Source: Candidatus Gastranaerophilales bacterium (GTDB taxonomy: Bacteria; Cyanobacteriota; Vampirovibrionia; Gastranaerophilales; Gastranaerophilaceae). From it: DNA of 60,775 nt. Below are positions 1 to 60,775 of the stretch, one piece after another. The notes under the pieces were generated by a model. That model was not told where the DNA came from. It saw nothing but the letters and a program-made list of their open reading frames with translations, and ran no database searches. Numbering within the stretch: position 1 is the first letter of the stretch; the number at the start of each line of letters is the position of its first letter. The DNA lies in assembly GCA_947630535.1 (NCBI GenBank), contig CANRHZ010000007.1, positions 1-60,775 on the forward strand, in the 5' to 3' direction. The translations under genes were made by a program, and so were the position numbers.

Positions 1-139
1 TCATTGACATTAACTAATAATGAAGGTAGCGTTATCGCTGCAACAATACCAATAATTGTTAATGTTATTAATACTTCTGCTAAAGTAAATCCGCCTAATC
101 CCTTGGGGGGGGGGGGTAACAACTTTTCATAATAGACAT
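1..139 (-). CDS. Prepilin-like protein, N-terminal part, out of frame (phase-OFF) at a poly-C tract; cut by window edge
   Basis: On the minus strand an ATG at 139 opens the codons MSIMKSCYPPPP, then a run of 12 C (plus-strand G at 105-116). With 12 C the frame runs into a TAG after two more codons. One extra C would join it to the frame at 104-1, which reads KGLGG-FTLAEVLITLTIIG and then AAITLPSLLVNVN: a class III signal and hydrophobic helix of a type IV prepilin-like protein, with the Gly-Phe cleavage site and Glu at mature position 5. The same leader, with 13 C and in frame, starts the gene at 60483, and upstream bases are also alike (a GGGAG element before ATG). The C-terminus lies outside the window. 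It is either a phase-OFF gene, an eroded gene, or a homopolymer sequencing error; the intact downstream frame favours the first or third. Confidence 0.8.
105..116. repeat. Homopolymer tract, 12 G (12 C in the coding strand of the prepilin-like gene)
   Basis: Twelve consecutive G on the plus strand lie inside the leader-peptide codons of the minus-strand prepilin-like gene, where they would encode a run of prolines. A length of 13 (or 10, 16) restores the frame. Tracts of this kind change length by slipped-strand mispairing and act as on/off switches in other bacteria. Confidence 0.85.
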
Positions 140-268
140 AAATTAAACTCCCATCTATATTTTAGTACATTTTTATTTTATCAAATTATTTTATTATTTT
201 CAAGGTACAAATGTTAAATGCAGTTATTTTTCGAAAAAAAAGGGACGGACGGTGCGGCTTATTGATAA
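140..268. other. AT-rich gap between the prepilin-like gene and the promoter at 269; no gene seen
   Basis: This stretch holds the minus-strand promoter region of the prepilin-like gene and a short GC-rich patch at about 240-258 in otherwise AT-rich DNA. I see no open frame, tRNA or clear hairpin in it. Confidence 0.4.
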
Positions 269-297
269 TTGCAAAAAATATTTTTTTTCAGTATAAT
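269..297 (+). promoter_or_regulatory. Promoter of the 445-936 gene
   Basis: TTGCAA (269-274), a 17-base spacer and TATAAT (292-297) match a housekeeping sigma promoter. Transcription would start near 304, giving a leader of about 140 bases before the ATG at 445. The leader contains an inverted repeat CAAATATTT ... AAATATTTG (about 364-397), which could form a hairpin or bind a regulator. Confidence 0.65.
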
Positions 298-444
298 AAA
301 TTCGATTAGGGCAGACTGGAATTCAGTTTGTAAACATTTGTAAATTAAACTACTGCATGATGGCAAATATTTTCGTTTTTAAACTTTAAATATTTGTAAG
401 AGCAAAATAAATAAGTAATATTTTAAATAAAGAAAGGGGCAGAA

Positions 445-936
445 ATGTCAGTAGATCCAACAAGTACTCCTGCAACAAGTACAACCGCTGCAACAAGTTC
501 GGCAAATAAAAAAGGCCTTTCAAAAGGTAAGAAAATTGCAATCGCAGCAGGTGCCGTTGTAGGTGCAGCAGCTATAACTTCTCTTGCAGTAGCAGCTCAC
601 AAAGGCAACGTAAAAGATATCTTCACAAAAGCAGGTGAAGGTGCAGAAAAAATGGGCCTCGGCGAAAAATTAAAAGAAGCAGGTAAAGCGATTAAAAAAG
701 GTTATGGCGAACTTTTCCAATCGGTAAAAGATGCAGGCAAAAACCTTGCTAACAAATTTAAAAAAACTGAGACAATAATTGTAGAAGATAAGATGCCAAG
801 TGTAGAAGCTGATAACATTGTAAGAACAGCAAGTTTTCCTGATGGTGATTTAGTTTTAAGCCCTAATATAGGCAGCGGTAAAGATTTTTTCAATATTCCT
901 AATATAGGCAGCGGTAAAGATTTTTTCAATATTTGA
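445..936 (+). CDS. Small single-span membrane protein with Ser/Thr/Ala-rich N-terminus and duplicated C-terminal 12-mer
   Basis: I do not recognise this 163-residue protein. Residues 1-20 are rich in Ser, Thr and Ala, followed by a basic stretch (KKGLSKGKK) and one hydrophobic segment at about 31-50, then a Lys-rich amphipathic region to about 110. The C-terminus ends in two identical copies of PNIGSGKDFFNI, encoded by an exact 36-base tandem repeat. A strong ribosome site (AAAGGGG) precedes the ATG, and the gene has its own promoter and a perfect hairpin terminator, so it is a single-gene unit. The basic-then-hydrophobic order suggests a membrane anchor with a cytoplasmic N-terminus. No function can be assigned. 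Confidence 0.75.
   Translation: MSVDPTSTPATSTTAATSSANKKGLSKGKKIAIAAGAVVGAAAITSLAVAAHKGNVKDIFTKAGEGAEKMGLGEKLKEAGKAIKKGYGELFQSVKDAGKNLANKFKKTETIIVEDKMPSVEADNIVRTASFPDGDLVLSPNIGSGKDFFNIPNIGSGKDFFNI
862..933 (+). repeat. Tandem 36-bp duplication at the 3' end of the 445-936 gene
   Basis: Copies at 862-897 and 898-933 are identical base for base and in frame, each encoding PNIGSGKDFFNI, with the stop codon directly after the second copy. Identical third positions show the duplication is recent or kept uniform by recombination. Confidence 0.95.
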
Positions 937-953
937 ATAAATTAAAAATTATT

Positions 954-988
954 AAAAAGGATGCCATAAATTTATGGCATCCTTTTTT
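954..988. terminator. Bidirectional intrinsic terminator between the 445 gene and rfbD
   Basis: A perfect 17-bp inverted repeat with core GGATGCCATAAA/TTTATGGCATCC, flanked by A5 on one side and T6 on the other, so it can stop transcripts from both strands. The rfbD stop codon (989-987) touches its right arm. Confidence 0.9.
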
Positions 989-1805
989 ATTGGGTTAAAT
1001 TCAGATAATCTTTAAGAGCAAGTTTCCAGTTCCTTAAAAATTTGGAATTATCCATATAAGAATACTTTGGGCGCTTTGCTATAGTCGGATATTCTTTACT
1101 TGAAACGGCTATAAGATTTGCATTAATATTTAACAATTCAAAGATTGTTTTTGCAAACCCGTACCAGCTTACAGGCTTTCCCCCGCCTGACATGTGGTAT
1201 ATTCCATAGGGCATATCCAAAACTTTAAGAAGCGAATCCGACAAATCAATTGTCCAGGTTGGTGCTCCTATTTGATCATTAACCACTTTTATAATATCTT
1301 TATCTTTCATTTTTATCATGGTATCAACAAAATTTTTGCCATGGACCCCGTATAGCCAGCTCGTTCTTACTATATAATGTTTTTTACAGTTTTTTTGTAT
1401 TTCAATTTCGCCCATATATTTGGTTTTGCCGTATACGTTAATCGGGTTTGGTTTATCTTTTGGAAGATATGGGGTTGTTTTTTTTCCGTCAAAAACGTAA
1501 TCGGTAGAAATTCCGATAATGGGTATATCAAGCTTATTTGCACACATAGCAATGTTTTTTGACCCTGCTACATTTATCAGTTCAGCTTTTTTTGGTTCAT
1601 CTTCAGCTAAATTAACATTTGTGTATGCGGCAAGGTGAATAATTAAATCCGGTTTTTTATCAAGTATAAAATCCTCTGAATTTTTTTTATCCGTTATATC
1701 AAAATTATGAATGTCAGCTTCGATTAATTCATGACCTTTATCTTCCAAAGTCGGACATAAATCTTGCCCGAGCATTCCTTTTGCTCCGGTTACTAATATT
1801 TTCAT
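987..1805 (-). CDS. rfbD: dTDP-4-dehydrorhamnose reductase
   Basis: This enzyme reduces dTDP-4-dehydro-L-rhamnose to dTDP-L-rhamnose with NAD(P)H, the last step of the rhamnose donor pathway used for LPS O-antigen or other surface glycans. The 272-residue protein starts with the Rossmann motif TGAKGMLG, has HLAAYTNV and a catalytic STDYVFDG...YGKTKYMGE (YxxxK) segment, and RTSWLYG, all typical of RmlD/RfbD. Length is normal for the family. Its ATG overlaps the stop of rfbC in the four bases ATGA, so the two are translationally coupled. The partner genes rfbA and rfbB are not in the window. Confidence 0.93.
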   Translation of the reverse strand: MKILVTGAKGMLGQDLCPTLEDKGHELIEADIHNFDITDKKNSEDFILDKKPDLIIHLAAYTNVNLAEDEPKKAELINVAGSKNIAMCANKLDIPIIGISTDYVFDGKKTTPYLPKDKPNPINVYGKTKYMGEIEIQKNCKKHYIVRTSWLYGVHGKNFVDTMIKMKDKDIIKVVNDQIGAPTWTIDLSDSLLKVLDMPYGIYHMSGGGKPVSWYGFAKTIFELLNINANLIAVSSKEYPTIAKRPKYSYMDNSKFLRNWKLALKDYLNLTQ

Positions 1806-2362
1806 GGCAAATCCTTATAAATTTCTTTTATTTCTTTTGCATTTTTGTCTTTGTTACTTAATATGGGTTCAAAATTGATTTCCCAGTCAATATTAATGCT
1901 TGAATCTTTCCAAATTATGCTTCTTTCATCTTCGGGGGAATAGTTCCCGGAAACCTTGTAGTTGACTTCCGCTATATCGGATAAAGTAACAAATCCGTGG
2001 GCAAAGCCTTTTGGAATATATAACTGGTATTTATTTTCTTGTGAAAGTTCATATTTAACCCACTTTAAAAAAGTTTTTGAATTTTTTCTTATATCAATTG
2101 CAACATCTAAAATTTTGCCCCTTGTACACCTTACTATTTTGGATTGGGGATTGGGGTTTTTTTGAAAATGCAGTCCTCTTAAGGTTTTATATACCGATTT
2201 AGAATGGTTATCCTGAATAAAATCTTCATCTATCCCGACTTTTTTAAAGTCATCCTTTTTATAGGTTTCTAAAAAAAAACCTCTGTCATCTTCAAAAACT
2301 TTTGGCTTAATTAAAATTACTTCGCTTAATTCTGTTTTTTCAAATTCAAACGGCACTGTCAA
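1802..2362 (-). CDS. rfbC: dTDP-4-dehydrorhamnose 3,5-epimerase
   Basis: RmlC/RfbC epimerises C3 and C5 of dTDP-4-dehydro-6-deoxyglucose, just before the RfbD step. The 186-residue cupin protein contains LRGLHFQ, IVRCTRGKILDVAIDIRK and IPKGFAHGF, the family signatures; the His of GLHFQ and the residues around FAHGF form the active site. The frame starts at a TTG (2362) a few bases after AAGGAA; a GTG six bases later is an equally plausible start by spacing. A minus-strand TATAAT lies at 2385-2380. It forms a two-gene unit with rfbD. Confidence 0.93.
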   Translation of the reverse strand: MTVPFEFEKTELSEVILIKPKVFEDDRGFFLETYKKDDFKKVGIDEDFIQDNHSKSVYKTLRGLHFQKNPNPQSKIVRCTRGKILDVAIDIRKNSKTFLKWVKYELSQENKYQLYIPKGFAHGFVTLSDIAEVNYKVSGNYSPEDERSIIWKDSSINIDWEINFEPILSNKDKNAKEIKEIYKDLP

Positions 2363-2379
2363 TAATTCCTTTTTTTTAA

Positions 2380-2385
2380 ATTATA
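2380..2385 (-). promoter_or_regulatory. -10 box for rfbC-rfbD
   Basis: TATAAT on the minus strand, about 18 bases upstream of the rfbC start. A clear -35 element is not evident. Confidence 0.4.
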
Positions 2386-2435
2386 TACAACAAACCGTTA
2401 TAAATGCACTTTTGTTCACTAAACTTTATATTTTA

Positions 2436-2465
2436 TTGCGGGTATTTTATTTTTTATGGTATACT
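2436..2465 (+). promoter_or_regulatory. Promoter of the rimP-nusA unit
   Basis: TTGCGG (2436-2441), an 18-base spacer and TATACT (2460-2465) preceded by TGG, an extended -10 form. It implies transcription from about 2472 and a 90-base leader. Confidence 0.6.
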
Positions 2466-2475
2466 TTTTTATATT

Positions 2476-2545
2476 CCGAAATGTTTCGGTACAAACCTAA
2501 TCGCAAAGACAAAAAAGAGCGGCTCAAATAACCGTTCTTTTTTTT
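2476..2545 (+). terminator. rimP-nusA leader with intrinsic terminator (attenuator candidate)
   Basis: Between promoter and rimP there is a small hairpin CCGAAATGTTTCGG (2476-2489) and then a terminator-like hairpin AAGAGCGG ... CCGTTCTT (2515-2539) running into eight T (2538-2545). The ATG of rimP is only 18 bases further on. A terminator inside the leader of a nusA operon suggests control by transcription attenuation, and NusA itself acts on pausing and termination. The leader does not match a riboswitch class I know. Confidence 0.65.
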
Positions 2546-2562
2546 GAAATAAAGTAAAAATT

Positions 2563-3054
2563 ATGAAAAAAACATTTAATAAAAAAGAAGTTTTGGAAGC
2601 AATCACACCCGTAATTGAAAATACGGCCATGAGGTATGATTTAATTCCGATTGAGATATCTCTTGAAAAAGAAAACAACCACTGGTTTTTGAGGATTTTT
2701 ATTTATTCAAATAATCATCCCGTTAATCATCTTGATTGCGAACACATTTCTCACAGTCTGGGTGATATGCTTGATGAGATTATTCCTTTTAAATACTACC
2801 TTGAAGTATCCTCGCCGGGGCTTGATAAAAGGTTAAAATCAACAAGGGAATATCAGATTTTTAAAGGACACAACGTTATTGTTAAATTAAAAGAAAAATT
2901 AGAAAATATGGAATCCAAAACATTTAAAGGTAAAATCTATGATTATAACGACGGTTTCGGATTAAAAATTTATTCAAATGAAACAAAATTAATACATACA
3001 ATTGACCTTGATAATGTTTTTTCGGTCAGACTTAACGATATTGAAGAACTATAA
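2563..3054 (+). CDS. rimP: Ribosome maturation factor RimP
   Basis: RimP assists maturation of the 30S ribosomal subunit. The 163-residue protein has the two-domain form: N-terminal part with LDCEHISHSLGDMLDE and the hallmark LEVSSPGLDKRL at about 85-96, followed by the SH3-like C-terminal domain with FKGKIYDYNDGFGLKI. rimP-nusA is a very common gene pair, and nusA follows after 11 bases. There is no strong ribosome site before the ATG (GAAATAAAG only). Confidence 0.93.
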   Translation: MKKTFNKKEVLEAITPVIENTAMRYDLIPIEISLEKENNHWFLRIFIYSNNHPVNHLDCEHISHSLGDMLDEIIPFKYYLEVSSPGLDKRLKSTREYQIFKGHNVIVKLKEKLENMESKTFKGKIYDYNDGFGLKIYSNETKLIHTIDLDNVFSVRLNDIEEL

Positions 3055-3065
3055 GGAGAAATAAA

Positions 3066-4226
3066 ATGATTAAAATCGGAACGGCGCTTTTTGAAGCAGC
3101 AGAACAGTTGGAAAGAGAAAAAGGCATTTCAAAAGAGGTGCTTGTTTCCTCTCTTTGTGATGCACTTGTTGCGGGGTATAAAAAACATATAAAAGACAAA
3201 GAAGCGGATAACGTTGAAGCAATATTGGACGAAGAATCGGGCGAAATTGGAGTATTTAGAACAAAGTCCGTTGTTAAAAATGTTGAAAATCCCGATTTTG
3301 AAATTTCACTTGATGATGCTAAAGAAATAGATGAGGAAGTGGAACTTGAAGACGAAGTTAAAATTGAAGTTACTCCCGACGACTTTGGCAGAATTGCCGC
3401 ACAATCGGCTAAACAGGTTATTGTTCAAAGAATAAGAGAAGCGGAAAGAAAACTTGTCTTAGATGAATTTATGAGCAAAAAAGGAACTTTAATTACGGGT
3501 ATAATTCAAAGAAGGGACGAAAGAAACGTTATTGTTAACATAGGAAAAACGGATGCCATTATGCCTTCAAAAGAGCAATTGCCGGGCGAATACTATAAAC
3601 CCGGAAACAGAATAAGGGTTTTTGTTCTTAATGTTAAAGAAACTTCAAGACTTCCTCAAGTTATTGTTTCTCAGGCTCACCCCGAAATAGTAAGAGAACT
3701 TTTTGAGCTTGAAGTTCCCGAAATTGAGGACGGTATTGTTGAAATTAAATCAATTGCAAGAGAAGCGGGATACAGAACCAAACTTGCCGTTTGGTCAAAT
3801 GACCCCTCGGTTGATTCGGTCGGCGCTTGCATAGGCCCCAGAGGTTCAAGAATTCAAACCATAGTGGGCGAACTTAAAAACGAAAAAATCGACATAGTAA
3901 GATATTCAAATGATCCTGTCGAATATATAGTAAATGCCCTTTCTCCCGCAAGAATAATTTCCGTTGATATTCTGGCAGATGAAGAAAACAAAAAAGAAGC
4001 GTTTGTTATAGTTCCGGATGATCAACTTTCGCTTGCAATCGGACGTGAAGGGCAAAATGTAAGGCTTGCTCACAGATTAACAGGCTGGAAAATTGATATA
4101 AAAAGCGAAACTCAGGCAGCCCAAATGGAAAATAATGCTAAAATTGAAGAAGCCGAAGAAGAAATAAAAGAAGAAACACCAAAACAAGAAACAAATGAAG
4201 AAATAAAAGAAGAACAAGAGGCTTAA
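3066..4226 (+). CDS. nusA: Transcription termination/antitermination factor NusA
   Basis: NusA binds RNA polymerase and nascent RNA and modulates pausing, termination and antitermination. The 386-residue protein has the N-terminal polymerase-binding domain (about 1-135), an S1 domain starting at about 140 (GTLITGIIQRRD), and two KH domains at about 215-350 with VGACIGPRGSRIQTI and LAIGREGQNVRLA. The last 35 residues are a Glu-rich acidic tail; the two C-terminal acidic repeats of E. coli NusA are absent, as in many non-proteobacteria. AAGGAG precedes the ATG. Confidence 0.95.
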   Translation: MIKIGTALFEAAEQLEREKGISKEVLVSSLCDALVAGYKKHIKDKEADNVEAILDEESGEIGVFRTKSVVKNVENPDFEISLDDAKEIDEEVELEDEVKIEVTPDDFGRIAAQSAKQVIVQRIREAERKLVLDEFMSKKGTLITGIIQRRDERNVIVNIGKTDAIMPSKEQLPGEYYKPGNRIRVFVLNVKETSRLPQVIVSQAHPEIVRELFELEVPEIEDGIVEIKSIAREAGYRTKLAVWSNDPSVDSVGACIGPRGSRIQTIVGELKNEKIDIVRYSNDPVEYIVNALSPARIISVDILADEENKKEAFVIVPDDQLSLAIGREGQNVRLAHRLTGWKIDIKSETQAAQMENNAKIEEAEEEIKEETPKQETNEEIKEEQEA

Positions 4227-4231
4227 AAATA

Positions 4232-5092
4232 ATGCTGAAAGTCGTAATAGCAGGTTACGATAAAATGCTTGCATCCCTCATAAACGGGGTAATTGATAGC
4301 GGGCATGAGCTTCTTGGAGTTATCAGGATTGACAGGGTAAAATATAATCGTTTTACCCTGTTTCTAAAAGATATTTTTGCCCCCGCCAAAGATATAAGTT
4401 ACCTTAAAAGCAAGAATATAAAAGAAATTAAGACAAATAGCGTCAATTCAAAAAAATTCAGGGATTTTCTTAAAAAAACAAAGGCTGATGTTGTTTTGGT
4501 CGGTTCATGGAGCGAAAAGTTTTCTATTGAAACAATCGAAATCCCAAAATACGGAATAATTAATTGCCACCCTTCACTTTTGCCCCTGCATAGAGGTGCA
4601 AACCCTTATTTCTGGCAAATATATTCAGGGGATAAAAAGGCGGGAGTTACCTTTCATTTTATGAATGAAAAGTATGATTCGGGCGAAATATTAATGCAGG
4701 CTTCATTTGATATTATGCCTTATATGACGGGCGGAAGCCTTAAAACTAAGACATCTAAAGTGGCAGAAGTTATGCTCCCTCAACTTTTATTTGATTTGGA
4801 GGAAAACGTTTTAATTCCGGTTAAACAGGATGAATCTAAAGCAACTTACGACAGGTGGGATGAGAGTATAAGAATAATTGATTTTAACCTTGAAACCCCT
4901 TTTCAAATTCATAATAAAGTAAGGGGGCTAAGACCCTTTCAATACCCGATTGTTAATTTTAACGGCATAAACAGAAAGGTAAAACATTCTGAATTAATAA
5001 AGGAAAATAACAAAGAAAAAGGGATAAATAAACAGGGGAAATATTTATTTATAAAATACAGTGATTGCACCCTTAAATTAACCCTTTTATAA
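4232..5092 (+). CDS. Formyltransferase-family protein (Fmt-like)
   Basis: The 286-residue protein contains the formyltransferase core: an N-terminal Rossmann-like start (VVIAGYDKMLASLI), the signature NCHPSLLPLHRGANPYFWQI at about 111-130 (the catalytic Asn, His and the SLLP loop that binds formyl-tetrahydrofolate), GVTFHFMNEKYDSGEIL, and a C-terminal segment RGLRPFQYPIV. This architecture fits methionyl-tRNA formyltransferase, but RGANPYFW is also common in sugar-amine N-formyltransferases of LPS pathways. The gene follows nusA after 5 bases with AGAGG before the ATG, so it is co-transcribed with it. Substrate undecided. Confidence 0.75.
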   Translation: MLKVVIAGYDKMLASLINGVIDSGHELLGVIRIDRVKYNRFTLFLKDIFAPAKDISYLKSKNIKEIKTNSVNSKKFRDFLKKTKADVVLVGSWSEKFSIETIEIPKYGIINCHPSLLPLHRGANPYFWQIYSGDKKAGVTFHFMNEKYDSGEILMQASFDIMPYMTGGSLKTKTSKVAEVMLPQLLFDLEENVLIPVKQDESKATYDRWDESIRIIDFNLETPFQIHNKVRGLRPFQYPIVNFNGINRKVKHSELIKENNKEKGINKQGKYLFIKYSDCTLKLTLL

Positions 5093-5096
5093 AATT

Positions 5097-5125
5097 TTTA
5101 CATTTTGTGCATTATTTGATAATAT
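5097..5125 (+). promoter_or_regulatory. Promoter of mlaE, -10 box 7 bases before the ATG
   Basis: TTTACA (5097-5102), a 17-base spacer and TAATAT (5120-5125) preceded by TGA (extended -10). The mlaE ATG at 5133 sits about where transcription would start and there is no ribosome binding site, so a leaderless mRNA is likely. Confidence 0.5.
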
Positions 5126-5132
5126 TGTTTGT

Positions 5133-5930
5133 ATGATTGATATTAAGGGCACTATTACATATTCTTTAGTAAGAAATCTTTTTTTGGGGACAAAAGATTT
5201 TCTTATTATGGTTGGAAATATAGGAAAAGACTTTGTAAATGTTGCAAAATATATCTTTCTTTTAAGGTTTAATTTAAAAGCGGTTATTGAACAATCATCA
5301 AGATTTGCAGTTGATAGCCTTCCCATAACACTCACAATTGTCAGCATGACAAGTATTATTATTGCCATTCAAATAGCACCGGAACTTGCAAAACAAGGGG
5401 CGGAAGGGTATATAGGAATGCTATCCGGGATTGTTATGATAAGGGAGCTTGCCTGTATTATGGCAGGTTTTGCGATTATATCAATGATAGGTTCATCCTT
5501 TGCTTCCGAGCTTGCTTCAATGGCCGTTGGCGAACAGATTAGCGCAATGAAAGTGCTAAAGGTTGACCCCATTGAATATCTCATTGTTCCAAGGTTTTTA
5601 TCGGGTGTTATTATGATGCCTTTTGTTTTTATACTTTCATCTTTTGCGGGGCTTATATGTGCGGGGATTGTTTCAAAAATGACTGCGGGCTTAAGCCTTT
5701 TAAATTACATAAATTCGCTCTGGCAAGGGCTTTATGTCAGAGATATTTTAATTGCAATGTTAAAAGCTTCTTTTTTCGGGGGTACAATTGCTCTTATTAG
5801 CTGCTCTTGCGGTTATTCAACAAGGGGTGGCGCCAAAGAAGTCGGCATTGCAACCACTATGGCGGTTGTCTGGAGCTTCCTTGCAATTGCGGTTTGGGAC
5901 TATGTTTTTGCGGTAATATTTTATCTTTAA
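5133..5930 (+). CDS. mlaE: MlaE-type permease of a phospholipid/lipid ABC transporter
   Basis: MlaE is the inner-membrane subunit of the MCE transporter that moves phospholipids between inner and outer membrane; cyanobacteria and chloroplasts have the same system (TGD). The 265-residue protein has several membrane segments and the family motif region GSSFASELASMAVGEQISAMKVL (quoted in part: ASELASMAVGEQISA) plus a conserved SCSCGY near the C-terminus. The order mlaE-mlaF-mlaD with lpxK shows an outer-membrane lipid operon. Its start lacks a ribosome site (see promoter). Confidence 0.9.
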   Translation: MIDIKGTITYSLVRNLFLGTKDFLIMVGNIGKDFVNVAKYIFLLRFNLKAVIEQSSRFAVDSLPITLTIVSMTSIIIAIQIAPELAKQGAEGYIGMLSGIVMIRELACIMAGFAIISMIGSSFASELASMAVGEQISAMKVLKVDPIEYLIVPRFLSGVIMMPFVFILSSFAGLICAGIVSKMTAGLSLLNYINSLWQGLYVRDILIAMLKASFFGGTIALISCSCGYSTRGGAKEVGIATTMAVVWSFLAIAVWDYVFAVIFYL

Positions 5931-5939
5931 GGAAAAATT

Positions 5940-6668
5940 ATGGGAATAATAGTTAGGGACTTAGTTAAAACATTTGATGATAAAAAAGTTTTAGATAATG
6001 TCAGCTTTTCGGTTCAAGACGGCGAAACACTTGGTGTTGTGGGTTTTTCAGGTTCCGGCAAAAGTACGCTTTTAAAAATAATATCGAACCTTTTATACGC
6101 AGATGGCGGCGCTATTGCAACAACGGCGGGCTCTGACGTTGCAATGACTTTTCAGTATTCCGCTCTGTTTGATTTTTTGGATGTTTTCCATAACATTGCT
6201 TTTCCTCTTTTGGAAAGAAAAGAGTTTAAGGGCAAATACACAAAAGAAGAATTAAAAAAAATTGTGAAAGAAAAGCTTGCGCTTGTCGGTTTAGAGGGAA
6301 TTGAAGATAAGTTCCCCTCGGAACTTTCAGGCGGTATGCAAAAAAGGGTAGGTTTTGCAAGGGCGATTGTTACCAACCCTAAAACAATTCTGTATGATGA
6401 ACCCACGGCAGGGCTTGACCCTGTGAGCTCAACTTTGATTGAAGATTATATTGTGAGGTTAAAAAATGAATTAAATGCGGCATGTATAGTTGTAACACAC
6501 CAAATGTCAACAATTACAAGGGCATGCGATAATGTAATACTCTTATATGAAGGAAAAATTGTTTTTAAGGGAAGTACAAAAGAGTTTTTGCAAGGGGATA
6601 ATCCCTATACGAAACAGTTTATAGATGCATCACTTGATGGACCTATGGAAATAAAATCCGCAATTTAA
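5940..6668 (+). CDS. mlaF: MlaF-type ATPase of the lipid ABC transporter
   Basis: ATPase subunit energising the MlaEFD lipid transporter on the cytoplasmic face. The 242-residue protein has Walker A GFSGSGKST (about 35-43), signature LSGGMQKRVGFARAI, Walker B ILYDEPTAGLDP and switch His in VVTHQ. The 9-base gap after mlaE carries AAGGAAA as ribosome site. Length and motifs are complete. Confidence 0.93.
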   Translation: MGIIVRDLVKTFDDKKVLDNVSFSVQDGETLGVVGFSGSGKSTLLKIISNLLYADGGAIATTAGSDVAMTFQYSALFDFLDVFHNIAFPLLERKEFKGKYTKEELKKIVKEKLALVGLEGIEDKFPSELSGGMQKRVGFARAIVTNPKTILYDEPTAGLDPVSSTLIEDYIVRLKNELNAACIVVTHQMSTITRACDNVILLYEGKIVFKGSTKEFLQGDNPYTKQFIDASLDGPMEIKSAI

Positions 6669-6679
6669 TAAATTTATAG

Positions 6680-6685
6680 TATAAT
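6680..6685 (+). promoter_or_regulatory. -10 box before mlaD
   Basis: TATAAT in the 45-base gap between mlaF and mlaD, 28 bases upstream of the ATG. It may give mlaD-lpxK an extra promoter; no convincing -35 element and no ribosome site before mlaD are visible. Confidence 0.35.
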
Positions 6686-6713
6686 TGGAAAAAAACAGAA
6701 AAAAACTATTATT

Positions 6714-8075
6714 ATGGCAAACAGGAAAGTATCTTCATCGCTTAAAGTCGGTATATTAACAATTACCGCCCTTGTGATATTAATTTTTACGGTTCTTTGG
6801 ATAAAAGGAAGAAGTTTATCCTCAGGAGAAAGAATTGAAGTAATTTTCCATGATATTAACGGAATCAGGGCGGGTTCAGGTGTCCAGATGATGGGGCTTA
6901 GAATCGGGCAGATTGAAGAAATTATCCCCGTTGTGGACGGAAAAGACAGCCACGTTAAAATCAGGTTTGTAATTACCGAAAAAGACGTTAAAATTCCGTA
7001 CGCTTCAACTATTTCAATTCAGCAATCGGGCTTAATCGGGGAACAGTTTTTAGAGGTTATGCCCCCTAAAGTTAATTATATTTATATGGAAACCAATAAA
7101 ACATCTACAAATATAAAAGATGAGGATGATGTTTATATGGTTTTATCCAATGTTCTTCATAAAATAGGTAAAGTTGAGGAGGCAATTGTTGTTCCGACAT
7201 CTGCCGCACCTCTTGAATACCGTTCAAAATTTAAAACAAGAAACGCACTAAAAATCGGTTATACCATAGACTTGCCCGGGCTTATACTCGACAGTGAAAA
7301 TACAAAAGTTGAAATTTCAAACGGCAAAGTTTTGTTATCTACAAAAAACGGCACCCAGCTTGAAATTCCTGTTACTGATTCTCCCTATACGGTTATTGAG
7401 CCAATGAGAATATCTGATTTTCTTGAAGTACAGTATAAGGCGGCCCATACTCTTGCAAGCGTAAATGAAAGAGTTATGGATATTTTATCGGAAGATTTTA
7501 TGGCGGATATAAAAGAGTCCATAGACAATGTTAACGAATTGACCAAAAAAGCAACAGGCACGGTGGATAAAGCCAATGCCCTTATTGATGCTTCAAAAGA
7601 TGAATTAGACATTGTTTTAAAACAAACGGCAATTTTAACGGGCAAATTAAATGTGTTGTCCGATAACATAAATGCCATAGTGGGCGATAAAGCAGTCCAA
7701 AAAGACGTTCATACAACAATTCAGGCCGTGGGCAAATTTTCAAATTCCATGAATAAACTCATAGACACACCCGAAGCCAAAGAAATGATGCAAAACATAA
7801 ATGAAATTTCAAAGAATTTGGCGGATATTTCATGCTATGTAAACGAATTTACTTCCGATGAAAAAACCCAAAAAGATTTAAAAGAGTCAATTTCAGGGGT
7901 TAATAAAGTAATAAAAGAGGTAAATATAAACCTCGAAAAAATGAATGCGGTTTCAGATGAAGAAAAATTATCCATAAATAATGCAATAACCGATGCAATT
8001 CAAACAACAAGAAATCTAAGGAAGTTTTCGGAAAAACTAAATAAGAGATTTTTAATATTCAGATTGATGTTTTAG
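6714..8075 (+). CDS. mlaD: MCE-domain lipid-binding protein MlaD
   Basis: Periplasmic substrate-binding subunit of the MlaEFD system, anchored in the inner membrane. The 453-residue protein has an N-terminal membrane helix (about 11-28, VGILTITALVILIFTVLW), the MCE domain at about 38-120 with GIRAGSGVQMMGLRIGQI, and a long C-terminal part from about 235 rich in Asn, Asp, Lys and heptad-like repeats, predicted helical. It is much longer than proteobacterial MlaD (about 180) and resembles the extended MCE proteins of cyanobacteria, in which the helical tail may form a tunnel across the periplasm. Confidence 0.88.
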   Translation: MANRKVSSSLKVGILTITALVILIFTVLWIKGRSLSSGERIEVIFHDINGIRAGSGVQMMGLRIGQIEEIIPVVDGKDSHVKIRFVITEKDVKIPYASTISIQQSGLIGEQFLEVMPPKVNYIYMETNKTSTNIKDEDDVYMVLSNVLHKIGKVEEAIVVPTSAAPLEYRSKFKTRNALKIGYTIDLPGLILDSENTKVEISNGKVLLSTKNGTQLEIPVTDSPYTVIEPMRISDFLEVQYKAAHTLASVNERVMDILSEDFMADIKESIDNVNELTKKATGTVDKANALIDASKDELDIVLKQTAILTGKLNVLSDNINAIVGDKAVQKDVHTTIQAVGKFSNSMNKLIDTPEAKEMMQNINEISKNLADISCYVNEFTSDEKTQKDLKESISGVNKVIKEVNINLEKMNAVSDEEKLSINNAITDAIQTTRNLRKFSEKLNKRFLIFRLMF

Positions 8076-8078
8076 CTT

Positions 8079-9119
8079 ATGAAACTTGATTTTAAAAAAA
8101 GGATAACCGAATTTCACTATGGCAGATTTTCTTTCATTCTTTTTTTATTGTTTTTCATTCCTTCGATTTTTTACTATTTGATAATTTCAATAAAAAATTT
8201 TTTATACGAAATAAACCTCTTAAAAGAAAAAAAAATCGGACTTTTTGTTATTTGTGCGGGCAACCTTACAACGGGCGGTGTCGGAAAAACTCCTGTTGTA
8301 ATTGAATTAGCTAATTACTTTTCTTCAAAAGGAAAAAAAACCGCAATTTTATCAAGGGGCTATAAATCAAAACTCGATAGCTCCCTTGTTCATATTATAA
8401 GGACCTATGATTCTATTTTAATGAACGACGCTAATATAGTGGGGGATGAAATAAGCCTTATTTCAAAAAATGTTAACGGTTGCGCATTAATTCTTTCAAA
8501 AGATAGATTTGAAGGTGCAAGATGCGCAAAAGAAAAGCTCGGGGCGGAAATTCTTATTATGGATGACGGGTTTTCAAACAGAAAAATTTATAAGAATTTT
8601 AATTTACTTCTTGTCGATTATAAAAATATGTTTGGAAACGGTTTTTGCCTTCCCTTGGGACCCTTAAGAGAGCCTGTTAGAGAATTAAAAAGGGCAGATA
8701 GAATTCTTTTTGTTGATAAAACGGGGCAAAAAAATAAAAAGATAGATAAATTCATAAAAAAATTAAACATCCCCTATTCATATTGCAAAATAGAAAACGG
8801 GGAAGTTTATAACATTAAAACAAAAGAGCCATTGCATGAAAAAGCAAAAATAGTTGTATTCTCAGGGATTGGACAAAATGAAGCATTCTTTTTAAACCTG
8901 AAAGAAAAATTTGAAGTTATAAAAACAGTTTCGTTTTCTGACCACTATGAATACAGTCAAAAAGATATAGACCATATTATCTCAATTCAAAAAGAAGCAG
9001 GCGCTTCTAAAATAGTTACAACCGAAAAAGATATGGTAAAAATTCTGAATTTAAATAATATTGATGATATTTATGCCCTTAAAATAAAGGCAAAATTTGA
9101 TTTTGATATAATAAAATAA
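8079..9119 (+). CDS. lpxK: Tetraacyldisaccharide 4'-kinase
   Basis: LpxK phosphorylates the 4' position of the lipid A disaccharide to give lipid IVA, on the inner membrane. The 346-residue protein has an N-terminal membrane helix (about 19-40) and the family P-loop GNLTTGGVGKTPVV, then LSRGYKS, VGDEISLIS, LIMDDGFSNRK and LPLGPLREP. It follows mlaD after 3 bases. Together with lpxI and lpxB elsewhere in the window it shows that this organism makes lipid A. Confidence 0.93.
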   Translation: MKLDFKKRITEFHYGRFSFILFLLFFIPSIFYYLIISIKNFLYEINLLKEKKIGLFVICAGNLTTGGVGKTPVVIELANYFSSKGKKTAILSRGYKSKLDSSLVHIIRTYDSILMNDANIVGDEISLISKNVNGCALILSKDRFEGARCAKEKLGAEILIMDDGFSNRKIYKNFNLLLVDYKNMFGNGFCLPLGPLREPVRELKRADRILFVDKTGQKNKKIDKFIKKLNIPYSYCKIENGEVYNIKTKEPLHEKAKIVVFSGIGQNEAFFLNLKEKFEVIKTVSFSDHYEYSQKDIDHIISIQKEAGASKIVTTEKDMVKILNLNNIDDIYALKIKAKFDFDIIK

Positions 9120-9147
9120 AAGGAGAGGTTTTTTTACTTCTCCTTTT
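9118..9147. terminator. Bidirectional intrinsic terminator between lpxK and the DAHP synthase gene
   Basis: Arms AAAAGGAGA (9118-9126) and TCTCCTTTT (9139-9147) with a T-rich loop and flanking T/A runs, lying between two convergent genes. Confidence 0.8.
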
Positions 9148-9160
9148 TATATTTTTTATT

Positions 9161-10195
9161 TTATGAATTTTTGTTTTCGTAATCAATTCTTCCGATTAAT
9201 TTATTTATTCTTTTTGTAACATCCCTGAACATATCAAGATCAAGGCTCTGTGCGCCATCCGAGCTTGCATTATCGGGATCGTTATGAATTTCATACATAA
9301 GTCCGTGCGCCCCCGCAATTAAAGCGGCTTTTCCCATTGGTTCAATTAAATATCTTCTTCCTGTTCCATGGGAAGGGTCTACAATAACCGGAAGATGAGA
9401 ATATTTTCTCAAAATGGGAACTGCGGCAATATCAAGGGTATTTCTTGTAAAGTCGCTATCGTATCCTTTTACGCCCCTTTCGCACAAAATGACGTTCGGG
9501 TTGCCGTTATACATAATGTGTTCCGCAGCAAGCAAAAACTCTTTAATTGATGCGGCAGGCCCTCTTTTTAACATAACAGGCTTTTTTATGTGCCCGAGCG
9601 CTTTTAAGAGTTTAAAGTTTTGCATATTTCTTGCGCCAACCTGCAAAATATCCGCATATTTATTTACAAGCGGTATATCCATGGTGTCCATAACCTCGGT
9701 TACAACAAGAAGTCCGGTTTGTTTTCTTGCTTCAGCCAAAAACTCAAGCCCCTTTTCTTCAAGACCCTGAAAATCATACGGAGAGGTTCTTGGTTTAAAA
9801 GCACCCCCTCTTAAAAATTCGCAGCCCATTTCTTTTGCGGCTTTTGCAATTGTCAAAAGGCTTTCTATATCCCTTTCAACCGAGCATGGTCCCACCATTA
9901 AAACGGGTTTTTCTTTTCCTCCGATTTTTACTCCGTTAGGAAACTTTATAACGGTGTCTTTTGGGTGAGAGGTTCTTCCCGCAAGCTTGTAGGGTTCTTG
10001 AATTGCTTTAACCGTTTGAACACCGTCAAACCCTGCGATAATTTGGGGGCTTAGCATTCTTTTATCGCCGATTGCGGCAATAACTTTCAATACATCCCCG
10101 TAGTTTATATTTACTCTAAACCCGTGTTTTTCTAAATATTTAACAACCTTATCAACCTGAGCATCAGTTGCTTTTGGCTCCATTACAACAATCAT
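9161..10195 (-). CDS. aroF: 3-deoxy-7-phosphoheptulonate (DAHP) synthase, beta-type with N-terminal regulatory domain
   Basis: Condenses phosphoenolpyruvate and erythrose 4-phosphate, the entry step of the shikimate pathway. The 344-residue protein has an N-terminal ferredoxin-like domain (about 1-65) and the catalytic barrel with GPCSVE, LRGGAFKPRTSPYDFQG, VGARNMQNF, LKRGPAAS and DPSHGTGRR. This is the AroA-beta/KDO8P-synthase-like class found in cyanobacteria, Thermotoga and Bacillus, where the extra domain mediates feedback inhibition by aromatic amino acids. AAGGAAG precedes the ATG. Single-gene unit. Confidence 0.93.
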   Translation of the reverse strand: MIVVMEPKATDAQVDKVVKYLEKHGFRVNINYGDVLKVIAAIGDKRMLSPQIIAGFDGVQTVKAIQEPYKLAGRTSHPKDTVIKFPNGVKIGGKEKPVLMVGPCSVERDIESLLTIAKAAKEMGCEFLRGGAFKPRTSPYDFQGLEEKGLEFLAEARKQTGLLVVTEVMDTMDIPLVNKYADILQVGARNMQNFKLLKALGHIKKPVMLKRGPAASIKEFLLAAEHIMYNGNPNVILCERGVKGYDSDFTRNTLDIAAVPILRKYSHLPVIVDPSHGTGRRYLIEPMGKAALIAGAHGLMYEIHNDPDNASSDGAQSLDLDMFRDVTKRINKLIGRIDYENKNS

Positions 10196-10246
10196 CTTTT
10201 TTATCTTCCTTTTAAATTATTATATGTACTAATTAAATCATAAAAA

Positions 10247-12031
10247 TTATTTATTTAAAGAGTTCATATAATCCTTTATGCCTAAAGTTTCAGAACCTGC
10301 AACAGGAACGGATGCATTGTTGTTTTCAATATTTTTTTTGCCGTCTTTTCTAAGCTTTTTATTAACCATGGCAACAACCCTTCCTATAACCGGAGTCATA
10401 AGCACCGTAACCAAAAACCTTACGGTTATTGTAAATACAGTCAGTGATTTTGCCTTGGATATATTTTTATAAATGTTTTGCGCCTGTTTTTCAAAGCCCG
10501 AAACCGCAATTTTTGTGAGGTCATCAGAGTTTATTATGTTTTTGGATATTGCTTCTTTAACAATACCGTTATTTTTAAGGGCATTCACTGCGTCTTTAAG
10601 GTTGGATGTTAATTTTTCCGCTCCTTCGGACAGAAGGTCGTCCGAATGGTTCATGAGATTTTTAATATCGCTTGAATCTTTTTTACCTTCAAGTGCGTAT
10701 TCCAAAGTTTTAACTATATTTTGATTTGATTTATCAAAAATTTCGCACTCTCTGTTTTTTACATAGCTTTTGAATAACTGTTCGGTCGGTTTATCCGTGT
10801 ATTTATCTATTAAAAATGCCGCCGTGCTTGATGCAACCGTAACCATAAAGTTATTTATCATGAGGGGGAGTTTTCTGTCCTCCTCAATTTTATCCGATTT
10901 TCTTGTATTATTTATATAAAAATAAGTTATTGCAAAAGATGCCATATCAGACCATCTTGCAGATACTTTATCAAAATGTGCGGATGTTTCAACAACTTTT
11001 TTGGCGGGGTTGGTGGTTGAAATTTTTCCTATAAACTTAGCAATGGGCTTTGATAGAGTTTCACAGTATGCCGTTTTTGCTTTTGATACAATGTTTGTTT
11101 TCTTTGGAATATCTTGTGTAATTTCTATAATTTGAGATACTCCACCTTTAAAATGCGGAGCATCATCTTTATTTAACCCCTTAAAGGAAGGATTTTTAAT
11201 TTTATCCTCTTTTTTGTTTGAATCCATTCTTATGGAATTCATAACTGTCATCTGTTTTAGAGGGCTTTCTATTTGTTTGTTTTCTTTTTTCTTATCTTTA
11301 TGGAATAAGAATTTTAAAATGTAGGGGGTAAGTGCTATTGTAATCCCTGCCTTAAGGGGTGCAACCCCGATATCAGGAAATTTTTTATATGTTGTTTTAA
11401 ACGCATCCCCGAGTGTACTTTTTAAGCCTGTTTGCAGTTCTTCTGATTTTAAGGCTTTAACATAGTCCATATCTTTTATATATTTAGTCGGGTTTTTGCC
11501 GTTTAAGCTTTCTGTTATCTTATTGACCGCAGTAGAAAACGGGCCTAAAATTAAGTTTGAAATCCCAAATCCTACAAATGCGCTTACCGCATTTTTTGTT
11601 GCGGACATTTCTTTATCTTCTTTTTCCGCTCCGGGCATTGCAAGAACACATGCCGGTTTTAACATACCCGCAACCACAAGGGCAGTCATTGCTTCATAGA
11701 AAGTTTCATTTTTTTGTACACTGTTCAAAACCCCTTTAAACCAGTTGGCGCTACCGACTTTTTGTGCCAGTGAAGATATTTTTAAATTTTCCCCGCTTTG
11801 GAGAACTTCTTTGGTTAGTTTTGTAACTAACTTAGGGTCGCCCGCAAATGAAACATTATCCTTTATTAAACATTCAGACCCGCCTATGCTTTCGCACTGT
11901 GCGGGTCTTTCAATGTTTTGCCTGTTTTTTTGTTGTATGGAATTATTACAGTTATCCTTTATTCGCACTCTATGGCTTTTAATTCCATACATAGACATAT
12001 TATTTAAAGATTTTATTTTTTCTATCTTCAT
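10247..12031 (-). CDS. Large membrane-associated protein of unknown function
   Basis: I do not recognise this 594-residue protein. It has several hydrophobic segments (about 120-135, 150-175, 225-245, 365-375, 390-410 and near 530-560) separated by Lys/Asn/Ser-rich stretches, so it is probably a multi-span membrane protein. Short FxG-type motifs occur in its linkers: VSFAG, PSFKG and PHFKG. Its N-terminus (MKI...NNMSMYG) resembles that of the AAA+ protein at 20433 (MKINSINNITFGY). No signal peptide and no catalytic motif were seen. It is flanked by aroF and the gshB-like gene on the same strand with 50-base gaps. Codon use matches the surroundings. Confidence 0.7.
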   Translation of the reverse strand: MKIEKIKSLNNMSMYGIKSHRVRIKDNCNNSIQQKNRQNIERPAQCESIGGSECLIKDNVSFAGDPKLVTKLTKEVLQSGENLKISSLAQKVGSANWFKGVLNSVQKNETFYEAMTALVVAGMLKPACVLAMPGAEKEDKEMSATKNAVSAFVGFGISNLILGPFSTAVNKITESLNGKNPTKYIKDMDYVKALKSEELQTGLKSTLGDAFKTTYKKFPDIGVAPLKAGITIALTPYILKFLFHKDKKKENKQIESPLKQMTVMNSIRMDSNKKEDKIKNPSFKGLNKDDAPHFKGGVSQIIEITQDIPKKTNIVSKAKTAYCETLSKPIAKFIGKISTTNPAKKVVETSAHFDKVSARWSDMASFAITYFYINNTRKSDKIEEDRKLPLMINNFMVTVASSTAAFLIDKYTDKPTEQLFKSYVKNRECEIFDKSNQNIVKTLEYALEGKKDSSDIKNLMNHSDDLLSEGAEKLTSNLKDAVNALKNNGIVKEAISKNIINSDDLTKIAVSGFEKQAQNIYKNISKAKSLTVFTITVRFLVTVLMTPVIGRVVAMVNKKLRKDGKKNIENNNASVPVAGSETLGIKDYMNSLNK

Positions 12032-12083
12032 GACAGTTATTTAAAACATGGCAATATTTTTTTTTGCGCTTGTCTGATAAATT

Positions 12084-13064
12084 TTAACATTTGGTTAAAA
12101 TTTTCATATTTTGATTATGGACATGATTTTGAAGTTTGTCAAAAATTATTTTTTCAAAGCGGATATTATACAGTGAATTTATCTCGTTTATGAAAAAGCA
12201 GGGGCTTGTTATATTTATTTCAATAATCTTATCTTCTATAACGTCTAATCCCGCCATATAAATGCCGTCTTTTATGAGGGTGTCCGATATTATTTTTTCC
12301 ATATCTTTTTGTTCTTTGGTTAAATCTCCCTTTATCAGGTTTTCTTTAATATGTTCATTAAATTTAAAGTCGTTATTGGTTGCAACTTTTCTTACCGCAT
12401 AATCCATAATTTCGCCCGCAATAAAAATAAGCCTTTTATCCCCGTTTTCTATTCCCTTTAAAAATTCCTGCACCATAACTTTTGTTTTGCCGTTATCGGT
12501 TGCGGCCAAAATAATTGCATTAATGTTTTTATCCGTTCCGTTAAGATAAAAAACTCCCGATGAAAAACACTTATTTAAGGGCTTTATAATTATTTCATTG
12601 TTTTCGTATAAAAATTCCTTAATTAGCTTTATATCGGATGTAACTATGTTTTTGGGGGCAAGCGAAGGAAATTTATTTATGTACAGTTTTTCATTTATGT
12701 TTCTTAAAGATGAGGGCGAATTTAAAAACAAGGTTTTGTCTTTATCCGCATAATCAAGAACGTATGTGGCATTAATAAAGTCAATATCAACGGGAGGGTC
12801 GGGGCGAACGTATACGATAGAGTATGAATTTATGAGTTCTTCTTTATATGAATTATCTTTTATAATCTCTTTTCCGCTTAATTTTACGGAATGAGATAAA
12901 GAATAGGGAGTGCATCCTTTTAAGTACAGTTCATGTTTTGTTGTGATGTCAACGCTATAGTTTTCTTCAAGATAGGTTTTGATAAGCCAAAAATCCGTAA
13001 CAAGAGGATTGAATTCAAAATACTTATATTCTGTTTCATCTATTATAAATAAAACTCTTTCCAT
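12084..13064 (-). CDS. gshB: GshB-like ATP-grasp ligase (glutathione synthase family)
   Basis: Glutathione synthase joins gamma-glutamylcysteine and glycine with ATP. The 326-residue protein has family features: NSPSSLRNINEKLY, YVRPDPPVD (the R-DPP motif), a central ATP-grasp part with EIIIKPLNKCFSSGVF, VMVQEFLKGIENGDKRLIFI and the metal-binding end DVIEDKIIEINITSP. No gshA-like gene is nearby, so another peptide-like substrate is possible. A start three codons upstream (13073) overlaps the -10 box TATAAT, so I place the start at 13064, seven bases after that box and without a ribosome site. Confidence 0.75.
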   Translation of the reverse strand: MERVLFIIDETEYKYFEFNPLVTDFWLIKTYLEENYSVDITTKHELYLKGCTPYSLSHSVKLSGKEIIKDNSYKEELINSYSIVYVRPDPPVDIDFINATYVLDYADKDKTLFLNSPSSLRNINEKLYINKFPSLAPKNIVTSDIKLIKEFLYENNEIIIKPLNKCFSSGVFYLNGTDKNINAIILAATDNGKTKVMVQEFLKGIENGDKRLIFIAGEIMDYAVRKVATNNDFKFNEHIKENLIKGDLTKEQKDMEKIISDTLIKDGIYMAGLDVIEDKIIEINITSPCFFINEINSLYNIRFEKIIFDKLQNHVHNQNMKILTKC

Positions 13065-13071
13065 ATAAACC

Positions 13072-13077
13072 ATTATA
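13072..13077 (-). promoter_or_regulatory. -10 box of the gshB-like gene
   Basis: TATAAT on the minus strand, seven bases before the ATG at 13064; the next upstream ATG (13073) lies within the box. Consistent with leaderless transcription. No good -35 element. Confidence 0.45.
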
Positions 13078-13126
13078 ATACAAAAATATTTGATAAACCC
13101 CCCGTGCCAAATTGGTAATAATTTGG

Positions 13127-13132
13127 TATAAT
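13127..13132 (+). promoter_or_regulatory. -10 box of the TPR gene at 13162
   Basis: TATAAT 29 bases before the ATG, preceded by TTTGG. The leader would be about 22 bases and carries the ribosome site GAGG, in contrast to the divergent gene on the other strand. Confidence 0.5.
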
Positions 13133-13161
13133 TATCTTAAATTTAAAACCTTGAGGTAAAA

Positions 13162-14208
13162 ATGAGAGAAGAAAAAATTCAGCTTCTTGTTGATGAAATA
13201 AAAAAAGACCCAAAAAATATCGAAAAATATAGGGCTCTTGCTGATTTTTACATTGATTTAAATGATTATGAAAATGCTTTTAGCGTTTATCAGGATTTGT
13301 TAAAAATTAACCCTAACGATATGCAATCCATTATTAATTCGGGAAGTATTAAGTTTTTTTCGAAAGATTATTTGAAATCTAAAGAATACTATTTAAAAGG
13401 GATTGAAATTGACCCTGAAAATTACCTCTTAAGATATAATTTGGGAAATGTATATGCGGAACTGAATGATTATGAAAATGCAATAAAAGAGTATAAAACT
13501 GCAGTCAGATGCGGTATGAATAATGCTCAAATTTATAATGCAATAGGAATTTTATATTCCGATAACGGGCATTACTTTGATTCTAAAGAATGTTTTATAA
13601 AAGCACTTACTCTTGAACCAAACAACTATGAATGTCTTGCAAATTACGGCACACTTTGTCAGAGAATGAATAATTTTAAATCGGCCGAAGAATTCTATAA
13701 AAAATCTCTTGAAGTAAAAAAAGATAATGAACAGGTAGCGCTTGCGCTTGCAAATTTATATATGCAATTAAACAAAAAGGAACAGGCGGAAAAATATTTT
13801 GAGCTTGCCGTTAAAATCCAACCTAATTATTATTCCGCTTGGGTTTGCAGAGCAATTTTCCATTCCGACGAGAAAGATTTTGATAAAGCAATCGAATACT
13901 ATAAAAATGCTATTGAGCTTGAACCTAAAAAGCCTAATGCCTATATGCTTTTAGCCCACCTTCTTTTAAATGAGAAAAGGTATGAAGAAGCTATAGACAC
14001 ATACAAAAAAAGCCTTCCGCTTGCCGAAAATCATACTATGGTTTATATATTCATTGCAAACACATATATGTTAAACAACGATATGAAAAACGCAATAGAA
14101 TATTACAGGCTGGCTATTAAAGAGTCCCCCGATAATCAGGAAGTCATGCTTATATATATAGATATATTGAATGAATACGTTGAAGGAAAATTTGAAAATG
14201 CAGCTTAG
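13162..14208 (+). CDS. Tetratricopeptide repeat protein
   Basis: The 348-residue protein is made almost wholly of about nine TPR units, with typical spacing such as YENAFSVYQDLLKINPND, YLKSKEYYLKGIEIDPEN and FDKAIEYYKNAIELEPKK. TPRs form helical superhelices for protein-protein contacts. There is no signal peptide or membrane segment, so it is probably a cytoplasmic scaffold. It overlaps the next gene by 11 bases. Specific partners are unknown. A second TPR protein lies at 14658. Confidence 0.85.
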   Translation: MREEKIQLLVDEIKKDPKNIEKYRALADFYIDLNDYENAFSVYQDLLKINPNDMQSIINSGSIKFFSKDYLKSKEYYLKGIEIDPENYLLRYNLGNVYAELNDYENAIKEYKTAVRCGMNNAQIYNAIGILYSDNGHYFDSKECFIKALTLEPNNYECLANYGTLCQRMNNFKSAEEFYKKSLEVKKDNEQVALALANLYMQLNKKEQAEKYFELAVKIQPNYYSAWVCRAIFHSDEKDFDKAIEYYKNAIELEPKKPNAYMLLAHLLLNEKRYEEAIDTYKKSLPLAENHTMVYIFIANTYMLNNDMKNAIEYYRLAIKESPDNQEVMLIYIDILNEYVEGKFENAA

Positions 14209-14614
14209 CAAAAATGAAACTCCTCTGTTTGAAAGGTTAATTGCAATAGGCTCATACATGACATTCGGGACGGTCGGGATGATTTATCTTTTATTAAATT
14301 ATTTTGTCATAAAAAAGCCCGCCTCACGTTTTTTAACAACAAACATTATTCAATCCTTTATACTGTCAATACTGTATGCAATATTTTCTCTTTTATACGG
14401 GATTTTTATGCCGATTTTGGTAAGCATTCCTTTAGTTGGGAAAATACTTTTATTTATACATAACTTTCTTTTTGAAACCCCTATATACTTTTCTTGGAGC
14501 TTTATTAATTTTATTATTGTTCTTTTTCTCATTTATCTTTCTTTATTTGCACTGTTTGCAAAATTGCCATATATACCTTTTGTCACGGATATATCAAAGG
14601 AAATTTTTAAGTAA
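14198..14614 (+). CDS. Small polytopic membrane protein, possibly Tic20-like
   Basis: The 139-residue protein has four hydrophobic segments (about 18-35, 50-72, 78-95 and 105-125). The order of a Phe/Arg-rich loop (PASRFLTTNIIQSFIL) after the first hydrophobic pair resembles Tic20/Ycf60-type proteins of cyanobacteria, but the resemblance is weak. An in-frame ATG at 14171 exists, but GAAGGA lies correctly spaced before 14198, so I choose the shorter start. It overlaps the end of the preceding TPR gene, hence translational coupling. Confidence 0.6.
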   Translation: MQLSKNETPLFERLIAIGSYMTFGTVGMIYLLLNYFVIKKPASRFLTTNIIQSFILSILYAIFSLLYGIFMPILVSIPLVGKILLFIHNFLFETPIYFSWSFINFIIVLFLIYLSLFALFAKLPYIPFVTDISKEIFK

Positions 14615-14622
14615 GCTTTTTG

Positions 14623-14651
14623 TTGATAGTTTTTATAAACGATAGTATTAT
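14623..14651 (+). promoter_or_regulatory. Promoter of the TPR-lysC-ldpA-tilS-hpt unit
   Basis: TTGATA (14623-14628), exactly 17 bases, then TATTAT (14646-14651). The ATG at 14658 follows after six bases without a ribosome site: a strong candidate leaderless start. Confidence 0.6.
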
Positions 14652-14657
14652 ACAAAT

Positions 14658-16367
14658 ATGTTTAATTCGCTAAAAAAGCTAATAAATAAAATAAACAAAC
14701 TTGACGATTATGTAAATATTTATAAAGACAACGCAATTGAAGTTTCAATGCCCTCATACGCTTATATGAACTGGGGATTAAAGCTTCTTGATATGGGTGA
14801 AAATGTAAGAGCCGTTGAAATCCTTGAAAGAAGTGTTGAGATGCCCTATAAAAATTCAAATTCCTATGTAAATCTTGCAATTGCGCTTGCAAAACAAAAA
14901 AGATTAGATGAAGCAATAGACCTTCTAAAAAAAGCGACGAAACTGGACAATAAAAATTCAAGAGCGTATTTATTTATGGGTACGCTTTATTGCGAACTTG
15001 AAAAGTTTAATCTTTCAAAGAGCGCATTTTCAGTTGCAATAAAAATTGACCCGAGAAATTCACAGGCCTATTTAAACCGAGCCATATATTATGCAAAAAT
15101 AAATAAAATTAAAGAAGCAAACGAGGACTTTAAATTTGCTTGCAGAATAAATCCCGAATTTGCGCAAGCCTGGTTTTTGTGGGGAATTTTATCAAGTCAA
15201 AATAAACAGTTTGATATTGCATTTGAAAAGTTTAAAAGGGCGGTTTCAATTCAGCCCTTTTTCCCTGAAGCATACTATCATCTTGCAACAATTTCTTACC
15301 TTAAAACGGATTATGTCAATGCAATAAAGTATGCAAAAAAAGCAATAGCCCAAGACAATAAAAAAATAGACTCATACATTGTTCTTGCCGAATCATGGCT
15401 TCATTTAAATCGTGAAAAAGAATGTTTCTTGGCATACGAAAAGGCGCTTGAATTATGTGATGTAACAAGTCATTTTTATTATTCCTTCGGAGTTAGTTTT
15501 CAGTATTTCAAAAGGTGGGATGAATCTTTTGATAAATTTAGAAAAGCTCTTGAACTTGATGATAAAAATTTTCTTGCATACTATGCGCTTTCAATAAGCT
15601 ATATAAAAAAAGAACAGGAAGATGAAGCAAAAGAACTTCTGTTAAAAGCGGTTGAAATAAAAGCGGATTATACACCCGCTTTATATAACCTTGCTCAGTA
15701 TTATGCAAGAAAAAAAGAATACTTTAAGGCAATTGAATATTATAAAAAAGTGCAGGAACATTCAACAAATTCAAACAAACTTTTTATCAATATTGCAGAA
15801 GCATACGAACTTATGGAAGATATTGAAAATTCTCTTGAATACTGGAAAAAAGCCGTTGAATATAATCCTGATGACCTTGATGCAAGAATAGGACTTGCAA
15901 ATATTTATCTTAAATCAGGAGATATACAAAGCGCAATAAGAAAAATAAGAGGGATATACAAGACAAATAAAAATGATAAAAAAATTCTTTTGATGTACGG
16001 TATTTTACTTTTACACAACAATGAATTCTATGAAGCAATAGAAAAAATTGACGAGGCGCTTAAAATTGATGAAAATTTTGAACCCTTAAAGCATGTTAAG
16101 GCAGAATGCCTCATAAAACTTTTAAAACTTGATGAAGCCAAAAAAATTATAGATACCCTTTCGTATGAGGGCGAATTTAAAGATGAAGCGAATTATCTTC
16201 TTGCTCTTTTAAATCTTGGATATATTAAAGATGAAAATAAAAATGAATTAATAGAGCAAACAATTCAAATTTGTGATAAAATAATTGCGCCTGACAATGA
16301 AGAATTTGGAAAGAAAGCTTCTATAATAAAAGACGAGCTCATTAAAATAAAGGAATTAAATACGTAA
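14658..16367 (+). CDS. Long tetratricopeptide repeat protein
   Basis: A 569-residue protein with about thirteen TPR-like units from residue 30 to the end, for example [17 protein letters not shown]-type helices, [18 protein letters not shown] and [17 protein letters not shown]. No signal peptide or membrane segment is seen, so it is cytoplasmic. It is the first gene of a tightly packed unit (2 bases to lysC). Function unknown; it probably scaffolds a complex. The start lacks a ribosome site (see promoter). Confidence 0.85.
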
Positions 16368-16369
16368 AA

Positions 16370-17647
16370 ATGACAATAATAGTTCAAAAATTTGGCGGAA
16401 CATCACTTGCGGATGTTGAAAAGATAAAAAATGTTGCAAATGCCGTAGTAAGAGAAAAAAAACTCGGAAATGACGTCATTGTTGTAGTGTCCGCCATGGG
16501 GCATACAACCGATAATTTGATAAAACTTGCACATGAAATTTCAGATCACCCGTCAGACAGAGAAATGGATATGCTTATGTCTACGGGCGAACAAATTTCA
16601 ATTGCTCTATTGACAATGGCAATCCATGAGCTAGGCTACAATGCTGTTTCTATGACAGGTGCGCAAGTCGGTATTTTAACAGAAGAAACTCATTCAAAGG
16701 CAAGGATAGTTGATATTAATACCAATAAACTTCTTGAACATGTAAATAACGGTGAAATAGTTATTGTTGCAGGTTTTCAAGGTGTTACGAAAGAAGGCGA
16801 AATTACAACCTTAGGCAGAGGCGGCTCCGATACTTCAGCAGTTGCAATAGCTGCAAAATTGCAGGTTGAAAATCCGGGTTCCGTTGAAAGATGTGATATT
16901 TATTCTGATGTTGAGGGAATTTATACCACAGACCCTAGAGTTGTACCCACTGCAAGAAAACTAAAAGAGATTTCATACGAAGAAATGCTTGAACTTGCAA
17001 GAGTTGGCGCTAATGTTTTGCACCCGAGGTCGGTTGAAACGGCAAAACAATTTCAAGTCCCGATGCGCCTTAGAAGCTCATTTAAACTTGAAGATTTAGG
17101 AACACTGGTTATAGGAGTCGAAAAAATGGAAATTTATAAACCCGTAACAGGACTTGCTTGCGATAAATCACAGGTAAGAGTTGTTATATGTGATGTGCCC
17201 GACAGGCCCGGAAACGCAGGAAAACTGTTCAGCCTGCTTGCAAAATACGAGCTTTCCGTTGATATGATTATTCAATCTTATGCCAGAAGCTCAAACAACA
17301 CAAACGATATAGCGTTTACTATAGATAAAGACGACCTGTCAAAATTTGTTTCCATTAAAGATGAAATTACTTCTATATTAAACCCTTCAACGGTTCATAT
17401 TGATGAAGATATTGCAAAAATTTCAATAGTGGGGGCAGGCATGATAGACAGACCCGGTATTGCGGCTTCAATGTTTGAAACTCTTGCAAAAGAGGCAATA
17501 AATATAAAAATGATTTCAACATCGGAAATTAAAATAAGCTGCCTTGTTGAAAAAATGCACGCAAAACAGGCAACAGAAGCGCTATGTAAAACATTTGAAC
17601 TTGACGGACAAGATGTTGCGCTTGTCCACGGCACACTTCCGGAATAA
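16370..17647 (+). CDS. lysC: Aspartate kinase
   Basis: Phosphorylates aspartate, the first step to lysine, threonine and methionine. The 425-residue protein begins with the family motif [11 protein letters not shown], contains [34 protein letters not shown] (in part) and [12 protein letters not shown], and ends in two ACT domains (about 265-425) that bind feedback inhibitors. It is the alpha+beta type of normal length. It is 2 bases from both neighbours. Confidence 0.95.
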
Positions 17648-17649
17648 AA

Positions 17650-18546
17650 ATGAACGGTAAAATCAGATTAATTACGGGACTTGGAAATAAAGACGTAAAC
17701 AAAGTCAAAGACCTTGTTTTGTTATGGGCAAATGCGGGGGTTGATGCTTTTGATATGTCCCCGTTTGTTATAGTGGATGTCCAAAAGTACCTTGTTGAGA
17801 TGGGAGAAAACTTAAACAAGTTTGATTTTTGCGTTTCAATCCCAATTCTTGGGGATATACACGGGAGAAAGGCAAAAATAAATAAAGATAAGTGCCAAAG
17901 GTGTAATATATGCGCAAGGTCCTGCATTCAAAAGGCGATTAATCCCCCCGTTGTCGATAAAGAAAGGTGTATAGGATGCGCCCACTGTAAGAGAATATGC
18001 AAGTTTAATGCAATTGAAATGTATGATGATGTTAACAACGATTTTGAAATGCTTCTAAAGACGAATGCAAAAATTGATACGGTTGAGTTGCATATTTCTC
18101 TCAAAGATAAAGAACAGGTAAAAAAACAGTTTAAAAAATTGGTTGGTGCGGCAAAAGGAAGATGCAAAAGAATAAGCGTATGTTTTAGCAGAGAACACTA
18201 TTCAAATTCAGATACAAAAGAGCTCCTTAAAGAATTGAAAGAACTTGCAAGAGGGTTTTTATTTGTTGTCCAAACTGACGGAAACCCTATGAATAACGGA
18301 ATAAATACTATAAAAGGCACGATAGAAGCGGTTGCATTCGGAATTTATGTTAAAAGTTTGGGGTATAACGTAATCTTATCGGGCGGAACAAACGAATTTA
18401 CCGCAAAACTTGCGCATGATGCGGGGTTAGAATGTGCAATATCATACGGAAGCTATGCAAGAAAATTAACCGAAAATATGGATAAAGAGCAGGCAATAAA
18501 AACGATAAGCAGTTTTATAAGCAAAACAAAAGAATACTTGAGATGA
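17650..18546 (+). CDS. ldpA: LdpA-like iron-sulphur protein (cyanobacterial circadian-input homologue)
   Basis: The 298-residue protein has two [4Fe-4S] ferredoxin motifs in its middle, CQRCNICARSC (about 82-92) and CIGCAHCKRIC (about 106-116). They lie between an N-terminal part (LITGLGNKDVNKVKDLVLLWANAG) quoted only in outline and a C-terminal domain with VVQTDGNPMNNGI and ILSGGTNEFT. This order, and the QTDGxPM and GGTN motifs, match from memory the cyanobacterial protein LdpA, a redox-active Fe-S protein that modulates the period of the Kai clock. No Kai genes are present here, so the role must be clock-independent. It sits between lysC and tilS with almost no spacing. Confidence 0.7.
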   Translation: MNGKIRLITGLGNKDVNKVKDLVLLWANAGVDAFDMSPFVIVDVQKYLVEMGENLNKFDFCVSIPILGDIHGRKAKINKDKCQRCNICARSCIQKAINPPVVDKERCIGCAHCKRICKFNAIEMYDDVNNDFEMLLKTNAKIDTVELHISLKDKEQVKKQFKKLVGAAKGRCKRISVCFSREHYSNSDTKELLKELKELARGFLFVVQTDGNPMNNGINTIKGTIEAVAFGIYVKSLGYNVILSGGTNEFTAKLAHDAGLECAISYGSYARKLTENMDKEQAIKTISSFISKTKEYLR

Positions 18547-19850
18547 TAAAGTCAACAAATGCGTTCATAAAGAAATATAACCTTGTGGGCAAAAAAATCG
18601 GAGTAGGGCTATCGGGCGGGATAGATAGCGTTGTTTTAACTTATATTTTATCAAAAATAAAGGGAATTGAAGTTGTCGTATTGCATCTAAATCACAATTG
18701 GAGAGGAATTGAATCAAAAGAAGATGAAAAATTTTCTTTTGAATTTGCAAAAAAACTCGGCCTTGAATTTTATTCTGAAACTCTTGATAAAAGCCTAAAA
18801 AAAACAGAAACTAATGCAAGAGAATACAGATACGATTTTTTTGCCCGTGCAAAAGATAAATTGGGACTGGATGCAATATTTCTTGCCCATAATAAAAATG
18901 ACAAAACAGAAACCCTTATTTATAGGCTATCTAAAGGAACGGGGCCAAGAGGGCTTTTGTCCATACCTGCCGTTAGAGATTTTTATTACAGACCCCTCAT
19001 TGATTTTGAAAGGTCCGAAATTGAAAGTTTTGCAAAAGAAAATAACTTGAGCTATAGAATTGATAAATCAAACTTTGATACAAAATACAAAAGAAATCTT
19101 ATAAGAAGCGATATTCTCCCTCTTTTAAAAAAAATTAATCCAAACGTCATAAATTCAATTTCAAGCTTTATAAAAGTAAACGAGATGAACCAAAAAATCG
19201 TTGACGATTATGTTGATGAAAAAATCAAAACTATAAAAACCGAAGAAAAATATGACAGAAAAGTATTTTTAAAATTAAATAAAGAGGTTCAATTTGAAAT
19301 TATAAACAGGATTTTACAGGGGGTTGTTAAAACAAGAGATTTTAAAACGGTGGAAAAAATTCTTAATTTTATTCTTTCTCACTCATCTTCAAAAATTTCA
19401 ATAAACAACGATACATTTTTAAAAGTTTATGCAGACAGGTTTTATATTGTTCAAAACAAAAAAAACGAATATCTTGAATGTGATTTAAAAGTCGGAGAAA
19501 ATAATTTTTTAAATTATACTTTCATAATTGAAAAATCCCCCGCTCCAAAAGTTTTTCCAAACAACAATTCAAATATTCAATATGTAAATCTTGATTTTGA
19601 TAATCCCTATAAATTAAGAACAAAAAAGGCGGGGGATAAAATTCTTCCCTTTAAATCAAAGACATCTCAAAAACTTAAAACTTTTTTAATAAAGAAAAAA
19701 ATTCCGTTGGAGCAAAGGGATAAAATTCCTTTTATTGCACTATCGGATGAGGTTTTATTTATACCTTTTATTATGGTGTCGGATAAATTAAAAGTTGGGG
19801 AAAACCAAAGTGAATGTTATAAAGTTACTGTTAGGGGAAGTGAAAAATGA
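18543..19850 (+). CDS. tilS: tRNA(Ile)-lysidine synthase
   Basis: TilS converts C34 of tRNA-Ile(CAU) to lysidine with ATP, so the tRNA reads AUA. The 435-residue protein has the PP-loop GVGLSGGIDSVVL, LHLNHNWRG, HNKNDKTETLIYRLSKG and a C-terminal TilS domain (KKAGDKILPFKSKTSQKLKTF in part). AUA codons (ATA) are very common in this window, so the enzyme is important here. It overlaps ldpA and hpt by 4 bases each; tilS-hpt is a common pair. Confidence 0.93.
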   Translation: MIKSTNAFIKKYNLVGKKIGVGLSGGIDSVVLTYILSKIKGIEVVVLHLNHNWRGIESKEDEKFSFEFAKKLGLEFYSETLDKSLKKTETNAREYRYDFFARAKDKLGLDAIFLAHNKNDKTETLIYRLSKGTGPRGLLSIPAVRDFYYRPLIDFERSEIESFAKENNLSYRIDKSNFDTKYKRNLIRSDILPLLKKINPNVINSISSFIKVNEMNQKIVDDYVDEKIKTIKTEEKYDRKVFLKLNKEVQFEIINRILQGVVKTRDFKTVEKILNFILSHSSSKISINNDTFLKVYADRFYIVQNKKNEYLECDLKVGENNFLNYTFIIEKSPAPKVFPNNNSNIQYVNLDFDNPYKLRTKKAGDKILPFKSKTSQKLKTFLIKKKIPLEQRDKIPFIALSDEVLFIPFIMVSDKLKVGENQSECYKVTVRGSEK

Positions 19851-20371
19851 AAAATTTAAAGGTGCTTATATATGAAGATGAACTTTTAAAAAAAATAAAA
19901 GAATTATCGGACAGGATAAATGCTTATTACGGTGAGGATGAACCGCTTACTGTTATTTGTGTTTTAAAAGGGGCGGTTATGTTCTTTAGCGAACTTGTAA
20001 AACACTTAAAAATGCCGATAAAAATGGAATTTGTAAGCTTATCAAGCTACGGCTGCTCAATGGAATCTTCAGGCAAGGTTTCAGCTATAAATATGTCCCT
20101 TCCTCCCTTAGAAAATGAAAAAGTTCTTGTAGTGGAAGATATTATGGACACGGGCCTTACTTTAAGATTTTTGCTTGATTACCTTGAAACAAAGTGCAAA
20201 GTAAAAGATGTTAAACTTGCCGTTATGTTTGATAAAAAGTGCAAAAGAAAATATAACCTTAAACCTGACTTTTTTGCATTTGAAGCGGACGATAAATTTA
20301 TCGTCGGGTTTGGTCTTGATTATGATGAAAAGTACAGAAATATTCCTTACATAGGTTATTTTGAGGATTAG
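19847..20371 (+). CDS. hpt: Hypoxanthine phosphoribosyltransferase
   Basis: Salvages hypoxanthine and guanine to IMP and GMP using PRPP. The 174-residue protein has the PRPP-binding motif VLVVEDIMDTGLTL at about 94-107, CVLKGAVMFFSELV and the flexible-loop segment SLSSYG. The length is typical. It overlaps tilS by 4 bases. In many bacteria ftsH follows tilS-hpt; here the next gene is an FtsH-like AAA+ ATPase without a protease domain. Confidence 0.92.
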   Translation: MKNLKVLIYEDELLKKIKELSDRINAYYGEDEPLTVICVLKGAVMFFSELVKHLKMPIKMEFVSLSSYGCSMESSGKVSAINMSLPPLENEKVLVVEDIMDTGLTLRFLLDYLETKCKVKDVKLAVMFDKKCKRKYNLKPDFFAFEADDKFIVGFGLDYDEKYRNIPYIGYFED

Positions 20372-20432
20372 CAAAAAAATACTTTTAGGATTTTTTTATG
20401 ACTGTACAAAAGATAACAGGTTAAAAGCCGTT

Positions 20433-21842
20433 TTGAAAATTAATTCTATAAATAATATAACATTCGGGTATTCCAAAAAAAGCCAAAAATATTTAGACGA
20501 GCACATTTCAACACTTGATAACAAGTGTTTGGCAAAAAGTCTTAAAGAGTGTTCTAAAGTATGTAACGATACCGAATACAGGATAAAAAGTCTTGAGAAA
20601 GGCAAGCATATTTCCAATTTTCTTTTGAATGATACATATTCTTCCATGAAGGATATACTTATATCAATGAAAGCTGCCCTTTTGGATCAGATTGCAAGCT
20701 TGTTTGAAGATTGTGATGACTATATAAAATCGGAATACGATTACTATTCATCATCTCTTAAAAAATGCAAAAATAAAGAGGGCAATTGGAGAGAAGGATA
20801 TATAAAAGAACTTAAATACTGGAATTTTGACTTAGGTAAAACCCAAGAAGAAATTGATGAAGAAATAGAACAAACAAAAAATGAAAAGAAAACAACAGAA
20901 CAGGCGACCGATTCTGACAAAAATAAAGATGAGCTTGAGCATATTGTTAAAATTTCCGAAAAAAAAGAGGATGCAATCCCTCTAAAAAAGGAAGGGCTAA
21001 ACGGTATAACCCTGCGTGATGTTGTGGGGATGGATGAGCTTAAAAAAGAGCTGACAGAATATATTGTAGAACCCCTTAAAGACCCTAAACAAGCTGAGCT
21101 TGACAGAATAGAATACGGGATTGAAATGCCAAAAGGTATTTTGTTATACGGCCCTCCGGGGTGCGGTAAAACCTATATAGTTGATGCAATTTCAAACGAA
21201 ACCGATATACCTGTGTATCAGTTAAGCGTTGCAGACCAGGGGTCAAAATACGTTAATGAAACTTCAAAAAATATAAAAAAGATGTTTGATGCGGTTATAT
21301 CGAGTACCAAAGAATCAAATTCTCCCGCTTTTATTTTCATGGATGAGATGGATTCTATTACAAAAAACAGAAGCCAAAGGCAGAACGGTGAAGATATAAA
21401 AACCGTTGCAACCCTTTTAAGTTCTATAGAGGACGCACAAAAAAACAATGTTATTGTAATTGGCGCATCAAACAAATACTATTTAATTGACCCTGCAATA
21501 AGACGACGTTTTGATTTAAAAAGCTATGTAGGATTACCCGATAAAGCCCAAAGGGCCGATATGCTAAGACATAACCTTTCAAATAAAACAAAGGCAAAAA
21601 ACCTTTTAAAAGACGATAGTGCAATAGAAAAAATTGCGGATGAAATGGAAGGTTATTCATACCATTCAATCAATATAATTGCAAATAACGCATCTAAAAG
21701 GGCAAAAGAAAGAAACAGAGCCGATATTTCAATAAAAGATTTTATAGCCGAATTAAGGGAAACCTCAGAAGAAAAGCAGAATGAAAGCGAATATAAAAAG
21801 GCAGATGAGAAAAAAATCGGTTTTATAAATAAAAATCTTTGA
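20433..21842 (+). CDS. AAA+ ATPase related to FtsH/CDC48-type modules, without protease domain
   Basis: The C-terminal two thirds form one AAA+ module: LRDVVGMDELKKEL, Walker A GPPGCGKT, Walker B FIFMDEMDS, arginine-finger region RRRFD and sensor 2 part. There is no HEXXH zinc protease motif. The N-terminal about 180 residues are Lys/Glu/Ser-rich and unrecognised. The first ATG is deep inside, so the start is uncommon: a TTG at 20361 overlapping hpt or, preferred, a TTG at 20433 giving MKINSINNITFGY, with AGG 12 bases before. An ATG with AGGA at 20398 is out of frame and stops after eight codons. Function unknown; probably an unfoldase or remodeller. Confidence 0.75.
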   Translation: MKINSINNITFGYSKKSQKYLDEHISTLDNKCLAKSLKECSKVCNDTEYRIKSLEKGKHISNFLLNDTYSSMKDILISMKAALLDQIASLFEDCDDYIKSEYDYYSSSLKKCKNKEGNWREGYIKELKYWNFDLGKTQEEIDEEIEQTKNEKKTTEQATDSDKNKDELEHIVKISEKKEDAIPLKKEGLNGITLRDVVGMDELKKELTEYIVEPLKDPKQAELDRIEYGIEMPKGILLYGPPGCGKTYIVDAISNETDIPVYQLSVADQGSKYVNETSKNIKKMFDAVISSTKESNSPAFIFMDEMDSITKNRSQRQNGEDIKTVATLLSSIEDAQKNNVIVIGASNKYYLIDPAIRRRFDLKSYVGLPDKAQRADMLRHNLSNKTKAKNLLKDDSAIEKIADEMEGYSYHSINIIANNASKRAKERNRADISIKDFIAELRETSEEKQNESEYKKADEKKIGFINKNL

Positions 21843-21893
21843 TTATTTTTAAAATTAAACTATATAGTTGATTTTTAAGATGCTCTAATTGTG

Positions 21894-21899
21894 CATAAT
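21894..21899 (+). promoter_or_regulatory. -10-like box before the small ORF at 21909
   Basis: CATAAT nine bases before the ATG; a TTGATT lies 20 bases further upstream, which is longer spacing than usual. No ribosome site. Confidence 0.3.
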
Positions 21900-21908
21900 A
21901 GCTATATT

Positions 21909-22085
21909 ATGAACAAGAATGAACAATACCTCATTAATTATCTTTCATACGGCAAATACGAGCAAAAAAAACTTACAAACTCCCTCATTAAATTTCTTTT
22001 AGAAAAAGGAAAAACTTTTTCTTTTAGCGAATTAAATCCCGTTTGTAACATTATTGACGAATTGGAATTTTTTGAAAATATCTAG
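21909..22085 (+). CDS. Small hypothetical protein (58 aa)
   Basis: A short frame from ATG 21909, between the AAA+ gene and the cyclase gene, encoding a mostly hydrophilic helical protein (NEQYLINYLSYGKYEQ...). No ribosome site; a -10-like box lies nine bases before it. It has no recognisable domain. It ends one base before the -10 box of the cyclase gene. It may be a genuine small protein or a chance frame. Confidence 0.4.
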   Translation: MNKNEQYLINYLSYGKYEQKKLTNSLIKFLLEKGKTFSFSELNPVCNIIDELEFFENI

Positions 22086-22091
22086 TATAAT
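22086..22091 (+). promoter_or_regulatory. -10 box of the CHASE2-GGDEF gene
   Basis: TATAAT eight bases before the ATG at 22100, with TTGGAA at 22062-22067 (18-base spacing). There is no room for an untranslated leader. Confidence 0.5.
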
Positions 22092-22099
22092 TGCTCATT

Positions 22100-23890
22100 A
22101 TGAAAGAAAAGCTGATTAAAAATATAAAAACCGCTCTTACAGTAATTTTAATTATAGTGCTTGTCGGGTTTTGTTTTAAACTCTTTAATATAAAAGAACT
22201 TCTTAATGAAGCCGAAAATAAAACTTTTGATTTAAGACAACAGATAATATCTAAATATAAAACCCCAAATAAAGATATAGTAATCTTATCGGTTGATGAC
22301 CCCAGTTATGAATACATTGTTTCAACATACGGCGCATGGCCTCTGCCAAGAGATTTTTGGGCAAAACTATCCGATAGAATGGAAAAAGTTAACCCTAAGG
22401 CAATTGTTTTTGACCTTCTTTTTGTTCAAAACTTTAAGGCATTCGGTAATACGGACAAATATTTGAGTGATGTTATAAATTCAAACAAAAATATCTATGT
22501 TTCAATGAACTTCGATAATCAAAATCAAGAAGTAAGAAAACCCATAGATTTACCATCCTCGCTTGAAACAACGGTCGAGGGGAATAAAAAACTTTTATTA
22601 AATGCCCCGACCATTAACTATACCAATGTAAGAAGCATTTTGCCCGAGCTTATGAGGGGGACGGATAATATTGGCTTTATTAACATTTCAAGAGATCAAG
22701 ACGGTGTTATAAGAAGTAATTTGCCCTTATTTGTGTACAAAAATAAAATATATAAGCACCTTACTTTGCTTGTCGGGCTTGATATATTGAATTTAAATTC
22801 AAATAAACTGAACATAAAAGGCGATACCGTTTATTTATCAAAGGAAAGAAAAATTCCCCTTGATAAAGACGGAAAATGCTACCTTAACTGGTACGGGACT
22901 TTAGGCACATTTAAGTATATTCCTTTGTATAAAGTTGATAAGGCAATAAATGAAAATGATATTTCCTTTTTAAAAGAGAACTTTAAAGACAAAATAGTAT
23001 ATATCGGAACTACAACAACAAGTCTTTCGGATGTAAAATCCACCCCTCTTTCTCAAAGATATCCGGGGGTTGAAATCCATGCAACCTTTTTAAATAATAT
23101 TTTGGATAATAACTTCATCAAAAAAACCCCTTTAGCCATTGATTTTTGCGTGTCTGTATTCCTTATAATTTTAACCGCACTCATTGTAATAAGGTCAAAA
23201 TTTGTTTCATATTCAATTATAAGCACGGTTTTAATTGCCGTTTTATATTCGCTTCTAACCGTTCTTTTGATGCACTCGTTTAATTTATGGATTGCCCTTA
23301 TTATGCCCGTGGTATCTATTGTTGCCTCAATTACAATTTCTTATGCGATAAAATACATTGTAACTTCAAGGGACTATGAACACACATACAAACTTGCCGT
23401 AACTGACGGGCTTACCGATATGTACAACCACAGGTACTTTCAGGAACAGATGAAACAAAATATTGAAAACTCAAAAAGATACAATACCCCGTTTTCATTG
23501 ATTATGGTGGATATTGATTTCTTTAAAAAGTTCAATGATACATACGGACACCAATCCGGTGATGCCGTTTTAAGACAGGTTGCAACAACAATTAAGAAAA
23601 ATATACGCTCTACCGATATTCCATGCAGATACGGCGGAGAAGAAATGAGTGTTATTTTAACAAATACAAAAAAAGAAGAAGCCGCAATTGTTGCGCAAAA
23701 AATTTGTGAAGCCGTAAGGGAAAGAGAATTTGAGCTTGCAACCGGAGATTGGACGCATGTTACAATTTCTCTCGGGGTCGCAACTATGCCCGAGAACGGA
23801 AGTGATGCTCAAGAGCTCATTGAATATGCGGATAAATGCCTTTATGTTGCAAAAGAAAACGGCAGAAATCAGGTAGTATCAGAAATATAG
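22100..23890 (+). CDS. CHASE2-domain diguanylate cyclase
   Basis: A 596-residue membrane protein. After an N-terminal membrane helix (about 8-28) comes an extracytoplasmic CHASE2 sensor domain (about 35-335; DIVILSVDDPSYEYI, AIVFDLLF, GFINISRDQDGVIR), then three membrane helices (about 345-420) and a GGDEF domain over the last 165 residues with DGLTDMYNHRYF and active-site loop RYGGEEM. GGEEM is a functional variant of GGDEF, so it should make cyclic di-GMP in response to an outside signal. An RxxD inhibitory site was not noted before GGEEM. An in-frame TTG at 22091 lies inside the promoter, so the start is ATG 22100. Confidence 0.9.
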   Translation: MKEKLIKNIKTALTVILIIVLVGFCFKLFNIKELLNEAENKTFDLRQQIISKYKTPNKDIVILSVDDPSYEYIVSTYGAWPLPRDFWAKLSDRMEKVNPKAIVFDLLFVQNFKAFGNTDKYLSDVINSNKNIYVSMNFDNQNQEVRKPIDLPSSLETTVEGNKKLLLNAPTINYTNVRSILPELMRGTDNIGFINISRDQDGVIRSNLPLFVYKNKIYKHLTLLVGLDILNLNSNKLNIKGDTVYLSKERKIPLDKDGKCYLNWYGTLGTFKYIPLYKVDKAINENDISFLKENFKDKIVYIGTTTTSLSDVKSTPLSQRYPGVEIHATFLNNILDNNFIKKTPLAIDFCVSVFLIILTALIVIRSKFVSYSIISTVLIAVLYSLLTVLLMHSFNLWIALIMPVVSIVASITISYAIKYIVTSRDYEHTYKLAVTDGLTDMYNHRYFQEQMKQNIENSKRYNTPFSLIMVDIDFFKKFNDTYGHQSGDAVLRQVATTIKKNIRSTDIPCRYGGEEMSVILTNTKKEEAAIVAQKICEAVREREFELATGDWTHVTISLGVATMPENGSDAQELIEYADKCLYVAKENGRNQVVSEI

Positions 23891-23939
23891 TTTTTGTAAA
23901 GCAAAATTTAAAATTAAGCAAAAATAGTTTATTTTATGG

Positions 23940-23945
23940 TAAAAT
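23940..23945 (+). promoter_or_regulatory. Extended -10 box of the lptC-lptA unit
   Basis: TGGTAAAAT (TG, one base, TAAAAT), nine bases before the lptC ATG at 23955; no ribosome site before that ATG. Confidence 0.45.
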
Positions 23946-23954
23946 CTCCTTGTT

Positions 23955-24548
23955 ATGACAAATAAAAAGAAGATTTACATAATACTTTTTTCGGTTATAT
24001 TTTTAATTTGTCTTTTTGGTTTTTTATGGTCTTTTACCGTAACCAAAGAATTAAGAAAGCCTGACGGAAAAAACAGTGTTAAAAAGCAGGTTGTTACCGT
24101 TACTAATTTGATTTTAACGGAAACCAAGGAAGGCAAGATATACTGGGAATTGTACGCATCAAAAGGAAGTTATGATTCAAAGGCGGGTGATGTTATCCTT
24201 CAAAACGCTACGGGAAACTTCTATAACGATAATAATGAAGTCGTATTGAGCTTTGAGTCGGATGTTGGAACGTACTTTGAGAATACAAAAAAAATTGTCT
24301 TAAAAGGGCACACCCTTGTTGTCGCTCATGACGGCTCTGCCATAAGAGCAGACGAGATAGCATTCACCGGTCAGGAAGATGATATTGTTGCAAGGGGAAA
24401 TGTTATCGTAAATCGAAACGACGATTTTATATCTACTGCGGATGAAGCAAGATTTAACAGTGAGCTTACTTTTTTTGAAATAAAAGGAAAAACGGAAACA
24501 AACGTTTATACCAAAGAAGGGCTCAAAACTCAGGAATTGATTAATTAG
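23955..24548 (+). CDS. lptC: LPS export protein LptC
   Basis: LptC is anchored in the inner membrane and passes LPS from LptBFG to LptA. The 197-residue protein has one N-terminal membrane helix (about 7-27) and a periplasmic beta-jellyroll with YWELYASKGSYDSKAGDVIL and the pattern SAIRADEIAFTG...ARGNVIV characteristic of LptC/OstA folds. lptA follows after 8 bases. Confidence 0.82.
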   Translation: MTNKKKIYIILFSVIFLICLFGFLWSFTVTKELRKPDGKNSVKKQVVTVTNLILTETKEGKIYWELYASKGSYDSKAGDVILQNATGNFYNDNNEVVLSFESDVGTYFENTKKIVLKGHTLVVAHDGSAIRADEIAFTGQEDDIVARGNVIVNRNDDFISTADEARFNSELTFFEIKGKTETNVYTKEGLKTQELIN

Positions 24549-24556
24549 GGGATAAA

Positions 24557-25519
24557 ATGAAAAAGACAGTTCTTTCAATTTTAATTTTAATATCTGTGAT
24601 AATTCCCGTTTATGCGGAAGGCGGGGTTGTAATTGAAGCAAAAAAACAACAAATACAACTGGACCAAAATAAAGGGTTCTTTTCGGGGGATGTTAAAGTC
24701 ACCGTTGGTGATGTTACCGTTCAATCTCCGAGGGCCGAATTAAAACTTGACCCCAAAACCAAAAAACCTTCGCTTGCCGTATTTTATGATAACCCGTACG
24801 CTTTTCAAAACAAAGACAATAAAAAGCATGAAATAAAATCAAGAATAATGAAAGTATCTCTGATAAAAAAGAGTATTCTTGCCGAAGGAAACACCCAATC
24901 AATTATGATGAAAGACCGTCAGCCTGTTGTTACAATAAATTCAGACGTTCAACAGTACGATACAAACACAAAACTTATGAGAGCAAAGGGTTCCGTTATT
25001 GTTCATTACGGCGACGTTGAAACATTTTCCGAGAATGCAAGCGCAATTATTGATAAAGAAGGGAACGTAAAAGACCTTAAGCTCGAAAATAATGTTGTAA
25101 TAAAAGAAGGCGTAAATGTTCTTAAGGGAAACAAATTTGAATATGTTTCATCAAGAGAAGAATATTACCTTACGGGAAACACCTCATCCGATATTACTTT
25201 TGAGGACGGTACAAGGCTTTTTGTTAAATCCCGATATCAACAGTATAACAGACTTACAAATAACATAGTTGCAGGGGGAGATGTAAAGGTTAACTTTAAA
25301 GACTATGTAGCGGAAGGCCCCAAGGCTCAACTTTTTGTTGAACCAAAAACTCAAAAACCAAAAGAGGTTATTTTTACGGGACGCTCCAAAATAACTCAAG
25401 GGGGAAGCACCGTTGAGGCGGACAGAATAAGAATGACAATGAACCCGAAAGAATTTTTTGCGGACGGAAACGTCAAAACAAGTATACAAGGAAACGACTC
25501 TATGGAGATTATGCCATAA
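24557..25519 (+). CDS. lptA: LptA/OstA-like periplasmic LPS transport protein
   Basis: The 320-residue protein has a Sec signal peptide (residues 1-20, ending PVYA) and two OstA-type segments: KKQQIQLDQNKGFFSGDVKV near the N-terminus and YQQYNRLTNNIVAGGDVKV near the C-terminus, with VEADRIRM. LptA bridges the periplasm for LPS. It is longer than E. coli LptA (185), so it may be an extended bridge or a fused pair of jellyrolls. GGGG ribosome site before the ATG; lpxI follows directly. Confidence 0.82.
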   Translation: MKKTVLSILILISVIIPVYAEGGVVIEAKKQQIQLDQNKGFFSGDVKVTVGDVTVQSPRAELKLDPKTKKPSLAVFYDNPYAFQNKDNKKHEIKSRIMKVSLIKKSILAEGNTQSIMMKDRQPVVTINSDVQQYDTNTKLMRAKGSVIVHYGDVETFSENASAIIDKEGNVKDLKLENNVVIKEGVNVLKGNKFEYVSSREEYYLTGNTSSDITFEDGTRLFVKSRYQQYNRLTNNIVAGGDVKVNFKDYVAEGPKAQLFVEPKTQKPKEVIFTGRSKITQGGSTVEADRIRMTMNPKEFFADGNVKTSIQGNDSMEIMP

Positions 25520-26338
25520 ATGAATATAACGCTTGAACATAAACAATGCCTTATTGCAGGGGACGGCATTTTACCCGTTAAGATGGCACAAAATGCAAAA
25601 GAAAACGGATTTGAAGTTGTTGCAATATCATTTTCTTCCGATAACTTAAGGGAGCTTCAGAAATACTGCTCCAAAGTATATTCCTATAGCCCAGGGCAGG
25701 TTAACACAATAACAAAGACTCTTATTGAAGAAAACATAAAACAACTTACTTTCTTAGGAAAGGTTTCAAAAACCATGCTCTTAAAACGTCCGAAACTTGA
25801 ACCAAGAGCAATTGAACTTTTAAAAGAAACCCCCAAATTAAATGATGATGCCATTATGCTCAAAATTATCGAGGAGATGGAAGGGGCAGGCATTACCATT
25901 TTGGATCAGACCATTTTTATAAAAAGTCTTATGGTACAAAAAGGTGTCTTAACCGCCTTGAAACCCACAGATGCTCAACTTTCGGATATCGAATACGGAT
26001 ATAAAACGGCAAAACAAATGGGAGAGCTTGATATAGGTCAATCCGTCGTTATGAAAGACAGGATGATACTTGCGGTTGAAGCAATAGAAGGCACCGACAA
26101 ATGTATTAAAAGAGGAGCAAAACTTGCAAGAAGAAAAGGAGCCGTTGTCGTTAAGGTTGCAAAACCAAAACAGGACAAAAGGTTTGATATTCCGACAGTC
26201 GGTCTTAAAACTCTTAAAACAATGAAAAAATACGGCGCAAACGTTCTTGCTCTTGAATCTGGCGAAACCATTATGGTTGGTCAGTCTGAAATGATTAAAT
26301 TTGCGGATAAAAACAATATTGTAATAATGGCATTTTAG
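25520..26338 (+). CDS. lpxI: UDP-2,3-diacylglucosamine pyrophosphatase LpxI
   Basis: LpxI hydrolyses UDP-2,3-diacylglucosamine to lipid X in the cytoplasm; it replaces the unrelated LpxH in many phyla. The 272-residue protein shows the DUF1009 pattern: LIAGDGILPVKMAQNAKENG, FLGKVSKTMLLKRP, MVQKGVLTALKPT and a C-terminal domain with VVMKDRMILAVEAIEGTD and RRKGAVVVKVAKP. The start follows the lptA stop with one base between. It is next to lpxB, which uses its product. Confidence 0.93.
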   Translation: MNITLEHKQCLIAGDGILPVKMAQNAKENGFEVVAISFSSDNLRELQKYCSKVYSYSPGQVNTITKTLIEENIKQLTFLGKVSKTMLLKRPKLEPRAIELLKETPKLNDDAIMLKIIEEMEGAGITILDQTIFIKSLMVQKGVLTALKPTDAQLSDIEYGYKTAKQMGELDIGQSVVMKDRMILAVEAIEGTDKCIKRGAKLARRKGAVVVKVAKPKQDKRFDIPTVGLKTLKTMKKYGANVLALESGETIMVGQSEMIKFADKNNIVIMAF

Positions 26339-26346
26339 GATTAGAA

Positions 26347-27468
26347 ATGGCAAATTCAAAAAAACTTTTTATCATAACCGGCGATTATTCAGGTGACAAG
26401 CATGCCCTATTTACGGTTAATGAATTAAAAAGGCAAAATCCCGATTTAATAATTGAGGGCATAGGCGGAATAAATCTTCAAAAAGCGGGAATTAAATTGT
26501 TTTGTAATCAGGACAAAATGAACGGGATGGGAATTTCTTTTTCATCCGTTATTAATCATATTCTCCTTGCAAAAAGGCTTTTATCCTACCTGAAAAATGA
26601 ATACAAGCCTGACCTTGTTCTTTTGATTGATTACGGGGGATTTAACTTAAGAATATCAGAGGAATTAAAAAAACTTAAGATTAAAACCTTTTATTTTATC
26701 CCCCCTCAAATTTGGGCTTCAAGACCATGGCGAATTAAAAAGATAAAGAAAAATATAGACAGGGTTTTTACAATTTTTCCTTTTGAAAAAGAGTATTATG
26801 AAAAAGAGGGAATAAATTCGCTTTATGTCGGACACCCTTTGTTGAAAGAATTAAAAGAGCCTGTTAAAAAAGAGGAATTTTTCAGAGCAAACGGGCTTGA
26901 TATGAATAAAAAACTGATAGGGGTTTTCCCCGGGTCAAGAAAATTTGAGATAAAATTTCTTTTCAAAATATTCGAAAAAGCCGCTAAAATAATTGAAAAG
27001 AAATTGGATAATGTTCAATTTGTGTTTTCAAAATCCGAGAATTTACCATTCGATATATATAAAACCGATTATAAAGTTCTAAAAGGAAACAGTCATGACC
27101 TTTTAGCTTCATCCGATTTTTTAATACTTGCCTCGGGTACGGTTGCACTTGAAGCGGCACTTTATAAAACACCAATGCTTATTGCATATAGGGGCCCTTT
27201 CTTATTTTATCTTATCTACCTTCTTGTAAGGACAATTAACAAGGCATGTCTTGTAAACATAATAACAAAGAAAGATATAGTACCCGAGTTTTTAATGTTT
27301 GATGCAAACCCGAATAGAATTGCGCAATGTGCCATAAAATACCTGAGCGATAGCAGCCTTTTTGATAAGCAAATATCAGGCTTAATTGAAACGAGAAATC
27401 TTTTGGGAAATTCAGACTGTGCTAAAATTGTTGCAAATGAAATAATTAAGGAGTTATATAATGGCTAA
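26347..27468 (+). CDS. lpxB: Lipid-A-disaccharide synthase
   Basis: LpxB, a GT19 glycosyltransferase at the inner membrane, joins lipid X and UDP-diacylglucosamine. The 373-residue protein has ITGDYSGDKHA (usually AGExSGD; the Glu is changed to Asp-Tyr here), GIGGINLQKAG, LLIDYGGFNLRISE, YFIPPQIWASRPWRIKKI, VGHPLL, GVFPGSRKFEI and a C-terminal donor site with ASGTVALEAAL. It overlaps pgsA by 8 bases. Confidence 0.93.
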   Translation: MANSKKLFIITGDYSGDKHALFTVNELKRQNPDLIIEGIGGINLQKAGIKLFCNQDKMNGMGISFSSVINHILLAKRLLSYLKNEYKPDLVLLIDYGGFNLRISEELKKLKIKTFYFIPPQIWASRPWRIKKIKKNIDRVFTIFPFEKEYYEKEGINSLYVGHPLLKELKEPVKKEEFFRANGLDMNKKLIGVFPGSRKFEIKFLFKIFEKAAKIIEKKLDNVQFVFSKSENLPFDIYKTDYKVLKGNSHDLLASSDFLILASGTVALEAALYKTPMLIAYRGPFLFYLIYLLVRTINKACLVNIITKKDIVPEFLMFDANPNRIAQCAIKYLSDSSLFDKQISGLIETRNLLGNSDCAKIVANEIIKELYNG

Positions 27469-28057
27469 TATTATTACGTTATCAAGAATTATTCTTGCAT
27501 TTATTGCTATGGGGCTTTTATTTATTAATTCTCCGCAAAAATTTGCTTATGCCCATATATCCGTTATTTTGACCATTTTTGTTATGTGGTTTGACGGACT
27601 TGACGGCTACATTGCAAGAAAATTTCACGAAACATCAAAACTTGGTGCCGTACTTGATATTATGGGGGATAGAATAGTTGAAAACCTTTATTGGATTACT
27701 TTTTCGTCTTTGGGATGGATAAGCCCGATTGTCCCCGTTATTGTGTTAACAAGGGGTATCATAACAGACTCCTTAAGAAGTCTTGCACTTGAACAGGGGT
27801 ATACCCCGTTTGGTGAGAAAACAATGATGCAGGGAAAAATTGCAAAATTTATTGTTGCTTCCAATTTTTCAAGGTTTACCTATGCCGTATGCAAGGCGGT
27901 TGCCTTTTTCTTTATGATTTTAGGGCACATACCGCATGAATTTTTATACAAGGCTACAATTCTTCAAATCGGTATTATTTGTACCTATATATCAGTAGCA
28001 TTCTGTGTTTTAAGGGGTCTGCCCGTTATCTTTGAAAGTAAGAGATTTTTGAAATAA
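27461..28057 (+). CDS. pgsA: CDP-alcohol phosphatidyltransferase (PgsA-like)
   Basis: Makes phosphatidylglycerophosphate from CDP-diacylglycerol and glycerol 3-phosphate. The 198-residue membrane protein has the full CDP-alcohol motif: DGLDGYIARKF...GAVLDIMGDR, with all four metal-binding Asp. About five membrane segments follow. It overlaps lpxB by 8 bases and shares one base with trmL (TAATG). Confidence 0.88.
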   Translation: MANIITLSRIILAFIAMGLLFINSPQKFAYAHISVILTIFVMWFDGLDGYIARKFHETSKLGAVLDIMGDRIVENLYWITFSSLGWISPIVPVIVLTRGIITDSLRSLALEQGYTPFGEKTMMQGKIAKFIVASNFSRFTYAVCKAVAFFFMILGHIPHEFLYKATILQIGIICTYISVAFCVLRGLPVIFESKRFLK

Positions 28058-28527
28058 TGAAAAGTTACTTAAATATTGTGTTATTTGAGCCCGAAATTCC
28101 TCAAAACACCGGAAACATTTCAAGACTTTGCGCATGCACAAATGCTAAATTGTTTCTTGTCGGGCGTTTGGGGTTTAGTATAACCGATAAAAATCTTAAA
28201 AGGTCGGGGCTTGATTATTGGGATAAGGTTGAAATTGAACATATAATAGATTTTGATGAATTTGAGAAAATGTTTCCGATTGAAAATAACCCCTACTACC
28301 TTTTTACGACAAAGACGGACAAAAAATATACGGATGTTGAATATAAAGAGGGCTCTTTTTTAATATACGGCCCCGAGACAAGGGGTATCCCAGAAGATAT
28401 TTTAAGGAAATATAAAGAAAATAATGTTACAATACCAATGAAGAAAAATCTAAGAAGTTTAAATCTCTCAAACAGTGTTGCAATTGGGGCTTATGAAGCA
28501 ATAAGACAGTTCGGGGGAATTAAATAA
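28057..28527 (+). CDS. trmL: tRNA (cytidine(34)-2'-O)-methyltransferase
   Basis: A SPOUT methyltransferase that modifies the wobble base of tRNA-Leu. The 156-residue protein has the family knot motifs FEPEIPQNTGNISRLCACT, FLIYGPETRGIPED and LRSLNLSNSVAIGAYEA. Short length is typical of TrmL. It overlaps the stop codon of pgsA by one base. Confidence 0.92.
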   Translation: MKSYLNIVLFEPEIPQNTGNISRLCACTNAKLFLVGRLGFSITDKNLKRSGLDYWDKVEIEHIIDFDEFEKMFPIENNPYYLFTTKTDKKYTDVEYKEGSFLIYGPETRGIPEDILRKYKENNVTIPMKKNLRSLNLSNSVAIGAYEAIRQFGGIK

Positions 28528-28539
28528 GGGGAAAAGACA

Positions 28540-29424
28540 ATGGCAGATAATTTGATTAAGGCTGATATATTCTATGTATCAAAGCTTCTTCCAAAAAGAC
28601 AAGAAAATTCAAATAAAGACACCTTTGGTACGGTTTTAAATTTTTCAGGCTCAATATATTATTCGGGTGCTGCGTACTTTAGTTCAATTTCAGCCCTAAA
28701 AGCAGGTGCGGGGCTTGTTAAATTGGCATCCGAATCAAGCGTTATAAATAGGGTCGCTTCAATGTCTTATGATATAACCTTTATTGACTTAGGACAAAAC
28801 GATTACGGCACAATTCCAAAAGATTCCGTTAAATATATTAAAAACCTTAAAACCCCATCATCTGTTATTGTAGGGTGCGGAATTTCAACCTTGCAGCCTG
28901 CAAGAGAATTTATTTTAAAACTTTTATCTTTTTATAAAGACACGGATGTCCCCATTATTATTGATGCAGATGCCATTAATATAATTTCTGCGGAAAAAAA
29001 CCCGCCCATACCCGTTAATTCGGTTATGACACCGCATGTAAAAGAATTGTCAAGGCTTATAAAAAAAGAAGTATCAGAAATTGAAAAAGATAAAGTATAT
29101 TGGGCAAAGTATGCCTCGGAGCAATACGATTGCATTATTGTCTTAAAAGGTAAAGATACGGTTATTTCTATTCCAAATGGCCCCGTTATAATAACTTCAA
29201 CGGGCAACTCCTCTTTATCTCATGCGGGAACCGGAGATATCTTATCAGGCATGATAGCGGGATTTGCAGCTCAAAAAGTAAAATTGGAAGATGCATGTAC
29301 GCTTGCAACATATATCCATGGCAGAGCGGGCGAACTTGCAAGCAGAAAATTAACCGAATATTCAACTTTGGCATCCGATGTAATTGAATTTATTCCGGAT
29401 GCCATAAAAGAACTTATGATTTAA
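28540..29424 (+). CDS. nnrD: ADP/ATP-dependent NAD(P)H-hydrate dehydratase
   Basis: Repairs hydrated NAD(P)H, acting together with an epimerase (NnrE). The 294-residue protein is the stand-alone YjeF C-terminal domain, ribokinase-like: LNFSGSIYYSGAAYFSSISALKAGAG in outline, IIDADAINII, TPHVKELSRL, VLKGKDTVI and the catalytic SHAGTGDILSGMIAGF. No NnrE domain is fused. It is the last gene of the lptC-to-nnrD cluster; a hairpin follows. Confidence 0.9.
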   Translation: MADNLIKADIFYVSKLLPKRQENSNKDTFGTVLNFSGSIYYSGAAYFSSISALKAGAGLVKLASESSVINRVASMSYDITFIDLGQNDYGTIPKDSVKYIKNLKTPSSVIVGCGISTLQPAREFILKLLSFYKDTDVPIIIDADAINIISAEKNPPIPVNSVMTPHVKELSRLIKKEVSEIEKDKVYWAKYASEQYDCIIVLKGKDTVISIPNGPVIITSTGNSSLSHAGTGDILSGMIAGFAAQKVKLEDACTLATYIHGRAGELASRKLTEYSTLASDVIEFIPDAIKELMI

Positions 29425-29436
29425 TATAAAACAACG

Positions 29437-29460
29437 GGACTCTTAAAAATTTAAGAGTCC
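29437..29460. terminator. Hairpin between nnrD and the SLH-protein gene
   Basis: A perfect inverted repeat, GGACTCTTAAA / TTTAAGAGTCC with a 2-base loop, between convergent genes. A T-run is short, so termination efficiency is uncertain. Confidence 0.65.
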
Positions 29461-29528
29461 TCATTGTTCAAAGGAGGTTAAAACAACAAAAACCAGCCTT
29501 TTTTTATTTTATGTTTTTTAAAGTTGTT

Positions 29529-31487
29529 TTATTTGTTACCGAAAGCGATTGTAACTCTTTCTTTGGGGTTAACCCTTGAAATTCTGTTACCTGAACCGTC
29601 TACAAGATAGGTAAGTTCATCTGCGGTATTTTGGAATAAGCCCATAGTACCTGACAAGGCAGTTCTTGTAAGGTCAATAGGAGCTTTAATGGTGGTTTTA
29701 ATGCCATCACCGTAGCTTCTGAATGCACCTTTAAAGTTGCCGGATATAATTTCTCCGGTACCTGTACCGGCCTGATCAAATAAAGCTTCAGATGCGTTAC
29801 CTAAACCTACGAGCATACCGCCCACCGTTCTTCCTACATTACCTAAGGTTGAACCGACAAAGGTAAACGGCATTTCTATTAATCTTACAAGTACATTCAT
29901 ATCTTTGCGTTTTTCAACACGTGCGGTAAGTACTTGTTTCGGAAGTGCCTGCTTACATCCGTCGCAGCCGATAATTTCGGTAAATGCAAGTTTTAAACCG
30001 CCGTCATCACATTTAGAAGGTCTCATTACTTCGGTTACTTTACCGTTTACACGGCTTCCTGCGGGGTATGTAACTCCGTTAATCGTAATTTCATGGCAAG
30101 TTTCAGCCTGAAATCTTTCGCCAACGTTAGCGTTTTTGGAGTTGATTATATCTTTCATTTTTAATGATAGCGTAGGTATGCAAACGGGTGTTTCTTTTTC
30201 AACAAAAGTTGCCTGAGTTGGCCCTATGGCAGTTTTTGTCGAATCGCCGTTAACGTCATATCCGCCTGCCACTCTGATATTTTGAAGCATAGATGAAACT
30301 TCTGCTCTTGTGGCTTTATCTTGAGGTCTGATTTTGTTTGTTGCGTAACTGTCTTTAAGAGCACCGTTGTCAATTGCCTTTGCAACATGTTCTTTTGCCC
30401 ATGAAGGAACAAGGTTTCCGTCCTGATATTTTCCTAATATTTCATCTGCCTTGCAAGCATCCATAGGGCAATTTATACCTTTTGATATTATTGTCATAGC
30501 TTCAGATCTTGTTATGGGGCTGTTGGGGTGGAATTTACCATCGGGATGCCCTGCTATCATATCTGCTGAAACACCTTTGTTTATTGCTTCGTAAGCCCAG
30601 TGGTGTTTTGACACATCACTAAAGTCACCTGATTGTGTCATTGGTGTATTTTCAAGATTGTATCCTTTAACCACCATTGAAGCCATTTCGGCACGTGAGA
30701 TGTTTCTGTTTGGTTTAAATAAATCGTCGGGGTATCCGACTACTACGCATTGGTCGGTTAATCTGTTAATGTCCTCGCTTGCCCAATAACCGTTGGGAAC
30801 ATCAGGGTATTTTTGCCCCATAATGCCTGACATGTTTGCAGCTGCACCTGTTTGGCATCCGCAAGAAGGTTTAAGGGGTTCCATTTCTTTATAAATTGCC
30901 TTCATTGTATTGGGCGATTGAATGTTGGGTTCGGGGCAGCAATCAGTTTTAGGAAGAATTTTTTCGTCTAAAATCGGAGCTGCGGCACCCGTTAAACAGT
31001 TGTCCTCTATGGGAACACCCGAAATTTTAGTTGCAAGATTGTTATCTTTAATTGTTGCGGAATTATTCAATTCGCCCACAACCGCATTATTTGCAGGGGA
31101 ATAAACCGCACCGGGGTATGCGTATGTTTGAAGATTCATATCCGATTTGTATTCATAGCATCCTTGCTGGCATTTCGATTTTTCGCAATTGCAATCGTTA
31201 GTTGGTTGTTTGCACGTGTCGCATGGAGCCGCTGCCCCCGTCGAACACGGGTCGCACTTTTTTGATGAGAAAATATTAATCCTGTCAAAAAAGCTTTTTT
31301 TCTTACATTTACAAGCATCCATCTTTTTATGGCACTTGTTGCAGGTTGCAACATTGGGTGTTACAATCTGTTGAGATTCAACGGGGCAAGCTCCGCCCGT
31401 TGCGCATGCAGCAAAGCTTACAGGAACCGTAAAGGCAAAGACCGTAGCTGCTGCCGTTGCTGTTAGTAAAAATTTTTTAATGGTCAT
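29529..31487 (-). CDS. SLH-domain surface protein with Cys-rich N-terminus
   Basis: A 652-residue secreted protein. A signal peptide (1-27, ending SFA-A) is followed by a Cys-rich region (about 27-120) with CxxC pairs (CNKCHKK, CDTCKQ, CDPC). Short motifs C-x-TG-A-A/C-P recur (CATGGACP, CSTGAAAP, CLTGAAAP, CQTGAAAN). Three SLH domains at about 230-400 contain YPDVPNGYWASEDINRL, FSDVSKHHWAYEAINKG and WAKEHVAKAIDNGAL; SLH domains bind pyruvylated cell-wall polymers. The C-terminal 220 residues have hydrophobic Gly-rich stretches (TVGGMLVGLGNASEALF) and could anchor it in the outer membrane. Good ribosome site AAAGGAGG. Preceded by a structured leader. Confidence 0.85.
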   Translation of the reverse strand: MTIKKFLLTATAAATVFAFTVPVSFAACATGGACPVESQQIVTPNVATCNKCHKKMDACKCKKKSFFDRINIFSSKKCDPCSTGAAAPCDTCKQPTNDCNCEKSKCQQGCYEYKSDMNLQTYAYPGAVYSPANNAVVGELNNSATIKDNNLATKISGVPIEDNCLTGAAAPILDEKILPKTDCCPEPNIQSPNTMKAIYKEMEPLKPSCGCQTGAAANMSGIMGQKYPDVPNGYWASEDINRLTDQCVVVGYPDDLFKPNRNISRAEMASMVVKGYNLENTPMTQSGDFSDVSKHHWAYEAINKGVSADMIAGHPDGKFHPNSPITRSEAMTIISKGINCPMDACKADEILGKYQDGNLVPSWAKEHVAKAIDNGALKDSYATNKIRPQDKATRAEVSSMLQNIRVAGGYDVNGDSTKTAIGPTQATFVEKETPVCIPTLSLKMKDIINSKNANVGERFQAETCHEITINGVTYPAGSRVNGKVTEVMRPSKCDDGGLKLAFTEIIGCDGCKQALPKQVLTARVEKRKDMNVLVRLIEMPFTFVGSTLGNVGRTVGGMLVGLGNASEALFDQAGTGTGEIISGNFKGAFRSYGDGIKTTIKAPIDLTRTALSGTMGLFQNTADELTYLVDGSGNRISRVNPKERVTIAFGNK

Positions 31488-31525
31488 CTTTCCTCCTTTA
31501 TTAAAGAAATATTTTGTTTAATGCA

Positions 31526-31572
31526 AAAAGTGCATAATTAACATTTAATCTTTAAATGAATTATGCACTTTT
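31526..31572 (-). terminator. Long hairpin with T-run upstream of the SLH gene
   Basis: Arms AAAAGTGCATAATT (31526-31539) and AATTATGCACTTTT (31559-31572) are perfectly complementary, and inside them CATTTAA and TTAAATG pair as well, leaving a 3-base loop. On the minus strand the hairpin ends in TTTTT, so it can terminate transcripts 39 bases before the SLH start. It may end the transcript of the 31699 gene or attenuate SLH expression. Confidence 0.7.
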
Positions 31573-31590
31573 AAAATATTATCTTCATTG

Positions 31591-31678
31591 CCGATAGGGG
31601 CTATCTTTATGGATTATCTTATTTATAAGTTATTGTACTTTATGCTAAGCTTTAAACTTGAACCCCTTAATTTATCGG
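31591..31678 (-). ncRNA. Candidate structured RNA upstream of the SLH gene
   Basis: CCGATAGGGG (31591-31600) can pair with CCCC (31663-31666) and TATCGG (31673-31678): 6 + 4 base pairs closing a domain of about 88 bases, with a 6-base bulge. The enclosed part holds smaller inverted repeats such as CTTATTTATAAG. A terminator-like hairpin follows on the minus strand before the SLH start, which is a riboswitch-like layout. No known riboswitch family fits. It could instead be the 3' untranslated region of the HEAT-like gene. Confidence 0.4.
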
Positions 31679-31686
31679 AATAAAAG

Positions 31687-31698
31687 GAGGTTTATTTA
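31687..31698 (-). promoter_or_regulatory. Possible anti-Shine-Dalgarno element in the SLH leader
   Basis: On the minus strand CCTCCTTTTATT lies about 200 bases upstream of the SLH ribosome site AATAAAGGAGG and is complementary to it apart from one extra T. If both are on one mRNA, they could pair and hide the ribosome site. Confidence 0.3.
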
Positions 31699-32025
31699 TT
31701 ATATTGTTCCCGTAATTTCTTGGATAATATAGTTTGCAACCCAGGAGAAATTTTTGTTTGAATCAGATAAATTCTTAAGCGGGGAAATTGCAGCCTCTCC
31801 AATTCTAATTAAGCTCATTGCGCTAATTCCTCTTTGAACACCTTTTGAATCGGTTAATTTATTGATGAGAAAATCTATAGCATCAGCTCCAAAGCTAACT
31901 ATTTCGTTTTCAATCATGCTCTTTTGGGAGTTATCAGCCCCTTCAAGCTCTTGAAAAAGAGATGTTAAACGTGATTTTATATTGTTGATTTCCAAAATGG
32001 AACCGTTTGTCAATACTGCCTGCAT
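31699..32025 (-). CDS. Small HEAT-repeat-like protein
   Basis: A 108-residue protein with a helical pattern of the HEAT/PBS-lyase type in its C-terminal half: FGADAIDFLINKL, GVQRGISAMSLIRIGEAAISPLKNL. Such short HEAT proteins occur in cyanobacteria but the function here is unknown. Ribosome site AAAGGAG is well spaced. It is divergent from eno, with an 18-bp palindrome between the two. Confidence 0.65.
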   Translation of the reverse strand: MQAVLTNGSILEINNIKSRLTSLFQELEGADNSQKSMIENEIVSFGADAIDFLINKLTDSKGVQRGISAMSLIRIGEAAISPLKNLSDSNKNFSWVANYIIQEITGTI

Positions 32026-32108
32026 TATTTCTCCTTTGTTAACTTTATTTTATGTTTTGAATTATAGACTAAAAAATTACAAAAACCCTTTTTTTTAATA
32101 CAATCTTT

Positions 32109-32126
32109 ATATCTTTATAAAGATAT
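32109..32126. promoter_or_regulatory. 18-bp perfect palindrome between the HEAT-like gene and eno
   Basis: ATATCTTTATAAAGATAT is its own reverse complement. Lying in the divergent intergenic region it may be an operator for a dimeric regulator of one or both genes. AT-rich palindromes also arise by chance more often in such DNA. Confidence 0.35.
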
Positions 32127-32190
32127 GTATGATTGGTCAATTGTTCCTTTTTAAAATTCCTGTTTATTTTTATAAAAAAAGGAATTTTTT

Positions 32191-33537
32191 ATGGACTGTT
32201 TAATTAAAAATGTGTATGGCTATCAAATACTTGATTCAAGAGGAAACCCTACAATTAAGGTTGAAATTGAACTTTATGGCGGAATAAAAGCTTATGCGTC
32301 CGTTCCTTCGGGAGCATCCGTCGGAAAAAAAGAGGCTCTTGAATTAAGAGATAAAGACATTTCTTTTTATTTGGGCCGAGGAGTACACGGTGCAATTTCA
32401 AATATTAATGAAAAAATATCAAAGCTCATTATTGATAAACCCGTGATTGAGCAGGGCAAAATTGATGATATTTTAATTGAAGCGGACGGTACGGAAAATA
32501 AAAGCAACTTTGGCGCAAATGCAATGCTTGGGGTGTCTTTAGCATGTGCAAGGTGTGCTTCTATATATTTAAATATTCCTCTTTATGAGTATTTGGGCGG
32601 AATTTTCGGAAATATACTGCCTTGCGTTATGGTAAATATAATAAATGGGGGAGCACATGCGGATAACAGTCTTGATTTTCAGGAATTTATGATAACTCCG
32701 ACGGGTGCCATAAACTTTTCTCAAGGGTTAAGGATGGTAAGTGAAACTTTCCATGCCCTAAAAAATATTTTAAAAAAACAAAACGAGATAACCTCTCTTG
32801 GGGATGAGGGCGGGTTTGCTCCAAATTTAAAAACTAATAAAGATGCCCTTGATTTAATTTTAGAAGCCATAAAAAAAGCGGGATATTCCACGGATGAAAT
32901 TAAAATATGCCTTGATGTTGCATCAAGCGAACTTTATAAGGACGGAAAATACGAAATAAAATCGGAAAACCTCACCTTATCGAGTGCCGAGATGGTAAAA
33001 TACCTCAAACACTTATGTGAAGATTACCCGATTATCTCAATTGAAGACGGTATGGCCGAAGATGATTATGAGGGGTGGAGAATTTTAACGGATGAATTAG
33101 GTGAAAAGTGCCTTCTTGTCGGAGATGATTTATTTGTCACAAACTCTAAACTTTTAATAGAAGGGATGCAAGAAAAAATTGCAAATGCCATTTTAATTAA
33201 ACCAAACCAGATAGGAACCTTAAGCGAAACTTTAAATACAATTCAGCTTGCAAAATTGGGAGGGTATAAAACCATAATATCTCATAGATCAGGTGAAACC
33301 ACAGACACTTTTATATCCGATTTAGCCGTGGGAGTTAATTCGGGGCTTATTAAAACAGGTTCAATTTCAAGAGGGGAGAGAATTTGTAAATACAACAGGC
33401 TCCTTGAAATTGAAAAAGAGATAAATGAAAAAAATCCGTATACAAATCCCCCCTTTAACTATTTGGGGGAAAATTCCTTTTATAAATACGGATATAAAAA
33501 CTGTTCATGCAACTTCGGGTGCAACAAAAGAAACTAG
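32191..33537 (+). CDS. eno: Enolase
   Basis: Interconverts 2-phosphoglycerate and phosphoenolpyruvate in glycolysis. The 448-residue protein has SRGNPT, GAHADNSLDFQEFMI, SLGDEGGFAPNL, SIEDGMAEDDYEGW, LVGDDLFVTN, AILIKPNQIGTLSE and ISHRSGETTDTFI, covering metal ligands and the catalytic Glu and Lys. The C-terminus is unusual: after the normal end it adds a Cys-rich tail NCSCNFGCNKRN. A hairpin (AAAATTCC ... GGAATTTT) overlaps the ribosome site AAGGAA just before the ATG. It is convergent with gyrB, 4 bases apart. Confidence 0.94.
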   Translation: MDCLIKNVYGYQILDSRGNPTIKVEIELYGGIKAYASVPSGASVGKKEALELRDKDISFYLGRGVHGAISNINEKISKLIIDKPVIEQGKIDDILIEADGTENKSNFGANAMLGVSLACARCASIYLNIPLYEYLGGIFGNILPCVMVNIINGGAHADNSLDFQEFMITPTGAINFSQGLRMVSETFHALKNILKKQNEITSLGDEGGFAPNLKTNKDALDLILEAIKKAGYSTDEIKICLDVASSELYKDGKYEIKSENLTLSSAEMVKYLKHLCEDYPIISIEDGMAEDDYEGWRILTDELGEKCLLVGDDLFVTNSKLLIEGMQEKIANAILIKPNQIGTLSETLNTIQLAKLGGYKTIISHRSGETTDTFISDLAVGVNSGLIKTGSISRGERICKYNRLLEIEKEINEKNPYTNPPFNYLGENSFYKYGYKNCSCNFGCNKRN

Positions 33538-33541
33538 ATTT

Positions 33542-36028
<2,487 letters not shown>

Positions 36029-36105
36029 TTACTACAAAGTAGAGCGTTTGCAAATTCTGAAATAATTTGGGATATAAAAATGTTATAAAGATTTTTATTT
36101 TAATA

Positions 36106-36138
36106 TTGACATATGTAATAGTTTGTTTTAGTATTACA
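36106..36138 (+). promoter_or_regulatory. Consensus promoter with overlapping inverted-repeat operator
   Basis: TTGACA (36106-36111), 17 bases, then TAGTAT (36129-36134). A perfect inverted repeat TGTAATA (36114-36120) / TATTACA (36132-36138), 11 bases apart, covers the spacer and -10 box. A dimeric repressor bound there would block the polymerase. This is the best -35 element seen in the window. Confidence 0.6.
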
Positions 36139-36155
36139 AACGTGGAGGAAAACAA

Positions 36156-36374
36156 ATGATACGCCCTATAGTTACCGCAAATCAGGTTATTGCAAATAAA
36201 ACACAGGTAAGACCCATGTTTATGGGAATGAAAAATTCTATGAAATTAAATAATGCTTATAAAAATTCCGATATGGGAGCTGATTCATCTATTAAGGGTG
36301 AAAAGCTTGATATAAACTGTGAAGGATGCAGATTATATAACCTTAACGGGAACAAAGTTAATTACTTTGCATAA
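36156..36374 (+). CDS. Small CxxC protein (72 aa)
   Basis: A 72-residue protein with a strong ribosome site (GGAGG) and its own promoter-operator. It is basic at the N-terminus and has one CEGC motif (about residue 55) that could bind metal or act in redox chemistry. No membrane segment and no match I know. A terminator follows, so it is a single-gene, apparently regulated unit between gyrB and ribE. Confidence 0.65.
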   Translation: MIRPIVTANQVIANKTQVRPMFMGMKNSMKLNNAYKNSDMGADSSIKGEKLDINCEGCRLYNLNGNKVNYFA

Positions 36375-36404
36375 AAGTTTTATAGCTAAAAATCGAATTT
36401 AAAT

Positions 36405-36434
36405 AAAAAATGCACTTTAAAAGGTGCATTTTTT
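36405..36434 (+). terminator. Intrinsic terminator after the CxxC gene
   Basis: AAAAAATGCAC / GTGCATTTTTT, perfectly paired, loop of 8, with a T-run. It ends 16 bases before the ribE ATG, so ribE must be transcribed either by read-through or from a very close start. Confidence 0.85.
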
Positions 36435-36450
36435 ATGGTATTTTTTTCTT

Positions 36451-37077
36451 ATGTTTACAGGTTTAATTGAAGATATAGGAAAGATTTATAAGATAGAAAC
36501 CTTAAATCAGGGAAAGAGGTTTTTTATTGAGCTTAGTATGGATACCTTTGAAATTAAAATCGGGGATTCAATTTCAATAAACGGGGCATGCCAGACGGTG
36601 ACGGAAAAAAACGGCAAAATTTTAACCTTTGAGGCTATGTTTGAAACTTTGAAAAGAACAAATTTCAACTGTTTAAAAAAGGGAGATTTTGTTAATATAG
36701 AAAGAGCAATGCTTTTAAATTCAAGACTGGACGGGCATTTGGTATCGGGACATGTTGACCTTACCGCTAAATTAAAACACATAAAAGAAGAAGGTATTGC
36801 AAAAGTTTTCGGGTTTGAATCCGACACTTCTTTATTGGTTGAAAAGGGCTCTGTTTCAATAAACGGGGTAAGCTTAACCGTAAGCGGGCTTTATGAATCG
36901 GGTTTTGAAGTTTCACTTCTTCCCCACACTCTTAAAAACACCAATTTTAAATACCTTAAAATCAACGATTACGTTAATATTGAATTTGACATGATTTCAA
37001 AGTATGTAAAAAAAATTCTAAAAAAAGATGAAAAATCAAAAATAACGGAAGAATTTTTGATTGAAAACGGTTTTTAA
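36451..37077 (+). CDS. ribE: Riboflavin synthase alpha subunit
   Basis: Dismutates two 6,7-dimethyl-8-ribityllumazine molecules to riboflavin. The 208-residue protein begins MFTGLIEDIG, the invariant family start, and repeats the lumazine-binding domain: first half GDSISINGACQTVT and DGHLVSGHVD, second half KGSVSINGVSLTVSG. An in-frame ATG at 36424 lies inside the terminator, so 36451 is the start; no ribosome site is evident. ribBA follows after 17 bases. No FMN riboswitch is present in the short upstream gap. Confidence 0.93.
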   Translation: MFTGLIEDIGKIYKIETLNQGKRFFIELSMDTFEIKIGDSISINGACQTVTEKNGKILTFEAMFETLKRTNFNCLKKGDFVNIERAMLLNSRLDGHLVSGHVDLTAKLKHIKEEGIAKVFGFESDTSLLVEKGSVSINGVSLTVSGLYESGFEVSLLPHTLKNTNFKYLKINDYVNIEFDMISKYVKKILKKDEKSKITEEFLIENGF

Positions 37078-37094
37078 ACAAGAAGGAAAAAACA

Positions 37095-38321
37095 ATGTTT
37101 AACACTATTAAAGAAGCAATAGAAGAATTTAAAAACGGCCGTCCCGTTATAGTTGCGGATGATGAGGACAGGGAAAACGAAGGCGATCTTATAATGCCAT
37201 CTTCATATATAACCCCGGATTGGGTCAACTTTATGGCAAAAAAATGCAGGGGGCTTGTATGCCTTGCTATTACAAGTGAAATAGCTCAAAGACTTAATAT
37301 AAGCCCTATGGTTGAGAGAAACACGGATATAAAGGGAACAAACTTTACCCAATCCGTTGATGCCGACCCGAAATTTGGCACAACAACGGGAATTTCCGCT
37401 TTTGACAGAGCAAAAACAATACAGGTTATGATAGATAAAAATTCAAAACCTGAGGATTTAAGACGCCCCGGGCACATTTTCCCGTTAATTGCAAAAGAAG
37501 GCGGGGTTTTAAAAAGAGCGGGGCATACGGAAACCGCAGTTGACTTATCAAGGCTTGCGGGGCTTATTCCTTCCGGCGTTATTTGCGAAATTATGAACGA
37601 GGACGGAACAATGTCAAGAAGGGACGATTTGTTAAAATTTGCAAAAGAAAACGATATCAAAATTATAACGGTTGCAGATTTAATTGAATATCGCCTCGGG
37701 TTTGAAAGACATGTTAAAAGAATGGTTCAAACTCCGCTTCCAACTGAATTTGGGGACTTTGAGATATACGGATATATTGATGAATTAACGGGTGTTGAAC
37801 ATGTTGCGCTTGTAAAGGACGATAAAACAAATAAAACTCCTTTAGTCAGAATGCACTCGGAATGTTTAACCGGAGATATTTTCCATAGCCTGAAATGCGA
37901 TTGCAATCAGCAATTGACTGATTCTCTTAAAATGATATCCGAATACGGAAAGGGTGCGCTTGTATATATAAGGGACCATGAGGGCAGGGGTATCGGACTT
38001 ATAAATAAATTAAAAGCCTATAAATTGCAAGATATGGGACAGGATACGATTGATGCAAATATTTCTCTCGGGTTTAAATCGGATTTAAGAAACTACGGTA
38101 CGGGCGCTCAAATACTTGTTGATTTGGGGTACAGTGAATTTAATTTAATAACAAATAACCCTAAAAAAATCGTAGCTCTGACGGGTTACGGTCTTAAAAT
38201 TAAAGAAAGAATAGGCATAGAGCCAAAAATCACCAAATACAATAAAAGGTACATACAAACCAAAATTGACAGAATGGAACATATGTATATAGATGTTAAC
38301 AAAGAAAAACTGTCATGTTAA
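37095..38321 (+). CDS. ribBA: Bifunctional DHBP synthase / GTP cyclohydrolase II
   Basis: Supplies both precursors of riboflavin. In the 408-residue protein, residues 1-200 are RibB (VADDEDRENEGDLIM, RPGHIFPL, AGHTETAVDLSRLAGL) and 205-400 RibA (VRMHSECLTGDIFHSLKCDC with the three zinc Cys, RDHEGRGIGL, LRNYGTGAQILVDLG). The length is the norm for the fusion. With ribE it forms the rib unit; ribD and ribH are not in the window. Confidence 0.95.
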   Translation: MFNTIKEAIEEFKNGRPVIVADDEDRENEGDLIMPSSYITPDWVNFMAKKCRGLVCLAITSEIAQRLNISPMVERNTDIKGTNFTQSVDADPKFGTTTGISAFDRAKTIQVMIDKNSKPEDLRRPGHIFPLIAKEGGVLKRAGHTETAVDLSRLAGLIPSGVICEIMNEDGTMSRRDDLLKFAKENDIKIITVADLIEYRLGFERHVKRMVQTPLPTEFGDFEIYGYIDELTGVEHVALVKDDKTNKTPLVRMHSECLTGDIFHSLKCDCNQQLTDSLKMISEYGKGALVYIRDHEGRGIGLINKLKAYKLQDMGQDTIDANISLGFKSDLRNYGTGAQILVDLGYSEFNLITNNPKKIVALTGYGLKIKERIGIEPKITKYNKRYIQTKIDRMEHMYIDVNKEKLSC

Positions 38322-38341
38322 AAAATTAAAAAACTTTATGT

Positions 38342-38347
38342 TATAAT
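38342..38347 (+). promoter_or_regulatory. -10 box of the GNAT gene
   Basis: TATAAT 19 bases before the first ATG at 38367. Confidence 0.35.
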
Positions 38348-38366
38348 AAAATCCGACTATTTTGGG

Positions 38367-39350
38367 ATGACGACAATGTATACAACGGAAGTTTTATCTG
38401 AAAAGTATTTTAAAATTTTTATGGGTGCATACAACGATTTTCGCACCAACTGTAAAAGGGACTATCGTTTTGAGCTTGACCCTTTAACTTATGATGAATT
38501 TCTGGAATATTACAACAAGGGTATTATTAAATGCATAGTTCTTCTTGAAGGTTCAATACCGACGGGTTTTCTTGCATACAGTGAAGCACAGGAAGGGGCT
38601 ATTGAATTATACGTAATCCATTGCCTTGGGAATGAAAATCATACCGAAAAGAAAAAACTCCTTTTGAAAAAATTCCTTGAAGAAACAACCGAATCAAGAA
38701 AAACAAAACTTGTAAGCTATCCTATGCTTGGAAAACAGGAAGAATTCAAAGACGAAATTTCAAATTACGGTTTTAAATTTGTAAACCTTGCCGTTTTTGA
38801 TTTTCCCATTCTTGATAAAAAAGAAGTTAAAAACCTTGAAAGAATTAGATTTAGCGAACTTCCAATCGGATATAAGATTGTTTCATACAGAGATATTTTT
38901 AAAGACCAATTAAAAGATGCGATTTTTAAATCTTTTATAAATTCATCCGACCTGAATTTTGACCCCAGATTTAAAACGGAAGAAGGGGTTAGGGATATTA
39001 CAAACAAAATAACGGATGAGATATACGGTAAATTTTTAACGGGCGCATCTAAAATTCTTGTATATGAAAACGATATTGTGGGCTTTTGTCTTGCAAATAT
39101 AACGGGCTCTCACATTGCAAATCTTCCTCTTGTCGGAATTGTACCCGAACATAGAGGGATAGGGCTTAGCGAAGTTATGATTAAACTTTGCGTGGAAGAA
39201 ATATCCAAATTAAATAAACAGGGTTTACTAAGAATTGACGAACTTAACGTAAGTACGGATTATGACAATCTTCCCGCCGTTAAAATGTACAAACAGATGG
39301 GCTTTAAGCTTTCATACACATACCCGCAGGCATATTTAAGCGTGGCTTGA
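38367..39350 (+). CDS. GNAT-family N-acetyltransferase
   Basis: A 327-residue protein. The C-terminal 130 residues form a GNAT fold with the acetyl-CoA-binding pattern LPLVGIVPEHRGIGLSEVMI and a VSTDYDNLPAVKMYKQMGFK end. The N-terminal half also looks GNAT-like but degenerate, so it is probably a double-domain protein. Two ATGs lie nine bases apart at the start; GGGA is spaced better for the second (38376). Substrate unknown. Confidence 0.75.
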   Translation: MTTMYTTEVLSEKYFKIFMGAYNDFRTNCKRDYRFELDPLTYDEFLEYYNKGIIKCIVLLEGSIPTGFLAYSEAQEGAIELYVIHCLGNENHTEKKKLLLKKFLEETTESRKTKLVSYPMLGKQEEFKDEISNYGFKFVNLAVFDFPILDKKEVKNLERIRFSELPIGYKIVSYRDIFKDQLKDAIFKSFINSSDLNFDPRFKTEEGVRDITNKITDEIYGKFLTGASKILVYENDIVGFCLANITGSHIANLPLVGIVPEHRGIGLSEVMIKLCVEEISKLNKQGLLRIDELNVSTDYDNLPAVKMYKQMGFKLSYTYPQAYLSVA

Positions 39351-39400
39351 AGAATAAAATCAATTTTTTTAAAAAATACCACTATTTTAAGGAGCAAAAA

Positions 39401-40987
39401 ATGAAGGTTTTGATAACGGATAAAATAAACGAAGCTGCAATAAAAATCGTTCAACAGGTTGCAGAAGTTGATAATCTGCCTACAATGGATGAAGAAGAAC
39501 TTATTAAAATTATAGATAAGTACGATGCGCTTCTTGTCCGTTCACAAACCAAGGTTACAAAAAATATAATCGAAGCCGCTTCAAATATGAAAATAATAGG
39601 CAGAGCGGGTGTCGGGGTAGACAACATTGATATAGAAAGTGCCACAAAAAAAGGAATTATAGTTGTTAATTCGCCCGACGGCAACACAAACGCTGCCGCA
39701 GAACACACAATTGCAATGATGATGGCAATGTCAAGAAATATCCCCGTTGCGGACGCTTCTGTTAAAGCGGGGTTGTGGGAAAGGTCTAAATTTACGGGCT
39801 GTGAAGTTTATAATAAAACTTTAGGTATCATAGGGTTTGGCAAAATCGGGCAGCATGTTGCACAGGTTGCACTTTCTTTGGGGATGAAACTTGTTGTAAA
39901 CGACCCGTACACTACAAAAGAGTACGTTGAAAAGTGCGGCGGAAAATACATAGAGCACCTTGATGATTTTTGGGCAATACCCGATTTTATTACCATTCAC
40001 ACCCCAAAAACCAAAGAAACCACCTCTCTTATAAATACAAATACAATAAACAGAATGAAAAAAGGTGTAAGAATTATAAACTGTGCAAGAGGGGGTATTA
40101 TTGATGAAAAGGCGCTTTTTGATGCAATAGAATCAGGACAGGTTAAATCGGCCGCTATTGACGTATATGAAGATGAGAAAAATGTTCAAAATTCTCCTCT
40201 TTTAAAACTCGGAAGAAATATTGTGCTAACTCCTCACTTAGGTGCAAGCACGGATGAAGCGCAAATTAACGTTGCAATTGATGTGGCAAAACAGGTTAAA
40301 GACGTTTTATCGGGCGGGGATGCTACAAGTGCCGTCAATATTCCTTCTCTAAAACCGCAAAAACTTGAACCCGTTAAGGATTATATGCCGATTGCTCAGG
40401 CAATTTCACAGGTTGCATCTCAAGTTATGGAAAGTAACTTAAGAGAGATTGAAATTGAGGTTAAAGGATACCTTGCAAACCTTGATGTTTCTCCGCTTGA
40501 AGTTGCGGTTTTAAAAGGGGTTTTATCTTCTAACCTTGTGGGGGTTAATTTTGTTAACGCTCCCTTGATTGCAAAACAGAGGGGAATTAATGTTACGGTT
40601 AAAAAATCTCAACAGACGACCGACTATATAGGTTCAATTTCCGTTAAACTTACGGGGGATAAAAACAATGTTGAAGTTGCAGGTGCTCTAATTGCGCCCA
40701 CAATTCAGAGAATTGTAAAACTGAATAACTATATAACATCAATTGAGCCTGACAAATATATGCTTTTGGTTCCGCACAAAAATAAACCCAATATGGTGGC
40801 TCAGGTTGCGTCGGTATTGGGTGCGGACAATATCAACATATCTAAAATGCAAGTTGCACAAAAACATGATGATAACGACAATATAAGCCTTATGATTATT
40901 AACACTGACGATATTGTTGAAGCACCTACTTTAAGTAAAATTTCAGAAATTGAAGGGGTTATATCTTCAAAATTCATAAGCCTTTAA
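39401..40987 (+). CDS. serA: D-3-phosphoglycerate dehydrogenase
   Basis: Starts serine synthesis by oxidising 3-phosphoglycerate. The 528-residue protein has the D-2-hydroxyacid dehydrogenase domain (LLVRSQTKVT, IGRAGVGVDNIDI, LGIIGFGKIGQHVA, INCARGGIIDE, TPHLGASTDEAQ), an intermediate domain and a C-terminal ACT domain (about 455-528). The frame extends 54 bases upstream, but AAGGAGC is perfectly placed for 39401 and MKVLITDKI is the normal start. Stop codon overlaps that of the convergent gene in TTTAAA. Confidence 0.94.
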   Translation: MKVLITDKINEAAIKIVQQVAEVDNLPTMDEEELIKIIDKYDALLVRSQTKVTKNIIEAASNMKIIGRAGVGVDNIDIESATKKGIIVVNSPDGNTNAAAEHTIAMMMAMSRNIPVADASVKAGLWERSKFTGCEVYNKTLGIIGFGKIGQHVAQVALSLGMKLVVNDPYTTKEYVEKCGGKYIEHLDDFWAIPDFITIHTPKTKETTSLINTNTINRMKKGVRIINCARGGIIDEKALFDAIESGQVKSAAIDVYEDEKNVQNSPLLKLGRNIVLTPHLGASTDEAQINVAIDVAKQVKDVLSGGDATSAVNIPSLKPQKLEPVKDYMPIAQAISQVASQVMESNLREIEIEVKGYLANLDVSPLEVAVLKGVLSSNLVGVNFVNAPLIAKQRGINVTVKKSQQTTDYIGSISVKLTGDKNNVEVAGALIAPTIQRIVKLNNYITSIEPDKYMLLVPHKNKPNMVAQVASVLGADNINISKMQVAQKHDDNDNISLMIINTDDIVEAPTLSKISEIEGVISSKFISL

Positions 40988-41325
40988 ATATATCTTACAA
41001 GCTCGTTTTCGGTTGTTTTGTAGTTATATTTATCAAAAATTGTACCGTCCGTCAGGTTTTGCTGGTTGCTTACTACCTTTAAAAACAAAGGTTCTTCGTC
41101 ATTTTTAAGAGAAGAAAAGTAAGGAGTGCAAATTATATTATAGAGCTTTTTTTGATATGAAGGCGCATAAATATCGTTTGTAATGCAGTTTGTAATAAGC
41201 TTGTAATTTTGATTGAATTCGATTTTTCCTCCGTTTTTTTGGCACCAGCTTCCGTCATTTATTACGCTTGCAAAAGAAACGCTCGTAAATAAAAGCAAAA
41301 TGGCTTGAATGTATAAAAATCTCAT
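40984..41325 (-). CDS. Small secreted protein
   Basis: A 113-residue protein with a signal peptide (1-19, ending SFA-S) and three Cys in the mature part (CQK, NCIT, ICT). No Cys lies at the cleavage site, so it is not a lipoprotein. Unrecognised; likely periplasmic. It is convergent with serA, and their stop codons overlap. GGAGT before the ATG serves as ribosome site. Confidence 0.6.
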   Translation of the reverse strand: MRFLYIQAILLLFTSVSFASVINDGSWCQKNGGKIEFNQNYKLITNCITNDIYAPSYQKKLYNIICTPYFSSLKNDEEPLFLKVVSNQQNLTDGTIFDKYNYKTTENELVRYI

Positions 41326-41334
41326 TTTAAACTT

Positions 41335-41405
41335 TACTCCTTTTTTTTAATTTTATATTTTAAAAGCTTGAATAACATTAAACTAAATGCTAGTTAAAAG
41401 GAGTA
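41335..41405. repeat. Inverted repeat between the secreted-protein gene and the CNNM gene
   Basis: ACTCCTTTT and AAAAGGAGT face each other about 55 bases apart in the divergent intergenic region. The left arm is the ribosome site of the minus-strand gene, so pairing could affect its translation, but AT-rich content makes chance likely. Confidence 0.3.
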
Positions 41406-41441
41406 TAAAAAAGGATTAATCCCCCCTCTTTGTTACAGTTT

Positions 41442-41469
41442 TTGTAAATTAAAAATTTTTTAGTATAAT
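41442..41469 (+). promoter_or_regulatory. Promoter of the CNNM/CBS gene
   Basis: TTGTAA (41442-41447), 16 bases, TATAAT (41464-41469). The leader would be about 20 bases and carries AGAGG, so this unit is a normal, non-leaderless one. Confidence 0.55.
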
Positions 41470-41496
41470 TGTTCTATATTATTTAAAGAGGATAAA

Positions 41497-42852
41497 ATGG
41501 AGAGTATTTCCATTATTTTAAATCTGCTTTTGATTGTATTTTTACTTTTTGCGAATGCTTTTTTTGTTGCAACGGAATTTGCAATAGTATCGGTCAGAAA
41601 AACAAGAATTTCTCAACTTTCAAACGAAGGGGATAAAAAAGCTTCAATTGCGCTTGATTCAATTAATCACCTTGACCGTTCGATTGCGGCGGTTCAACTC
41701 GGAATTACAATTGCAAGTATAGGGTTGGGCTGGGTCGGTGAAGCAACGCTTGTTAGGATAATAGAGCCTATTTTCAGCTTTTTGCCCGATACAATAAAGG
41801 TTGTTGCAACTCATTCGATTTCAACCTCAATTGCATTTGCACTCATTACGTTTATGCATGTTGTGATGGGTGAATTAATGCCGAAATCTATTGCAATTCA
41901 GCATCCTGAAAAAACGGCGCTTTTTGTTGCCGTGCCTATGTCTTTTATTACAAAAATATTCACTCCGTTTATATTTCTTTTAAACGGGTTTGGAAATTGG
42001 ATGTTATCGTTATTGAAAATCCCCCCTGCCCATGTGGGACACCTTGTTCATACGGTTGAAGAACTTGATATGATAATTGATGAATCCCACAAAGAAGGGG
42101 TTTTAAACGATACCGAAAAAGAAATTTTGCAAAACGTGTTTAACTTTTCAGATATTCTTGCAAAACAAGTTATGGTTCCAAGGCCTGATGTTGTTTCAAT
42201 TCCTATTGATATTTCAATGGATGAATTAAAAAAAATTACTCTTGATAGCCAGTATACAAGGTATCCTGTTTATGAGGAGGACCTTGACAGGGTGCTTGGA
42301 ATTTTACACATTAAAGATATTTATAAACTTTTAATTAACGGAAAAGAGATAGTATTAAGGGATATAATCCGCCCTGCGGTACTTGTGCCGGAGACGCTTC
42401 CTCTTGATAAGCTCGTACATGAATTTAAGCAGAACAGAACGGAAATGGCATTTGTAATTGATGAATTTGGCGGAGTATCGGGGCTTGTTACTTTGGAAGA
42501 TGTACTGGAAGAAATAGTAGGCGAAGTTCAGGACGAATTTGATGAGGAAGAAGCCGACATAAGACAGATTTATGAAAATGAATACATTGCAAATGCAATG
42601 TTTAGAATAGATGAATTTAACGACTATTTTGACCTTGAAGCGCAAAATGAAGTTGAAGATGAGGACATTGAAACAATTGGCGGGCTTGTAATTAAGCAAA
42701 TCGGTCATATAGCGGAAGTTGGCGACTGCTGCGAAGTGGACGGGTTTAAATTTCAGGTGCTTGAAGTGGACGGGGCAAGAATAGTTAAAATAAAAATTAT
42801 TGCTCCAAAAAAAGAAATATTAAAAAGCACTGAAGTTCAAAATGAAAATTAA
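41497..42852 (+). CDS. HlyC/CorC-family protein with CNNM, CBS and CorC_HlyC domains
   Basis: A 451-residue membrane protein: a CNNM (DUF21) transmembrane domain (about 1-190; LFANAFFVATEFAIVSVRK, AAVQLGITIASIGLGWVG), two CBS domains (about 215-335; VMVPRPDVVSI, FVIDEFGGVSGLVTLEDVLEEIVGE in outline) and a C-terminal CorC_HlyC domain. Such proteins are linked to magnesium or cobalt homeostasis; the old name haemolysin is misleading. Ribosome site AGAGGA. Ends in a strong terminator. Confidence 0.9.
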   Translation: MESISIILNLLLIVFLLFANAFFVATEFAIVSVRKTRISQLSNEGDKKASIALDSINHLDRSIAAVQLGITIASIGLGWVGEATLVRIIEPIFSFLPDTIKVVATHSISTSIAFALITFMHVVMGELMPKSIAIQHPEKTALFVAVPMSFITKIFTPFIFLLNGFGNWMLSLLKIPPAHVGHLVHTVEELDMIIDESHKEGVLNDTEKEILQNVFNFSDILAKQVMVPRPDVVSIPIDISMDELKKITLDSQYTRYPVYEEDLDRVLGILHIKDIYKLLINGKEIVLRDIIRPAVLVPETLPLDKLVHEFKQNRTEMAFVIDEFGGVSGLVTLEDVLEEIVGEVQDEFDEEEADIRQIYENEYIANAMFRIDEFNDYFDLEAQNEVEDEDIETIGGLVIKQIGHIAEVGDCCEVDGFKFQVLEVDGARIVKIKIIAPKKEILKSTEVQNEN

Positions 42853-42886
42853 ATTAGCCCGCTAAATTTTAGCGGGCTAATTTTTT
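42851..42886. terminator. Strong bidirectional terminator after the CNNM gene
   Basis: AAATTAGCCCGCTAAA pairs perfectly with TTTAGCGGGCTAATTT, with T-run on both strands. It serves the convergent genes at 42852 and 42885. Confidence 0.92.
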
Positions 42887-43965
42887 ATTTAGCAAATTTA
42901 AGCTTACGATCAGGGAGAGTTTTGCTACTTGCCCGTGCCCTTTCTTCGGCTAGTCCTTTGGCTTCATATTCCCCGGGGGTTACTCTGTTTACAGGCGGCG
43001 GAACATTATTGGTATTTTTTGCATCCGCATTTGCTTTTGCATTTTGATTATTTTGTGCTGCATTATTTTCGTTATTTTCAACTTTAGCTTGCTCAAGCAG
43101 CCCTTTTTCATCAAGCTTGAATAACATTACTCTTAAAATCTCAAGCGCACTTGATTCCCCGTTTAAACCAATACCGTCTGTAATACCATTTTCATTCGGG
43201 TTATTTATTGTATCAATATATTTTTCTTTTTCATCTTCAGGTATATCAAGTTTTTCAACAAGTTGAATAAGTGCCGTTTTTTCAAATTTAATTGCATCTT
43301 TTGTATAATCAGCGGCATTTTCCCCTTCATTAAGTTTAATGGTGAGGGTTTGAGCATTATCTTCCATCTGATTAAATGTGATATTATCACCCTGTCTTAA
43401 AACCTGATTTTTGTTGCTTGTTTTTGTAATTGTACCATCTTCATTGTATTCATATTTGTTTGTAACGGTTTGATGTCCTCCTTCTTGACCTTTGATATTG
43501 TAATCTGCGGTTGATTGAGTAACTTGCCCCGCATCATTTCTTGTGACTGCCCAATTTTTTGACTCTGTATCATTTACGGTGTATCCGATTGTGCTATTAT
43601 CCGTATTCATCATCCATGAATTTTCAGACACATCTAAACTGTTTAATTTTTCATCGCTTAAACCAAATGCCTTCAAAACAACCTTCATCTCTGCACTGCT
43701 TATTCTGCTATCTGAGTTGACAAACCCTTCTTTTTCAAGAATTTGATTAAATTCCTTGGGGTCAATACCGTCTTTAGCATCTATACCATATTTTTCAAGC
43801 ATTTCTTCCATTTTATTTTTGCTTATGCCAAGTGCTTCAAACTGAGCGGAAGAAAACACCTCTCCAAAAAAATCCTCTTCTTTAATTGAATTTTTTTCAA
43901 CCTGTTTTGCTAATTGGGAAAAGTCCTTACCCCCCCCCCCCTTGTACGCCGTTTACATTTGTCAT
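42885..43965 (-). CDS. Asn-rich acidic protein, out of frame at a 12-G tract (phase-OFF)
   Basis: An uninterrupted frame begins at GTG 43859 and encodes 324 residues. Upstream, AAAGGAG and ATG at 43965 open MTNVNGVQ, followed by 12 G (43930-43941) that give four Gly and then an immediate TAA. With 11 G the ATG frame would continue KDFSQLAKQVEKNSIKEEDFF into the long frame, giving 359 residues. No other good start is seen, so the gene is off as assembled. The protein is hydrophilic, with an EF-hand-like N-terminal patch (GIDAKDGIDPKEF), a central beta-rich part (NKYEYNEDGTITKTSN) and Asn/Ala-rich C-terminus. No signal peptide or family is recognised. Confidence 0.75.
43930..43941. repeat. Homopolymer tract, 12 C (12 G in the coding strand)
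   Basis: The run follows codon 8 of the 43965-42885 gene. 12 G puts TAA directly in frame, 11 or 14 restores the full reading frame, and 13 leads to TAG after five codons. Confidence 0.85.
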
Positions 43966-44074
43966 AGGTAACTCCTTTCTTAAATTATTGTTTTAAATTC
44001 CGATTGTCTTTATTATCGGATTACCTTTTTTAAAACTTTAATTTTTTGTTAATAAATTGTAATAAATTAAAAAA

Positions 44075-44095
44075 ATGCCCCTTTTTAAGGGGCAT
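44075..44095 (-). terminator. Terminator of clpB
   Basis: ATGCCCCTT / AAGGGGCAT hairpin with a 3-base loop, followed on the minus strand by T-run. Confidence 0.85.
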
Positions 44096-44100
44096 ACAAA

Positions 44101-46710
44101 CTATATCTTTTCGAACAGTATTTTATCTTCTTTTATATCTATTTTAATTTTATCGCCGTCTTTAAATCTTCCTTCCAAAAGGGCTTTTGAAAGCGGGTTT
44201 TCGATTTGTTGCCTTATGGTACGATTTAGAGGTCTTGCGCCATATATAGGGTTATATCCGTCAAGAGAGAGCTTATCTTTAGCGTCTTGCGTTATTTCAA
44301 ATTCAATGTTTCTTTCTTTTAAGAGGTTTCTTAAATACTGAATTTTAATATCTATAATTTTATTCAAGTCGCCAAGGTTCAATGCTTCAAAATATACGGT
44401 TTCATCAATTCTGTTTAGAAATTCGGGTCTGAAGTGTTCTTTTAATTTTTCTTTAACTTCTTCTTTGGTTTTTTCTTTTTCATCTTCGGATAAAAGGCCC
44501 TTAACTGCCCTATCCAAAATGATGTCGGATGCTATATTGGAAGTTAAAATTATTATTGTGTTTTTAAAGTCAACCGTTCTTCCTTTTGAGTCCGTTAATC
44601 TGCCGTCATCAAAAATCTGGAGCATAATATTAAACACGTCATAGTGCGCTTTTTCGATTTCATCAAACAGTATAACCGAATACGGCTTTCTTCTTACTTT
44701 TTCCGTGAGTTGTCCCCCCTCGTCATATCCGACATACCCCGGGGGCGCACCTATTAATCTTGCAACTGAATGTTTTTCCATATATTCTGACATATCAATT
44801 CTTATAAGTGCGTCATCATCTTGAAACATAAATTCTGAAAGAGCTTTGGCAAGTTCTGTTTTGCCGACGCCCGTAGGCCCCAAGAATAAAAAGGTTCCAA
44901 TAGGCCTTTTCGGGTCTTTAAGTCCGGATCTTGCCCTTCTTATGCTATCTGAAATTACGCTTATGGCTTCATTTTGCCCTATAACTCTTTTGTGCAAAAT
45001 ATCTTCCATTTTAAGCAGTTTTTCGTTTTCGGATTCAACAAGCTTTGAAACGGGTATGCCTGTCCATTTTGAAACAACTTCCGCTATGTCCTCATCCGTT
45101 ATTTCTTCTCTTAAAAGGGTATTTTTTTCTTTATTTTTGGAATTTTCCTGCGCCTCATTTAATTTTTTCATAAGCTCGGGCAATTTTCCGTACTTTAATT
45201 TAGCCGCAAGCTCAAGATTTGTTTGTCTTTCGGCATTTTCTATTTCAATTTTTGTGCGCTCAATTTCCTGCTTTATTGAAACCTCATCTTTAAGACTGGA
45301 TTTTTCTTGCTGCCACTTGTTGTGGAGAACTTCCGCATTTTTTGAAATTTCTTCAAGCTGATTTTTTACTTTTTGGATTTTTTCCGTGTCGTTATCTTCT
45401 TTAAGGCTTTCAAGTTCTATTTGAAGTTGCAATTTCTGTCTTTCAAGCTTGTCCAGTTCTTCAGGCATTGAATCTATTTCAATCCTAACCGATGAACTTG
45501 CTTCATCCACAAGGTCAATAGCCTTATCGGGAAGGAACCTGTCCGTTATATATCTGTCAGAAAGTGTTGCAGCAGCTACAAGGGCGGAATCTTTAATTCT
45601 TACCCCATGGTGCACTTCGTACTTTTCTTTTAAACCTCTTAAAATTGAAATTGTGTTTTCAACTGACGGTTCATCCACAAGTATGGGTTGGAACCTTCTT
45701 TCAAGAGCGGGGTCTTTTTCTATATACTTTCTGTATTCGTTTATCGTGGTTGCGCCCACGGTTCTTATTTCGCCCCTTGCAAGCATCGGTTTTAAAAGGT
45801 TGCCCGCATCAGTTGAACCTTCTTGAGCCCCTAAGCCGACAACGGTATGCAGTTCATCAATAAATAAGATAATCTGCCCTTCGGATTTTTGAATTTCATC
45901 TATTACTTTTTTAAGACGTTCTTCAAATTCGCCTCTGTACTTTGCCCCCGCTACAAGTGCTCCCATATCAAGGGCAAGGAGTTTTGTATCTTTTAAGCTC
46001 ATAGGAACATCACCCCTTATAATCCTTTGGGCAAGTCCTTCCACTATGGCGGTTTTACCAACGCCCGCTTCACCGATTAATACGGGATTGTTTTTTGTTC
46101 TTCTGTTTAATACCTGTATTATTCTTCTTACTTCTTCATCCCTGCCGATTACAGGGTCAAGCTTTCCGTCCTTTGCTTTTTGAGTTAAGTCAACGGAATA
46201 TTTTTCCATTATATTATACTGTTCATCTGCATTATTGCTATCCACTTTTTTATCACCCCTTATTTTTTTAATTGAATTCAATACGTTCGGTTCGGTTATT
46301 GAAAACTTATTGAAAATTTTATTTAATTCATCTTTGGAATTTTCTTGAACATATTTGCTCAAAGAAAGCATTATATGCTCATAAGAAACGTATTTATCCT
46401 TCATTGATTTTGCAAATTCAAATGCTTCATCCATTACTTTTAGCGAGTTATTTGAAAAATAAAGCTCGGTAGTTGAGTTTGTAATTTTGGGGTATGAATT
46501 TATGAGGTTTTGAATATCCTCTTTGATTAAATTCCCCCCGATTTTAAGATTGTTTATAAAGTTTCCGACCGCTTCATTTTCAGAGCAATTCAAGATGGCA
46601 AGCAAAATGTGTGATGGTTCCAAAAACTGATTTTTGTTAATTTTGGTCAGATTTTGCGATTCTATTAAAATATTTTTTGTAACGTCGGTTAATTTTTCAA
46701 AATTAAACAT
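44101..46710 (-). CDS. clpB: ATP-dependent disaggregase ClpB
   Basis: Works with DnaK to dissolve aggregated proteins. The 869-residue protein has the ClpN domain (1-145), NBD1 with Walker A GEAGVGKT and [13 protein letters not shown], the coiled-coil middle domain (about 395-520; [16 protein letters not shown]) that separates ClpB from ClpA/ClpC, and NBD2 with GPTGVGKT and the D2 end. No CIRCE element lies upstream. Codon use matches neighbours. Confidence 0.95.
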
Positions 46711-46826
46711 ACAATAAACCTTTCTGTTTTTATTTTAATAAGGATTTTTTATAGTTTTTCAAAAATTAATCTTATTTTAATTTTTGGCTCTTGTGCTTCA
46801 TTTTTTAATACTAGTTAACATAATAT

Positions 46827-46856
46827 TTGCTTTTTTAACAGTGTTTTTTATATAAT
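46827..46856 (+). promoter_or_regulatory. Promoter of ssb
   Basis: TTGCTT (46827-46832), 18 bases, TATAAT (46851-46856). The leader carries AGAGG before the ATG at 46886. Confidence 0.5.
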
Positions 46857-46885
46857 TTGTGATTATAAATGATTAGAGGTCAACT

Positions 46886-47215
46886 ATGGTTAATTCAGTA
46901 GTAGTAGTAGGCAGGGTCGGACAAAACCCCGAGATGAAATATTTTGATTCCGGAAAAGTTAAAGTAAATTTTTCTGTTGCCGTTAATCGCTGGGATTCAA
47001 GGACAAAAGAAGAAATAACCGACTGGTTCAATGTTGAAATTTGGGATAAACAAGCCGAAGTTGCGGGCGAATGGGTAAAAAAAGGTTCGCTTGTGGGTGT
47101 TGAAGGAAGGCTTGTATCCAGTAAATGGACTTCTCCTGACGGCGAACAGTTGGAGCGCTTTTTAATAAGAGGCACAAATATAAGGTTAATGGGTTCTAAA
47201 AGAGAAGAGAATTAG
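46886..47215 (+). CDS. ssb: Single-stranded DNA-binding protein, short form without acidic tail
   Basis: The 109-residue protein is an OB fold: VNSVVVVGRVGQNPEMKYF, FSVAVNRWD, DWFNVEIWDKQAEVAGEWVKKGS in outline and VEGRLVSSKW. It ends GSKREEN and lacks the flexible linker and the DDDIPF-type tip through which SSB of most bacteria recruits repair proteins. Such short SSBs are known in cyanobacteria. Next gene starts 2 bases after the stop. Confidence 0.85.
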   Translation: MVNSVVVVGRVGQNPEMKYFDSGKVKVNFSVAVNRWDSRTKEEITDWFNVEIWDKQAEVAGEWVKKGSLVGVEGRLVSSKWTSPDGEQLERFLIRGTNIRLMGSKREEN

Positions 47216-47217
47216 AT

Positions 47218-48534
47218 ATGGCTATAACCGGTGCAATCGGGATAATTGCAGATGACCTGACGGGTGCAAACGATACTGCGCTGCAATTTTTTATGAAGGG
47301 TTCAAACTCTGAAATTATCTTTGAAGCAAATGAAGAACTGCAAAACCATCTTAATGTCGGTACCTGGGCACTTACAACCGAATCCAGAAATAAAGACCCG
47401 ATGACTTCGGCAAAAAAAGTTTATGAAAATGCAAAAAAAATAAAGGAGATACTCTCCCCTGAAAGCTACTATAAAAAAATAGATTCTACGCTTCGGGGAA
47501 ACATTGCTTTTGAAGTGCTTGCAATGCTTGAAGCTATTGAATATGATGCCGCTATTATTGCCCCCGCCTTTATTCAGGAAGGCAGAATGACAATTGGCGG
47601 ATATCAGCTTTTAAAGGGTGTTCCTATAGAAAGAACTGATGCCGCAAGGGATACTTATGCTCCGATTTATGATTCATATATACCCGATATTTTAAAAAAG
47701 CAGCTCAATGAAAATATGCATGATATCATCTCAACGATTGAACTAAAAACGGTTGCAAAGGGTGCTCTTTTAATTACAAATAAAATAAACGAACTTGTCC
47801 AAAACGGCAAAAAACTAATAATTGTAGACGCCGTAAGCTCAATAGATTTGGAACAAATCGTTCTTGCAATAGAAAAAAGCCAGTTTAAAATTTTGCCCGT
47901 CGGTTCTGCGGGGCTTGCAAGTGCACTAAGCAATGTTTGGCTTCCCGATATTGAAAGAGAAGTAATTAATAAACAGTTTCCGATTTTACCCAAACTTATT
48001 TTGTCGGGTTCTAAAAATTCAATTACAACAAGCCAGATTAATAAGTTAAAAATGGATGATGAGATAGATAACACCTATTTTATTGACCTTAATATAGACG
48101 ATATATTAAAACCCGATGTTGAAAATATGGCTAAAAGAATAGTCCAGAATTTGGGTAAAAACAATATAGTTGTGGTTCATGTTTCAAAGCTGGATGAACT
48201 TTTAAAGGAAGATGTTAACAGTGAAAAATTAATAGATGAAGGCATTACAAGAGAATGTTTTGCAAATAAAATAACGGATTATATTGCATCTGTTGCAAGG
48301 GAAACAAACAAACTTGCATCTTATGTATTAATTACAATCGGGGGCGAAACTTCATATAAATGTACAAAAGAAATTAACTGCGGATACCTTCAGGTGGTCG
48401 ACGGAATATTGCCTGCCATATCATTGTGTATGGATTCCAATGCAAAATTTATAGTTACAAAATCGGGCAATATGGGAAACGTTAATGCGCTTATTGATAT
48501 TATAAAGTACTTTAAAAACCATGAAAAAGAATAA
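47218..48534 (+). CDS. Four-carbon acid sugar kinase (DUF1537 family)
   Basis: Family members phosphorylate D-threonate, L-threonate or D-erythronate at O4. The 438-residue protein has the N-terminal motif IIADDLTGANDTALQF, KIDSTLRGNIAFE, IIAPAFIQEGRMTIGG and PVGSAGLASAL, and a C-terminal nucleotide-binding part with TIGGETSYKC. The stop overlaps pdxA-like by 14 bases, so the two act together: kinase then 4-phosphate dehydrogenase. Confidence 0.87.
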   Translation: MAITGAIGIIADDLTGANDTALQFFMKGSNSEIIFEANEELQNHLNVGTWALTTESRNKDPMTSAKKVYENAKKIKEILSPESYYKKIDSTLRGNIAFEVLAMLEAIEYDAAIIAPAFIQEGRMTIGGYQLLKGVPIERTDAARDTYAPIYDSYIPDILKKQLNENMHDIISTIELKTVAKGALLITNKINELVQNGKKLIIVDAVSSIDLEQIVLAIEKSQFKILPVGSAGLASALSNVWLPDIEREVINKQFPILPKLILSGSKNSITTSQINKLKMDDEIDNTYFIDLNIDDILKPDVENMAKRIVQNLGKNNIVVVHVSKLDELLKEDVNSEKLIDEGITRECFANKITDYIASVARETNKLASYVLITIGGETSYKCTKEINCGYLQVVDGILPAISLCMDSNAKFIVTKSGNMGNVNALIDIIKYFKNHEKE

Positions 48535-49408
48535 AATAGCAATAACAACGGGCGATACTCTGGGGATTGGCGAAGAACTTGTTTATAAGGCTCTTAAAAT
48601 TATTAACCCCAAAAAAGAAGATATAGTTATTATAGGAAAGAAACTTCCCCTTCCTTACGAAACGCTTGAACTTGATTCTTTTGATAACGGAAAATACTGT
48701 TTTGATTGTTTGAATTTAGCATCTAAGCTTGCTTTGCAAAATGAAATTCAAGGAATAGTTACAGCCCCTGTTTCTAAAGAAGAACTCCATAAATCGGGAT
48801 ACTATTATAACGGACAAACAGAGGTTTTAGAAAAGCTTTTATCAAAAGAAAATGAAAAAGCGGAAATGGTTTTTATTGCGGGCGATTTAAGGGTTATGCT
48901 TTTAACAAGGCATCTGGCCTTAAAAGAGATAAAAATAACAAAAGAGATGATTACAGATAAAACTATAAGATTTAGGGATTTTTTAGCGGACAAGTGCAAA
49001 ATAAAATCTCCAAAGATAGCTATATGTGCGCTAAACCCGCATGCAGGCGAAAACGGGATTTTGGGGGATGAAGAAATTAATATAATAAATCCTTCTATTG
49101 AAGAATTAAAAAATAAAGGGGTGAATGTCTTTGGCCCGTTTAGTGCTGATGCGCTTTTTTCTAAGGCGGGAAAAAGGTATTTAAATAATTTCCCCCAAGA
49201 ATTTGACGGAATTATTTCAATGTACCATGATCAGGGCCTTTGCCCCATAAAGGCCATAACTCAGGATAAGGCGGTAAATACGACAATAGGGCTTAAGGTT
49301 ATAAGAACATCCCCGCCCACGGGAACCGCATACGACATAAAAGGTAAAAATATTGCAGACCCCACGGGAATGATAGAAGCAATTAAATTAATCTTTAAAT
49401 TAATTTAA
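48521..49408 (+). CDS. pdxA: PdxA-type 4-phosphate dehydrogenase (PdxA2-like)
   Basis: The 295-residue protein shows PdxA motifs: ITTGDTLGIGEEL, TAPVSKEELH, LTRHLALKEI, ALNPHAGENGILGDEE, MYHDQGLCPIKA. PdxA makes pyridoxine precursor from 4-hydroxythreonine 4-phosphate; next to a DUF1537 kinase the paralogue PdxA2 oxidises threonate or erythronate 4-phosphate instead. One deviation: RTSPPTGTAYDI where the family has DHGTA, so a conserved Asp-His pair is lost. The enzyme may thus be a distinct subtype, or the gene could serve both roles. Confidence 0.82.
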   Translation: MKKNKIAITTGDTLGIGEELVYKALKIINPKKEDIVIIGKKLPLPYETLELDSFDNGKYCFDCLNLASKLALQNEIQGIVTAPVSKEELHKSGYYYNGQTEVLEKLLSKENEKAEMVFIAGDLRVMLLTRHLALKEIKITKEMITDKTIRFRDFLADKCKIKSPKIAICALNPHAGENGILGDEEINIINPSIEELKNKGVNVFGPFSADALFSKAGKRYLNNFPQEFDGIISMYHDQGLCPIKAITQDKAVNTTIGLKVIRTSPPTGTAYDIKGKNIADPTGMIEAIKLIFKLI

Positions 49409-49497
49409 TCCTCTATATGGTGTATTTTTTAAAAAAATATTCATTATTTATTCAAAAAAACCATATAATCTTTTTGTTTAAAATTAGGGGTTAATAT

Positions 49498-49998
49498 ATG
49501 TCTTCTTTTAACATTAACGGCCCATCAAATAATCAACCTATTGTTCAAGGCTCCCAAAATCTAGGAAAAGATGGCGGCGGCGGCGGTAACACCGGCTTTA
49601 TGAACATGAGAAACAAAAAGAAAAAACAGGAAAAAAACGAAGAAGATAACTCGGTTTTTTTGGAAGAAACTCCGGAGGATGTTTTTGAAAAACAGGGGAG
49701 TATTCCTAAAAAGAAAAATTCAGGAAGGCTTATTGGCGCAATTTCAAATTTTATAAAAGATAAGTCAGATAAAAAAGATATACAAATTCAAGATTCGTTT
49801 GAAAAAAATAAAAATACAAATAAAAACCCCGAAACAGACAATGAATTTGAATATCAGGAAGAAGATTATTCAAGCTATAACGTAAAATTAAATAACGCAA
49901 CCGACACCATTGAAGATGATGAGTATGAAGTAATTGAGGGTAATGAACTTTTAGAAAACAAAAGTGATGATGACTATTATAATGATATAGACGTTTAA
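49498..49998 (+). CDS. Acidic, disordered protein with Gly-rich patch
   Basis: A 166-residue hydrophilic protein with N-terminal NING...GSQNLGKDGGGGGN (five Gly from four GGC codons and one GGT), a Lys-rich part, and an Asp/Glu-rich C-terminus (IEDDEYEVIEGNELL, DDDYYNDIDV). No membrane segment or signal. The N-terminus (short lead then Gly run) recalls the gene at 43965. AGGGG ribosome site. Function unknown. Confidence 0.6.
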   Translation: MSSFNINGPSNNQPIVQGSQNLGKDGGGGGNTGFMNMRNKKKKQEKNEEDNSVFLEETPEDVFEKQGSIPKKKNSGRLIGAISNFIKDKSDKKDIQIQDSFEKNKNTNKNPETDNEFEYQEEDYSSYNVKLNNATDTIEDDEYEVIEGNELLENKSDDDYYNDIDV

Positions 49999-50035
49999 TT
50001 TTGACTTTTTGTTTTTAATTGTTAAATCATAGACT

Positions 50036-50449
50036 ATGTTCGATGAAATTAACAAGTTTTTTAAATCTTTATTTAAATGCTCTCACAAAAATGCGCTTTT
50101 ACATTCAAATGACGGATATTGCCCCGATTGCGGAAAATACATAAAAAAGGCATATTTTGTTGTAAGGTGCAAAAGGTGCGATATAAAAAGATTATCAAAA
50201 AAGAGCTTTGATAAAATCGTCCCCATAGAAAAGTACTGTGCCAATTGCGGTTCAAATGAGTATGTAATAGAAAAGTATGACAGATTGAACCTTGTTGATA
50301 TTAATTATGCAATTGAAGTTAAAGAAACAATTGAAGAATTTGAGCCCCAAAATGACCTTGAGATTTGGATTGATGAAGAAAAGCAAAGTGATGCGAAGTT
50401 TTCTGATGTTCCCCTTATAACAGAGATTAAATATTTAACCGCTCAATAA
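50036..50449 (+). CDS. Zinc-ribbon-like small protein
   Basis: A 137-residue protein with CPDCGKY, CKRCDIK and CANCGSNEY: three CxxC pairs plus a CSHK near the N-terminus, which can bind zinc in two ribbon modules. The C-terminal half is acidic. No nucleic-acid or enzyme family is evident. The ATG has no clear ribosome site. It ends in a perfect terminator. Confidence 0.65.
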   Translation: MFDEINKFFKSLFKCSHKNALLHSNDGYCPDCGKYIKKAYFVVRCKRCDIKRLSKKSFDKIVPIEKYCANCGSNEYVIEKYDRLNLVDINYAIEVKETIEEFEPQNDLEIWIDEEKQSDAKFSDVPLITEIKYLTAQ

Positions 50450-50450
50450 A

Positions 50451-50478
50451 AAAAGAGCCTTAATTTTAAGGCTCTTTT
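50451..50478. terminator. Bidirectional terminator between the zinc-ribbon gene and rplI
   Basis: AAAAGAGCCTTAA / TTAAGGCTCTTTT, perfectly paired with a 2-base loop and T-runs on both strands. Confidence 0.92.
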
Positions 50479-50496
50479 TTTTAAAATGTTTTATTT

Positions 50497-50997
50497 TTAT
50501 TCTTCAACTTCTTCTTTTGTTTCTTCAACAATTGCTTCTTTAATTGTTTCAGATGCCGTTACTATTACTTTAATTTGAGCTTTAACTTTTGATGATAATT
50601 TAACGGTCATTAAAAATTCGCCCACTTTATTAATAGGATTGTCAAGAACAATTGTCTTTCTGTCAACTTCAACACCTGAAATGTTTAAGAGTTCTTCCGC
50701 AAGTTTCTTTGTTGTAATTGTGCCGAAAAGTTTTCCTGATTCGCCGGCTTTTGCGCTCAATTCAATTTTTTGAGCCGCTTCGATTTTTTCAGCCTTGCTC
50801 AAAGCTTCCTGATGAAGTTTTTCTGATTTTGCTTTAATTCTTTGAATGTTTCTTTCTCTTGCTTCAAGAGCTCCTTTAGTTGCAATTTCGGCTAAGTTGT
50901 TAGGGATAAGAAAGTTTCTTGCATATCCGTCTTTAGCGTTAATTAAATCGCCTGCTTCGCCAACATTTTGAACATCTTTTTTTAATATAAGCTGCAT
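50497..50997 (-). CDS. rplI: Ribosomal protein bL9
   Basis: Structural protein of the 50S subunit. The 166-residue protein has the N-terminal motif MQLILKKDVQNVGEAGDLI and the conserved GYARNFLIPNNLA, then the long helix and C-terminal domain (AGESGKLFGTITTKKLAEEL). A Glu-rich 15-residue tail is extra. The frame extends 63 bases upstream, but AAAGGAG and the family start fix 50997. Confidence 0.95.
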   Translation of the reverse strand: MQLILKKDVQNVGEAGDLINAKDGYARNFLIPNNLAEIATKGALEARERNIQRIKAKSEKLHQEALSKAEKIEAAQKIELSAKAGESGKLFGTITTKKLAEELLNISGVEVDRKTIVLDNPINKVGEFLMTVKLSSKVKAQIKVIVTASETIKEAIVEETKEEVEE

Positions 50998-51079
50998 TAT
51001 TTTCTCCTTTATTATTTGTTGTTTAATTGTTATGTTAAATAAAACATACCGAAATTTCAAGCATATTCAAATTAAAAGT

Positions 51080-51721
51080 TTACTGTTTTAATTCTTCTTT
51101 TACTGTTTTTTCATCCGGCTTTGTTTCTTTTGTGTCCTTGTTTTCGTTTGTATTTAAGTTTGACCCTTCTTTTATTTCTTCTTTTTGTTCATCTTCTGTA
51201 ATTTGGCTATCATCTTCTTTTTTATCTTCTTTTGTTTCTTCTTCTTCATTTTGTTTTGAATCGTCCGAAACTTTCTTTGCGGCTTCTTCAATAAGTGTCG
51301 GGTCTATTTTGCCGTCAATCAGGGCTTGAGTTCTTTCTTTAATTAAAGTTTCAAGCTCTTTTACGATTTCTTGTGCTTTTTTCTGAGTTTTTAATTCCTG
51401 TTCTTTCAATGCATCATCAATTTCATTGTCTGTCTTTGCTCTGGATACGGGAATTGATAAGTTCAATACCGTTTTAGAATTATCAAGAGCATCTATTTGA
51501 AGTTCAAAATTTTCCGTATCAATTTCCATATACTTTGATACAGTAGTGATTAATTCTTCTTTTAACATCTGTATTGCACGTTCCGAAAAACCTACTCTAT
51601 CTTGCATTAAAACGGTTTTTAATCTGTTTAGGGCAATATTTTTTGTAGGGTCAATTTCTTCTTTTGATGAATTAAAAAGACTTAAAACCTTGTTATAAAG
51701 TTCCTGAAACAAATCTCTCAT
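51080..51721 (-). CDS. minE: MinE with long acidic C-terminal extension
   Basis: MinE drives MinD off the membrane and gives the Min oscillation. Residues 25-105 match MinE: NIALNRLKTVLMQDRVGFSE and ELITTVSKYMEID. The family is usually 80-110 residues; this one has 213, the rest being a Lys/Glu/Asp-rich, probably helical then disordered tail (about 115-213). The frame is continuous with no stop and ordinary codon use, so it is not an assembly artefact. It overlaps minD by 4 bases. Confidence 0.85.
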   Translation of the reverse strand: MRDLFQELYNKVLSLFNSSKEEIDPTKNIALNRLKTVLMQDRVGFSERAIQMLKEELITTVSKYMEIDTENFELQIDALDNSKTVLNLSIPVSRAKTDNEIDDALKEQELKTQKKAQEIVKELETLIKERTQALIDGKIDPTLIEEAAKKVSDDSKQNEEEETKEDKKEDDSQITEDEQKEEIKEGSNLNTNENKDTKETKPDEKTVKEELKQ

Positions 51722-52533
51722 TTTGTCACCTTCACTTTCGAAGAAAAGAATTTTTTAACTTTTCCAAAAAATGTAGTGGGCTCATCAATATCAAGAAGCG
51801 GAACTTCTTCCCCTTTAATTCTTCTTGCAACATTCAAGTATGCTTTTCCCGCTAAAGACTTTTCGTTGTTTACAATGGGCTCGCCTCTGTTTGTAGAGGT
51901 TATAATCCCCGTATCTTCGGGAATAACTCCGATTAATTCCGCCGATAATATTTCAACAACATCATCAACACTCATCATATCGTTTGATTTAATTAAGTTG
52001 GGGCGAACCCTGTTTACAAGAAGGCGATACTTTTTAACGTCCTCCTTTGCTTCAAGGAGACCTATTATTCTGTCTGCATCTCTTACGGCGGACATTTCAG
52101 GTGTTGTAACCACGATTGCTTCATTTGCGCCCGCAACTGCATTTTGGAAACCCTGTTCAATTCCTGCCGGACAGTCTACCAGAATATAGTCAAAGTCCTC
52201 TTTTAACTGTTCGCAAATATTTTTTAGCTGTTCTTCCGTTACTGCCGATTTATCTCTTGTTTGTGCAGCCGCCAAAAGGCATAAATTAGGATTTTTCTTG
52301 TCCTTAACAAGAGCCTGTTTTAATTTGCATCTTTCTTCAACCACATCTACTATTGTGTATACAATGCGGTTTTCAAGACCTAAAAGCAAATCCAGATTTC
52401 TAAGTCCTATATCCGTATCTATCAATACTACTTTTGAACCGTCTTTGGCAAGTGCGGTGCCGATATTGGCAGAGGTGGTTGTTTTGCCTACCCCGCCTTT
52501 TCCGGATGTTATAACAATAACAGAACCTGACAT
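51718..52533 (-). CDS. minD: Septum site-determining ATPase MinD
   Basis: Membrane-binding ATPase that recruits MinC. The 271-residue protein has the deviant Walker A SGKGGVGKTT, switch region VLIDTDIGLRNLD, DYILVDCPAGIEQGF and a C-terminal amphipathic membrane-targeting helix (FFGKVKKFFSSKVKV). Typical length. It is between minE and minC on the minus strand. Confidence 0.96.
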   Translation of the reverse strand: MSGSVIVITSGKGGVGKTTTSANIGTALAKDGSKVVLIDTDIGLRNLDLLLGLENRIVYTIVDVVEERCKLKQALVKDKKNPNLCLLAAAQTRDKSAVTEEQLKNICEQLKEDFDYILVDCPAGIEQGFQNAVAGANEAIVVTTPEMSAVRDADRIIGLLEAKEDVKKYRLLVNRVRPNLIKSNDMMSVDDVVEILSAELIGVIPEDTGIITSTNRGEPIVNNEKSLAGKAYLNVARRIKGEEVPLLDIDEPTTFFGKVKKFFSSKVKVTK

Positions 52534-52545
52534 TATTTTCTCCTT

Positions 52546-53421
52546 TTAATTTTGAGCCATTTTAAAAAGCACTATATTATCATCAACAACTCTTGCTTCT
52601 TCCGGTGTAAATACGGAAGATTTAACAATATATGGAATATTCCCGCCATCAGGCCTTCTTGAATAACAGTTTGCAATTCTTAATTGCACTGCATTCATTT
52701 TTAAAGCCCGAATTTTAGCTTCTTTATTTCCTTTAATTCCTGCATGGGCAAGTGAACCCAAAACACCCCAAACTGTTATATCACCGGTCGCTTTAATTTC
52801 GGAGCCCGGATGGCAATCTCCGATTATTACGACATTTCCGTCATAATCTACAACCTGTCCGTTTCTTAAGGTCTGATTAATATACATAGTGTTTTTTGTA
52901 TCAACAACAACCGCCTCATCTGTCGGTGTTGCATAAAAATCAACATCATCTTCCCTAAATACAACTTCGTTTTCTTTTTCATCAGCCTTTCTGTATACGC
53001 CGATTACTTGTTTTTGCAGGTCGTTTTCAATATTTTTAGTATCTGTTTTCGGATTGGCTTCTTCTTTTTGGTTTTCAAACCCGTTTTTAAACTCCTCTCT
53101 CAATTCATCAAGCTTTGCATTTTGAATTTCAGAGGTATAAAGACGATTTTCATCATTTATATTTATCCCCATTTCAATACAAATGTCTTTTGTAAGTTCG
53201 TTTGTGGTTTGAATGTTTATGATTTTACCGTTGTAACTTTCGATTAAAGATTTTAATAAAACCATCTGGGATTGGTTAATTTCAAGCTCTCCCAAGTTTA
53301 ATTTGAGCGCTTTGTTTTTTATATCAACTGCTTCAATTGCGCTTATTACATCATTTGCCAGAGATTCGGAGTTTTTGCAATTTGAAAGATTAATTTCATA
53401 TATTTCTTCAACATTGTGCAT
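52546..53421 (-). CDS. minC: Septum site-determining protein MinC
   Basis: Inhibits FtsZ ring formation away from mid-cell. The 291-residue protein has an N-terminal domain (1-105), a charged linker (about 110-150) and the C-terminal beta-helix with TLRNGQVVDYDGNVVIIGD, GSEIKATGDITVWG, GSLAHAG and ANCYSRRPD, the region that binds MinD. First gene of minC-minD-minE; AGAGG precedes the ATG. Confidence 0.94.
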   Translation of the reverse strand: MHNVEEIYEINLSNCKNSESLANDVISAIEAVDIKNKALKLNLGELEINQSQMVLLKSLIESYNGKIINIQTTNELTKDICIEMGININDENRLYTSEIQNAKLDELREEFKNGFENQKEEANPKTDTKNIENDLQKQVIGVYRKADEKENEVVFREDDVDFYATPTDEAVVVDTKNTMYINQTLRNGQVVDYDGNVVIIGDCHPGSEIKATGDITVWGVLGSLAHAGIKGNKEAKIRALKMNAVQLRIANCYSRRPDGGNIPYIVKSSVFTPEEARVVDDNIVLFKMAQN

Positions 53422-53545
53422 AAGTTAAAAACCTCTTTTTCCTTTTATTGAGCCTATATAAAAACCATGACACAAACCCCCCTTAAAAACAATTAATTGT
53501 AAAGAAGAATGACATTCAAGGTAAATTATTTTCGTTTTTGGGTTT

Positions 53546-53551
53546 TATAAT
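53546..53551 (+). promoter_or_regulatory. -10 box of the 53568 membrane-protein gene
   Basis: TATAAT 16 bases before the first plausible ATG. Confidence 0.4.
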
Positions 53552-53567
53552 TTGTGGTAAGATAAAA

Positions 53568-54305
53568 ATGACAATGAATATTGATACATATAAACAAGAC
53601 CCTTATAAAAGCTTTAGTGACCAGAGGAAGCGTTTTGAACTTCTCACGCAAAAAAAAGAAAAAAGAAATAATACTCTGATTGCTGCCGCATCCTTTGTCG
53701 GGGCAACCCTTCCCCTTGCTTTATATAACATAAAAAAGGGAAACTGCTCTCAAATTAAAGATACCTTTCAAAACGTAAATTCAAAAACAAAAGATAAAGC
53801 TTTTTCGCTTTTAAAACTCGTTGATGTGGATAATATCAAACAAATAGGGCTTTCAATCGGAGGTGCTATTTTGGCTTCCGTCGGGATGGGTGTTGCTTTA
53901 GATAAAAACAAAGAAAACAGAAAAGAAAAAGCAAAAGAAGGAATATACGGCTTTTTAAACTGCATGATTCCTATGGGAATAATATCAACGGCTGAATTTG
54001 TCTTAAGAAAGAATAATATAAAAACGGGAGTTCTTGGCAAAGTCGGAATGATTGCAGGCGGAGTCGGCGGAGGAATGTTCATAAATAACAAAGTTTCCAA
54101 CAAAATAAATAAAGAAATATTTGGTAAAAACGATAAAGATTTTAAAGAAAGAAAAATGAAGCCCACGGATTGTCTTGTTCACTTTGATGATATTTTGGGA
54201 CTTTTTGTAATTTCAAAAATTCCATACGTCGAATCTTTGGGTAAAATCTTACCTTTAATTTATACTCATTCGGGCATTGAAGCGGGCAGCAAGAAAAAAG
54301 AATAA
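53568..54305 (+). CDS. Polytopic membrane protein of unknown function
   Basis: A 245-residue protein (or 243 from the ATG six bases later) with four hydrophobic, Gly/Ala-rich segments (about 38-56, 98-115, 135-150, 165-185 in the longer version) separated by basic stretches. No motif is recognised. The longest frame starts at a TTG that overlaps the -10 box and is not used. It lies between the min genes and an amidase, so a link to cell division or envelope growth is possible but unproven. Confidence 0.65.
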   Translation: MTMNIDTYKQDPYKSFSDQRKRFELLTQKKEKRNNTLIAAASFVGATLPLALYNIKKGNCSQIKDTFQNVNSKTKDKAFSLLKLVDVDNIKQIGLSIGGAILASVGMGVALDKNKENRKEKAKEGIYGFLNCMIPMGIISTAEFVLRKNNIKTGVLGKVGMIAGGVGGGMFINNKVSNKINKEIFGKNDKDFKERKMKPTDCLVHFDDILGLFVISKIPYVESLGKILPLIYTHSGIEAGSKKKE

Positions 54306-54372
54306 AACTTTTTATCTAGATTAAATAAAGGGGATTAGTTACATACTCTAAACCCCAAAATAAAAATTGTGA

Positions 54373-54378
54373 TAAAAT
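54373..54378 (+). promoter_or_regulatory. Extended -10 box of the amidase gene
   Basis: TGATAAAAT (TG, one base, TAAAAT), six bases before the ATG at 54385; no ribosome site. Confidence 0.45.
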
Positions 54379-54384
54379 TTTTAT

Positions 54385-55566
54385 ATGAAAAAAATTATAA
54401 TTTTTTTATTGCTATTATCATTTCAGCTAAATGTTTATGCCAATGAAAATAATCAGGATAGTGCGCCAATAGATAAATACACTATTATAAAAACAACCCA
54501 TGACTATACGCCGATAAGAGAAGGTGCCGATGTTAATTCAAAAAGGTTTTCCCACCTAAAAAAAGGAACAACCGTTTTTTCCGACAGTAACAATAAAAAC
54601 TTTTACAGAGTTGATTTGGGGCTTGATAAATACTATTGGATAGAAAAAAAATATGCAGACATTGATTCAACAACTAATGAAAAAGAGCTTACTTCAATAG
54701 ATAAAATCACATTATCCGAAGATAATAAATACTATTATATAAAAATTGAAGCGCCCTATTTGCCCCCGTATAATGAAATTGAAACAAGCGAGTCAAGTTT
54801 GAACTTCATTTTATATGACACAGTTGTTGATAAAGATAAATTAACAATAGACGGAGAAAATAGCGCAAATATTAAAATATCAAAAGATAAATATGAAAAT
54901 TTACAGATAACCTATATGTCAAATACCCCTCTTTCGGGGCATGAAGTTGTAAAGACGGATTTTGGGCTTATTTTAAAAATAAAAAAACCTTTTGATATTT
55001 CAAAGCATAAACCCTTAAAAGGTATTATTGTTGCAATTGACCCCGGGCATGGGGGGGCTGATACGGGAGCATGTTCTAATGGATTAAGGGAAAAAGATAT
55101 AAACCTTCAAATTTCAAACAAATTAAAAAACGAACTAAAAAAAGAGGGCGCACTTGTCTATATGACAAGAGAAAATGACACTAATCCCGATTTATATGAG
55201 AGAATAGACTTTGCAAAAGAAAAAAATGCCGACTTTTTAATAAGCATTCATCAAAATTCCCTTCCAAACCCTAAGATGGTAAATGAAAAACACGGGGTCG
55301 GGGTTTATTATTACAATAAAGAAACTTACAAGCTTTCAAAAGAAATACAAAAAGAACTTATTAATGATACAAAATTCAAAGATGACGGGGTTAATATAGG
55401 GTCTTTTGCGCTTACAAGGTCAGCTAACCCGTTATGCATATTAATTGAGTGCGGATATATAATTTATCCGGATGAAGCAAAAAAAATCTCTGATGATAAA
55501 TTTCAGGAAGTTATAGCTAAGTCAATATCCGGTGGTCTTAAAAATTATCTGAAAAACAATTTTTAA
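54385..55566 (+). CDS. N-acetylmuramoyl-L-alanine amidase with N-terminal SH3-like domain
   Basis: Cleaves the amide between muramic acid and the stem peptide; needed for daughter-cell separation. The 393-residue protein has a signal peptide (1-19), an SH3b-like domain (about 30-85; YTPIREGADVNSKRFSHLKKG) and an Amidase_3 domain from about 210: AIDPGHGGADTG (zinc His), NLQISNKLKNELKKEGALVYMTREND, SIHQNS (zinc His), and ILIECGYI (catalytic Glu). The middle part resembles the AMIN region. It is near minCDE. Confidence 0.9.
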   Translation: MKKIIIFLLLLSFQLNVYANENNQDSAPIDKYTIIKTTHDYTPIREGADVNSKRFSHLKKGTTVFSDSNNKNFYRVDLGLDKYYWIEKKYADIDSTTNEKELTSIDKITLSEDNKYYYIKIEAPYLPPYNEIETSESSLNFILYDTVVDKDKLTIDGENSANIKISKDKYENLQITYMSNTPLSGHEVVKTDFGLILKIKKPFDISKHKPLKGIIVAIDPGHGGADTGACSNGLREKDINLQISNKLKNELKKEGALVYMTRENDTNPDLYERIDFAKEKNADFLISIHQNSLPNPKMVNEKHGVGVYYYNKETYKLSKEIQKELINDTKFKDDGVNIGSFALTRSANPLCILIECGYIIYPDEAKKISDDKFQEVIAKSISGGLKNYLKNNF

Positions 55567-55605
55567 ATTTTTGTTTTATAATTTTAAAAAAAGGAATTAT
55601 GAAAA

Positions 55606-56880
55606 GTGGACAGATATATTGGTTTAGTTGGAATAACGGTGATTATAGGCATTTGCTATATAATGTCCAACAACAGAAAGAAAATTAATCTAAAGACTGT
55701 TTTAGTAGGCTTTTTGTTGCAATTTTTGCTTGCAATATTTGTTCTTAAAGTTCCAATCGGACAGGATATTTTAAATGTAGTTTCAAAATTTATTGAAAAA
55801 ATTCTCCAATTTTCAAATTCGGGTGCGGATTTTGTGTTTGGATTTTTAAATAATTCGCCCGAAAAAATTGATGCCATGTTTTATAACGGTGCATCATTTT
55901 TGTTTGCAATTAAACTGATATCCACCATAATATTTGTTTTAACCATAGTTAATATTCTTTATTACTACGGGATTATGCAGAGAATAGTTGCATTTTTTGC
56001 AAAAATTGTATACAAACTAATGGACGTATCAGGAGCAGAAGCGCTTTCTAACATTGCAAGCGTTTTTGTCGGACAGGTCGAAGCACAGATATTAATAAGA
56101 CCATACCTTGAAACTGCTACAAAATCCGAGCTTTTAGCTTCAATGACAGGCTCAATGGCCTGCATAGCAGGCGGGGTTATGGCAATTTATATTGCAATGG
56201 GAGTTCCCGCTAAATTTCTTTTAACTGCATCAATTATGGCAGCCCCCGGTGCACTTGCCGTATCAAAGATAATTTTCCCCGAAACCGAGGTAAGTAAAAC
56301 AAAAAACGAAGTTAAAGTTAAGGTTGAAAGATGCCATGTTAATTTAATTGATTCAATTGCAAATGCAGCATCAGACGGGCTCAAGGTTTCTCTAAACGTA
56401 ATTGCAATGCTTATTGCGCTTTTATCATTAATTGCAATGGCGGATTGGATTCTTCTTAAATTGGGTTTGTTCTTGACAAACGTTTTAAATTTACACCTAT
56501 CCTTTATAGATTTGAGCAATTTAAGTTTGAAATCAATCTTAGGAGTTTTGTTTTCGGGGTTTGCCTATATTATGGGTGTACCTCTTGAAAATATAGCGGA
56601 TGTCGGCTCTTTAATGGGAGAAAAGCTCGTTTTAAATGAATTTATAGCATATACCGATTTAATTCAAATGAAAGAAATGTTATCTCCAAAAGCTATTACA
56701 ATTGCAAGTTTTGCTCTTTGCGGGTTTGCAAATTTCGGCTCAATTGCAATTCAAATCGGAGGAATAGGACAGCTTGCCCCTTCAAGAAGGGGGGATATTG
56801 CAAAATTGGGAATTAAAGCCCTTGTTGCAGGAACATTTGCTTCTTATATTTCAGCTTGTATGGCAGGCATTTTAATATAA
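55606..56880 (+). CDS. nupC: Concentrative nucleoside transporter (NupC/CNT family)
   Basis: Imports nucleosides with H+ or Na+. The 424-residue protein starts GTG (55606), with many membrane segments and family motifs MDRYIGLVGI, VGQVEAQILIRPYL, GSMACIAGGVMAIYIAMG, and the end CGFANFGSIAIQIGGIGQLAP. A TGA is in frame just upstream, so GTG is the first start. AAGGAA precedes an ATG at 55598 that is in another frame; this ATG may compete for initiation. Confidence 0.9.
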   Translation: MDRYIGLVGITVIIGICYIMSNNRKKINLKTVLVGFLLQFLLAIFVLKVPIGQDILNVVSKFIEKILQFSNSGADFVFGFLNNSPEKIDAMFYNGASFLFAIKLISTIIFVLTIVNILYYYGIMQRIVAFFAKIVYKLMDVSGAEALSNIASVFVGQVEAQILIRPYLETATKSELLASMTGSMACIAGGVMAIYIAMGVPAKFLLTASIMAAPGALAVSKIIFPETEVSKTKNEVKVKVERCHVNLIDSIANAASDGLKVSLNVIAMLIALLSLIAMADWILLKLGLFLTNVLNLHLSFIDLSNLSLKSILGVLFSGFAYIMGVPLENIADVGSLMGEKLVLNEFIAYTDLIQMKEMLSPKAITIASFALCGFANFGSIAIQIGGIGQLAPSRRGDIAKLGIKALVAGTFASYISACMAGILI

Positions 56881-56894
56881 AAGGAGCTTTTATA

Positions 56895-57059
56895 ATGATA
56901 ATTGAAAAAACATTTATGCTCCCCTTTAATAACGAACCGCTCCGTGTTTCATATATAGAAGAATTTATCAAATCGCAGGGAATTGAGCCCGTTAGATATG
57001 CTATAACAGGGCTCAAGGAAGGCTTTTATATTTTAAATGTTTCAGGGATTGAATATTAA
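56895..57059 (+). CDS. Small protein (54 aa) downstream of nupC
   Basis: A 54-residue protein with strong ribosome site (AAAGGAG) and start at 56895, 14 bases after nupC. It is mixed hydrophobic/charged (MIIEKTFMLPFNNEPLRV), with no membrane segment. Unrecognised; possibly co-transcribed with nupC. Confidence 0.6.
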   Translation: MIIEKTFMLPFNNEPLRVSYIEEFIKSQGIEPVRYAITGLKEGFYILNVSGIEY

Positions 57060-57061
57060 AG

Positions 57062-59341
57062 TTATTTTTCATACCCCCATATTTTAAATTCGGCGGGTTT
57101 TAATACATTCAAGGTTATTTCATTTTCAATTAAATTTTGAAGCATAGTTTCTTTTAAGATGCACTTTTGGTTTTCGTCGTATGAAAATTCAAAAAATGTT
57201 TTTAACTTTCTTCCCTCAAAAGATACCTTACTGTTATAAATTGTTTCGCCCCTTACAATATCGGTTTTGCAATTTTGCCATTCATCATTATACGTTATTT
57301 TTTCTGTCGGGTTTTTATAATTTGCAACCACAAGAATGGAGCCAAACGGCGAATTAATTTCCCAGGCTGCAAGCCCGTTTTCATCTTGAATAAGGAGTTT
57401 TGAGGTTCCCGTTGTAATTATTTTTGAGTTTTGGGCAAAATAATTTATTGCATTGAATTTTTCATAAAAATCCCAGTCTTTGTTTCTTTTTAGTGAAACT
57501 TCAGAACCTATAATTTTTTCTATTCCTTTATCGGTGAAGCTTTCATCTCCGTCTATATATAAAAACGGGCGGTTTGCAAATTCCCCGAACGGTAAAAACT
57601 TATATTTAAACCATTTAAAAAGTGCCCCATCCCTTCCAAGCTGGGCGGGAAATCTGTCTATTGCTTCAAATTCGCCGTCTTGATTGTTATAGGTTTTTAA
57701 AATTGAAAGATGGTTTTTGCCGCCTGATTTTTTATTGTAGCTTGCCAAAAACTCGTTGTCTTTAATTATTTGTTTTGGAGTTTTTGAGGATTGAGAAACG
57801 ATGTCATTCCCCCATAAAAGGTCAAAACCCATATCCTGATGGTATTCTTTGTAATAGTTATCCCAGAGCATATACTCTGCAAGCATTCCAAAATAAGGAA
57901 CATTTTTCTTTAAATTTGCGCTTACTTTGCCAAGAACCTTTCTTGGTATCCTGTAGCTTATGGGTTTTTCGTTTTGTTCGGAGAGGTTATCCGTTATATG
58001 ATCAACATGATCAACCCTGAAACCGTCAAAGTTATACTCTTTTTGCAGATTTAAAGTGTAATTCAAATAAAAATCTACCACTTTGTCGTTAAATTTGCCG
58101 TTTTCAAGGTATACAAAGTAATAGGGGGTCTGGCAATCAAGGTTTGCAAACTTGGTAACATCTTCCCCTTTGTAGTTATAATGCTTGTATAGGGGATATT
58201 TTTCATTTGGATGCATTTTATCAAAAACCGGAATAAACGCTGAACACCATGCGCCCCCCGGCATGGGCCAGTAGCCCTTTTGCATAAGTGCATTCGTTGT
58301 TTCGTTTTGGTTTATAATGTCGTTTTCGGATGTAACCTTTTTATTTTGCACAGATTCAATTATTGATGTAACCTCACTAACCAGCTTTTCTTGTTTTGAT
58401 TTAAGACTTTGAGCATTTGATAAGCTCAATTTTATATCTTTCATTTTTTTATCAAAAAGCTCAAATATTTCTTTTTCTTCCCCGAAAAGCTCGTCATTTG
58501 AGCCCATTATCGAGTCTGTATATTTATTTTTAATATATGAAATTTTATTTATATCGTATTGATTTTCTCTTATAATTTCTTTTTCAATTTCGTCTATGGC
58601 TTTTATATATTGCCCTGTTAGTTCATTAATATTCATCCATCTTGCAATATAGGGTTTTGATAAAACTTGCTTTGAATACCTTGCGGTTTGAGGAAGAATA
58701 TCATAAATAACGGGGTGGCCTGCAAGCTGGGAGAGTGCAATAAAGAGCTTTACCTGATCTTTTTGATTTAGCCCTAAGAACTTTTCAATTTTTTTATCTT
58801 TCAATTTTTCGCTTACATCTGATGACTTTGGAAGATAAGCGCATCCAAACTCCCTCGGGTGAAACGGAAGAAGATAGATTGTGTCAGCAAAGACATTAAG
58901 AGCCCTATTGCCCTTTGGAAGGCAAACAATGAGTTTTAGCCAATCAATAAAATTTATGGAATCTCCCGAATCATCATCCCCCCCAAGGGCAGAAAGTGAA
59001 ACCAGCTTTATATTGTGGGATTCTTTTTTAAACCAGTCGGAGTTTTTTATTTTGTTCCTTGAAAGGACGGAGGGGTTATTAAAGTTCACAAATTTAGAAT
59101 TTTTATAAACCCCTTCTTTCTCAAAAATTTTAATCAAAGAAAAGACGGTTTCGCCTTCCGTTAATTCTTCAAGCGCCTTATAGTGGGGGTATGGGATATA
59201 GCCGTATTTATCAATCGTTGTTGTAAGGTAATTTTTTCTGTTTTCGTCTATGTTGTAAGCCCCGTAAATTTGGATTAACTTAGAAAAGTTTTCTTTTAAA
59301 TTCAGGGATGAAAAAGTGTTTTTTTGCAACAATTCTAGCAT
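57062..59341 (-). CDS. GH13-like (alpha-amylase family) enzyme, cytoplasmic
   Basis: A 759-residue protein without a signal peptide. Region II of the alpha-amylase family is clear: FDGFRVDHVDHI (catalytic Asp follows the Arg), region III is probably FGMLAEYMLW (catalytic Glu). Region I is altered (VIYDILPQTAR in place of DxxxNH). LLPFHPREFGCAYLP and WEINSPFGSILVVANYKN (C-terminal domain) also fit. It may act on glycogen or malto-oligosaccharides. The N-terminal 250 residues are unlike standard amylases. GGAGG ribosome site. Convergent with the mini-protein gene, 2 bases apart. Confidence 0.7.
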   Translation of the reverse strand: MLELLQKNTFSSLNLKENFSKLIQIYGAYNIDENRKNYLTTTIDKYGYIPYPHYKALEELTEGETVFSLIKIFEKEGVYKNSKFVNFNNPSVLSRNKIKNSDWFKKESHNIKLVSLSALGGDDDSGDSINFIDWLKLIVCLPKGNRALNVFADTIYLLPFHPREFGCAYLPKSSDVSEKLKDKKIEKFLGLNQKDQVKLFIALSQLAGHPVIYDILPQTARYSKQVLSKPYIARWMNINELTGQYIKAIDEIEKEIIRENQYDINKISYIKNKYTDSIMGSNDELFGEEKEIFELFDKKMKDIKLSLSNAQSLKSKQEKLVSEVTSIIESVQNKKVTSENDIINQNETTNALMQKGYWPMPGGAWCSAFIPVFDKMHPNEKYPLYKHYNYKGEDVTKFANLDCQTPYYFVYLENGKFNDKVVDFYLNYTLNLQKEYNFDGFRVDHVDHITDNLSEQNEKPISYRIPRKVLGKVSANLKKNVPYFGMLAEYMLWDNYYKEYHQDMGFDLLWGNDIVSQSSKTPKQIIKDNEFLASYNKKSGGKNHLSILKTYNNQDGEFEAIDRFPAQLGRDGALFKWFKYKFLPFGEFANRPFLYIDGDESFTDKGIEKIIGSEVSLKRNKDWDFYEKFNAINYFAQNSKIITTGTSKLLIQDENGLAAWEINSPFGSILVVANYKNPTEKITYNDEWQNCKTDIVRGETIYNSKVSFEGRKLKTFFEFSYDENQKCILKETMLQNLIENEITLNVLKPAEFKIWGYEK

Positions 59342-59505
59342 AATTTTCCTCCGCCTTTTTAAATTAAATAATAATTAATGGGTTAAATATTTCCATAAAA
59401 TTATATTTAACATAAAAATACCAAAAATTAAATCAGTCTTAATAAAGGAAAATTAATAAGTTCCCTTACAACTTATATTGAGTTATGTTCAGGCATTATG
59501 TTAAT

Positions 59506-60483
59506 TTACCTTTTTACACATCTTACAGAGCATGTTGCCGTGGCTCTGGGTCTTATGTACCTGTACCCGACGGCAAAATTTACATGCCATGCGGTTCCTG
59601 TTTCCCCCGGGGTAATAACGGAGCCTGACCAATAAAATTCAGAATATGGCCCTGTAATTAATTTATTTAAATACATTGATGCAAGCTCGTCTTTATCCGG
59701 AATTCTTGCGTTATCGCCCTGTTTAATGCAAGCTGATGCGGCATCATTTCCATCATCACTATACGATTTGAGAGATGAACCGGCATCACTCGGGAATGGG
59801 TTAGGTGCCACAACAATACTGTTTGTACGATAAAAAACAGTCATAAACCCAATATCTTTACCTGTTTCATTTGGCCCTTTTAATCCGTTTAAATCGTATA
59901 CCATATTAGCGCATGCATATCTTGCAGTATAATAGTTATCAATATTTGCGTGCGATTCGCAAAAAGGATTATAATAAACTGCTATAGATTCTCCGTTTAC
60001 CGTTTCAAACGCTGCAACGTCAGTATCGGGAACCTGATTATTTTTGTTGTTATACATTTCATATAGCGTCTTTGGAAATTTAACGGCATTTCCTTGCATT
60101 GTTAATATTTCATCAGGTAGTCCGCATGCGGTAAGATTATTTTTATTACATACGTTTTGAACACGATAAACTTTTGATAACCCATCTATAATAAACGATT
60201 CAGCTGAACTTGATTTTATTGTTGTATCATTTTTATCCGTTATCTCACCGTCATTTGTCCCGTACCCTGCAACGCTATCCATCTCCCCTATTGCCTGGCT
60301 CATTCTTGCGTATAAGGCTTTTCTTTGTGCATTCCAAGCTTTATCGTTAACGTTCACAAGTAAACTTGGCAGAGTAATTGCTGCAACGATACCTATTATC
60401 GTTAGTGTTATCAATACTTCTGCTAAAGTAAATCCGCCTAATCCCTTGGGGGGGGGGGGGTAACAACTTTTCAAAAAAGACAT
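59506..60483 (-). CDS. Type IV prepilin-like protein with C-terminal C-type-lectin-like domain, in frame at a 13-C tract
   Basis: A 325-residue secreted protein. The leader MSFLKSCYPPPPKGLGG ends with the prepilin peptidase site G-F; mature FTLAEVLITLTIIG has Glu5 and a long hydrophobic helix, so it can be assembled by a type IV pilus or pseudopilus system. The central part (about 60-250) is unrecognised, with several Cys. The last 75 residues resemble the DUF1566/C-type-lectin end (RIPDKDELASMY, FYWSGSV, SVRCVKR). The poly-Pro is coded by the 13-C tract, which sets the frame; translation would need EF-P. It follows another such gene (60570) after a terminator. Confidence 0.87.
   Translation of the reverse strand: MSFLKSCYPPPPKGLGGFTLAEVLITLTIIGIVAAITLPSLLVNVNDKAWNAQRKALYARMSQAIGEMDSVAGYGTNDGEITDKNDTTIKSSSAESFIIDGLSKVYRVQNVCNKNNLTACGLPDEILTMQGNAVKFPKTLYEMYNNKNNQVPDTDVAAFETVNGESIAVYYNPFCESHANIDNYYTARYACANMVYDLNGLKGPNETGKDIGFMTVFYRTNSIVVAPNPFPSDAGSSLKSYSDDGNDAASACIKQGDNARIPDKDELASMYLNKLITGPYSEFYWSGSVITPGETGTAWHVNFAVGYRYIRPRATATCSVRCVKR
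60448..60460. repeat. Homopolymer tract, 13 G (13 C in the coding strand), in frame
   Basis: Thirteen consecutive G on the plus strand encode the Pro run of the prepilin leader. Loss or gain of one base closes the frame before the mature protein. At the paralogue at the left edge the tract is one base shorter. Confidence 0.9.
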
Positions 60484-60538
60484 AAATTAAAACCCCATTC
60501 ATTTTATCAAATTGTTTTTAAATTTTCAAGATATAAAA

Positions 60539-60562
60539 ATCCCGCAAAATTTTTTGCGGGAT
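60539..60562 (-). terminator. Terminator after the partial prepilin gene
   Basis: ATCCCGCAAAA / TTTTGCGGGAT with a 2-base loop, followed by T-run on the minus strand. It is only 8 bases beyond the stop codon. DGR targets often have a hairpin just past the variable region, so it may have that second role. Confidence 0.85.
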
Positions 60563-60569
60563 AGTACAA

Positions 60570-60775
60570 TTATTTTTTCACGCAGCGAACGGAGAGCGAG
60601 TCCGAGCGCGTGTGCCTGAGGCGGATCCCATCGCTCATGTCCTGTCTCCATGCAAGGCCGCTTGCTCCTGAAGAAACGACTGAGCCCGACCAGAAGCTAC
60701 CGGAACTTATACCAAGTAAAGAACGGTTGACAAACATTGAACCAAGTTCATCAATGTCAGGAAGTCTTGCATCAT
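60570..60775 (-). CDS. C-terminal part of a second prepilin-like protein with GC-rich, DGR-like end
   Basis: Only the last 68 codons are in the window. They read DARLPDIDELGSMF, then FWSGSVVSSG, and SVRCVKK before TAA, closely parallel to the end of the 59506-60483 protein. The segment between AW and VRCV differs strongly from the paralogue (RQDMSDGIRLRHTRS against HVNFAVGYRYIRPRA). Here codons shift to GC-rich, mostly NNC/NNG, unlike the rest of the window: 60575-60640 is about two thirds G+C by my count. This pattern fits a DGR variable region. The N-terminus and any reverse transcriptase lie beyond the right edge. Confidence 0.75.
   Translation of the reverse strand, partial: DARLPDIDELGSMFVNRSLLGISSGSFWSGSVVSSGASGLAWRQDMSDGIRLRHTRSDSLSVRCVKK

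Follow-up and report, generated by a model that had tools for sequence, protein, structure and literature searches.

A conserved promoter-like element upstream of an SLH-domain protein gene in Gastranaerophilales probably shares its bases with a terminator of the neighboring gene

The DNA upstream of an SLH-domain envelope protein gene in a Candidatus Gastranaerophilales genome probably carries two signals on the same bases. Based on comparisons between genomes, the region appears to contain an order-wide promoter for the SLH gene and, in the genus of this genome and three related genera, a terminator for the HEAT-like gene located just upstream. The sequence analyzed is a contig of 60,775 nucleotides (contig C7, hereafter the window) from a genome of 1.85 Mb assembled in 72 contigs.

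The SLH gene encodes a protein of 652 amino acids, and the Pfam domain SLH (PF00395) was detected in three stretches of this protein (E = 3.9e-31). The co-directional upstream ORF encodes 108 amino acids and presented no Pfam family over the cut-off; "HEAT-like" is our own label for it. The two genes are separated by 211 bases, occupied by the element studied here, and they were found linked in the genera g1 (the window's genus), g22, g47, g52 and g3. Searching the source genome for further copies of the region returned none, except for a self-match of the hairpin and short AT-rich matches. An earlier sequence-only reading had named several elements between these genes, and a sequence check confirmed that all of them are present and that all lie on the minus strand. 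The features of the locus are listed below in the direction of transcription.

31699-32025, minus strand: HEAT-like gene (108 aa), an ORF upstream of the SLH gene and co-directional with it
31679-31690, minus strand: anti-SD CCTCCTTTTATT, complementary to the ribosome binding site, not conserved
31591-31678, minus strand: closed domain, composed of CCGATA (31678-31673), GGGG (31666-31663), CCCC (31600-31597) and TATCGG (31596-31591); the operator dyad forms its 3' side, and its pairs are not conserved as aligned
31612-31617, minus strand: third half-site ATAATC (family consensus ATAGCC), 13 bases upstream of the left arm of the dyad, from the logo and the rows
31587-31604, minus strand: dyad ATAGCC-N6-GGCAAT, predicted activator site centered near -42.5, from conservation and the logo
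31583-31588, minus strand: weak -35-like hexamer ATGAAG (T2, G3 and A4 of TTGACA), 17 bases before the -10 (ATGWWT in the logo)
31526-31572, minus strand: hairpin with A4/T4 flanks and then T, putative intrinsic terminator of the HEAT-like gene, overlapping the -10 and the start site; arms AAAAGTGCATAATT (31572-31559) and AATTATGCACTTTT (31539-31526)
31560-31565, minus strand: -10 element CATAAT, also part of the 5' arm of the hairpin, at a fixed 21-22 bases after GGYAAT
31551-31553, minus strand: predicted transcription start (A) in the hairpin loop, 7-9 bases after the -10, a purine in the genus-weighted logo
31492-31499, minus strand: ribosome binding site (SD) of the SLH gene, AAAGGAGG
31487-31485, minus strand: start codon ATG of the SLH gene
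29529-31487, minus strand: downstream gene, encoding the SLH-domain envelope protein (652 aa), from the ORF and Pfam

Relatives were found through their SLH protein and belong to Candidatus Gastranaerophilales, one of them being a Candidatus Galligastranaerophilus. The protein was matched (E ≤ 1e-20) in 57 of the 58 relatives searched, some rows representing SLH paralogues, and 49 upstream regions with a readable start codon were retrieved from this set. We observed that a two-part element is common to the Gastranaerophilales: a dyad ATWRCC-N6-GGYAAT(G), an interval of 21-22 bases, then (N)ATAAT. The pattern GGYAAT-N21/22-NATAAT (that is, GGYAAT-N22/23-ATAAT; one region presents GCTAAT) was found in 44 of the 49 regions, whereas dinucleotide shuffles of the same regions gave 0.1 on average and never more than 2; this figure is not an independent test, as some of these sequences had served to define the pattern. 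The element was not found in the other five regions, four of which are L107-L110. An independent search across the order, with the left half-site added to the pattern, matched 152 of 286 genomes, whereas the backward control gave 11 hits by our own count. In families of the class outside the order, the element was absent save for a few scattered hits, four of which correspond to one shared sequence.

The spacing inside the element is nearly constant within each genus (21 bases in 45 rows and 22 bases in 79 rows, over 124 rows), whereas the distance from the element to the SLH start codon ranges from 72 to 270 bases. The genus-weighted logo of the 124 rows reads AAATAGCC, followed at +13 bases by RRATAACC, at +13 bases again by GGYAATG, and then by unconserved filler and (C)ATAAT. 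In the source genome, a regulon search allowing up to three mismatches yielded 43 hits, relative to 34 for the control, and the full motif was found only once without mismatch. The -35 position is occupied across the rows by ATGWWT at 17-18 bases from the -10, which is a poor match, and a promoter scan returned no promoter-like site on the SLH strand of the region, the candidate SLH promoter included. Transcription typically begins a few bases (6-9) after the -10, and we placed the predicted start by this rule. To our knowledge, no promoter has been mapped in Gastranaerophilales. The sequence-only reading had rightly noted that there is too little room for a promoter between the hairpin and the start codon; the candidate promoter lies instead upstream of the hairpin and inside its 5' arm.

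We first expected the dyad to form an RNA hairpin, as the window and some of the relatives look compensated. This was excluded by counting over 74 distinct rows: the arms ATWRCC and GGYAAT formed 326 of 444 possible pairs, relative to 323 with shuffled right arms (111 of 1000 shuffles were as good as the observed arms), and A-C is common at dyad position L4-R3 in many genera. A leader peptide (ATG AAG ATA ATA TTT TAA after GGCA), which we judged by eye, was also dropped because the gap is 20 bases in some genera and 21 in others. Because the spacing is fixed, the filler unconserved, the distance to the start codon variable and the dyad devoid of covariation, we interpret the element in terms of a promoter and protein-DNA contacts. 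These properties suggest that the order-wide element is most likely a promoter with a class II-like activator site and with its -10 at CATAAT.

In class II activator-dependent sigma-70 promoters, a site of the CRP or NtcA type is centered at -41.5. The SLH element resembles these promoters in its dyad with a six-base gap near -42.5, its poor -35, its recognizable -10 and its fixed spacing. However, the half-site ATWRCC/GGYWAT matches no site that we can name, an extra half-site is found 13 bases upstream, and the own genome contains a single full match. A regulator of the CRP type was sought and not found: the source genome presented no match to the CRP-family HTH (PF13545), which was detected in 14 of 14 controls. 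OmpR and RpaB regulate envelope promoters in Proteobacteria and Cyanobacteria. The SLH element is similar to these promoters in that its sites are stacked upstream of a weak -35 before an envelope protein gene, and four hits to the OmpR-type winged helix (PF00486) were found in the source genome, none of them tied to the dyad. In contrast to the HLR1 motif, the element has no TTACA direct repeats, and its half-sites are 13 bases apart with the last one inverted. In a paper on Melainabacteria, RpaA/RpaB homologues are reported and an S-layer-like protein is inferred (PMC3787301).

The hairpin shows a different pattern of conservation. A scan of the window placed it, at -17.4 kcal/mol, with the strongest hairpins of terminator type. 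Shuffles of the whole 214-nt region fold far less well than the region itself (z = -5.4), and most of this signal comes from the hairpin, because the domain upstream of it folds weakly alone (z = -1.86; 12 of 200 shuffles as good). Among nine genomes of the window's genus the hairpin is kept, with 97.6% of cells paired. It is confined to four related genera, namely g1, g22, g47 and g52 (clade A), where it is present in 36 of 36 rows. When the fold was computed through the -10, all 33 distinct sequences of clade A presented z < -2 (median -5.8), as compared to only 2 of the 84 distinct sequences outside this clade (median 0.1).

The two arms of the hairpin change together. Compensating changes include AGTGC/GCACT, AACGC/GCGTT and AATGC/GCATT, and the full arm pairs AGTGCATAAT/ATTATGCACT, AACGCATAAT/ATTGTGCGTT and AATGCATAAT/GTTATGCATT differ at both arms. 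The 5' arm always retains CATAAT, bearing in mind that the g22, g47 and g52 rows were selected with a pattern that requires ATAAT, and the 3' arm drifts through U-G pairs. Over the eight distinct arm pairs, the sense strand presented seven G-U against two A-C. This is the pattern expected if the relevant RNA runs in the direction of the SLH gene and includes both arms, and such an RNA must begin upstream of the hairpin. Together, the compensated arms and the sense-strand G-U pairs indicate selection on RNA pairing. These results bear out the sequence-only reading on one of its main points: the long hairpin with a T-run is real, conserved in the genus, compensated and terminator-like. The T run is short or poor in two species of g22 (L157 and L161).

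The distribution of the hairpin follows that of the upstream gene. All 30 loci and all 36 rows examined in clade A have a co-directional upstream ORF, and the HEAT-like gene precedes the SLH gene in 33 of 36 rows by tblastn, a set in which the 36th listed locus repeats one genome (27 of 30 by clustering). The loci of clade A without it are L018, L231 and L240; three rows of g22 have lost the HEAT-like gene and retain the hairpin. Outside clade A, among the loci examined, the HEAT-like gene was found upstream only in L023 (genus g3), which possesses its own terminator (-12.4 kcal/mol) and no promoter hairpin. Within g22, the promoter hairpins lie between -8.7 and -14.1 kcal/mol in the 7 rows that have a second terminator and between -14.0 and -20.9 kcal/mol in the 12 that do not. 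The hairpin is thus weaker when a second terminator is present (one-sided Mann-Whitney test, uncorrected for kinship; P = 3e-4 in g22 and P = 9e-5 in clade A, where one of the eight "second terminators", in L016, looks spurious). In 19 of 46 regions outside clade A, a co-directional upstream ORF was accompanied by no detected terminator and no promoter hairpin, based on crude ORF calls.

In the window, the hairpin at 31526-31572 is the first terminator-like hairpin after the HEAT-like gene, and it has the makeup of a terminator: a stable stem with a T run behind it, placed where a co-directional gene ends. Other strong hairpins of the window share the form with an A run and a T run and stand at the 3' ends of genes. 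Because the hairpin tracks the co-directional HEAT-like gene, is weaker where a second terminator exists and has the form of the hairpins at gene 3' ends, we read it as a putative intrinsic terminator of the HEAT-like gene whose 5' arm is common to the -10 of the SLH promoter. It resembles Rho-independent terminators in its perfect stem, in the A-tract before and the T-tract after it, and in its position behind a co-directional gene, but differs from the usual ones in that its stem is AT-rich and its 5' arm holds the -10 of the next gene.

Another hairpin with an A run and a T run (AAAAAATGCACTTTAAAAGGTGCATTTTTT) was observed at 36403-36436, in the divergent gap between gyrB (minus strand) and the riboflavin synthase gene (plus strand). 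It stops about 15 bases before a likely ATG at 36452, and it is not an ordinary terminator, since it lies upstream of both genes.

We propose a mechanism in which a dimeric regulator would bind ATWRCC-N6-GGYAAT (31604-31587, with the third half-site 13 bases upstream) behind the weak -35 and would activate a sigma-70-type promoter of the SLH gene with the -10 CATAAT (31565-31560). Transcription would start near 31553-31551 and yield a 5' UTR of about 65 nt. The palindrome at 31572-31526, whose 5' arm holds the -10 and whose loop holds the start site, would terminate the transcripts of the HEAT-like gene. Read-through RNA arriving from upstream would carry both arms and be terminated, and RNA initiated at the SLH promoter would carry the 3' arm alone and escape, because its start site lies in the loop. 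Going further, and with confidence that falls a little below even, this could be a self-insulating promoter: the same bases would serve as the -10 of a surface protein gene, conserved across an order of non-photosynthetic relatives of cyanobacteria, and, in the RNA of the neighbor, as the 5' arm of a terminator that the gene's own RNA, starting in the loop, could not form. The regulator, not described to date, would then have essentially a single target in each genome.

The main alternative is that of the sequence-only reading, which proposed a riboswitch or attenuator: a cis-acting leader RNA in which SLH transcription begins no later than the end of the HEAT-like gene and a closed domain senses a signal and decides between termination and hiding of the SD. 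We consider it unlikely. The region does resemble riboswitch and attenuator leaders (cis-regulatory families of Rfam) in its terminator-like hairpin ahead of a ribosome site, and the compensation and sense-strand wobbles establish this hairpin as an RNA structure. However, the hairpin occurs only in four genera and goes with the upstream gene, and the block conserved across the order is promoter-like and does not covary. The region reached no family of Rfam 15 at gathering scores, and relaxed thresholds returned only microRNA-like and other chance matches. The promoter scan, moreover, offers no site from which a longer SLH transcript would start. The letters of the closed domain are in place, but its pairs are not conserved as aligned: 45% of cells are paired in the genus alignment, relative to 44% when the partner is slid by three columns, and the nearest relatives lack them. 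For most pairs of species in the genus, the stretch above the operator shows only about 40-57% similarity, unlike an aptamer. Likewise, the anti-SD is indeed complementary to the SD, but of the nine genomes of the genus only two have the exact match, at different distances, and it occurs in 3 of 49 regions overall, one of them with only 6 bases. The best remaining support for a leader RNA is the pairing of the upstream segment with its own operator. In the nine rows of the genus, the segment of ~70 bases preceding the operator pairs with it better than its own shuffles do (mean z = -2.8, relative to 0.1 in the other rows tested), and swapping operators among eight species of the genus gave pairing as good in 10 of 40320 permutations (4, 6 or 8 of 720 with six representatives, depending on their choice; 3 of 120 with five). 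This pairing is found in genus g1 only (31605-31698 and the upstream segments of L010-L017), where the sequence is barely conserved. It may come partly from extra half-sites (ATTGCC resembles ATWRCC) and partly from real RNA structure in the 3' UTR of the HEAT-like gene.

Three other explanations appear improbable. The palindrome at the -10 could be a DNA operator for a repressor of the SLH promoter, since it spans the -10 and the start site and its arms are symmetric in seven of the nine species of the genus. Yet the distance between the arms varies base by base (10-21 bases inside ATAAT), which is unusual for a dimer site, and the positions at which g22 and g47 lose the symmetry are precisely those that still pair in RNA as U-G, leaving this explanation with a slim chance. 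Hairpins near the 5' end are often found in the leaders of abundant envelope protein mRNAs, and an ompA-like stability element of the SLH mRNA, starting just upstream of the hairpin, would fit the -10-like GATAAT at 31583-31578 in the window's species. Other species of the genus have GATAAC, GATAGC or CATAGT in place of this hexamer, whereas CATAAT is kept, and the hairpin tracks the upstream gene; we regard such an element as slightly less probable than a repressor site. The lowest probability goes to an alternative-sigma promoter using GGTAATG as its -35 without any activator. No parts of the element vary less than GGYAATG and ATAAT, but conservation extends to the left half-site and to the third one 13 bases further upstream, a gap of 20-21 bases behind GGYAATG would be long in a two-part promoter, and the own genome contains one occurrence.

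If the order-wide element is indeed an operator-promoter, its nearly single-copy occurrence before a conserved SLH protein would provide a handle on the control of the cell surface in uncultured gut bacteria. The overlap of a promoter with a terminator would allow a compact genome to insulate a strong gene from its neighbor without extra DNA. These results also call for caution, in that a covarying, terminator-like hairpin located before a start codon does not necessarily belong to the leader RNA of that gene.

Two additional patterns were observed near the SLH start. In L184-L227 and other rows outside clade A, a small hairpin is found 10-30 bases before the SD (e.g., GGGTTTTTAGTAAAAAGCCC); it is seemingly compensated between species and occurs in many genera without the promoter hairpin. 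Finally, many f1 genera outside clade A present a conserved AGTWTNAGTTTGTTTTTT just after the -10, at the first transcribed bases.

Follow-up and report, generated by a model that had tools for sequence, protein, structure and literature searches.

A single template repeat shared by about 33 prepilin-like genes: sequence evidence for a trans-acting diversity-generating retroelement in a Candidatus Gastranaerophilales genome

The window, by which we mean the whole stretch of 60,775 nucleotides analysed here, is contig C7 of a 1.85-Mb draft genome (72 contigs) of a Candidatus Gastranaerophilales bacterium. Its right edge is the contig end and interrupts an open-ended ORF on the reverse strand (60570..60773, 67 codons), the 3' part of a prepilin-family gene that we interpret as a target of a diversity-generating retroelement (DGR); the 5' part of the gene, with its poly-C tract, lies beyond the contig. 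The initial annotation had placed a DGR variable region (VR) at 60570-60650, within a GC-rich island at the end of a gene terminating in VRCV. The terminal residues of the ORF, FWSGSVVSSGASGLAWRQDMSDGIRLRHTRSDSLSVRCVKK, do read SVRCVKK, and the island is real, with a GC content of 0.58 over 60570-60650 and the richest-GC 81-mers of the entire window starting at 60579-60585 (GC 0.65-0.67). A VR is indeed present on the reverse strand, but its 125-nt core extends over 60582..60706 (GC 0.62), of which the proposed span took in only the 3' half, and has 86% identity to a template repeat (TR) on contig C30 of the same genome.

Next to this gene on the reverse strand lies a full-length prepilin paralogue (59506..60483) whose C-terminus is VR-like but diverged. 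It retains the WSGS and VRCVK framework, as had been noted from the sequence beforehand, and is 45% identical to the window gene in the C-terminal domain. It matches the TR at only 63 of 141 bases without a clear adenine bias (mismatches at 21/34 adenines vs 44/91 other bases) and does not count among the genes that the sampled TR currently targets. A C13 tract (60448..60460, reverse strand) stands in frame (ON) between its start codon and its prepilin signal. At its left edge the contig holds the 5' end of yet another prepilin paralogue (3..116, reverse strand), whose C12 tract is out of frame and leaves a 14-aa product. Two near copies of the full-length paralogue (L094 and L095, on contigs C9 and C18) largely have its body in common and differ in the loops; the leaders of the near copies also differ (contig C9 vs the window). 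This pattern, which shows no adenine bias, suggests that gene conversion has shuffled the copies. A second, unseen template behind the loops of these near copies was rejected, as the differences are not adenine-specific.

The TR (L001:1108-1248 on contig C30) is adenine-rich and rich in AAC codons (9 AAY codons) and is situated between avd and the reverse transcriptase (RT) gene, directly upstream of the latter, in the order avd-TR-RT. The RT is intact (404 aa, no stops), matches RVT_1, and carries the motifs IGNLTSQ and YVDD; its best match among sequences of solved structures is PDB 8ub7 (E = 1e-35, entry name 'Reverse transcriptase'), which we take to be the BPP-1 DGR RT. IGNLTSQ presumably represents [ILV]GxxxSQ, the DGR-type form of this motif. 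By the 8ub7 match, both motifs and its length the enzyme qualifies as a DGR-type RT, and its closest relatives among named records are Candidatus Gastranaerophilales MAGs. The accessory protein Avd is likewise identified by a Pfam bAvd score above the cut-off (59.3 vs 40 bits), with an additional match to NCBIfam DivGenRetAVD (E = 6.6e-14) that is under its curated cut-off. No target gene adjoining the C30 cassette was found. The genome encodes two reverse transcriptases, and the second (L002, contig C50, 1378-2292) was rejected as a DGR RT because it is retron-like. It is related to retron St85-type RTs, under the curated cut-off, and has a small XRE-like regulator ORF directly upstream.

Over the 125 nt of the core, the window VR is changed at 16/34 TR adenines and at 2/91 other bases (Fisher P = 3.9e-9). 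Sixteen of the 18 mismatches (89%) thus fall on adenines, and the adenine rule of Roux 2021, with a threshold of at least 75% of mismatches (PMC8144416), is met. With a TR near the RT that resembles a coding gene's 3' terminus (86% over 125 nt) and mismatches concentrated at template adenines, the genome supplies both the RT and the template on which the annotation of a DGR variable region in the partial gene depended. Both exceptions (TR sites 44 and 107) are positions at which the TR departs from most VRs, and with three TR-specific sites set aside 100% of the mismatches are at adenines. Direct comparisons between VRs need no trust in the TR sequence. Between the window VR and that of contig C38, differences fall on 17/34 adenine sites and 0/91 others, which points to recent rewriting. 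A full-length prepilin gene on contig C19 (L038) departs from the window gene at 23/34 adenine sites and 5/91 others within the VR, but at only 1 position in the 69 nt upstream. With the VRs substituted one at a time as pseudo-templates, the ratio of adenine to non-adenine mismatches was 1.4-2.5, as compared to 4.35 for the real TR.

An ordinary family of paralogous surface proteins, with no retroelement involved and its loops diverging through duplication, gene conversion and diversifying selection, would be in keeping with the roughly 50 related prepilin copies in the genome and with groups such as the window paralogue and its near copies, whose loop differences lack an adenine bias. Plain paralogy predicts, however, neither a template that is adenine-rich, is itself no target and adjoins a DGR RT and Avd, nor the adenine-specific split between the window and C38 VRs, nor the outlier status of the TR among the pseudo-templates; it is already contradicted for the window VR and deserves hardly any credence. 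We are instead highly confident that the best explanation as a whole is that the window feature is the VR of a cellular, trans-acting DGR. What the sequence itself establishes is an intact DGR RT in an avd-TR-RT arrangement, about 33 prepilin 3' ends matched by the TR, differences concentrated at adenines and a fixed difference between TR and VRs directly at their 3' side.

The VRs matched by the TR (about 33) are, every one, at the 3' end of a member of one prepilin family, from which it appears that the single TR of a trans-acting DGR serves about 33 targets scattered over the 1.85 Mb of the genome. This count is probably too low, because many contigs end inside or near target genes; a prepilin search of the genome returned 52 matches, fragments among them. 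The strict 75%-adenine rule is passed by 6/33 VRs, or by 10 if the three TR-specific sites are set aside, and the remaining VRs show a graded decay of the adenine bias that leaves the older ones weak. Among the 19 best VRs (scoring at least 100/141), the TR base C at position 44 occurs in none (0/19, all A or G), and the TR bases G20 and T107 occur only in a minority. Either the TR changed after most VRs had been written, in which case few of them are copies of its current version, or the assembled TR base call is wrong.

Reverse transcriptases of the C30 kind were detected in 28/191 family genomes searched, representing 13/41 genera. Within the genus (9 genomes), the RT and the VR matches are both restricted to this genome and one congener (G007), which has its own TR and at least 39 VR matches in the same prepilin family, with mismatches at 510/1088 adenines vs 631/3162 other bases (P = 7e-63). 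Genomes of another genus (g10) possess a TR with few VRs, up to about nine. In G007 (L127/L123), the Avd gene and the TR follow the RT on its 3' side and are oppositely oriented, unlike in this genome and in genus g10. A scan of a viral contig collection with target and RT revealed no relatives of either, and a phage origin of the DGR was dropped.

That the DGR is still active is an inference. It might have worked formerly and now be inactive, the VRs being fossils of earlier retrohoming, as the decayed adenine bias in most VRs and the TR bases that are absent or rare in them would allow. We consider this improbable, given that RT and Avd are intact, that the absence of non-adenine differences between the window and C38 VRs bespeaks recent rewriting, and that the cassette persists in the congener and RT relatives occur in 28/191 family genomes. 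Directly 3' of the window VR, an IMH-like segment (60570..60581, reverse strand) reads GTGAAAAAATAA, and its TR counterpart reads CTCAGGAGATAA. Downstream sequence was read for all 33 VRs and the 3' difference between TR and VR was scored in the 19 best, in which TR positions 126, 128, 130 and 131 differ in 95-100% of the copies and the bases directly 3' of the core are [GA]T.AAA, with single exceptions, vs CTCAGG in the TR. By analogy we infer that this segment may act as IMH and its TR counterpart as IMH*.

The hairpin that the initial annotation reported after the gene does exist, as a 10-bp perfect inverted repeat downstream of the stop codon (60539..60562, reverse strand; ATCCCGCAAA-AAAT-TTTGCGGGAT). 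Since a T-run follows and only 12/33 targets have the hairpin in common, it resembles an intrinsic terminator; a role as DGR stem-loop is possible but not shown, and as a universal DGR stem-loop the hairpin was rejected because of the same limited occurrence. The hairpin is not part of the TR. Perfect GC-containing stems of at least 6 bp follow 16/33 VRs and are mostly terminator-like.

The assignment to prepilin-like proteins is borne out for the family by its N-terminal GFxxxE domain, detected in the full-length window paralogue above the cut-offs of both PF07963 (N_methyl, 23.0 vs 21.2) and TIGR02532 (22.7 vs 16.3); the window target itself is without its 5' end. Genes for a prepilin peptidase and a pilus platform are present in the genome. 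The C-terminal domain is less well defined. Pfam Lcl_C (DUF1566) was matched by 29/31 members (best E = 4.6e-8), under the cut-off wherever a score was shown, a PDB search with the domain yielded no credible match, and the AlphaFold model of the window paralogue, run with two congener homologues, was unusable (pLDDT 37). With weak profile evidence only, a lectin fold is a lead and not a result. We propose that the C30 DGR would rewrite exposed C-terminal loops of prepilin-like proteins in trans, and that these proteins, once cleaved by the prepilin peptidase encoded in the genome, would be exposed as subunits of a pilus or pseudopilus that may bind varied ligands, although pilus display of the targets is not shown. 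As relatives of the lineage live in animal guts, such a system may decide what those bacteria attach to.

The DGR of Bordetella phage BPP-1 comprises Mtd, Avd and brt (PMC12875486). The system described here resembles it in the avd-TR-RT order, the adenine-specific mismatches and the best RT match (8ub7), and possibly also in the IMH/IMH*-like difference 3' of the VR and the downstream inverted repeat. It departs from it in being cellular, in having about 33 remote targets vs one, and in diversifying a prepilin vs a tail fibre. Hosts of cyanobacterial DGRs and the present lineage presumably belong to the same broad phylum by GTDB. Cyanobacterial DGRs with remote targets likewise have paralogous targets that are dispersed, carry 3'-terminal VRs and are served in trans by few RTs, but those targets, 121 diversified genes in 21 genomes, contain CLec domains alone or with kinase domains (PMC7517822), unlike the about 33 members of a single prepilin family found here in one genome. 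Many targets within one genome are also known from Thiohalocapsa PB-PSB1, where nine DGR loci, 15 targets and defence-linked sensors are described and the 21 VRs were termed exceptional (PMC10907252); here, by contrast, the about 33 VRs lie in pilin-like proteins, and only one DGR RT and one TR were found for them. With about 33 targets on one TR in this genome and at least 39 VR matches in the congener, the count exceeds the 21 VRs of PB-PSB1 (PMC10907252). Larger repeat counts have been reported in one survey, in an element termed atypical (PMC6642488). Cellular DGRs of Treponema and Legionella vary surface proteins (cited in PMC8144416, PMC10907252); their targets are lipoproteins, unlike the prepilins here. 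We regard the present system as an unusually large variant of a known DGR system. Among the open-access papers searched, none paired DGRs with Gastranaerophilales or Melainabacteria, which does not prove absence, and only two named pilins beside DGR variable regions, a single time each and, judging by title and abstract, in other contexts.

A second layer of variation had been suggested in the form of poly-C switching. Its elements are real in the sequence: at least 17 prepilin copies (those with uninterrupted tracts read together with a start codon; the total may be higher) have an ATG and a short leader, followed by C10-C13 without interruption and then by KGLGGFTLAEV or a close variant, so that tract length sets the frame between start and gene body. 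The usual leader has a Shine-Dalgarno-like sequence before the start. Only the window paralogue (C13 tract) is in frame, and 16/17 copies run into a stop codon 14 to about 45 codons from the start; the chance of no more than 1/17 in frame, if frames were random, is about 0.01. This hints at mostly-off expression of tract-bearing copies, which like switching itself is inferred, and homopolymers in draft assemblies are unreliable. At the 5' end of one further copy (L063, contig C57), the tract is down to CC, which leaves the start codon out of frame, and the VR is retained.

The tracts may add on/off phase variation to the DGR, with few copies expressed at once, but this part of the model is weaker, and phase switching is plausible and unproven. 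We only tentatively propose a two-level repertoire, one that could well prove mistaken, in which the DGR rewrites dozens of prepilin tips, poly-C frameshifts silence nearly all of them and one or a few are shown. That the tracts are not switches at all, and instead are assembly or sequencing artefacts or drift tolerated through alternative starts, seems unlikely to us but has to be taken seriously in a draft of 72 contigs, where homopolymers of 11-13 are prone to error. TTG codons might start some C11 frames, and the targets of G007 lack the tract. Against artefact or drift, the ATG, leader types and tract position are conserved in the 17 copies, most with a Shine-Dalgarno sequence, and this genome contains 49 poly-C tracts (ACCCCCCCCCC), far above the 0-11 in eight congeners.

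Neisseria pilin combines variable ends with homopolymer-tract switching, its variation arising by recombination from silent pilS copies. The prepilins here are similar in having variable pilin ends and a homopolymer tract, and differ in that a retroelement takes the place of pilS recombination. If the tract also switches expression, two separate routes of surface variation would be joined, and the build-up of DGR variation in silent gene copies could be tested here; a true two-level repertoire would constitute a store of silent, pre-diversified adhesins. Tracts of C11-13 are also present outside the prepilin family, for instance at 43930-43941 of the window (forward strand) and at five sites on L119 (contig C16) as well as on L120, L121 and L122, and many non-prepilin poly-C tracts have TTA just before them.
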